This document shows positions 1 through 64,000 of a stretch of 64,000 bases of DNA, piece after piece (position 1 is the stretch's first letter; each line of letters starts with the position of its first letter). Made by a program: the position numbers and the translations under genes. This DNA is from Onthophagus taurus. Lineage: Eukaryota; Arthropoda; Insecta; Coleoptera; Scarabaeidae. The stretch lies in NCBI RefSeq assembly GCF_036711975.1, contig NC_091972.1, positions 8,561,001 through 8,625,000 of the forward strand. Direction: 5' to 3'. The notes beneath the pieces were generated by a model. The model was given only the letters and a program-made list of their open reading frames with translations, did not search any database and had not been told where the DNA came from.

Positions 1-11
1 TTTGCTGCTGA

Positions 12-254
12 TTAGAAAGACTCGAAAATACTTGTGTTTGTGATACCCTTGAGAACGAGTAGGGCTTCAAAAGCAGCCGGTGGAAAAGATCTCATTGTAA
101 CCATCATATTAAGACATGCTAACTGCTGGATTTGTACCAGCTGTTGTTGTACTGTCTTGTGATTCGTTTTTGACCACCAAGCATAGACAACTGCATAACA
201 TGACGAAAAGGCGACCATGGGTGTAATTATTCCCACATAAGCCCAGTGAGCCAT
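12..254 (-). pseudogene. Non-LTR retrotransposon RT fragment (C-terminal part)
   Basis: About 80 codons are open on the minus strand. Recognisable pieces are PRMAHWAYVGIITPMV, a Trp-Trp pair (AWWSK), then QIQQLACLNMMVTMR and PPAAFEALLVL. These match in order the end of the reverse-transcriptase region of Jockey/I-type LINEs, where a W-x-Y-x(2)-I-x-P-M segment and WW precede a QR-LAC-x-MR-PT-ALE-L stretch. The frame is open upstream for only a few codons and no catalytic YADD box is present. This is therefore a truncated relic, not a host membrane protein despite its hydrophobic start. It may continue past the left window edge. Family assignment is knowledge-based; the exact clade is not determined. 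Confidence 0.7.
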
Positions 255-350
255 TCGTGGTACTGTGACTAGCAGTATGAGACCAACCGTAATAGCTATA
301 ATATTAATACAGTAATTTAATTTTTTGATGTTAGGTTAAAGGAAAAATGC

Positions 351-3300
351 TAGTGATGGAACGGATAGTGATTTTGCGAAAAGCCGGATATCGGTTATTC
401 GGCATCACCTTCGGCCGGATAACCGGTTATCTGGCATATCTATCGGGCCATTATGGTTATAATTTCTGGTGCATTTCTGAAGAGATACCCTATATTGCCA
501 CATTATAGGGATATTTGAATAAAAATGAAATTAATAAGAAAGCTGATAAGATATGTCAACTTATTTGGATCCAAGATACCAAATGAACTTTTTTGATGCT
601 GATTTAACTCACGAAGCAACTCTAAAAAGAGGATACTTTTTAGAATTTTGTCAAAATTTCAAATATTGTTTTCTCAAAAACTAAAAGTTATTTTTCAAAA
701 CGCGTTGGTTCATTGGAAAGAGGACACTTTTATTAACATTTTGGGAAATTTTCATACTCATATTCCAAGATGTAGATTTTATACGAATTTTTAAAACTTA
801 ATCGGCGAAAATTGCAAAATTCGAAAAAATTGTCGATCATTTCAAACATTTATTACTCAAGAACTAAAGGCGATTTTTCAAAATGGCTTGTTGCATTAGA
901 AAGAGGATACTATAATTAATAATTGGTGATATTTCCACAAGGCTCCTTCAAGAAATTAATGTTATAGCGAATTTTGAAAGTTATCGATGAAAATTGCAAC
1001 ATTGAAAATTTTATCGAAACTTCAAATATTGTTTTCTCAAAAAGTAAAAGTTATTTTTCAACACGTGTTAGTTTATTGGAAAGAGGACACTCTTATTAAC
1101 ACTTTGGGAAATTTTTATACTTATATTCCAAGATATGGATTTTATACGAATTTTTCAAACTTAATCGGTGAAAATTGTAAAATTCGAAAAAATTGTCGAT
1201 CATTTCAAACATTTATTTCTCAAAAATTAAACGTGATTTTTCAAAACGCCTTTTTGCATTACAAAGAGGATACTATAATTAATAATTGGTGCTATTTCCA
1301 CAAGGATCCTTCAAGAAATTAATTTTATAGCGTATTTTGAAAGTTATCGATGAAAATTACAACATCGAAAATTTTATCAAAACTTCAAATATTGTTTTCT
1401 CAAAAACTAAAAGTTATTTTTCAAAACGTGTTGGTTCATTGGAAAGAGGACACTTTTATTAACATTTTGGGAAATTTTCATACCCATATTTCAAGATATG
1501 GATTTTATGCGAATTTTTCAAACTTAATCGGCGAAAATTGAAAATTTGAAAAAATTATCGATTATTTCAAAAATTTATTTCTCAAGAACTAAAAGTGATT
1601 TTTCAAAACGGCTTGTTGCATTAGAAAGAGGATACTATAATTAATAATTGGTGGTATTTCCACAAGGATCCTTCAAGAAATTAATTTTATAGCGAATTTT
1701 GAAAGTTATCGATGAAAATTGCAATATTGAAAATTTGCTCAAAACTTCAAATATTGTTTTCTCAAAAACTAAAAGTTATTTTTCAAAACGTGTTGGTTCA
1801 TTGGAAAGAGGACACTTTTATTAACATTTTGGGAAATTTTCATACCCATATTTCAAGATATGGATTTTATGCGAATTTTTCAAACTTAATCGGCGAAAAT
1901 TGAAAATTTGAAAAAATTATCGATTATTTCAAAAATTTATTTCTCAAGAACTAAAAGTGATTTTTCAAAACGGCTTGTTGCATTAGAAAGAGGATACTAT
2001 AATTAATAATTGGTGGTATTTCCACAAGGATCCTTCAAGAAATTAATTTTATAGCGAATTTTGAAAGTTATCGATGAAAATTGCAATATTGAAAATTTGC
2101 TCAAAACTTCAAATATTGTTTTCTCAAAAAGTAAAAGTTATTTTTCAAAACGTGTTGGTTTATTGGAAAGAGGACACTCTTATTAACACTTTGAGAAATT
2201 TTTAAACTTATATTCCAAGATATGGATTTTATACGAATTTTGCAAACTTAATCGGCGAAAAATGCAAAATTCGAAAAAATTGTTGATCATTTCAAACATT
2301 TATTTCTCAAAAACTAAACGTGATTTTTCAAAACGCCTTTTTGCATTACAAAGAGGATACTATAATTAATAATTGGTGCTATTTCCACAAGGATCCTTCA
2401 AGAAATTAATTTTATAGCGTATTTTGAAAGTTATCGATGAAAATTACAACATCGAAAATTTTATCAAAACTTCAAATATTGTTTTCTCAAAAACTAAAAG
2501 TTATTTTTCAAAACGTGTTGGTTCATTGGAAAGAGGACACTTTTATTAACATTTTGGGAAATTTTCATACCCATATTTCATGATATGGATTTTATGCGAA
2601 TTTTTCAAACTTAATCGGCGAAAATTGAAAATTTGAAAAAATTATCGATTATTTCAAAAATTTATTTCTCAAGAACTAAAAGTGATTTTTCAAAACGGCT
2701 TGTTGCATTAGAAAGAGGATACTATAATTAATAATTGGTGGTATTTCCACAAGGATCCTTCAAGAAATTAATTTTATAGCGAATTTTGAAAGTTATCGAT
2801 GAAAATTGCAATATTGAAAATTTGCTCAAAACTTCAAATATTGTTTTCTCAAAAACTAAAAGTTATTTTTCAAAACGTGTTGGTTCATTGGAAAGAGGAC
2901 ACTTTTATTAACATTTTGGGAAATTTTCATACCCATATTTCAAGATATGGATTTTATGCGAATTTTTCAAACTTAATCGGCGAAAATTGAAAATTTGAAA
3001 AAATTATCGATTATTTCAAAAATTTATTTCTCAAGAACTAAAAGTGATTTTTCAAAACGGCTTGTTGCATTAGAAAGAGGATACTATAATTAATAATTGG
3101 TGGTATTTCCACAAGGATCCTTCAAGAAATTAATTTTATAGCGAATTTTGAAAGTTATCGATGAAAATTGCAATATTGAAAATTTGCTCAAAACTTCAAA
3201 TATTGTTTTCTCAAAAAGTAAAAGTTATTTTTCAAAACGTGTTGGTTTATTGGAAAGAGGACACTTTTATTAACATTTTGGGAAATTTTCATACCCATAT

Positions 3301-4294
3301 TTCAAGATATGGATTTTATGCGAATTTTTCAAACTAAATCGGCGAAAATTGCAAAATTCGAAAAAATTTTCGATTATTTAAAAAATTTATTTCTCAAGAA
3401 CTAAAAGTGATTTTTCAAAACGGCTTGTTGCATTAAAAAGAGGATACTATAATTAATAATTGGTGATATTTCCACAAAGATCCTTCAAGAAAGTAATTTT
3501 ATACCGAATTTTGAAAGTTATCGATGAAAATTGCAACATCGAAAATTTGATCGAAACTTCAAATATTGTTTTCTCAAAAAGTAAAAGTTATTTTTTAAAA
3601 CGTGTTAGTTTATTGGAAAGAGGACACTCTTATTAACACTTTGGGAAATTTTTAAACTTATATTTCAAGATATGGATTTTATACAAATTTTTGAAACTTA
3701 ATCGGCGCAAAATGCAAAATTCGAAAAAATTGTTGATCATTTCAAACATTTATTTCTCAAAAACTAAACGTGATTTTTCAAAACGCCTTTTTGCATTACA
3801 AAGAGGATACTATAATTAATAATTGGTGATATTTCCACAAGGATCCTTCAAGAAATTAATTTTATAGCGTATTTTGAAAGTTATCGATGAAAATTACAAC
3901 ATCGAAAATTTTATCAAAACTGCAAATATTGTTTTCTCAAAAACTAAAAGTTATTTTTCAAAACGTGTTGGTTCATTGGAAAGAGGACACTTTTATTAAC
4001 ATTTTGGGAAATTTTCATACCCATATTTCAAGATATAGATTTTATATGAATTTTTGAAACTTAATGGGCGAAAATTGCAAAATTCGAAAAAATTGTTGAT
4101 TATTTCAAAAATTGGTTGTTATCTGCAGTGTCCAACACCTAAAAGAGATACTAATTCCTGGGAATGGTGGAGTAGTAAGTAATAGGTTTTTAATATCCAA
4201 CCAAAGCCGGATATTTGGTAACTATCCGGTATCGGGGGGGATTTTAAAAAATGACCAGACACCGGGTAGTTGCCGGATATCCGTTTCACCACTA
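351..4294. mobile_element. hAT-like non-autonomous element carrying satellite array
   Basis: The left end (351-367) and the reverse complement of the right end (4278-4294) match at 15 of 17 positions, both starting TAGTGRTGRAACGGATA. This resembles the TAGGGATG-type ends of Ac/hAT transposons. Immediately outside lie AAAAATGC (343-350) and AAAAATAC (4295-4302), a 7/8 direct repeat of the 8-bp length hAT transposases make. Both subterminal zones are rich in palindromic CCGGATATCCGG-like motifs (373-440 and 4205-4285). No transposase is encoded: the interior is almost entirely the 362-bp tandem satellite. A non-autonomous hAT is the best reading. The single target-site mismatch would fit an old insertion. 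Confidence 0.75.
620..4107 (+). repeat. 362-bp tandem satellite array, about 9.6 copies
   Basis: Corresponding points recur at about 987, 1350, 1712, 2075, 2437, 2799, 3161, 3523 and 3886, giving a 362-363 bp period. Each monomer is itself a diverged dimer of two ~181-bp halves: TTCAAATATTGTTTTCTCAA in one half corresponds to TTCAAACATTTATTTCTCAA in the other (1021, 1204 and 1384). Copies differ by diagnostic variants that recur every third unit over part of the array. The 63-codon open frames in several monomers are by-products of the repeat; the copy at about 2437 has an in-frame TGA. The array lies inside the hAT-like element and ends before both of its termini. Confidence 0.93.
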
Positions 4295-4302
4295 AAAAAT
4301 AC

Positions 4303-4607
4303 AATTTGTAGATAGTGTATTCCTTTCTCATATATTTACAAGATAAAACAAGACATCAATCTAAACTAAATGCATCCACTAATCATAACAAGAATGGTTG
4401 TACAAAACAAAAATGTTTAAGTAGTAATAAATAAAAAAGAAGGTAATAAAAAACTCGTGGAATTATTTGAACGTAATTCTAAGTTTATAAACTTTACAAT
4501 ACTGCAGCGTATTAGAGGGATAAAGAAATAAAAATAAAGAAAATTACACTCAACTTAAAAAAGTAAGATTTAAGTACTGATAACTTTTTTGATTAATAAC
4601 TAATTAT
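4303..4607 (-). other. 3' flank/3' UTR of the FRRS1-like gene
   Basis: This is AT-rich DNA downstream of the reductase stop codon. On the minus strand poly(A) signal-like AATAAA/ATTAAA words are frequent, so the 3' UTR probably ends here. No coding frame or repeat is recognisable. Confidence 0.4.
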
Positions 4608-6749
4608 TTAGTTGCCATCGGTTTGTATTTGCGACTTCACCTTATCCCAGAATGCTTCAACTGGTGCAACAACAGAAATAAAAACTAAAACTATCACGAT
4701 GCAGAGGATTAATATGATGTAAAGGGCCAATAACGTTTTTCTTAATTTTGAATACTGCAAATTAAAAAAGAAATTAAACTAAAATCAAAGTCTAAGATAT
4801 AATTACTTACTGGTGCATCCCCTCCTCTATCAGAATAAGCAGAAGTCCTTCCTGACCCACCTAAATCCTTCATTGGAAATGACGTTACTCGTCTTTCAGC
4901 TTGTTTTTCAGAAGCAGCGTTCAATATCTTAAAAATAAATTAAGTTTATTTGAGTTATTTCTTTGTTAATATTGTTTAATTACCGATAACACAATATGAA
5001 TAATAACATGTAGTGCTACAAATCCAACTAAAATCCAATCCATCCATTCTGGAAGTTCAGCTTTTGTCAGTCTTACAGCAAAGAAAATGGTAACAACTAA
5101 AAAAACATTTAATCAAAAACAATTAAATCGATACAAAATAAATATATTTACTTGCAAGAATGTGAGCAACATTTCCACACAACCAATGCAACCAATTAAA
5201 AATGGGCCTCTTTGAAGTACCGGGATGTGGTCTAAAGTAAGCCCCAATTGGTTGGATAAAACACAAAATCGTTGTTATTATACCCAAAATCGCGTGAGGA
5301 TTATCTTCTGATGACCATGCTTTTAATTCAACGAAAATTAAAATAAATCCGGCTATCGTTAATGACCAAGTTAATATCATAAAAAATCTATGCCACTAAA
5401 ACCAAATAAAGCGTTAATCACATCATAAGTGAAGTTCATATCATCAAATCAAAATTTTAAACACTTACTGCAAACCATAAATCTTTTCCACACATTGTAG
5501 TTCCCACCCAAGTTTGTCGATAATATCTTGCTAATAAAACCCCAATTGAAGCAGTCCCTAACCAAGCAGCTAACATAAAAGCTCCATGTAATCTTAATAA
5601 AATTTTTGAAGCTCCCTCCAACGAAGAAATGTCCGATAATAATAATTTATCACCACTTGCCAATCGAGAAACGTCGTGATAACCAACTTTATTCGCATCA
5701 ATACTTTTACCAGCAGCTACCAAGAGATTGTATTTCGTATTAACTAAATCAAACTGTACATCATTAACAGTTGTAATAGCATCTCTTTGTACTCGACAAA
5801 AAATCGCTCCATCTTCAATCGAAGAACTTAATAACTTAATTCCTCTTTGATCGTTAGGCCTAAAAACACCCAAATTTGGTCTTGGGTTCGTCCAAGACAT
5901 GTATGCTTGAACACCGCCGGAAGAATCCTTAACACATTCAATCACTGAATCATCGCCCATTTTATCATCTTGAGATAAACCGACTCCAACCCAAGAAGCT
6001 GTATTATGGGATTTTAATTCAAATTCGTATCGTTCCCCGTAAACGTTAACGGCAACGATTGCTTTACAATTTTTTGATTGCAAACAACCATCTGGGGCAC
6101 CAAAACAAGTTTTCTTCGTACCGCAACCGTCGTAAAATGGATCAAATTCTGTTGATGATTCCGTTTTTGGTTCAGCTTTAAAGTACGGCGTGGTGTTTGA
6201 AGTTATTTTAGAACGGGATACTTGAATTGTTGGGGATTGAATTCCAACCCAAAAAGTTGCGTAATTTTGAGCCACAGTAGCACTAAAAAAATAAAACAAA
6301 TAAATTGTTTTATGATGCATTAATATGATTTTTTTAGTTTCTTACTTAAAAGTAACAGGTCCTTCATAACTATTAGAATGCCATTGAATTTCTAAATTCT
6401 TCTTTTGTGACGTCGACCAATGAGTAACGCTATTATCCGTGGATCCGTCGCAATCTATAGTTTTAATTAAGTTAGGAGTTGGTTCGAACGTTCCGATGAT
6501 TTGTCCGTTTGGATTTCGTGCCTGTAACATGAAACCTTCGAAGTCTTCGCGACCTATCGTAACCAAAACACCCAAAATATTCGGTTTTAATTGTAAAATA
6601 TATGGAGATTCCGTTGTTTGAGGTGTGACTCCACTGTGATTTGGCATCATTGTAGCGCAAACTATAGGAGGTGCTCCGTCGGGAAGGGGTTGAACGTTGT
6701 TAATGAGTGTGTAGATAAGAATAAGTTTTTGAAGATGAAGGGAAAACAT
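4608..6749 (-). CDS. Ferric-chelate reductase 1-like protein (Reeler, DOMON, cytochrome b561)
   Basis: Six exons join in phase: 6346-6749, 5469-6282, 5152-5395, 4984-5096, 4811-4927 and 4608-4754, giving 612 residues. The start [13 protein letters not shown] begins a signal peptide, and TTTCTTTCAG just 5' of it is a likely 5'-UTR acceptor. A Reeler domain fills about residues 20-150. A DOMON domain follows (about 155-330, including [15 protein letters not shown]). A cytochrome b561 module spans about 345-500, with the expected haem-ligand histidines in LHGAFM, WHRFFM, HAILG and NWLHW. The tail carries one more hydrophobic segment ([19 protein letters not shown]). The family includes vertebrate FRRS1 and Drosophila CG8399, transmembrane ascorbate-dependent reductases. 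Enzyme activity here is inferred from the conserved haem sites. The hAT/satellite element lies just 3' of the gene. Confidence 0.92.
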
Positions 6750-6871
6750 TTTCTGAAAGAAATAAAGTAAATAATTATTTAGGGGTGAATTTTGGCAGAA
6801 AGATACTATTTTTAAAGTTATTTGCAAAGTTTTGTTATACAACTGTAGAAGTTGCAAGACAAGAAGAAATT

Positions 6872-7090
6872 AAACTAAAACTCGAACTAACATTAGCACT
6901 ATCAAGGATATATGGATTACCTAAAATCCATAAACTAGAGGTCCCATTACGCCCTATTGTCAGTGCTATAAATTTTTCCACCTATCAGCTAGCAAAACAC
7001 CTTGCCAAGAATCTGTCTCCTTTTACAGGTAAAACAGAGTGATATGTCACATTTTGTACAATCAATCAGGAGTATGAAGCTAGATCCTAT
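6872..7090 (+). pseudogene. Penelope-like element reverse transcriptase fragment
   Basis: The frame reads [19 protein letters not shown], then [16 protein letters not shown]. After a frameshift near 7040 it continues with MSHFVQSIRSMKLDP. The YGLPKIHK / PLRPIVS / Y-LAK-LA-L-P succession is diagnostic of Penelope-like element reverse transcriptase. The fragment has no catalytic YADD region and is broken. Directly in front (6872-6905) sits one arm of the CTAG-rich hexamer repeat found elsewhere in the window. Confidence 0.8.
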
Positions 7091-7603
7091 CTATTCTAGG
7101 AATCCCTATTCACCAGAGTACCAGGCAAAGATGCCGTGGATGGTCTTCGCCAGAACTCATCCCGGAGGGTTTTCCAAAGTATGTCCCAGGACTAGTGGAG
7201 TACTGCCTATCGGTTAAGATAGGCTAAAATGCCCACGTTTTCGTTTTTATCTCTCTAAAAATATAAGACTTCTCAGAATAGACAGGCTCAAACTATTGAA
7301 AATTGTTTGGTGCCTGTCAATTTTTATCACAGAACACTGATGATAGCTATCACAAGCACAGAAGCCGCTTGGTCACTCGTTACGTTTTACGATTATACAG
7401 GTTGTTTCCGTAAGTCGATAAATTAAATCACTAAAACTAGAGACAAAATGATGACGATTCGTGTAAAAATTTATGAAGAAAATAATCTAGATTTTAATCA
7501 ATGTGAAATGACCCAAAAAACACGTTAAAAGTAAAAAGAAAGTGCGAAAAAGTAACTAACACTAGATTAATCTCAGTTATAAAACTTCTATTATATGATA
7601 ATT
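7091..7603. other. No gene seen
   Basis: AT-rich sequence between the Penelope fragment and the 117-bp repeat element. It may include degraded transposon, but I recognise nothing specific. Confidence 0.4.
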
Positions 7604-8222
7604 AACTTCAGGTTTAAAATGTCAACCTCAATTTTGACATATTTGTAATCTTCATTAAAAATCCTTTAAAATGAGTACAAACACGACATAATTATCTTCA
7701 ATATTAATGAAGTTATGATCAACTTCCGGTTAAGAATGTCAACGTCAATTTTGACATATTTGTAATCGTCGTGAAAAATCCTTTAAAATGAGTCCAAACA
7801 TGATACGTTTAATTCCAATATTACTCGAGATATAAGCAACTTCCGGTTTGAAATGTCAATGTCATTTTGACATATTCTTAATTTTTATAAAATGTGTTAA
7901 AATTTATCACAAACACGGAAATATAATAAAAAAAATCAAAAATTAAGGTTGGTATTAATATTTAAAAATTAAATTGCTATCTTCTTTGTTGCTAACTTCG
8001 GGTTTAATGTTTTTTATTCTAACTTTTTTGTTTTTTGAGATAAGTGCGTCATCTTTGGACTCATTTTAAAGGTTTTTTAATGAGGATGACAAATATGTCA
8101 AAATTGACGTTGACGTTTCAACCGGAAGTGATTGTATTTTCATTACTATTAAAGTTAAATACGTCGAGTTTGGACTCATTTTAAAGGATTTTTTATGAAG
8201 TTGACAAATATGTCAAAATTAA
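7604..8222. repeat. Inverted-repeat element built of 117-bp tandem units
   Basis: Units start at 7604, 7721 and 7838 with AACTTCMGGTTTAAAATGTC and share TTTTGACATATTTGTAATC and ATCCTTTAAAATGAGT, a period of 117 bp. The same unit reappears in reverse complement from about 8040 to 8222: GGACTCATTTTAAAGG occurs at 8056 and 8174, 118 bp apart. Tandem arms facing each other around an unrelated ~120-bp centre suggest a foldback or MITE-type element. No coding capacity was seen. Confidence 0.85.
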
Positions 8223-8232
8223 AAGTAGAAAG

Positions 8233-8286
8233 TTCGAACTTTTTGGTTTTTTGAATATAAAGCATTCAAAAAACCAAAAAAACTTT
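8233..8286. repeat. Short near-perfect hairpin
   Basis: AACTTTTTGGTTTTTTGAAT is followed, after a short ATAAAGC spacer, by its near-exact complement ATTCAAAAAACCAAAAAAAC. The ~54-bp palindrome abuts the 117-bp inverted element and may belong to its terminus. Confidence 0.7.
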
Positions 8287-9440
8287 AAAACAAATAGTAT
8301 TTTAGGTCTTTCGATATTCTGCATTTTTTCTGAAATAAGTTACACCTTTACCTACCAGACAGCATGAAAATCTGTAAAAACAATAAAATGTCGCTTAGTC
8401 AAGAATGTTAAAATGAGGAGTTTTTCAAAACAAAAAATAGGAATAAGTTTTTCAGTCAATTTAGATTCTTGGAATTTTGCCTTTAATTACAGGAAAATAT
8501 TATTTTGTGAATCATTTAATTATCTACGAACAATTCTATTTATAAAATCGTGTAGGATTTGACCTTAAAAATAAAAAGCAATAAAAAAAATGCTTTAAAG
8601 ATTTAACCTTTTTTAAGGTTAAACGTAATTGTTGCATTGGGTGGAGTATAGCTTCAATTAAAATTCCATTGGATATCTTTAAATCAAAAAGAAAATGAGT
8701 CATTTTCAGCATGACTTTGCAATTGAATATGACATCATAACAAGCATTAGAATATGTATTATCAATTATAATCTTCTTTAACAGTCTGACTTATTAATAA
8801 AATTTCCGATGATACACTTTTGAAAATTAAACCAAACCACATTTTTAATCCTCTATCTTTAAAAATTTAAAATGACTCACATTCAGGCTTGAGTTTTTCC
8901 AAGGAATTTTGACGGCCGCAGTTCAATGCGAACGAGTTTTTAGAATTGCTTGCCGCTTGGGGAAATCCAGGCCAACCATCAAGGCGGTTTTCATTCATTA
9001 CATATTTTATCAAAATAATTTTTTTAAATAGACTATCTACAATTGTTATGAATCATCTTAAAACCGTCCGTTTTGTTGTACTTTTCTGAACTAATTCCCG
9101 ACAACTACTACCATTTTGCGTTACCCCAACGCAACATTTTTAATAAGAACGAGAACGGCACGCTTTGTTGTAGTTAACTCCTTGGCAACAACCCCTATTT
9201 TAACCCCTTGTTGTATTAAAAGGTCGTTCACGTTCAAGAAATTGGGTTAAATAATCGAGAAATAAATTTAACTAGGGGTTAGAATTTAGGTTAGATTAAA
9301 TCTAAATCTTTTAGTTCGAATAATTTTATGGGGTGATTTTATCGTTCAGTTTTGAGTTTTATTGCTTTTTGTAGAATTATTTTCTTTGTAAAAAATGGAT
9401 AAAAGGGTAAATTATTACTTTTATATGATTATAAATAATA
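8287..9440. other. No gene seen
   Basis: Intergenic AT-rich DNA. A slightly GC-richer patch at 9060-9230 has repeated TTGTTGTA/GCAACA words but no coding frame. Confidence 0.4.
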
Positions 9441-9751
9441 CAGTAAAACCGCGATAAAGAGCAGCTCATAGATAGAATCCAATTCGGGTTATTCCCCGAG
9501 TTGTCTATATTGTATATTGTTGTATATTTTTCATTAAATTAAAACTAGAACTAACACTAGACCTAGAACTAGAAACATTCGGGTTTAGCCATCTTAAAGA
9601 CGCAAGGCTAACCCCGAATATTTCTAGTTCTAGGTCAAGTGTTAGTTCTAATGCTAGTGTTAGTTCTAGTTTTAGATTTTATTCAGTGCTAGATGGTTGT
9701 ATATTTTCATTGAACTTCCTTCCCCATATTAATCCGTTGTATTGAGATTTT
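9441..9751. mobile_element. pogo/Tigger-like MITE with CTAG hairpin core
   Basis: The left end CAGTAAAACCGCGATAAAG (9441) aligns with the reverse complement of the right end (about 9728-9751, which reads inward as TTAAAATCTCAATACAACGG). These ends resemble the CAGT-ACCTCGATATAACGGA termini of pogo/Tigger elements. The core (9538-9683) is a long hairpin. A run of degenerate CTAGAA/CTAACA hexamers leads into CATTCGGGTTTAGCC, a loop, then the complementary CGGCT-type arm and TCTAG hexamers. No protein is encoded. Confidence 0.7.
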
Positions 9752-11049
9752 AATGCATTATAATACCTTTTAAAACATCTTTTAAAAATATAGCTAACTT
9801 TCACTGCTTTATACCAAGGACAACGATCATTGTTATTCTATTTGCAGGTGTGTGTAGTGTGTCACAGTCGTTTATTGCACCGTTACCTTCGAAAACAGGA
9901 AAAGATAAAACTTTAAACCACACAATACCATAACGAAAACAAGATCGAGAACATTAAGTTATAATTTTATTTTGTTTCCTTTTCATTTGAAATATCAAAG
10001 TTCATATAAGTGAATATCTTTGTGTAGGAGAACACGATTTGACATAATTTAATTATAATTGCTAATTATGTTATAATCTAGAAGGACAATTATAAATGAA
10101 TGGTCTTTATTTGTAATCTAATGTTGTGTGTGACCTTTTTTTTAAAAGAAACAATAAGATTGTGACAATGAAAGAAAAATATAGTTGGGTTGGATCAACA
10201 TGTTGCGTTAAAAAATTATTTAAAAAATGCGGATGTAATTAGAACTAAATCACTAATTATTTTAACGAATAGTTTTCAGGTTTTGTTGAGTTTTATAAAG
10301 AGAAAGTCTGTTAAAAGTGGTTTCAAAGCAATTAAAGACAATTGACCAATTGTCCTGTTGCGAAAAACTAGAAAGGTACAAAAAAACACCCGTTCGCATT
10401 TACATGGAATAATTTCCATTTTCCATTTTAATCTTATCTTGTAGTTTATTTCTAGGTTACCGTAAAATTCATTATTCATACTTTTTTTAGTAAATTGTTG
10501 ACTCATTATTTAAAAAAAAATATATCCACTAAAATTGTTAAATAAGCGATCAGTATGCATTATACGACGTTTATCGTTGGAAAATCCAAACAATTTATAA
10601 AAACAAGGTAAAAACATTACTAGGATAACTAATTAAAGCTCGTGGAAGTAGGAGAAAAAACAGTAAATTGCGTGTGTGTTTATGCAAATTCTATAACAAT
10701 TCCCAAGAGTATTGTTAGTTTATGAAGTGGGAGATTCACGGTTTTTATAATAATAATAAAAATGAGCTCAAACGGAAATTAAATTATAGATACACGAGTT
10801 TCAAGATTAATCAATATCTGATGATTATTATGAGGTCATTTTTGTGGGTAATGAAAAGTTGCGTAGATCGATGAAGATTGCGTATCAAAATACAAACACG
10901 CAAAAATAACAATCTTATATGTTTTCCTGAAATCCTTGAACTTTGTCTATTCAAATTTGTTGACAGAACACGTAAAAATAATACCTACGAATAACATGTA
11001 ACCTTGAGGCAAAAAATATTTCTATTTTTTAATTATTTCAAAAAAATAT
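9752..11049. other. No gene seen
   Basis: AT-rich intergenic DNA. The open frame at 10276-10506 has no recognisable domain and I do not consider it a gene. Confidence 0.4.
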
Positions 11050-11052
11050 GTC

Positions 11053-11560
11053 ATGATTTACCCCTTTAGATTAATTTTTTTAAGGAATAGAAAAAACTGC
11101 CTCTTAAATGTGTGCAACTTATACACAACTACAGCTCATCCATATATTGAAGAAGACCTTGATCCTGTATACAACTTAAGGTCACTTAACACCACACCCT
11201 TACTACAGTCAATGGATGAGGAAGTAATTTCAAACTTTAACTTAATGATACAGATTTGACCCAGTAAGATTTCTGGAAGAATCATTTTAATACTATCCAC
11301 TACATACATTTCTTTGATAAAGCCTGGAACAATGCCTTTGACATTGCAGTCAGCATAAAGAAAACTTTGGCTAACTTCTGTGCCTGACACACATTTCAGT
11401 CTTGTGGAAATGTTTGGAGTTCGAAATCATCGAGGATGATGTGGTCAAGAACTCACTCCAGAAGAACTTGAGAAGGAATTGCAACGTGAGCAAGTGAAAG
11501 CTGTGGAGGAGGAGCATGAGGTGCCAGATGCTTCAATTGCTGAAATAAAGGATATTTGCA
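11053..11560 (+). pseudogene. pogo/Tigger-type DDE transposase relic
   Basis: The stretch TTAHPYIEEDLDPVYNLRSL then NTTPLLQSMDEEVISNFN corresponds to the Tigger/pogo (and jerky, CENP-B) catalytic region DNAPGHP ... PPNTTSLLQPMDQGVI. Further on, after frame changes, FDKAWNNAFDIA and KKTLANFCA resemble the following D-AW-V-TI-NCF-KAGF helix. The acidic ELTPEELEKELQREQVKAVE is a plausible C-terminal remainder. Frameshifts and stops make it non-functional. It could be a decayed relative of whatever mobilised the pogo-like MITEs in this window. Confidence 0.75.
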
Positions 11561-11720
11561 GTAAGTAGAATGATGCTTTATTATCTTCGTCTTCTTCTGG
11601 AGTTACTTTCTTAAGTTCGATATCTTTATTACAATGCTCTTTTAATACCTCTTTCCGTTTCAGGGACGTGTAATATCTCGAAATGGAGATATTAACGGTC
11701 ATTCATCAAAATATGATCCA

Positions 11721-14700
11721 TTAATACCCTCAGAGTATGTAAATTGCACAAAAATAAAAATATCTCTGCTTTTTACACAAATACTGATTTTTTATCTTAA
11801 TTTAAAATTAAACCTCTAATTGGAGGACCCTATAATTGGAAGACCTTATTAGAGATTAGGTTACGCACATCAGAAGAAATCATGTACCTTTTGTGTTCTA
11901 AATACATTTCAATTTAATTGAGTAAAATCAGTTCTTTTTAGAGCTAAAAAATATTTAAATGTTTTTTATTTATTTTTTCTAGTAATATCTTCTGATGATA
12001 TTTCGTAGTGTAATTCTAACATTTGTATTCACTCCTAGTTTGAAAACAAAGTATAATACGATTAAATAGCTGTTTTGTTATTGCTCTTTTATGATAACAT
12101 TGATTATCACTGAATAAGACAAGTATGTTAAAACAGATTATTCACCAAACGATTTATGTAAATTTCTCTTTATTATTGAATCTAATTATAGAGTTTAACT
12201 ATACAGAAGCAACAACGTGGTAATATGAAATCATTAAATAATATTCTACTTATTAACATTTTTTATAAAGTTAAAAAGTTCTGCTTAGACTTTCAAAATG
12301 TTATTTTGATGCAGAAAATCACATTCTTGTAGTTAAACTCATTTTATCCTCTTAAATTTAGAAAATCTTATATTGACATTGAAATATCTCTAAAAATTTT
12401 CTAAGTTAGAGCTTTCTCTTATAGAATACCTGTCAATAAACACAAATTAATTTATGTATACTTTCCAAGAAACTCTTAATTATAACAATTCGAACCCAAA
12501 TTGACCTACTTTAAACCGACATTATACACAAAAGTTATTTTTATATTTCATCCTTTTTATGTAATATTTAAAATTTCGATCTTCTTAATGGGTCCTTTTA
12601 CAAGATAACTTACCATTTATTAGATCTACATTAATACTTATTGTTTATAAAGATTTTCAACCTCATCATATTAATCATTGATAATTAACCACAATTTATA
12701 TAATCACCGCAACAATTTTAAAAAATCATTCGAATTCCAAGAAAAACTCAATTACACAATTTCCACAACAAAGTATTATATAAAAAGATAACTTAAATAA
12801 CAAAAATTATAACAACAGCTGTAAGAAATGTTGGTTAGTCTAAAACTTTTTTTTTAATCAACAGACACAGAGAGAAAGTTAAAACGCTGTTTCGTATTCC
12901 ATCTGTAACTCACCGTAGAGGTTTTAAATACCAAAGATTGAAGCAAACTATCGGATCTAATCACTGGTTTTTAATAAATTTTATAAGAAACTTTGTATTG
13001 GTATAATTTTTAATCGGTTTAGTTTAAATGTTGTTTAGGTTTGTGTTTAAAACAGCAATTTTATTGATTTTATGGACATGTTTACCGTTGTTTTAAAACA
13101 CTCGATCCGTTTGATTCACGACAAGACACGTTACTGGCGTTCTCTCTACAACTACTAAACGAAACGAACGGATTCCTGCTTTTCTCTCCACAACAGTCAC
13201 CACGTTCCGCTTTACGTTCTACAGAATTTGCAAAGATAGAGAATGAAGGTCGGCAAGTTTATACTTTTTTTTTTTGAGGGAAATCCATTCACTTTTTATA
13301 TTCAAAACTTTTACCAAAAATCCTTTTCCATTCGAAAATTATTTAGTAACGAAATTTAATTTTTTTAAACAAACCTTGACTAATAATAAAATTCTAGGAA
13401 TAATCATCATCATGTTTGTAAATAAATACTAACCCAAACAATTTATATGAGATTAATTTTGATGTTTTAAGCTCTCCATTTTAAAGTTTTAAGCCTAACA
13501 TGTTCGACTATCGATGAACTCGGTTTCAACTTGCTTCATTGATTTATTGGATGATCACCTTTACAGGTATATCCAACTCAATTAAAATACGAAACATTTT
13601 GGAATGAGTATCCGAGGTCAACAATTTAGGCAACTATGCTTAAAATAATAATACAATTCACAGTACACAATTTATCAGGAGACTACTTCTTGACTTATCC
13701 CTATATGAATTAATGTTAAACACAACATTTTTTGTCTTATTCTATCGAAGGCTTTAGAATAGTCAAGTCACATCACAAATTAATTACCTTTCCGTTATCA
13801 GATGCCCTCAGAATATCATCCATAATGTTCAACAATCTGGTGGTGCAGCTATGACCCAAACTAGATTGCACCTCAGATAACAATTCATTTCAATAATACA
13901 TAATAACACATAATCTTCTCCAACCTTAGACAACACCTGTAGATACTGATCGGTTGCAGGTCAGCAAAGAAATGAGGATTTTTTATTTTTTGCCAAAAAA
14001 CTTTTTCCAGACGTTAGGCAATTGATAGTTTGATATGCTGGAATTGACAATATCTTTTATTTGAGGAATTATGTGTGGACAACAATTATTGATCATGTTA
14101 ATGTCATCGAGTTACTTCTTATTGGACGAATAATGCTATCTATGTCCAAATCAGTAAAAATTTTAAAAATATATTTTAATGAAAAACAAATGTAAAAAAA
14201 AAATAAAGAGGAAACGTGTTAAAATTGTGTGGGAACTGATTACAATTTTTCGTTGTTAATCTCTTAACCATATTCATACACATATTGTCCAAATTACACG
14301 CGCCATAGGATCTATGAGAAAATAAAGATCGTTTGTGCCCTATCTGGTTGACGCATCAATGGTTTTCGGTGAGATAAGTGGTGTGGTGTCAACCCTGTCA
14401 AAACTTGTCGCCAGAAAAAAAGATCCCCTTTATTTATCTCTCAAGGGTGTTCTTTTGTCAATAAGTAGGTACTTTGTTAATACTTAATGTTTGTTGCTTG
14501 TATTTTTTCTTAAAAGAAAAGTTAAAAAAAAAAATAGATAAAATATACATTTTAAACATTTATTTAGAGACCAGTTTTTATTGTATTGTAAATCTAATAA
14601 GCTTTTTATTAGCGCATTAGGGTCGTGTGTCGTTCAGATAAAGAAAAAAACTAAACCCCTCTTGGACTATGGCACGCGACCAGTTTTTCAAAAGCACCTT

Positions 14701-14879
14701 TTTTTATTATTCATAGTATCAATAGGGTGCAATGTAATTACTCTTTTATAAAAGAAATGTAACCCAAATTATAAACAAATTGAAATAAAAAGTTAAATAG
14801 AAAAATAAATTATCTTACTTTTAAACTTTAAATATTAGGTTAACACAACAAAAATGTATATTTGTATACTTGTAGAGTT
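11721..14879. other. Gene desert; no feature recognised
   Basis: About 3 kb of AT-rich sequence. A somewhat GC-richer patch at 13090-13260 could be regulatory, but nothing specific supports that. No exon-like open frame with plausible splice sites was seen. Confidence 0.4.
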
Positions 14880-16110
14880 ACGTTTTTATTAAACTAAAAC
14901 TAGAACTATCACTGGACCTAGAACTAGAAACATTCGGGTTTAGCCGTACGTCTCTTAAGACGGCTTAGATAACTTAGTTCTTGCAGACTAACTAAATACT
15001 ACTAGTGAATGACTGAATACTGATTCCAAAACACCAGATTCTGGTCTAAAAAGACTAGATCCTGCTTACAGATGACTATTATTTGCAGAAGATCAGCTGC
15101 TACTAAGAAAACCCTACATTTTGCTATTGGAAAATTGAATACTGATTGCAGAAGACTGGATTCTACTTAATACCAATAAGAGACTATACATTGCTATTAG
15201 AAGACTAGTACTGCTAATAAAAAACAGTATACGGCTAGCAAAAGAATAGACACTACGGGCAACAAACTAAATCCTGGCTATAAAAGACTGGATACTGTTT
15301 GCAGAAGACTTCTTAATACTTATAGAAGATTAAACATTATAAGCAGAATACTAGGTGCTGGAAGAGAACCAGATAGTGGTAATGGATGATTAAATATACA
15401 CAACATATTGTTTGTTGAAGCTTAGATGCTGCTGCCAAGAGATAAGATATTATTAAAACTTGCTTTATATATATTAGATATTGTTAAAAACGCTCCTTGA
15501 ATTAAATGAGCAAGATCTTGCTTTTTGGAATGATTTTTTTTTTAATATTGATTAAGATAACTTGTACCCCAGCTTGTCTAATGTTAACCTAGTGATTACT
15601 TACTGTAGAGTTATTAGAAATTTTCGTGTCAAGAATAAGGTCAACAAAGTTACACCGCTTAAAAGACAAGTATAGCAAATTCGTACTCTTACGCACATCT
15701 TTTCATTTAACAAATTTCTCTTCTAACGAACATAGATACGTTTGAAAAAGATATGAGTAAGTTTAGCCGGGGTCTAGTGTTAGTTCTAGTTTTAGTTCAA
15801 TAAAAAAATATATAACAATCTAGCGCTGAGTAACAAGTAAATCTAGAACTAAGACTAGCATTAGAACTAATACTAGAAATAGAACTAGTAACATTCGGGT
15901 TTAGCCGTGCGTCTCTTAAGACGGCTAAACCCGAATGTTTCTAGGTCTAGGTCTAGTGTTAGTTCTAATTTTCGTTCAATAAAAAGTAAACAACAACCTG
16001 CGCTGAATAACAATTAAAACTAGAATTACCATCCTTGCTTTATACATCATATAGACAACTCGATGTTGGTTTTAACAAGGTCCATTATATCGAGATATTA
16101 CTCTATTGAA
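14880..16110. mobile_element. Composite CTAG-hairpin / pogo-like element cluster
   Basis: A left CTAG arm with its GGGTTTAGCCGT stem base lies at 14890-14975. The matching right arm appears only at 15768-15806, separated by about 800 bp of degenerate minisatellite. A second, complete hairpin copy follows (15840-15985), with a stem of CATTCGGGTTTAGCCG and its complement. The cluster ends near 16085-16110 with ATATCGAGATATTAC, which in reverse complement is a pogo/Tigger-like terminus. The interior motif CATATAGACAACTCG is shared, reversed, with the copy near 9490. Confidence 0.65.
14990..15430 (+). repeat. Degenerate minisatellite
   Basis: Irregularly spaced variants of GAAGACTGGATACTG, separated by TTGCA/CTTACA words, recur about 15 times (for example AAGACTAGATCCTG, AAGACTGGATTCTA, AAGACTGGATACTG). 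The period is not constant, roughly 20-35 bp. The tract sits between the two separated arms of a CTAG hairpin. Confidence 0.6.
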
Positions 16111-16253
16111 TTTTTAATCAATTTTCAAAGAATATAACATAATCAATGCTGTTACATGAAGTGGGAGTGAGAAAGAGAATTAGGGGATGATTTCAAAGGC
16201 TGGCGTTCCAAGAAGCTCCACCCCAACAACCTCCAATTGGTCCAACACAGTTG

Positions 16254-16270
16254 CTGTAACTTGCAGATAA
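16254..16270 (+). promoter_or_regulatory. CTG-N9-GATAA composite site upstream of HLH3B
   Basis: CTG (16254-16256), nine bases, then GATAA (16266-16270), with an E-box CAGTTG just 5' (16248-16253). This is the spacing bound by TAL1/E-protein/LMO2/LDB1/GATA complexes in vertebrates. It lies about 200 bp upstream of the start codon of a TAL1-type gene. A CCAATTGG word is at about 16234. Function is inferred. Confidence 0.45.
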
Positions 16271-16468
16271 CAGATATTATTTCTACTCATATCACATCCT
16301 CTCAGTTCACGTTTGAAACGGATGCTGAGATCATTACTATATCAGTTATTCCCGAGTTCAATTATTAAACAAAATTATTTAAAATAAAAGTGTTTGATAA
16401 TAATAACTAATGGTAAGACTATTTAAATTTTTTTAAATAATTTTATTACAAGTAACCATTTTTAGCCT

Positions 16469-17197
16469 ATGATTACAATAAATTCAAATTCAGCCGACAT
16501 GGAATGGTCTGCTGAAGGAGAAAACACCGATTACAGCACATCTTCATCGCCAACAAACACGCGAAGACTTCAACAAACTTACGATGTTGATTCTCAATCA
16601 GATGAGGATGATTTATCTGATGATTTTTCATTGCTCGATAGTGACGATGAAAAATTAAGTCGTGATTCAAAATTTACTTGTTCGCAACCTTTAGTTCCAC
16701 ACCCGGTTGATGTTTCAACAACCAAAGGGGTTGTTAAAAAAATTTTTACAAACAGCCGAGAACGATGGAGGCAACAAAATGTTAGTGGGGCTTTCGCTGA
16801 ATTAAGAAAATTAGTTCCAACTCATCCACCTGACAAAAAATTGTCAAAAAATGAAATTCTACGAATGGCTATCAGATATATTAGATTATTAACGAATGTT
16901 TTGGAATGGCAACAAAGTAATGATACTCATATTAAATGTGAGGAAAATATTATTAAACAATTACCGGTTACTCCCCAGCAAGCGTTGAGATTTCGTGCAA
17001 GATTAAGGAGAAATTTAGTTATTCAAAATAATAATATATGTGATCGAAACGGAAATAATTTACTTATGATTGCTCCTAATAATCATTTGTGTGCTAAAAA
17101 GATTATATATTTTGAAAGTTTGGGAACGAAAAGAGTCAAACAAGAATACGAAGAGAAAGATGTAAAAGATGATGAAAAGGATTTAAAGAAACAATAA
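16469..17197 (+). CDS. HLH3B: TAL1/SCL-type bHLH transcription factor (HLH3B)
   Basis: A single open frame of 242 residues. The bHLH domain lies at about residues 89-145, with basic region [16 protein letters not shown], helix 1 [19 protein letters not shown] and helix 2 [16 protein letters not shown]. This is the TAL1/LYL1/HLH3B signature. The N-terminal 85 residues are acidic and Ser-rich; the C terminus ends in a charged Lys/Glu tail. An in-frame TAG directly precedes the start, and TTTTTAG there could also be a 5'-UTR splice acceptor. The factor should act in the nucleus as a heterodimer with an E-protein (Daughterless) on E-boxes. The symbol follows the Drosophila orthologue by domain similarity. 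Composite E-box/GATA sites flank the gene on both sides. Confidence 0.93.
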
Positions 17198-17199
17198 GG

Positions 17200-18000
17200 A
17201 ATAATTTATTTAAAATAAAATAGTTTACTTAAATTAGAATATACAGTTATATCTTTGTGAATTTGTGCAATGTTATATAAAAATATAAACTTATATATAC
17301 CACGATTTTCAAAGATCTGTTTTAATCTTCTTAGAAAGACTTATTTATTTCTTTTTTATTCCCTTCTGAAACATTTTGGTAAAATCCCTTGAAAAGAGAT
17401 TCATCCCTTAATTAATTTAGATAACAGTCAAGCAGGATTAACAGCCGCGTGTCCGACAAATTACGGTCACGATTAGCTTATTAGCTCCTTTTTTAATCCT
17501 CACCAATCGTTCCCACAAAAATCGGAGTTCACAGGATCATCTCACCCTCACTCTGAAGTTAGGTTGAGTAAAATTTCGTTGGGGATGGATAAATCGATAC
17601 TTCCGGTTCACACCCCTCACGTTTCATACCACAGCAAACACCTGCGTAGTGAAGATAACACAGTCTAAACACGCCCCCCAATTTCTACTCTCTCACTCAC
17701 ATTAAATGTATTTATGTAAAGGATGATAAAAAAAGGGATATTTTTTTATTTATGTGCATATATCTTCAAAAATGTAGATCACAAAGGATCTATTATAATC
17801 TATTAAAAGCAAAAAACATCAAAACATCAAAAGATTATGTTTATTAAAATTTGATGTTTTAATTGAAAACTAGAAAATGATGTAATACATATAACATTAA
17901 AATTGCTAGTGAATAAATACATAAAGTAAAGGTTCATTGTAAAAGTGCAAAAAATCGTAACCGTATCCGGTTGAAATGAACCAGTAACAGCATCTAAATC
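17200..18000. other. 3' flank of HLH3B with possible regulatory patch
   Basis: The first ~150 bp carry AATAAAAT-type poly(A) words. From 17400 to 17700 the sequence is clearly less AT-rich and holds two AGATAACA sites (about 17420 and 17653), GGATTA, ATCGATA and an E-box. It looks like a candidate enhancer rather than coding DNA. Confidence 0.4.
17639..17658 (+). promoter_or_regulatory. CACCTG-N9-GATAA composite site downstream of HLH3B
   Basis: E-box CACCTG at 17639-17644, then exactly nine bases, then GATAA (17654-17658). Spacing and orientation equal those of the upstream copy at 16254-16270. It lies about 440 bp beyond the HLH3B stop codon. Function is inferred from the vertebrate TAL1-GATA motif. 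Confidence 0.45.
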
Positions 18001-18130
18001 TAAACATGTCTAAATTTGTCTGAACGTATGTAAATGTGTCTAAATCTATGTAAATTTGTTTGAAAGTGCCCTAACTTGTCTAAACGCATCCAAACCGATC
18101 CAAATGTATTTAAATATGTCCAAAAGCATA
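18001..18130 (+). repeat. Decamer minisatellite, about 13 copies
   Basis: Successive 10-bp blocks TAAACATGTC, TAAATTTGTC, TGAACGTATG, TAAATGTGTC, TAAATCTATG and so on run without indels for about 130 bp, with consensus TAAATNTGTC. Divergence is up to about 40 percent per unit, but the 10-bp register is never lost. Confidence 0.85.
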
Positions 18131-18263
18131 CACGTGTGTTAAATTTTAAAGACTTCTCACCGTTCCACTGCACAACCACTGCTTTCTCTTCAGGTATGCA
18201 GAACGGAATACGAGGAGAATTCACCATTTATTGTCCCTTTTTATATGGTTTGAATGTTCTCAT

Positions 18264-19054
18264 AAGTCTGACGGCCAATTCGGGTGTATTATGTACCGTT
18301 GGCTAGCCAAACAACTATGCTCGTCCGTACGACTAGTTTTGACCACGTAAAGTATTTTGCCGTAGAGAAAAATTTCAAAGTAAAACTTTTTTGATTTGTT
18401 TATTCTAGAATGTTGAGAATGGCAACCGAAACACGAAGAACATTCAAAATTAAACGTTGGCAAACGTAATAAAAAGTTACGCGTACTTGAATTTTGGCCC
18501 ATGCAAAATGTTGGGAAGAAATAGATTAATTGATAATGGTAGAGATAGATAGAGATGGCGAAATTATAGTAATAGTGGGTGGCGAGGATGCAAATAAAAG
18601 ATGATTTTTAGTAGAAGTTGCCAAATGAGGTACGAAGGATAAAGAACAACAAAGAAATCGGGTCTGACGGCCGATTCGGGTGTATTATGTACCGTTGGCT
18701 AGCCAAACAACTATGCTCGTCCGTACGACTAGTTTTGACCACGTAAAGTATTTTGCCGTAGAGAAAAATTTCAAAGTAAAATTTTTTTGATTTGTTTATT
18801 CTAGAATGTTGAGAATGGCAACCGAAACACGAAGAACATTCAAAATTAAACGTTGGCAAACGTAATAAAAAGTTACGCGTACTTGAATTTTGGCCCATGC
18901 AAAATGTTGGGAAGAAATAGATTAATTGATAATGGTAGAGATAGATAGAGATGGCGAAATTATAGTAATAGTGGGTGGCGAGGATGCAAATAAAAGATGA
19001 TTTTTAGTAGAAGTTGCCAAATGAGGTACGAAGGATAAAGAACAACAAAGAAAT
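18264..19054. repeat. Tandem duplication of a ~396-bp segment
   Basis: The segment beginning GTCTGACGGCC (18266) and ending AACAACAAAGAAATC is repeated almost identically from 18662, with only a few substitutions seen. The second copy runs directly into a LINE tail. The two 80-96 codon antisense frames within it are just the two copies of one non-coding stretch. Confidence 0.9.
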
Positions 19055-19405
19055 CTGCATACAAAAACACTAAAAGATTTTTCGATCTTGCTATTCCAAT
19101 TGTTATTCCAGAATGCTTTCAACTATATATCGGTCAAATTGTACAATGCATTGCCATCAAAAATAAAAGAGTTGAATAACAAAAGGTTCAAACAGACACT
19201 TAAACGAATATTATTGGAAAAGGAGTATTATTCAATTGAGGAATAGCTGCAGACAAGAACTTTCCTAATATATAAATACTGGGTTGTGAATGGGTTGTAA
19301 GGAAGGATATGTAATATTTTGAATCTTACGAACTGTATATTATTGACGAGAACAATGTATAATCATACTTATTCAATAAAACTATGATTATTATTATTAT
19401 TAATA
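19055..19405 (+). pseudogene. Non-LTR retrotransposon 3' end
   Basis: The plus strand reads VKLYNALPSKIKELNNKRFK then QTLKRILLEKEYYSIEE, the conserved last helix region of CR1/Jockey-type LINE polyproteins (LWN-LP-I...F---LK--LL...YS--E). It is followed by untranslated sequence and a (TTA)n tail at about 19383-19403. The reverse transcriptase core is missing, although the preceding duplicated segment may be rearranged LINE sequence. Confidence 0.65.
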
Positions 19406-19483
19406 GATAAAGCCATTTTGTCAGAAATTGTTACTCCTCCTTTTGTCCAACATCTTCTCGTTTCATAAGGACTAAAGTAAATT

Positions 19484-20150
19484 TAACTAAAACTAGAACT
19501 AACAGTAGCACTATCACTAGAGCTAACACTAGACCTAGAAACTTTTGGGTTAAGCCATGCTGTTTTTGAAAAAATTTTTAACGTTTTGGATGCCATGTTG
19601 TATCCTTCTTCAGAAACAAGTTCGAAGTGGATAGGAAGATAGATGGGGCATGGAACTGAGAGTATATCAAAAGAAGACACATATGAATAGATACCTGTAG
19701 GCTATATCCCATCACCACCCACAACGGAAGAGGTCTGTGATTCAAGCCTTATTCCAGTGAGCAGAGAGGATATGTGATAAAGAAAACCTAAGGCCATCAA
19801 ACCACGCAGAGGGAAGATTCGGTAAGTACTACACCAGCCGATTTTATCTGCCTTCCTTATGTTTCAGGTGTGACAGAACAAATTGGGAGGTGTCTGAAGA
19901 AGAATGATGTCGTGGTAAGATACGGTACGGTCAGCAAAATACAAAATCCTCTTCTGATAGCCAAAGACAAACTAACCCCATTAAAAGGAGCGGGACTCTA
20001 TCGTCTATAGTGCAGTTGCGGGAAGTATTACGTTGGCCAAACTGGACGTAACATACAAGAACCGGACTTTATTTCCAAAGAATGACAAGAGAGGCAGAGA
20101 TTAAAAAAAAAACGAAAGTTTCTAAGTCTAGTGGTATTGTTAGTTCTAGT
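19484..20150 (+). mobile_element. Penelope-like GIY-YIG fragment between CTAG-repeat arms
   Basis: CTAG arms lie at 19484-19552 and, inverted, at 20115-20150. Between them (about 19850-20100) the plus strand reads GRCLKKNDVVVRYGTVSKIQ, then KDKLTPLKGAGLYRL, a stop, and CSCGKYYVGQTGRN. This is the linker and GIY-YIG endonuclease of Penelope-like retroelements (G-Y-I-CSCGK-YVG-T-R). The in-frame stop and the missing RT make it a relic. A hammerhead-like motif lies on the opposite strand at 19566-19615. Confidence 0.72.
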
Positions 20151-20778
20151 TTGTCATTGTTAAGACACATTAATGGCTAAGCAGGAATTAATGGAAACAA
20201 GTGAACGAATAATACTGAAAAAAAATCGTAATTGAATAAATCAAAATTAATTTTATTTTTATTTCGATCTAATCTTGTATAATATAAAATTTATATGGCA
20301 CCCATACAAATACCACAAATAAATGACATTTGCATAGAATTTCTTTTCTCTTTAACAATTAATAAGATAAAGACATACACAAATTGTAATAATTGCACAA
20401 GTCACAAATATTTTGTCTCAATTTGATCGACACTTAGTATTTATACAATTTTTTTTCATAGTTTTAAAAATCAGTTTATGTACACAACATGTTTCTTTTC
20501 AAGTCTTAATTGATACGTTAAAGTCAGGTACATACTAAAAGTAAAAGATAAAAAAATAATTAATCTCAAAGTTAAGAAAAAAAAGAACAATAATTTTTTT
20601 GTAAGGTTATTAAATCGAAAATTGAAGTTTTGAGGTAGAAAACTAAATTAGTTTTTATATAAAGCTTATTTTACTTGGCAAGCAAATTAACAATAAAAAA
20701 ATATATACTTTAAAATTAATAATTTGAAAATTAAATTATTTAAAAATAATAAAATATAAAAGATTTATAATAGGATTT
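20151..20778 (-). other. 3' UTR region of hopscotch
   Basis: Very AT-rich sequence after the JAK stop codon, with several AATAAA words on the minus strand (for example near 20253). No repeat or frame recognised. Confidence 0.5.
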
Positions 20779-33444
<12,666 letters not shown>

Positions 33445-34476
33445 AGTTTCTTTTTTGAAACAAACTTGAATGATTTGTTTAAGATTTTTTATAAATATAT
33501 GTGTGGACGTAATATGGAGGGGTTTAATTGTTTTAGCACCATCGAGAAATATAACACTTCTTAAATATTTTTTATGCTCGTAGCTATTAAATACAAACAA
33601 TTTAGAGGTCTTTGCTATTTAACCACAAAAAAATCATTTAATACCAACCCACTAATAATTATTATTTATCGCCAATTATTTTTCAGGGCTATGAAATTAA
33701 TAGCTTTTTTTTTACTTTTTTGAATGTTTTATGATTAAATTGTGTAAATAATGATATTTCATTATTTTTAATTTTTTCTTAACCACATAATAATGGTTAT
33801 TCTTAGATAACGTTGGTAGCATTGCGTGTCAAATGTCAAGGTGAAATGCAAGGTTCATTTAAGTCACATTTAAGTAATCTAAAGCTTTAATGGACTGTAA
33901 TGAGATAAACTATTAACCCTGATATTAATAATCACCATGTACATCTTAATTTCAGCTTATTGAGATATATAGAAATTAAAAGGATATGTAAAGGATAAAT
34001 GTGGTAAATATTGTTTTAATAATTTATTTGAAAAAGTTATGCAACTGGTTCATAAATAGTATTATAGGAATCAGTTATAAATAATTTGTTCTTGCTAAAT
34101 ATACAAAAAAAATCAATGAGCAATTCGCAACAATTGAAAAATTCAAAGAAAAAAACAAGATTTTTGAAAAGGTTGTGATTACGGATACTTTACAAACATT
34201 TAGACTATGCAAATAGGTATATCCTAACATTATATCTATTTTAGCCCCTTAAGCGTTGTAAACATAATGCATAAATTACAACAATTATTTTTTTCTTTTG
34301 AATTTCTTTGTACATACACATATAATGAATTAATGTAAAATAGCTAACACAAAGAGTTGAAAAAGAAACACTATTCTACACAAATCTCCCAAAAAGTCAA
34401 ACTTTTTGTATAAATTAGTTTACTTAAAATCATTAGAGGGCTAAAAAATAATACATACTCATTAACACTACTAAAT
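33445..34476. other. Intergenic: hop promoter side and XNP 3' UTR
   Basis: The part next to 33444 should contain the hop 5' UTR and promoter. The part from about 34000 to 34476 is the XNP 3' UTR side, with AATAAA-like words on the minus strand. No other gene is visible. Confidence 0.5.
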
Positions 34477-43375
<8,899 letters not shown>

Positions 43376-44835
43376 TATACTGTTTGTTTTTTTTTTAATT
43401 TTGGTTTTTACTGTAAAAAAGTAAGGAATAGTGAAAGTTGTATACTTACAGAGCTACTCCATCCATTTGAGATATCGCTGCAGTAATACCTAAAGGGAAG
43501 GAGTAGCAATACAGCATTAATTTTCGAATTTAGATTACAGTTGGGGGTTCGCATGCAGTTTTTTTTTGACAACGATTCATGCAGGTTTTTACCAGTTTTT
43601 TTTCCCGCGCTACTAAAAACCCAAACATCTACATGCATATTGTACTGCGCTCTTGTTAATTCTTTCGGTAATATTAACCGATAATCTACGATAGAAGGAT
43701 TATAGGCATATTTACCGCAATGTAATCGCGCTTTTCAACACTGTAAATCACCTTAAAGCGTCATTTCAACTTGACAGAACGTGCACGGCAACTGACATGT
43801 TGTTTGCGAATTATAATGGCGTTCAAAAGTTTTTGTTACTTACAGAATTTATTTATCGAAATATCCAGCGAACGTATGTTTGAATTACCACGAAATTTAT
43901 TGAATATGATTTAGCTTATTATTTTTTATCGAAATAACGAAAAGATTAATATAAATCATTCCGATATTTTAATTAAAATTTACGGTTAATTTTTTATAAA
44001 TTTTGATCGATTAGCTTGAGCGACCTCTACCGGACTCCATTTTAATTATTTCAAAACTAAAATATTTATTTATTATAAAATTACTTATTTTTATGAACAC
44101 TTAGTTTCGATATGATATAAAAGATATAAATTAGAAATTTAATATAAAAAGAATTACGAAAATATATCATAAATCGCTGTATTTTTTATTTCGCATCGAT
44201 TAGACGGAGAGCCATCTATTGAAACATAACGGAATTATTTTAAATTTAAATTGCGATTAAATTTACTATTTTTAGTTATCTATTTGGAAATTCTTATCAA
44301 TTTGTACTGCATAATTTTATATTAAACAAATAAAAATAATCTATAAACAAATTCAATGAATCAAGTTTTGAAATTATGTCAACTATTTTGTAACTAAATT
44401 CACAGTATATGTTGAAGATAAAAAAACATTTTTTAATTAATTGTTTAATTTATTAATATTTTACAAACACAACCTATGTAAACTATATAAAATATATATG
44501 TATAATATGTATAGGCATATAGATAGCAATACACTGTTAGAAAAATATTAAGAGATTTTTGTATAGTAATAGTAATTAAGTAGTAAATTAAATTGTTTAC
44601 TTTAGAGAAACATTAATTTTATAATTTTATTAATAAATGCCCTAAAGCAATAATAACATGTTATAACTTGCGTCATACTAAAAAGTATTTTTTATGTAAA
44701 GATACATATGTTACAATAAATATCAATTTTTAATAACATCAATAAGAATGATTCTATGTACAAATCGACAGGAAAAAATAAGAAAAACACGTCAAAGAGT
44801 TAAAAATTAATTCTTCTTTGAATTAAGAAAACATT
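43376..44835. other. Intergenic: XNP upstream region and kindlin 3' UTR side
   Basis: No gene recognised. The part near 43376 should hold the XNP promoter and 5' UTR. 44390-44835 is extremely AT-rich, as expected for a 3' UTR of the minus-strand kindlin gene. Confidence 0.45.
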
Positions 44836-47800
44836 TTATGACCAACCCCCCGTTAATTTATGGAAAAGTTCTTCATTCAATGCTTGATTGGCTTCTTTAG
44901 ATCGCATGGATAAGAATATATAACCCCCAATAAATTCATGTATAACCTTACAGTCAGCAGAAATACATGCAAATACTATATTTTCTTCTTCAAATTGTAC
45001 CATCATGTGTTTTACTTCCCAATTAACATTCCAAGCTTTCATTGTATTATAACGCCATGTTTTTTGATGATCACCATTGCCAATATCCATTTTCATTATT
45101 CGATTATTAGCAATACCTAAAAGATCTTCTTTTTTGTTACCCATAAATTTAACAATAAATAAACTAATGCCATATTCAGGAAGTGATTGCCACGCTTTTA
45201 TATAATTTAATTTTGCATCAATAAGACCCAAATCTTTTACATTTGCATGAGCTTCAAATATCCTTTGAATTAACTAAAAAAAAATATAATAGTAAAATAA
45301 GCAACATCAATAATCAGTGATAAAACATACTTTTCCTTTAATTTTTTTCAAATAACGTGGTGAAACATATTCTTCCGGTTGTATATCTAAAGAATTTGGA
45401 TTTATGGCTGGTTTTTCACTTGGTTTTTGCATTTGTAAAAACTCTGTAATTGTTTGTACTTCACTATCATAAGAACTATCAGCAAGAGATCTCCCTTTTG
45501 CTGCTAATTTACACGCTGCCAACCATTTTGCATATTGACTTTCCTTTAAAAATCACTCAATGTTACTAAAAATAAATTATTTTCGGGAAATTCCTTACCG
45601 ATTCACATCTAATATACATATCTTGCATTCCTTCACTGGATGGAACATCCAATTTAATTCCAAATTTATTTTGACTGATGTTTACATCAGGGGTGACTTC
45701 GCAACCTTTTAAATTTACTTTCATAACAGGTTCTTGGCGGTGAATTAAATCCTCGCGAGTTTTATACAGGTACAAGTTCAAATCTTTACAGGAAAACCAA
45801 TATTTTTTAAATGTTTTCATTAAGAAACTTTTCCTGAAAAAAAATGTTTTAATTAATATTTTTATAAAATTATCAAATTTAAATAATTTACTTTAAAAAT
45901 CGAAGTTCATCGTTTAATTCAGGCACTTTGGTGATGTCATTGTAATTATTTGAAATTCTCGATCCTTCTAAAGTGGTTTGAAGTTCGTTTAAAGCGGAAT
46001 CAATATCGTCTTCTGGAGGTGGTGTCGTTGTACCATTATTTGGAGTGAAATTAGGTTGCGGTTGATTTGCTTGTAAACTAATTTGTAGCTAGAAATAAAA
46101 ATTAGTTAAAAAATGACAAAAAAAAAGCGAGGAAAGAATCAAACCTGTAATGCGGCAAACATTAACATCTCTTCTTCGGTACAATCAATTTCTTCGTTCA
46201 ATAATTGCCATTTTGCTTGTTCGTAAATTTGATTGATACGAACCGCGTCGTATTTTTGGTTTAAGTCGTAAAATTCGTAAAACTTAAATCGAAGACATAA
46301 CGTTCCGTATTCTTGGACACCTTGTTCCATAATTGATAGTGATGAATCCAACCAACTGTATAAAAACGAAAAGGTAAAGTTGAAATTTTACATCAATCAT
46401 TCTAATAAATAGCAAGGGCTATTAGAGAATGTGCAGAGCAAGTACTAGAAGTGGGTGTTGGGGTTGGCTAGGAAGAAGCGTAGGATTTGAGTTATTATTG
46501 TTGTTATTATTATTACTATTACATGAATTATGAATTGTAACCCACTGTAGGCAATAAATTATTATTATTATTACTTACGCAACATTCATTCTTGCTTTTT
46601 CAACTAATGATTTTGGCCGAACCAACATACTTCTATCTTTAGGACTAATAGTCGGTGGTGATTGTGCTAAAGAATTATCAAGACCTCCATTTAACTGCTC
46701 CAAACTCATATTTGGTGAGTATCCAGCGTTTGCATCATAACCATTCTTCTTCCAAGTACCTGCAGGGCTACTAATTGGCGTTGAAGACTGTGGAACCCTT
46801 CCCGGTGTGATAGGAGCGCAAGAAAACGATTTATCCAAACTTCCATTACTTCCTTGCGGACTATGAGCCGGTATAAAAGTGTTCGTGTCTTTAGCTACGT
46901 GCCCATTTCTGTGCGCACCCCCGTTTTCATGTTTTCTTTTCGGCAAATCTTTAAAATTACATTTTAAATTCGCCGCTTCCAACGGTTTACAGAGAGATAA
47001 TTCTTCGGGATGTCGAATACCAAGTTGTTTGCATATTGAGATAACAGCCGAAAAAGTTTTTACTGAGAAATCGACCATCATATCTAAATAACGTAAATCC
47101 GGCATTTGAAGGCGTAATATTTTGTGCATTGGTGTGAATTCCAATTGGGCGTCAGCTTGTACTCCGTATTGATCTAATGTCGATCTTGTTCTGTTTAACC
47201 AAATATTTCTTTCTGGCCACCATAATGCATGATCTGACCAATCCATAGAGATTTCTGTAACAAAATGAATTAGAAATAAAATTGAAATAGAAATACAGTA
47301 AAATCTTGATATAACGGATTAATACGGGAAAGGGTTTAGCCATCTTGAGAGACGTACCCAAATGTTTCTAGTTCTAGGACTAATGTTAGTTCTAGTGACA
47401 GTGTAAGTGTAAAACTAGAACTAACAATAAACCTAGAAGTAGAAAGTTTCGGGTTTAGCCGTGCGTCTCCAGACTCACGGCTAAACCCAAATATTTCTAG
47501 TTCTAGGTTTAGTGTTAGTTCTAGTTTTTTTTATTAAGGCAGGATTGTTGTTTATTTTTTCTAGTTCTAGTGTTAATTCTACTTTTAGTTCAATAACAAT
47601 ATACAACAATCCAGCGGTGAATAACAAATTAAACTAGAACTACCATTTATATATCGTATGAATAACTCGGGCAATACCCTGAGTTTACCTATGAAATAAA
47701 CCAACATCTACTGAAAATTGTATAAACGAAAACATTAATTGTACAGTTAAAACATCCACATTGCAACTTTCTTTAATAAACTATTAAAATTGGACATTTA

Positions 47801-50800
47801 AATAATAATAAACATTTAAAAACTTATTACAATACAAAATTTTGTTCTCTCAAAAAAACATCAGCTTCTCTAGGACCACGACTTCCATAAACATACGGTT
47901 GCGGTTTAATTCTATCTTCTTCGATTTGTTTTAAAAGAGGTGTAAAAATTCTCCAAGCTTCGTGCAATTCATCGGTACGAATACAATGCAAATGAGTACC
48001 GCTTATAACGTCCAAAATAAGTCGTTCAAAAGTACTTATTCTTCCGGTCGTTTCCGGTGTTGGACTCGTTAAATCAATGACGCTATTTTCGACAAGAAAA
48101 TTAATACCGGGCGATTTCATTAAGATTTTCATAAAAATACTTGGGGTGGGTTTCATTGTAACTATTAATTCGTTTCTTGTGTAATTTTCAAAAATACCAC
48201 CGGCCACCGTTGAATATTGAACTCGAACCTCCGTTTTTTCTTCGTCCAAAGCTTTTCCACCCATTAAAATAAATGGAACACCTTCCCAACGTTCATTACC
48301 AATTTGTAAAACGATTATAGCATAAGTGGGAGTTATCGAATTTTTTGGAACAGTTATATCGTCTAAATAACCATAAATTTGATCACCTAAACCTTTAGGT
48401 TTTCCTCGATATTGTCCTAATACCGTTTCTCTTAACCTCACCGGCTTTATCATTTTTAAAATTCGTACTTTTTCGTCGCGAATATCTTCGGGTAGATAAG
48501 ACATTGGTTTTTCCATGGCAATGAACGTAAGTATTTGTAATAAATGTGTTAACATTGTATCTCTGATAATTCCATATTTGTCGTAATGACCACCTCTCCC
48601 ATAAAGACCGATATCTTCTTTGTGTGTAATTAAAACTGCAGCTATATAATGGCGATTAAACGTAGCCGAAATAAAATCGTTTGAAAAACGTAAAGTTAAA
48701 AAATTTTGTAAGATTTCTTGATTAAGATCGTGATCTACACGAAATAAATGCGTTTCATCGAATAATTCTTTTATATTATTACTTATATCATCTGATGATT
48801 CTAAATCGTTACCAAATGGTTTTCCCAATATGATACGAACCGTTGATGCAGGTGGTACACAAGTACTTTTTATATTAAGCAATGCTGGTTGTATGATGGG
48901 TGGTGGAACAGCCAAAATAAATATTCTATTACTTGATTCTCCACCTTCCTTTTGTGTTATTATATTATTTAACCGTTTAATATCATCGGTGTTATCATAA
49001 TAACCTTGACACGTAACGTGAAACGACGCATATTTTTTATACATATTATTTTGATCGATTTTTATCTGATTTCGGGTTCTCTCTTGAATTTGTTGCACCG
49101 ATAATTGTGTTCTACAAAATCCAATTATAAAGGTTTTTTGCGGTAATAAATCGCTACGGAATAAATTCCAAAGGGTTGGATAGATCTTCTTTGTGGCTAC
49201 GTTACCCGACGCTCCAAATATCACAAAAATATGTGGTTTGAGCTTTTCAAATTGACAACCATCCGTTTGATAGCTAAGCAAATTTAATGATTTTCTTATA
49301 GGGCATGACGATTCACCATGATCTGTATTGCTTAAATAGTCGGAACCATGCATAGAACTACTTCGAGACATAATTGAACTTTGTGGTTGAACTCCTGACT
49401 TATGACATCTATTTTTGATATTTTTCATTGTAATTTAGTAAAATGTCAAAAGGAAGTATAAATCTTTATTGTTAATAGATGACACTTTACATGTAATTTG
49501 TTATCGGTTAATTGAAGAAAAAAGTTATTAAATTTTTTCAATGATAGAAAATATTTCACCTACAATTCAATTGATCAAAAAGATCCAGAAGCACCAGTTA
49601 CTAAAAATGGTGTCGTTTGTGAAAAAATAAAAATAATATGTATGTATGTTAGTTTTGCCCCCAAGATTAGTACTCAAATCACGCCCAATATCTGCGTGGA
49701 TGCTAGAAAATAAATTCTTTTTTATTCTTAACTACTAGTAGTAGTATATTTTATATTTATATGGTAATGCGTAGTGCTTCACGAATGGAGAAGTATGTTT
49801 TGTTGTGGTCGATCCGAGATTTTATCCGTTCTTGTTCTTTCAGGTTTCCAGTTGAATACGACTCAACAAAAAACACCTAGATGACTTCTACCCTATTTGC
49901 AAAATAGTGCAACTGTGTTTTTGCTATATTCTTTATACTTTAAACTATATTCTTTATACTTTCATAAAATAATCACAAAAACCAAGAAAAACCTAAAGGT
50001 GAACAAATTTCTGATTCCATATAATTTTAATAGAATGAAATTATTGTAATAAGTTTTTAAATGTTTGCTGTAAAATATTGATTTCTAAACAAATATTTCT
50101 GTAGGTGACGCGGTGTTTTATCTTTTATCGTGTCAAGTTCCGGTTGGCCGCGTAATATATTTATCATGAAATGCAAATATAACTAAAATTATGTTCACTA
50201 CTTCTATGAATTTGTGTAATTCTAATAACTTATTAAAGAAAATATCCAATTCGGACGGCGTTTATTCGTAAATTTGGCGATACATCTTTTAAATCATCCC
50301 ATTATGTTATTAATAAGGTAAATAATAATCGTGTACGTATTAGTCACGCAGCGGGCTTACGAATTTCCCAGCTTATACCATAAACGGAAATGTCAATTCG
50401 AGTTGGTGTCTAAAATACAAAAAAAGCGAGGGCATAAAAAGGCGTGATCTAGGTCGAAAAGGTAATTTAGGTCAGTTCGTTGTCCCAATTTTCCAACAGT
50501 AATATCGATCTTAATTCTCGTTGAATTAAACTCATTTACAACTCAGAAAATGTAATTCCTATATTACAATTTTTTTATTTTCTTTTCGCAATTCCAAAAA
50601 CAAACATCTCTTCCTGTGAACGTTTATTTAAACTTCTCGAGTTGAATCCATGAACACAAGCTGTTTTTTTTTCTTTTAAACGGGTTTCGTTAACCAAGTA
50701 CAGGATTTATCGCCATCGAAAAACGTAAACGTTTAATTTTAACCAAGACGTTTGTTACAAAATAGGTTAGGGGTAAAATAAGTTACGTGATATTATGAAA

Positions 50801-53800
50801 AATTACCACCGGGAATTTTATCATGTGGAAATCGCCCACTTAAACGCAATAAATGCAACCAACAGTTTTGTTTCTCGAGGTTTTATAGTGGGCGGAATGT
50901 AACTATTTCCATTCAACCGTGTATGTAGTAATTCGATCGGTTGTGTTTCTGTGTGGTTTAGATTTAGATTTTATTACAACGAGATGAAATTCCAATGTTA
51001 TATGTATTAAGTTACAATAAATCCTTGTTTTTGATTAAAATTGAATATGTCAAATTTGCAGGTTATGATTGGTGGTGACATTTAAAAATATTACCAACTA
51101 TAAAGAATCAAAAACACCAAAAACTATTTGGTAACTAAAGAAATTACCAAATTCTTAATATCGATACAAAAATGTAAAGGAAGTTGAGACCTAGTTTCTC
51201 AAGACGTTGTAAACGGCTACAACATCGTTATTTCGGGAACTCCCCTCATAGTCTTCATACCCAGAACATTAAGTTCGTCGTTTTTGACTCCATCATAAGT
51301 CGTAAACTCGTTCAGCAATCGGAAACTTTAATAGCCACCAATTTTACGTGTGGGGTTACATAAATATACGGCTGTTATACATTGTACGAGGAACCCTATC
51401 TTTTTCGTAATAGCCCCATTATACTTCTCAAACAACAATTTTCGTCTTAAATACCCCATAAATATAAAATAAAACGGCGATTACTGTGACAGTTAGTAGC
51501 ACCATCTATTGGATTATATTAAAAATAGAAAACTGTCAATTTTCTAACATTTATAAAGGATTTATTTATTTTATTATGAACAATAAGGAATAATTTTTTA
51601 ATAATCTTTCATTTGAATTTATTTCTTATTTACGAGGGGAAAAAGTAGTTGTTGATTTCTGGCTCGATAACCAAAAACATCCTGATCTCGATTAGCGTAT
51701 GGCGTGCGTCCAGTTAAGCGAAACGCAATTGAATAACTACCGGCTCGATTGGATGTTGAGTTCAAAGCCCCCTGGGGTACTACGTGCGAGGAGACTAAAA
51801 CTTGCTCTTAATCTTAATTCGATTACTTATACACCTAGGTATATAGCGAAATACACGAGATGCAATTTTCACTGACCTGTCTTTAATACTCTTGCTTTTA
51901 ACGTTTGCTAACTTTCTCTATTTGATTATAATCAATAAATAAGTCTAAAATACGATATTTTTTCTTGATTTATTTTTAAAATTAATTGTAATGTCAATTT
52001 TGACGTTATGTTTACGTCATTTTTAAGTTAAATGTATAGCCAATCGTACAAAATTAAAAAAATTAAAAATTTATTTAAAAAATTTCTTATAAATAATACT
52101 ACCCTATTTTCTCCATTCTTTTTTCCAAATTTATATGCTCTAAAATGAAATGCGGATTACATTCGGGTACAAATAGTAAAATAAAAGCACATTATAATAA
52201 TAAAACATTATTAAGGGTTTTAGAACGATATTTACATCTTTATGTATTATTTTCTTGCCATATTACATCTTCTTCGATGTTATAATAGTGTTCTTAGGTT
52301 GTAGTATGGATGTCATTCCACCAGGAATTACATTACATAAATCATATATCGGGTAGATGGACCAACCAACCTGGCACCACGACCTCAGATCTATTCTCGA
52401 GATCTATTGTAGCCTGATAGATAACATTACCAAATTTCACCGTGCGGTCCAATCCTCTTAACGAACCTTAATGTCTTGTTCGGTCAAAAATTGAAAATCT
52501 GATACTATTAACAACAGGGCAGTGGCATAAAACATGCTCAACCGTCTTCTCATCCTCCGCACATAGTCGGCATTCAACGGCTAGGCCCAACAAGTTGAGG
52601 TGTGTCTTTAATCGGCACTGCCCAGTAAAGACACCCATTAGAACTTTAATGTTGCTACGAGCAAGTCCTAAAATATTCAACAACTTATATACAACTTAGC
52701 GTGTCTCATTCCAGGAGAACTGGTCCACAGTAGGCGAACTCTTTCTTCAGCCCACAGTTCACTCCTATGTTTAGCCATCGCAAATGATATACAAACTGCT
52801 GGGTCTAGCCCCACAAACGCTTTAGCGCTGCCCTCCCGTGCTAGCTCAACTACCGCTTCATTGTCAGCAACCCCAGAATGACCTGGGATCCAGATCAAAG
52901 AAGCTCTGTTATCACAACTCAGTATGTATAAAGTTCTTTTACAGTCATTAACCAGAGCAGACACCGTTTTCACGGCCTTCCCACCTCTTCTTTCTAGTGT
53001 GTGATTAGGGAACATATCTAGATATACTGCCATTTCGTCGGCATTCGCAGTTTGAAACAAATTGAAATTTTCTTGAAAATCATTAGGAGCTTTTGGAAAA
53101 TTATAGTTTTGCACTTCAACGATAACCCCATTCGGTGCATGAACCCCACAGTCCAACCTTGGTTAGCATTAAAAGTTTTTTCCTCACACTCTGTAATTCT
53201 GTAATAGCTGCGTTGTGTTACTTCAGCCAAACGTTACTTCTTGATTGCGCAATCTACGTGAATTCTTGTTACGTTCTGTTCACAGACAAAAATAAAACCA
53301 AAAAATATATAAACATAGCAAAGTTATAGCCCAATTTTCTCGGTACTGGAATGATTGGATTGGAATGTGGTTTCTATTATTATCGTGCCAACCGACTTTT
53401 TTTAGTATAAATCACATTCGAACATAAATTAATTTCTAGAAGTAAAACAATTCGATTGTAAATTAGTGTTATTAAGCTAATAATCCGTACGTTAATAAAT
53501 CAACAACTGATATTATAATTTTATTTTCAAAATCCACACCATCCGTTTTTGAAACGCATTTACTGAATGACATCGAAAGATTTTGCAATAATCGACGTTA
53601 TGTCACTGCTAAATACGGCAACAAATTACAAACTTTCTAACGTGGGTTGCACTTGAGTGCAGATGGTTAAAACGTGCGTAGGTTATTCTTCAACTGGTGG
53701 TCGGATCTATGGATTTAATTAAGGAATTAAAGCGAAACGGTGTCAGTTTATACATGTGGGCAACAAATCTTTAAAAAAATTATCTTATCTAAACAGTAAT

Positions 53801-56800
53801 TAGCCTAAAAATGAAGTTGTTAAAAAGAATCATAATTTGCGATTTAGAACGGGTTTTGTAAAAGGATATTTTACTGTGCAGATTACATAACTTTAAACCT
53901 TTCTATTCCGATTCCTATGTAGACACTGTAAATTTTCAAGTAAAACCGTTTTGTAAACGGAAATTTATCGTGACAGTTTCAAGGTTGAAGAAAAACATCT
54001 TTCGAAGTGGAATGTAAAACATTCGTGAACACTTTTCAATTGATTTTAAGAATGTACGCGTTGAAAGGAAGTTTTTAATTTTTAAGTGGTTAGTTGCAGA
54101 TGGTTTTATTGGAAAAAATGAGTTTATAAATGGACTCGTTGGCGACGTTGCCAAGATGCAAGGTAAATAATTTGTAACTCGTCCCAGACGAAAATATCCC
54201 GTTTTTAACTGTTAATGTAAACACAGAAAAAACGATATGCAAACAACAACTTCAGCAAAACAAGATTTGTAAATAAACATTAAATTTTGATAAATGCAAT
54301 AAGAAAAATATGAGAAAAGTTCGCGATGCTATTTGTGTAATGCCATTGTTACAAACTAAATTGATTCTAAGACAAATCCCATAAAAAAAATTATCTCTTC
54401 CGATCTGGAACGTTTCGAAGAAAACGAAATGAGTCTCGCTTACACTCAGACACAGAAGAAGGCGAAGACTTTTTTGTCGTTGTTTAAGAGTCTTTCTCAC
54501 GATTCTTCGAGGGAGCGGAAGACGAAGCCGTTCGTAGGCGTAATTGAGACGCACACACAACGAGATCCGTGACCCCAGCAGACGACGTGAAAGAAGAAAA
54601 ACGGGGATGACGTGTATTTTTGGCAAGATTTTTAGGTCTGGCACCGGCTCAATTGGAACGAGGCGTCTGCGAAAACCCAATTATTCTCATCATATCAAAA
54701 TTTATTAAAACAAAAAAAAATTAACATATGATTCAAAAATTGAAGATTGCTTCATCTATTTGAATAGTAGGAATTTCAATTTAGTCATTATGAGATTAGT
54801 TTAAATCAAATTGATTTATGTAATATTAAAAAGACGGGAAAAAAAGTCGTTGATCCTTAAATGTAATCTGTGTAACAATCGTGGTCGTTTCGAGGTTGGT
54901 TTGTAATAAATCGCCCTGTATATGGATTGAGACGTAGTAGTTATGATAATGCGGGGGCCGCGGCGCTCACGGGAACGATAAAGAAGACGCTAAATATAGA
55001 CAGGCGACGGTCTGGCGTTTAAAAAAATAGTTAAAAAGCTCGTAATGTAATTGTAACCAGTTTGGATCAGTGGGTAATCATTAAAACGATTCCCAAAGGA
55101 TTCTCATTATATGAAGAAGAATGGTTTATAGAATGAAGAACCAATTCCTATGATATTTGTTTTGAAAATTCACCACTATCAATTCAACAGTGTCATTAAA
55201 TATTCATTCTTGATGTCATTACTAGAAACGTGATTTCAGGTGATTACCACTATACAAGTGTCACAAAAATCCTGGAGCCTAACTCTGAGATGTTGTAACT
55301 TTATTCGTTTTTGTTGAATGAATGTAAAATTTGTTGCATATTCGTCTACTTGGTATTCAAGGCTCCTCCATAAATCCAAAGGATTGCTTTGTGCGTTTTC
55401 AGGAAAAGGAAAACCAGGGTGACTCAAAACAAGGTCCGCTATAATTCCAAGAGGAGACTCAGAAAAATGGCTAAGGAGCTGAATATTAGCCGTGAATCTG
55501 TCCAGGATAGTCAAACATGGTTTAGGGCTTCGTAGCATCAAGATGCAAAAGATCCACACTCTGACGGGACATAAGTATGAAGGCCACTGGTCTGCCCCAT
55601 GATCAAAGACATTCATCAAAAACAGTATTTTCGGTCGAACGGTTCAGGAAGCGTAATTGGTAAGTTTCTCCAAAAAGTCAGCAGATTTTGGGGATCAGAA
55701 AGTCAAGATCAACTCCCAGAACTACCTTGATGAGATTCTTATGAATAAAGTGCTTCCTTGGAGCCAGTTTCACATCAAAGGACACCCCTGAACATTCCAA
55801 CAGGACTCAGCGCCCGCGTACAAGGCTACGGTAGTTCAGCGGGACCAATTTTCCAACCATGGTTCTCCACGGAGTGGCTCTCTTAATTTGAACCCTCTTA
55901 ACTTTACCGTGTAGTCGGTCCATGACAGCAAGGCCTGTGCTACTCTTCACAGAAATCTTGACAAACGGAAACGTGCTTGAGAAGGTATGGGATGATCTCA
56001 ACGTCGAGTACTTCTCCGCCACGATAGCTGTGTTCCCCAAGCATTTGCGGTCCTGTATGAAGGCGCAGAATGTTTGAATAAAATGTATGCCACATTTCAT
56101 GTGTCTATATGCTTCCGTTCTGTTTTTATCAAAAGCCGGTATAGACTTTTGGGATACCTGTATTATATTAAAATGGATAGAAAATCCTTTGTGAGTACTC
56201 ATTGACAAATTAGGTTAGTTTTATGTGGTTTTATGTCATCAAACAAAACAGCCGGAAATAGCAAAAAAAAATGTGGTTTGATGAAATAAACCGGATATTG
56301 AGGTGTTCTTCAACCGTAATCTCTAGGAAAACACGTAATTTGAAATCGTTACCGGATATCCGGCCAAATTACAAAAGTTAAATTATTGTTAAAGTATTCT
56401 TATCCGAAAACATCGTTCTTCTATGGCATATTAATGACGAGATAAACAATAAAAATATTTACATAATAGTTTCTTAATTTTTTCCTGTTTTCTACGTGAT
56501 CGAAACGTTCAATTTCAAAACGATTCTATAATTATAAATTTACTGTTGGTATTTCGTAATAAAAGGACTAAAATGTCAAAGAATTATTTTAAGAAATCTA
56601 ACCTAATTTTCGTTGCCAACTGTCTAAATTAAATTACACTAATAATTATAACAAAATTGATATTTTTATGGCTAAAATCAAAATTGAATTTACTTTTTAA
56701 ACTATTCATACTATATAAAAACCCAATTTGACATTTCGCAAAATACACAATCAACAAATACGTGACTAATTTAATGTGTAACAAAATACTAAATAGTAGT

Positions 56801-59800
56801 TTATTTAATTTAATATTTAAAGTATGTAATTATTAATTTCAAGAATTTATTAATACATCAACAAATTAAACAATGATGTATAATTTTGACCTTGATTGTT
56901 TTTTTTTGCGTTTATCGATATCTTATCTTTTGATTATATAGAAAACATGAATACATTTAAGCAATTTTTTTTATTAGAAAAACAAAGTACCTATACACTA
57001 AGAAGATTAAAATTTTCTACTTTTTATTATCTTCTACTATATCCTTAGATTTATTACCCAAATCCTATCGATAAAGTAGTAATCTACCATAAAAAACTTC
57101 GATTGACATAAAATAACTTCCTTAAACTTTCTAAACTTCTTCGAATGGATGCAAATCGAAATAGGGAAAGGAAAATTATTCCCACATTAATCACCCAGAT
57201 ATAGTAAAGCGTATTTCATCGTGGTCTACTACTTTTGGTTGAACGGAATAACCAAGAAACGGAGTAAAAGGTTAAAGGACCAGGGAAGGTCGGATTTGTA
57301 AATGTAAAATGGGGGGCGCCGGTCTGCCAGGTACACAACATACCGCATACCTCTTTCACTATTTCCGTCGTAAACAAATAGAGAAGAAGCCCGCGGTGCA
57401 AGCGACGGCGAAGGGAAAGAAAGCAGACATGGAGTAAATGTTCGAGTACGCGCCACGTTTGGGGCACGTGTGGCGCCCATAGAAACACGCGACCAGCATG
57501 ATAACCAAAACATAACAGTTTTTTTCTATTTCAACTGAAATGTACTATGTACTGGGAATGTTACGCTAAAACAGGAAATGTCACGTTAAAGGTTATTTTT
57601 TATTAAGTTATCACAAAAATTTCTTTTTAGAGTAGGAATAACCCCGAAATAACCGCAATTGAAAAATGAAGCATCTGTTTTACATCTATGTCAAACGAAC
57701 GACCGGAAGTTCTGGATTTTGAGCACGAAGCCGCCCCTTTGTTGGATAACAAAGACGTCACAAATTCACGGTGTGGTAAAATTAGTCATAGAAACGAACG
57801 AGGATTCAGTTCAATATAATTCAATCGAAATGAACTTTAGTACACTTATAACGTTCACAAAAAATTCGCGTAAAAAAACTTTGTTTTCCTAGTTTAACTC
57901 ATTCGTAACACATTAAGGACCACAGAGAAATAAGTATGGACCGCAGTTTTTGCACAACACGGGAAAACTCGTGAGCGGTCCTTAATGTGTTAAGATGTGT
58001 CCCATCTATCTTATTCTTTGAGCTTTGGGAAGCTTTGGTTTAAGTCTTCATTATGTATTTTTCATTCAAATATCTTAGGCTATTCCCATCTTTTGTTGTA
58101 AATGACCAGACTTCGCTTCTATATGTGTTTAATTGACCTATTTTCAATCAAAAACTACGTCGTAAAAAATTAGTATATCGAAAAACTTTTGTGGTTAACC
58201 ACGTGCAGTAACCTTCAGACGAAGCGTGACTAACAATATTTCGTAGTTAAAAAAAACCACAAGCACTTTTAAGGTTAAGTTGATTTCGTTAATGACGCAA
58301 CGTAAAAGACTCTAAATATGACTTTACTACGGTTGTTAATGAGAAGAATGAGTCAGCCCGTGTCGGTTACACATCAAAGAGAAATTCGAAGAAGAAATTT
58401 GTGAAAACGTATACAGTTCTTTTTTGAAGTGAGAATGTGAATAATAATACGATAAATTTGTAATATAATTATATAGGGAAAAATAACAAATCATATAAAT
58501 AAAGAAATTTCTAAATATAACTGTTAAATAAAAAGTATTATCAAAGAAGGAAAAATGTTGATAACAGACATCAACATACCAACAAAATATTTACTCGTAC
58601 AGGAGTGCAACGCGATACAAAATGAATGGAACCTTATCAGTTTTGCTACGGCAATAATTACAATTAACTACTTTTAGTGTTGATAACAGAACCACGCAGA
58701 CGAAACATAAAATTTAATCGCTTATAAACAACGTTATGAAAATGATTAAAAACATAGATGATGATTGAGACGCCAAATTAAAGCTTTAAAAAAAATCTAA
58801 GAAAATGCATCGTCACAATTACAAGAACATAGAAATTGTACGTATATAGAAAAATAAACAAAGAATTGGAACAACACTTTAAATTCCAATGTCGTCTAGT
58901 CATACTGATTAATAATTAATGACGAAACACTTATACGTGATTTGAACAATGCACTGAAATCAACACCACATTGAGATGACCTAGAATGATTTTTCCAAGT
59001 TACTATAAGAAAGGGGCAATTACTAAACTCCATTTGAAATTATTAAGAAGAATTAGTCGAGCGTTTACTAAAAATACCTATGACTCATTTCCTCGCGTTC
59101 AATTCGCAGCACCTCTTACAGCAAGCAAATTATTTTTGCAAGCGAAAATTAATCGAAGATTTTTTTTTAATGCTCGAACGGCGAAGAACTCCGTTGGTGT
59201 TGGTAAAGAGACGCTAGGATTCTCTCTGCACACGGTAATATCAAGGTCGTTGAGGTGATGACCTTGCCGAAGAACCGGCACGCGAGTTCTTGGTCATATT
59301 TAGTGTTATGTTGTGGTCGAACACAAAATAGATTAAAAAAATTTTTTTGTAACTTCTTTAAAAAGGAGTCTATTTAAAAATAGAGAGATATAAGTTAAAA
59401 TGTTAGATATTGTCTCGGAAAAGATTATGGTGTATGCCCAAGTTCAATATAATCTGTGCAAAGATCTGTTCGTGCAAAAATGTCATCGAGTTGTGTTAAG
59501 TATTCATTTGTGCAAATTACACTGAACGATTAGAAGGAACTAAACGAATAATAAGTATGAGACGTGTTCGATCTGTCATTCCAATCAACGACACGATCAA
59601 ATAATCGCTCGTACTACTGTTAGTCCATGTACTAAGAAACTACCTTCATGTCGATTTCAGTTGTTGTGAAATTCATCAATTATGCGGAATCAATGTTTAA
59701 TTGTGTTCGATCGTTCGTTCCCATGTTCTAGTTAATTTTACAGATTTGAATCAGGAAATTCCATTCTGGTTGTTTAGAACAATATAGATATAACATACCC

Positions 59801-62355
59801 GAATTCGATTTCTTTTACTTGTTATGGTATAATTTATGGTCATCCTCCAGTCACTATGCATATTAATGTAAAATTAGTATTTTGGTATTTAGAACTGGTG
59901 AGGTTTGAAGCAACCTCGAAACGACGGTCTATACATGAAGTTCACACGATTTATACCATACCTCCGTTTTAACTGATCATTTATTTGGCTGACCATTAGA
60001 CACTATCAGTATCATTAATACTAACCATTTTCACCAATGAATTCAAGCGAATTGAGGCTAGAATTTCTCACGTTTTAAATTGCTGAAAGGTCACCGCGGA
60101 AATAATAGCCACGATTATACATAGAATTCTCTTGAGTAATTGATCCAATCCACATTACATCGAAATTTTTATCTACATGGTATCATACAGTAAATGTATT
60201 AGTTAAGCAAATAAAGATATTATTCACTTTTAAAGTGAATAGTATAGGTTATGGAAAACTGAATACTAAGTACTAAAACTTTGCTGATATAGATGCCATA
60301 ATGAGGTTGTAAATTCAAGGATGAGCCGGTCATATTGTTTATGGCATGAACTGGTTTTGTAATCCTGAATTTGAATGAGCAATACCTATTTAAGGATCTA
60401 CTAAGGTTGCTTACTGAATTTGAAGCGCAATGCTGCATCGCTTTTCATTTATAAATAATAAAGCAACTAAATGGCGATGAAGTTACACATTCAACAAACT
60501 GTAATGACGTCATAATTAAGATGCAGTAATCCAATTAATGTAAATTGTATCTTTTGGAAATTAATTTCATCTTGTTTTTTATGAGCAATAAAATACAATA
60601 TTGTGCTTTATATGAATACAATACTGTTTTATTGTTTGATTATTTCATTTTAATTGATTATCATAAAATCTAGGTGAGAAATTAAAAAAAAATTAATGCA
60701 AGTTTATTAATTCCCTTTATAGCTTTATTCACAATCGGCGGTACAAGTAAGAAAAAGTATTTCTTTATCTTCTTATTAATTGATCAACACTATAAAGATA
60801 ACGTAATATAACCTTTAACGAGCTAATATTAATAAGGAAGTTTATGAAAGTATAGGTAAATACACTTTTATGTCGCAGTTACAGAGTGACTAAATGTTTG
60901 TGTCGTATTTACAACTTTCATTCATATTTTTCCTGATACATTCATTTAACGAAAGAAAGATAAAATTTATCAATACCTCGTATTCATGTTATATTAAGAA
61001 CACTATTTGGAGTTTGAATTTGCTTTTCTGTGCAGTGATCATATCTTTCTATACCCTCTATATCTGCTATAAAGCAACAATACTACTGACAATCTTTTCA
61101 CACGTACTTATACTCATAATCAAAATAAGAGCTTCAACTCTACAGTCTGGGCGATGGCCCCTAAGAGAAAATCTAGTGGCAAGGCGGTTTTGGATATTAC
61201 GATACATATTTCAGTATGTGTGCACAATAATGAGATGCAAGCCGAGTGCAAAGCCACAAAAATTCCTGTCTGATGCAATAAAAACCGACGAGGGCAACCA
61301 TAAAATCTTTGAGAAAAGAAGAAGAAAACGTGAACTTAGGTTTCTTTTGCTAAATATAATTTAGTGTTTTTTTTTTGACTAAAACGCAGTTTTTGTAATT
61401 GTCCACCTTTTCACTTTATGAATCATGTTGCTCATTCGATGAGTTCTCAGACTCATAGACAGCATCTATTCCTGCAGCAATGGATTTCGCATATAAATGT
61501 TCTATCAACCCTTCCAACCCCGTGTGTGTGAAGTAACATTAATACACAACGTCTATGCAAGTAGTTACTCTTCAAAAATTGGTATATTTTAGAAAAACGA
61601 TTTTCCTAGTTTAGGTTGTTACTAAAAAATGAAGTTATATGTTTGATTTTAATATTATCAACGCGCAGTAATGGTTAAATGAGTTGCGTTTTACCAAAAT
61701 TTGGGTGGGAATACTGAAATAAACGTGAAAGAGTCTAGGGATGGGTTACCTGGGCGTGCCTTAACCTAATAACCTATTTTAATGTGTCAAAAACGTCTTG
61801 ACAGGTACTGTCAAATGTCATATAACAAATTTGAACAAAATTTGATTAGAAAAATGTATCTTTTGCAACACAAAAATGAAAATCATACAATGAATAATTT
61901 ATTTATGTTTCCGAAATTAGACAAACTTCACTTCTTTACGTTTAAATATAAAATTAGAAACTCAAGGATCTCTAAACAGTTGTAAATAGTGGTGACCTAA
62001 CATATTACGTCAACGAAACCCAATCAACTTGACCACTACCAGTACTACCACACACGGTCGTCCTACAAAACCAATTTCTTTTTTTTTTCCTTTATTTTCA
62101 CAATCGCAACCATTTGAGGTTATGTCCATAAAGTTCCGATTATAAACGAACATCAACGACGTAATGATAATACAAAGTGTGCCATGCAAAATCATATTAA
62201 TGCGCATACTAACCTAAATCCTCTACGAGTTTTAACATGACGCCTCCGATGTGTAGATCGCCTTTTACACGTATAGATCTACCAGTTTGGAGATTTGTCA
62301 CGTAAACGATCAAATCCCATGATCCATCACCAATTACTTGCCCGTTGGACATCAT
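44836..62355 (-). CDS. Fit1: Kindlin / fermitin (integrin co-activator)
   Basis: Seven exons join in phase: 62214-62355, 46579-47254, 46145-46355, 45892-46088, 45599-45833, 45331-45543 and 44836-45273 (703 residues, normal for kindlins). Exon 1 encodes [18 protein letters not shown] with [14 protein letters not shown]; exon 2 continues [16 protein letters not shown] (F0/F1). F2 carries [17 protein letters not shown]. The inserted PH domain (about 405-510) has [13 protein letters not shown]3 ends [11 protein letters not shown] ... LTGGWS. Kindlins bind integrin beta tails at adhesion sites. The integrin-contacting Gln-Trp pair of vertebrate kindlin-2 is Ala638-Trp639 here. Intron 1 is about 15 kb and contains a G6PD-like gene and several transposons. 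Drosophila has two copies (Fit1, Fit2); the exact orthologue is not resolved. Confidence 0.95.
46420..46577 (+). repeat. Retroposon 3' tail beside a kindlin splice donor
   Basis: Two (TTA)n-rich stretches (about 46490-46522 and 46558-46573) flank GTAACCCACTGTAGGCAATA, which looks like the tail of a LINE or SINE. The second tail abuts the donor of kindlin exon 2 (acceptor side of the plus strand; ACTTAC at 46573-46578). Confidence 0.5.
47293..47640. mobile_element. CTAG-hairpin / pogo-like element in kindlin intron 1
   Basis: The terminus CAGTAAAATCTTGATATAAC (47295) runs into CGGATTAATACGGGAAAGG, then GGTTTAGCCATCTTGAGAGA and a CTAG arm. A second full hairpin occupies 47404-47530 and another arm 47570-47640. 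The left end is the intact counterpart of the terminus split by the MITE at 31028-31221. It sits about 40 bp upstream of the exon 2 acceptor. Confidence 0.75.
47827..49428 (-). CDS. Glucose-6-phosphate dehydrogenase-like paralogue, intronless
   Basis: One uninterrupted frame of 533 residues colinear with G6PD. It has an N-terminal extension of ~62 Ser-rich residues, nucleotide site [16 protein letters not shown] (72-87), GKPFGND (202-208), DHDLNQE (232-238), [13 protein letters not shown] with the catalytic His kept, [37 protein letters not shown] and [12 protein letters not shown]. The canonical enzyme oxidises glucose 6-phosphate with NADP+ in the cytosol. Here the substrate lysine of DHYLGKE is Gln237, the following-motif Tyr is Asp235, and GASGD has become GASGN, so normal catalysis is doubtful. 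It lies inside kindlin intron 1 on the same strand. Lack of introns and divergence suggest a retrogene kept under selection, comparable to G6PD-like paralogues such as Drosophila CG7140. This is inference. Confidence 0.9.
   Translation of the reverse strand: MKNIKNRCHKSGVQPQSSIMSRSSSMHGSDYLSNTDHGESSCPIRKSLNLLSYQTDGCQFEKLKPHIFVIFGASGNVATKKIYPTLWNLFRSDLLPQKTFIIGFCRTQLSVQQIQERTRNQIKIDQNNMYKKYASFHVTCQGYYDNTDDIKRLNNIITQKEGGESSNRIFILAVPPPIIQPALLNIKSTCVPPASTVRIILGKPFGNDLESSDDISNNIKELFDETHLFRVDHDLNQEILQNFLTLRFSNDFISATFNRHYIAAVLITHKEDIGLYGRGGHYDKYGIIRDTMLTHLLQILTFIAMEKPMSYLPEDIRDEKVRILKMIKPVRLRETVLGQYRGKPKGLGDQIYGYLDDITVPKNSITPTYAIIVLQIGNERWEGVPFILMGGKALDEEKTEVRVQYSTVAGGIFENYTRNELIVTMKPTPSIFMKILMKSPGINFLVENSVIDLTSPTPETTGRISTFERLILDVISGTHLHCIRTDELHEAWRIFTPLLKQIEEDRIKPQPYVYGSRGPREADVFLREQNFVL
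49429..52339. other. Kindlin intron 1, no gene recognised
   Basis: Mostly AT-rich. 51180-51480 and 51640-51800 are more balanced in composition. The latter is open on the minus strand without a recognisable domain. Confidence 0.4.
52340..53160 (-). pseudogene. Non-LTR retrotransposon RNase H and C-terminal region
   Basis: The minus strand carries an RNase H fold: [16 protein letters not shown] (the catalytic Glu region), [21 protein letters not shown], and [20 protein letters not shown] with the W-PGH-G--GNE-AD signature. A frameshift near 52680 leads to [20 protein letters not shown] and [20 protein letters not shown], the zinc-knuckle end of Jockey/R1/I-type elements. The RT is missing. 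The RT scrap at 12-254 could be another copy of a related family. Confidence 0.88.
53161..55389. other. Kindlin intron 1 with GC-richer patches
   Basis: No coding gene. 54400-54670 and 54880-55020 are distinctly GC- and CpG-richer than the surroundings (for example GGGGGCCGCGGCGCTCACGG). The 142-codon minus-strand frame over the first patch has no recognisable domain. Both are candidate regulatory patches. Confidence 0.4.
55390..56110 (+). pseudogene. Mariner-like transposase relic
   Basis: Across frames the plus strand reads [20 protein letters not shown], then [51 protein letters not shown] and [20 protein letters not shown]. This is the HTH end ([10 protein letters not shown]), the second catalytic block ([11 protein letters not shown]), the third (SPDLNPLDYKLW) and the tail (FPKRL-ACI-A) of a mariner-type transposase. 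Many frameshifts; inactive. Confidence 0.85.
56111..57215. other. Kindlin intron 1, no gene seen
   Basis: AT-rich. At 56351-56367 there is ACCGGATATCCGGCC, the same palindromic motif found near both ends of the hAT-like element at 351-4294. It may mark another end fragment. Confidence 0.4.
57216..57513. other. GC-rich island in kindlin intron 1
   Basis: About 300 bp markedly richer in G+C and CpG than the flanks, with GGGGGGCGCCGG, CCCGCGG, GCGACGGCG and a CACGTG E-box in GGGCACGTGTGGCGCCC. Two overlapping minus-strand frames exist, but neither shows a domain. A promoter or enhancer is the more likely explanation. Confidence 0.4.
57906..57992. repeat. 87-bp palindromic element
   Basis: TAACACATTAAGGACC (57906-57921) and GGTCCTTAATGTGTTA (57977-57992) are perfect inverted repeats. 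GACCGC/GCGGTC form a second inner pair (about 57949 and 57975). It may be a tiny MITE or a hairpin-forming regulatory RNA element. Confidence 0.8.
57993..62213. other. Kindlin intron 1, 5' portion; no gene recognised
   Basis: About 4.2 kb of intron. Several open frames of 65-156 codons occur (for example 60894-61364, with hydrophobic then basic character), but none shows conserved motifs or codon structure typical of genes. An in-frame chain of exons could not be built. Confidence 0.45.
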
Positions 62356-63052
62356 CTTGATTGTTTTTGTTTTTTGTTTCAATGATTAGTAGAGTAACAT
62401 CACTAAATAAGTAGGAGAATTTATTTTTGTTGTGTTGGTTTAAAAGTAATCATTCACTTGTTATTGTCAACGCACTATATTTAGTTTGTAATTATTTTGA
62501 AATGTAACGATAATATAAAATTAAATCGTTTTAAAGGCACACGCGGTGAAATTTTATAAATATGATAGGTTATGTCGTTCTATACCGAGTGACCGAACTA
62601 AACTGATCTTTCAGATTCGGATTAAATTAAACACGCGTGTTACACGAACTTTGTCCCCACTCTTATTTCAATTTATTTTTAGGCAACCCAATATACATTC
62701 ATATGTATTTTTAGTTATATGAGTAGGTTTTATATTATTTCATCGATTTTTAATTATAATTTGATTTAAAATAGCGTTTTCGTTATATTGTATCCAAAAA
62801 TATAAATCACATTTTGTTCAACTTTATTGGATAACATATACTATATTATATTGTAACCATGGCAACTAATCCCAAGATAGTTTATCTGGAGACCTTGAAA
62901 CATATAATCCTTAATTTTGTGCTAAATTACAAATTTTGGTTATAATTTATTTTAAAAATAACCTTTTGAACAGTTCTTGGGTAAAAAAAAATTTCAAATT
63001 TTGGTATAAAAAATTCTGTATTAAGCTTAATATCAACAAAATGAAAATCTTA
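62356..63052 (-). other. Kindlin promoter/5' UTR and FNTB 3' flank
   Basis: About 700 bp between the FNTB stop and the kindlin start codon, both genes on the minus strand. AAGATGATG gives a good start context for kindlin. No additional gene visible. Confidence 0.45.
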
Positions 63053-64000
63053 TCACGTATTTTCTACAATTTCTTTCACTTCAATAACTTTTTGTTCATC
63101 GGAGAAATATAATATAGCTTTCCGCACTGCATGGTTGCAAATGTTGAAAACGGGATTTGTTCGTTCCTAAAATAAATAAATCACTAACAAAATCTAATCT
63201 AATTCATCATTATCTTACAAGTTTATTAGAAGCTGACCCCAAAACATAAACTTCATGAGTGAAGGTATGTTGAGATATTGATAACCCACTTAAAGTATAA
63301 CAAGTGTGGTACGCATCGCGATACTGTCCCGGTTTATCGATAAGCCCGCCATCGAAATATTGACAACAAATTAATATGTATTCTTGTAAAGCACCCCTGT
63401 TAAATAAAAGATCATCGGGTTCTTGATTATCATCTTTTAAAATTCTCGAGATTATTGGAAAAATACCAGCTTGCCAAAATGAGTAACAACCATCAACTAA
63501 TTTATTAGTTCTACCTTGAAAACCACCTTCATATTTCATTTGCTTATTAACGACCCATCTCAGTAAAGATTTCACATCACATAAATGTGCTTTATCCAAT
63601 AAAACTAAAGCTGCAATCCCACAAAATGTGTATCCCCCATGTGCTTCTAATCCCGGCGCACCAGCAAAACCACCTTCATAAGTTTGACAACTAAAATGAT
63701 ATTTAAACATTAAAAGAAAGAGCAAAGACAAGAACTTAATTACCTTATAATCCATTCAGCTGTACCTTCAAATAATTTACTACTGGCAATGTTGGTCAAA
63801 TGCGCAACGGCTAAGGCACAATAAACACCCCTAATATCAACTTCACCATCTCTATGCATAATAAAAGCACCTTCTGGGGTACGAACGGACCATAAAAACT
63901 CTTCAAGTTTATTTCTATCGATGGTATCATACGCTACTTTTGTTCCAATAGTACATAAAGCATTAACTGCAGCATATGTAGTTGCCAAATGCCCCAATTG
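63053..64000 (-). CDS. Fntb: Protein farnesyltransferase beta subunit (3' part)
   Basis: The gene is cut by the right window edge. Three exons join in phase: 63744 to beyond 64000, 63219-63690 and 63053-63166. Alpha-alpha toroid repeats are clear: HLATTYAAVNALCTIGT, GAFIMHRDGEVDIRGVYC, YEGGFAGAPGLEAHGGYTFC, YEGGFQGRTNKLVDGCYSFW, then YRDAYHTCYTLSGLSISQH. The zinc ligands of the family are present (Asp and Cys of VDGC, His of YHTC). The tail ends ERTNPVFNICNHAVRKAILY, with the stop at 63053. With the alpha subunit the enzyme attaches farnesyl to CaaX proteins such as Ras and lamins in the cytosol. Confidence 0.95.

Follow-up and report, generated by a model that had tools for sequence, protein, structure and literature searches.

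How satellite DNA enters euchromatin near genes is an old question, and a 362-bp satellite array close to a putative gene of Onthophagus taurus raises it for a single locus: did the array arrive there inside a transposon, and did it arrive at its present length? The window, by which we mean the whole stretch of 64,000 nucleotides analysed here (C7:8561001-8625000), was compared with a genome of 290.8 Mb in 33 contigs. Our analysis showed that positions 351-4294 of the window are one copy of a non-autonomous hAT-type element, and the claim of an earlier note on this DNA that the satellite is enclosed by 17-bp terminal inverted repeats (TIRs, 15/17) and an 8-bp target-site duplication (TSD, 7/8) was right to the base (Table 1). 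We consider it highly probable (roughly 0.87) that this copy belongs to a non-autonomous hAT family with an internal 362-bp satellite array, moved in trans, whose arrays have later grown.

Table 1. Features of the satellite-bearing element, in positions of the window.
Feature	Position	Strand	Remark
TSD, left copy, aaaaatgc	343..350	no strand	7/8 match to 4295-4302
Left TIR, TAGTGATGGAACGGATA	351..367	+	15/17 against right TIR
Left end (LE), 272 bp without satellite	351..622	+	genome matches 90-100% identical (best 40 of 1,162 candidates)
Satellite array, ~9.6 monomers of 362 bp	623..4111	+	shortened monomer first, full monomers from 647
Right end (RE), about 183 bp	4112..4294	+	genome search, best 40 of 941 candidates scored
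Right TIR, TAGTGGTGAAACGGATA	4278..4294	-	common form in other copies, TAGTGGTGGAACGGATA
TSD, right copy, aaaaatac	4295..4302	no strand	7/8 match to 343-350

Tandem Repeats Finder reports the array at 647-4113, with a period of 363, 9.6 copies and 93% matches; the 362/363-bp monomer is itself a diverged dimer of ~180 bp, its half-period being visible at 72%. The TIR pattern TAGTGRTGGAACGGATA, allowing up to 3 mismatches, has 3 matches in the whole window, where shuffled sequence is expected to give 0.18 and none of 100 shuffles reached 3. When the flanks were shuffled in two-base blocks, 0/60 trials yielded a TIR of at least 13/17 together with a TSD of at least 7/8, and a chance origin of the termini is thus not readily expected. 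The same 17-mer (TAGTGATGGAACGGATA, with 0-3 mismatches) begins the left end in the other 15 copies used in the TSD test described below.

The element is present in hundreds of copies. The TAGTGRTGGAACGGATA TIR has 1,340 matches at up to 1 mismatch in the 290.8 Mb, and a 28-base core of the satellite has 7,704 at up to 3 mismatches; the same patterns written backwards, as controls, have 0 each. A genome search with window 351-640 as the left end gave 1,162 candidates, and one with 4110-4294 as the right end gave 941; the best 40 of each were scored. Most of the copies examined share a common plan: a left end of 272 bp, the satellite array, a 197-bp spacer and a right end of about 183 bp. The left end passes into the satellite at monomer phase ~251 in 33/38 loci, and the satellite is left again at phase ~277 in 32/37 (both within 6 bp); these shared junction phases point to a single acquisition of the array. 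Measured against this plan the window copy is non-canonical and a derivative of the common form: it begins with a shortened monomer, and both the 197-bp spacer (SP) and the final part of the last monomer are missing.

The association of TIRs and satellite was also measured on one contig, C1, from the first 100 exact TIRs and the first 100 exact satellite cores listed, all of which lie there. The 100 cores form 60 clusters, and 33 of these have a listed TIR within 6 kb, which is likely a lower bound because only exact TIRs were listed; random placement gave a mean of 1.6 and a maximum of 7 in 2000 trials. Among the 33 associated clusters, 31 lie on the inner side of the TIR, and 30 are on the strand that the type of TIR would predict. 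The 100 TIRs themselves include 15 neighbouring pairs that converge, at distances of 0.67-4.4 kb, whereas only 5 pairs closer than 10 kb are arranged otherwise. The check that the earlier note had proposed, a genome-wide search for the two termini together, thus found both at many loci with satellite between them, and the outcome that would have spoken against it, termini never paired elsewhere or arrays with no 8-bp duplications, was looked for and did not occur. Many similarly built copies with an interior of satellite plus spacer fit a non-autonomous TIR element (MITE-like), and a tandem array inside the element bounds, a variable number of monomers and the presence of the satellite also outside the element are what characterizes a satellite-bearing transposon. 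The 65-codon open frame of the 197-bp spacer gave at best a sub-threshold Pfam match (E 0.056).

Transposition has left traces at many of these loci. A scan for both termini covered 37 of 68 loci and found both patterns in 18; after removal of a locus with a spurious left match (L047) and one with its ends in the wrong order (L062), 16 copies were left. Eleven of these have a TSD of at least 7/8 (6 of them 8/8), against 2/240 mispaired flanks, and the share of matching positions between flanks is 0.83 when 8 bases are compared but 0.24-0.38 when 4-7 or 9-12 are. The TSD is absent in copy L010 and only 5/8 in copy L041; with these two left out, target sites fit the Hermes pattern nTnnnnAn in 10/14 copies, the background rate being 0.115 (P = 2.5e-7); the target of the window copy is among those that do not fit. 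These TSDs and target sites, together with the short imperfect TIRs (17 bp, as in Hermes), back the assignment to hAT that had been made from the window alone.

Joined flanks of 13 of the 16 copies were used to search for empty sites, leaving out L010 (no TSD), L024 (inside a minisatellite) and L063 (repeat-like flank), and the best 40 of 516 candidates were scored. Matches spanning the joint were found for two copies, at three paralogous sites in total. The empty site of L018 (L109, C7:13938135) is aligned through the joint with a single target copy (7/8), and so are the two empty sites of L046 (L110 and L111, at C7:17232332 and C1:16624997; 7/8 and 8/8). A third spanning match for L046, which lies beside the copy itself on C2, and repeats matching the right flank of L013, which start 13 bases left of the joint, were not counted. 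In this paralogous form, the empty sites that the earlier note had suggested looking for support two insertions.

Which transposase would move the element was approached through the hAT genes of the same genome, which are numerous: the best 150 of 1,076 candidates were scored and all lie above the family cut-off. An intact frame of 627 aa is present in four copies that are 100% identical (rounded), and the element around one of them has TIRs of the TAGRGATG type (TAGGGATGTTCCGAAGC and TAGAGATGGACCGAAGC), its 8-bp duplication being perfect. The first 75 bases of the satellite element match the terminus of this element at 70% (E 0.008), a weak resemblance; it is a cousin belonging to another family and not the partner of the satellite element. 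The search for a partner covered five kb around one intact 627-aa gene and the 1.6-kb 3' flanks of 20 other hAT places. The 20 flanks gave no match to the right end, and a transposase with matching ends was found at none of these 21 places out of the 150 scored, 20 of which were covered on the 3' side only. As no partner emerged among the places examined, mobilisation in trans stays an inference.

These observations suggest the following course of events. An ancestor element would have acquired a satellite array once, as the shared junction phases imply, and a hAT transposase acting in trans would relocate the element by cut-and-paste transposition to 8-bp targets, most of them nTnnnnAn. The travelling load would be small, with one to three monomers as the probable number. 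Once inserted, some arrays may lengthen and become homogenised where they stand, as whole blocks of monomers are duplicated; others may be stripped of the element ends, or disperse in some other way, and so become free-standing.

The evidence on array length comes from 58 end-anchored loci (29 found by the left end and 29 by the right, not counting the two ends of the window copy), which are the best matches to the window's ends and not a random sample. Satellite of more than 60 bp is present in 51 of them. In 36 of these 51 the array stops within the sequence retrieved for the locus and has 0.8-4.0 monomers (median 2), and in the other 15 it runs to the locus edge; among the two-ended copies long ones are under-represented, because the flanks were 1.5 kb. 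The longest element-borne array seen has about 21 monomers (L007/L008). In the window, the array has a higher-order period of three monomers (1,087 bp, over 872-3652): at an offset of 1,087 the best segment, 872-2565, is identical at 1,639/1,694 positions, monomers 6-7 (2459-3182) equal monomers 3-4 (1372-2095) at 100% (rounded), and monomers 2, 5 and 9 are alike at 96-97%. This period suggests that the long array of the window grew in place, after insertion. The load at the time of the jump was probably short. The idea that a transposon loaded with ~9.6 monomers seeds satellite across euchromatin therefore stands in so far as the element carries the satellite, and gives way as to the load, since end-anchored copies typically have ~2 monomers and the long array suggests later growth.

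Growth of this kind appears to be local, as judged from the relationships among monomers. Among the 127 monomers of arrays with at least two, 78 are most similar to another monomer of their own array, against 5.6 expected, and monomer divergence is 0.057 within arrays and 0.088 between them. The first and the last monomer of the same copy differ by 0.093, which is close to the 0.098 seen across copies (13 copies) and is as expected if both predate the insertion. For this comparison of first and last monomers 75 were extracted, and of 65, 5 outliers and 8 monomers from one-monomer copies were dropped. Position classes of first and last monomers gave a signal that 0/5000 shuffles reached when the alignment was left untrimmed. 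This signal was rejected as not robust, with 47/2000 shuffles reaching it once 25 columns were trimmed per end and 363/2000 once 40 were trimmed; because of this, and because it sits near the array junctions, we do not rely on it as support for the travel of at least two monomers.

Not all of the satellite lies within recognisable elements. The 16 largest arrays among those scored were inspected, 6 through loci L001-L008 and 10 by pieces of their edges, with about 500-900 bp per edge searched for element ends: element sequence borders 5 of them at both edges, another 3 show it at one edge or as a remnant, and for the remaining 8 neither edge showed any. The statement that the satellite is not free-standing thus holds for the window array, which is inside an element, but is too broad for the genome, where half of the largest arrays have no element end within about 500-900 bp. 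The flanks of these end-less arrays are mutually unrelated except for short matches, and their edges fall at assorted phases; one of the eight (C5:8.5 Mb) stops at the canonical phase 277, without a spacer.

Two readings of where the satellite came from can be set beside these arrays. It may have arisen within the element, through the tandem duplication of a segment of its interior, the free arrays being descendants that lost their ends, a reading to which we give slightly less than even odds. This one genome contains copies with 1, 2 or 3 monomers and others with up to about 21, together with arrays that have one end or none, and when long and short arrays are compared their mean distances (0.078, 0.089 and 0.098) are star-like, which fits spread from one source; on the other hand, no ancestor without tandem repeats was identified, and the edges of end-less arrays are without remnants of ends in the stretches fetched. 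Such an internal origin would be the starting point of a bolder and more tentative proposal, that every stage of a conversion from hAT element to satellite is present in one genome, from seeding by 1-2 monomers through growth to about 21 to the loss of ends, and on balance we doubt it. If it were true, this dispersed satellite, with about 7,700 monomers detected, would owe both its origin and its continued supply to the transposon; it would make up roughly 1% of the genome, provided that each core represents one 362-bp monomer.

The satellite may instead have existed first as free arrays, of which the hAT element captured a piece once, the free arrays being older and spread, for instance, by extrachromosomal circles. 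This sequence of events, a sub-question of origin that is compatible with our best explanation, we regard as plausible, though we would not bet on it. It accords with the mostly unrelated flanks and assorted edge phases of the free arrays, and with the absence of clear similarity between the satellite and the rest of the element (best E 0.28). However, the only free array available in full (L002) is no outgroup, its monomers being 0.083 from those of other arrays, compared with 0.091 among those arrays, and the longest runs are a few kb among 33 scored candidates, in an assembly that may miss heterochromatin.

The 8/16 largest arrays without an element end in the stretches inspected are also what one would expect of an independently dispersed satellite whose TIR-like termini are due to chance or to a coincidental neighbour, an account made very improbable by dozens of loci that share their ends, orientation and junction phases, by satellite-bearing copies with TSDs and empty sites and by an association on C1 far above random placement. 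That the element is a Helitron or another carrier of tandem repeats, as might be supposed from the element-borne satellites of oysters, the best studied case among the reports consulted, which are mostly in Helitrons, is scarcely credible given 17-bp TIRs and 8-bp duplications mostly at nTnnnnAn, a length test that peaks at 8 bp, and a hAT transposase element in the same genome whose TIRs are of the TAGRGATG type and whose 8-bp duplication is exact.

Other non-autonomous transposons are already known to carry satellite arrays, and we compare them here as far as the cited portions of the reports describe them. The CgiSat families of the oyster Crassostrea gigas are satellites borne by Helitrons (PMC8268682, PMC11136912); like those described here, their element-borne arrays are short and found genome-wide, and fall into classes with both ends, one end or none, whereas their carrier is described as rolling-circle and ours is a TIR element with 8-bp duplications. 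In Drosophila virilis, Tetris/TIR-220 is similarly a non-autonomous DNA transposon, with a variable number of tandem repeats that also form longer satellite-like arrays, and makes duplications of 8-10 bp (PMC4079207). Tetris is foldback-like: its long TIRs themselves contain the repeats, and that account counts only three copies as structurally complete (PMC4079207), in contrast to the one central array between unlike ends and the short 17-bp TIRs found here. In Vaccinium, DNA transposons also hold tandem satellite units, with VaccSat7 (3-5 units) in HARB-N1/HARB-N7 and VaccSat3 in DNA3-1, DNA9-20, DNA8-5 and DNA8-7; besides the Harbinger type these carriers comprise families of 3-, 8- and 9-bp TSD, and the two with an 8-bp TSD hold part of VaccSat3 (PMC7290377). 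The carriers in these plants are Harbinger and unclassified elements, and the cited part of that report gives no tandem units for an 8-bp-TSD family (PMC7290377). Xenopus miDNA4 and Xstir are likewise MITEs with an internal, amplifying satellite, which the review cited lists as Tc1/mariner or as unclassified MITE, not as hAT (PMC9659126).

The nearest beetle case is that of the TCAST1 transposon-like elements of Tribolium castaneum, in which a satellite also lies in a TIR element near genes (PMC3411249). They differ in having TIRs of about 269 bp, an ACT duplication and one nearly complete monomer plus an inverted piece, and the TCAST element is described as mariner-like (PMC3411249). Identity with TCAST1, suggested by its 360-bp monomer, was rejected because a TCAST1 primer from the literature is nowhere matched exactly in the genome and differs from the window element at 9 or more of its 23 bases. 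The closest resemblance in termini is to Hermes, a hAT element with imperfect 17-bp TIRs, dissimilar ends and the 8-bp target nTnnnnAn (PMC10368747); Hermes encodes its transposase, and none was recognised in the satellite element. Junctions of satellites in molluscs are reported to be abrupt, with anonymous sequence or Helitrons (PMC5139131), the conserved unclassified flanks of TmSat06 and TmSat07 arrays in Tenebrio molitor are suspected to be transposon segments (PMC13192020), and for satellite dispersal in T. castaneum extrachromosomal circles and recombination have been proposed besides transposition (PMC5844308). Among the top-ranked matches of our literature search, which did not cover Repbase, there was no hAT element with tandem satellite units, and the family described here would extend satellite-bearing transposons to the hAT superfamily. 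The case is unusually clean because many of the steps leave a readable scar: many arrays carry that of an insertion, in the form of the 8-bp duplication, the TIRs and, in two cases, the empty site, so that seeding and later growth become separable and can be measured locus by locus.

As regards the gene context of the window copy, the element was said to lie 300 bp from the 3' end of a gene, and the distance from its end to the stop codon (4608-4610) of a minus-strand reading frame is indeed 306 bp. We take this frame to be the putative end of a DOMON-domain gene, with a DOMON exon at 5457-6341 of the window. On the other side of the element, also on the minus strand, an exon-like open stretch extends from about 13 to 300, for which no Pfam family was matched. 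Elsewhere in the assembly, which may lack the mitochondrion, a mitochondrial primer of Tenebrio molitor had no match, and the telomerase RNA-binding family gave no hit either here or in control genomes. The domain scan that gave the DOMON exon also shows a farnesoic acid methyltransferase domain.

The row of element ends at L062, another locus that carries copies of the satellite-bearing element, consists of short element copies in tandem arrangement. The spacer of the L018 copy contains an open frame that matched no Pfam family above threshold and is perhaps a piece of a captured gene. Beside the window element, the exon-like stretch encodes hydrophobic segments and terminates at a stop near window position 13; a Pfam scan of it likewise found no family above threshold. 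This stretch may indicate that the element is intronic.

The intact hAT transposase frame of another family is present in four copies, each at 100% (rounded), with the score of one slightly below the others. An exact 8-bp duplication was found at L069, the one copy of this family examined, and the family has probably been recently active.

Coordinates of features (G000, genome assembly; C8 and C11, its contigs)
Feature	Location	Strand
Three left and two right element ends, successive, one orientation	L062:74-3049	
Element spacer, with 65-codon open frame	L018:2515-2711	
Exon-like open stretch, ~100 codons	window 13-300	minus
Intact 627-aa hAT transposase frame, copy 1	G000:C8:20233597-20235474	
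Same, copy 2	G000:C11:3121323-3123200	
Same, copy 3	G000:C11:6164136-6166013	
Same, copy 4	G000:C11:10093155-10095032	
Tandem duplication, 396-bp unit, 99%	window 18266-19055	
117-bp tandem repeat, 2.3 copies	window 7604-7876	
AACTAACACTAG-like stretch	window 9513-9715	
AACTAACACTAG-like stretch	window 15771-16031	
AACTAACACTAG-like stretch	window 31273-31805	
AACTAACACTAG-like stretch	window 47332-47645	

Imperfect AACTAACACTAG-like repeats are scattered through the window in both orientations, and the tabulated stretches resemble the flank of the element copy at L024 as well as stretches at other loci. Additional, diverged units of the 117-bp repeat were seen by eye at ~8050-8300 of the window.
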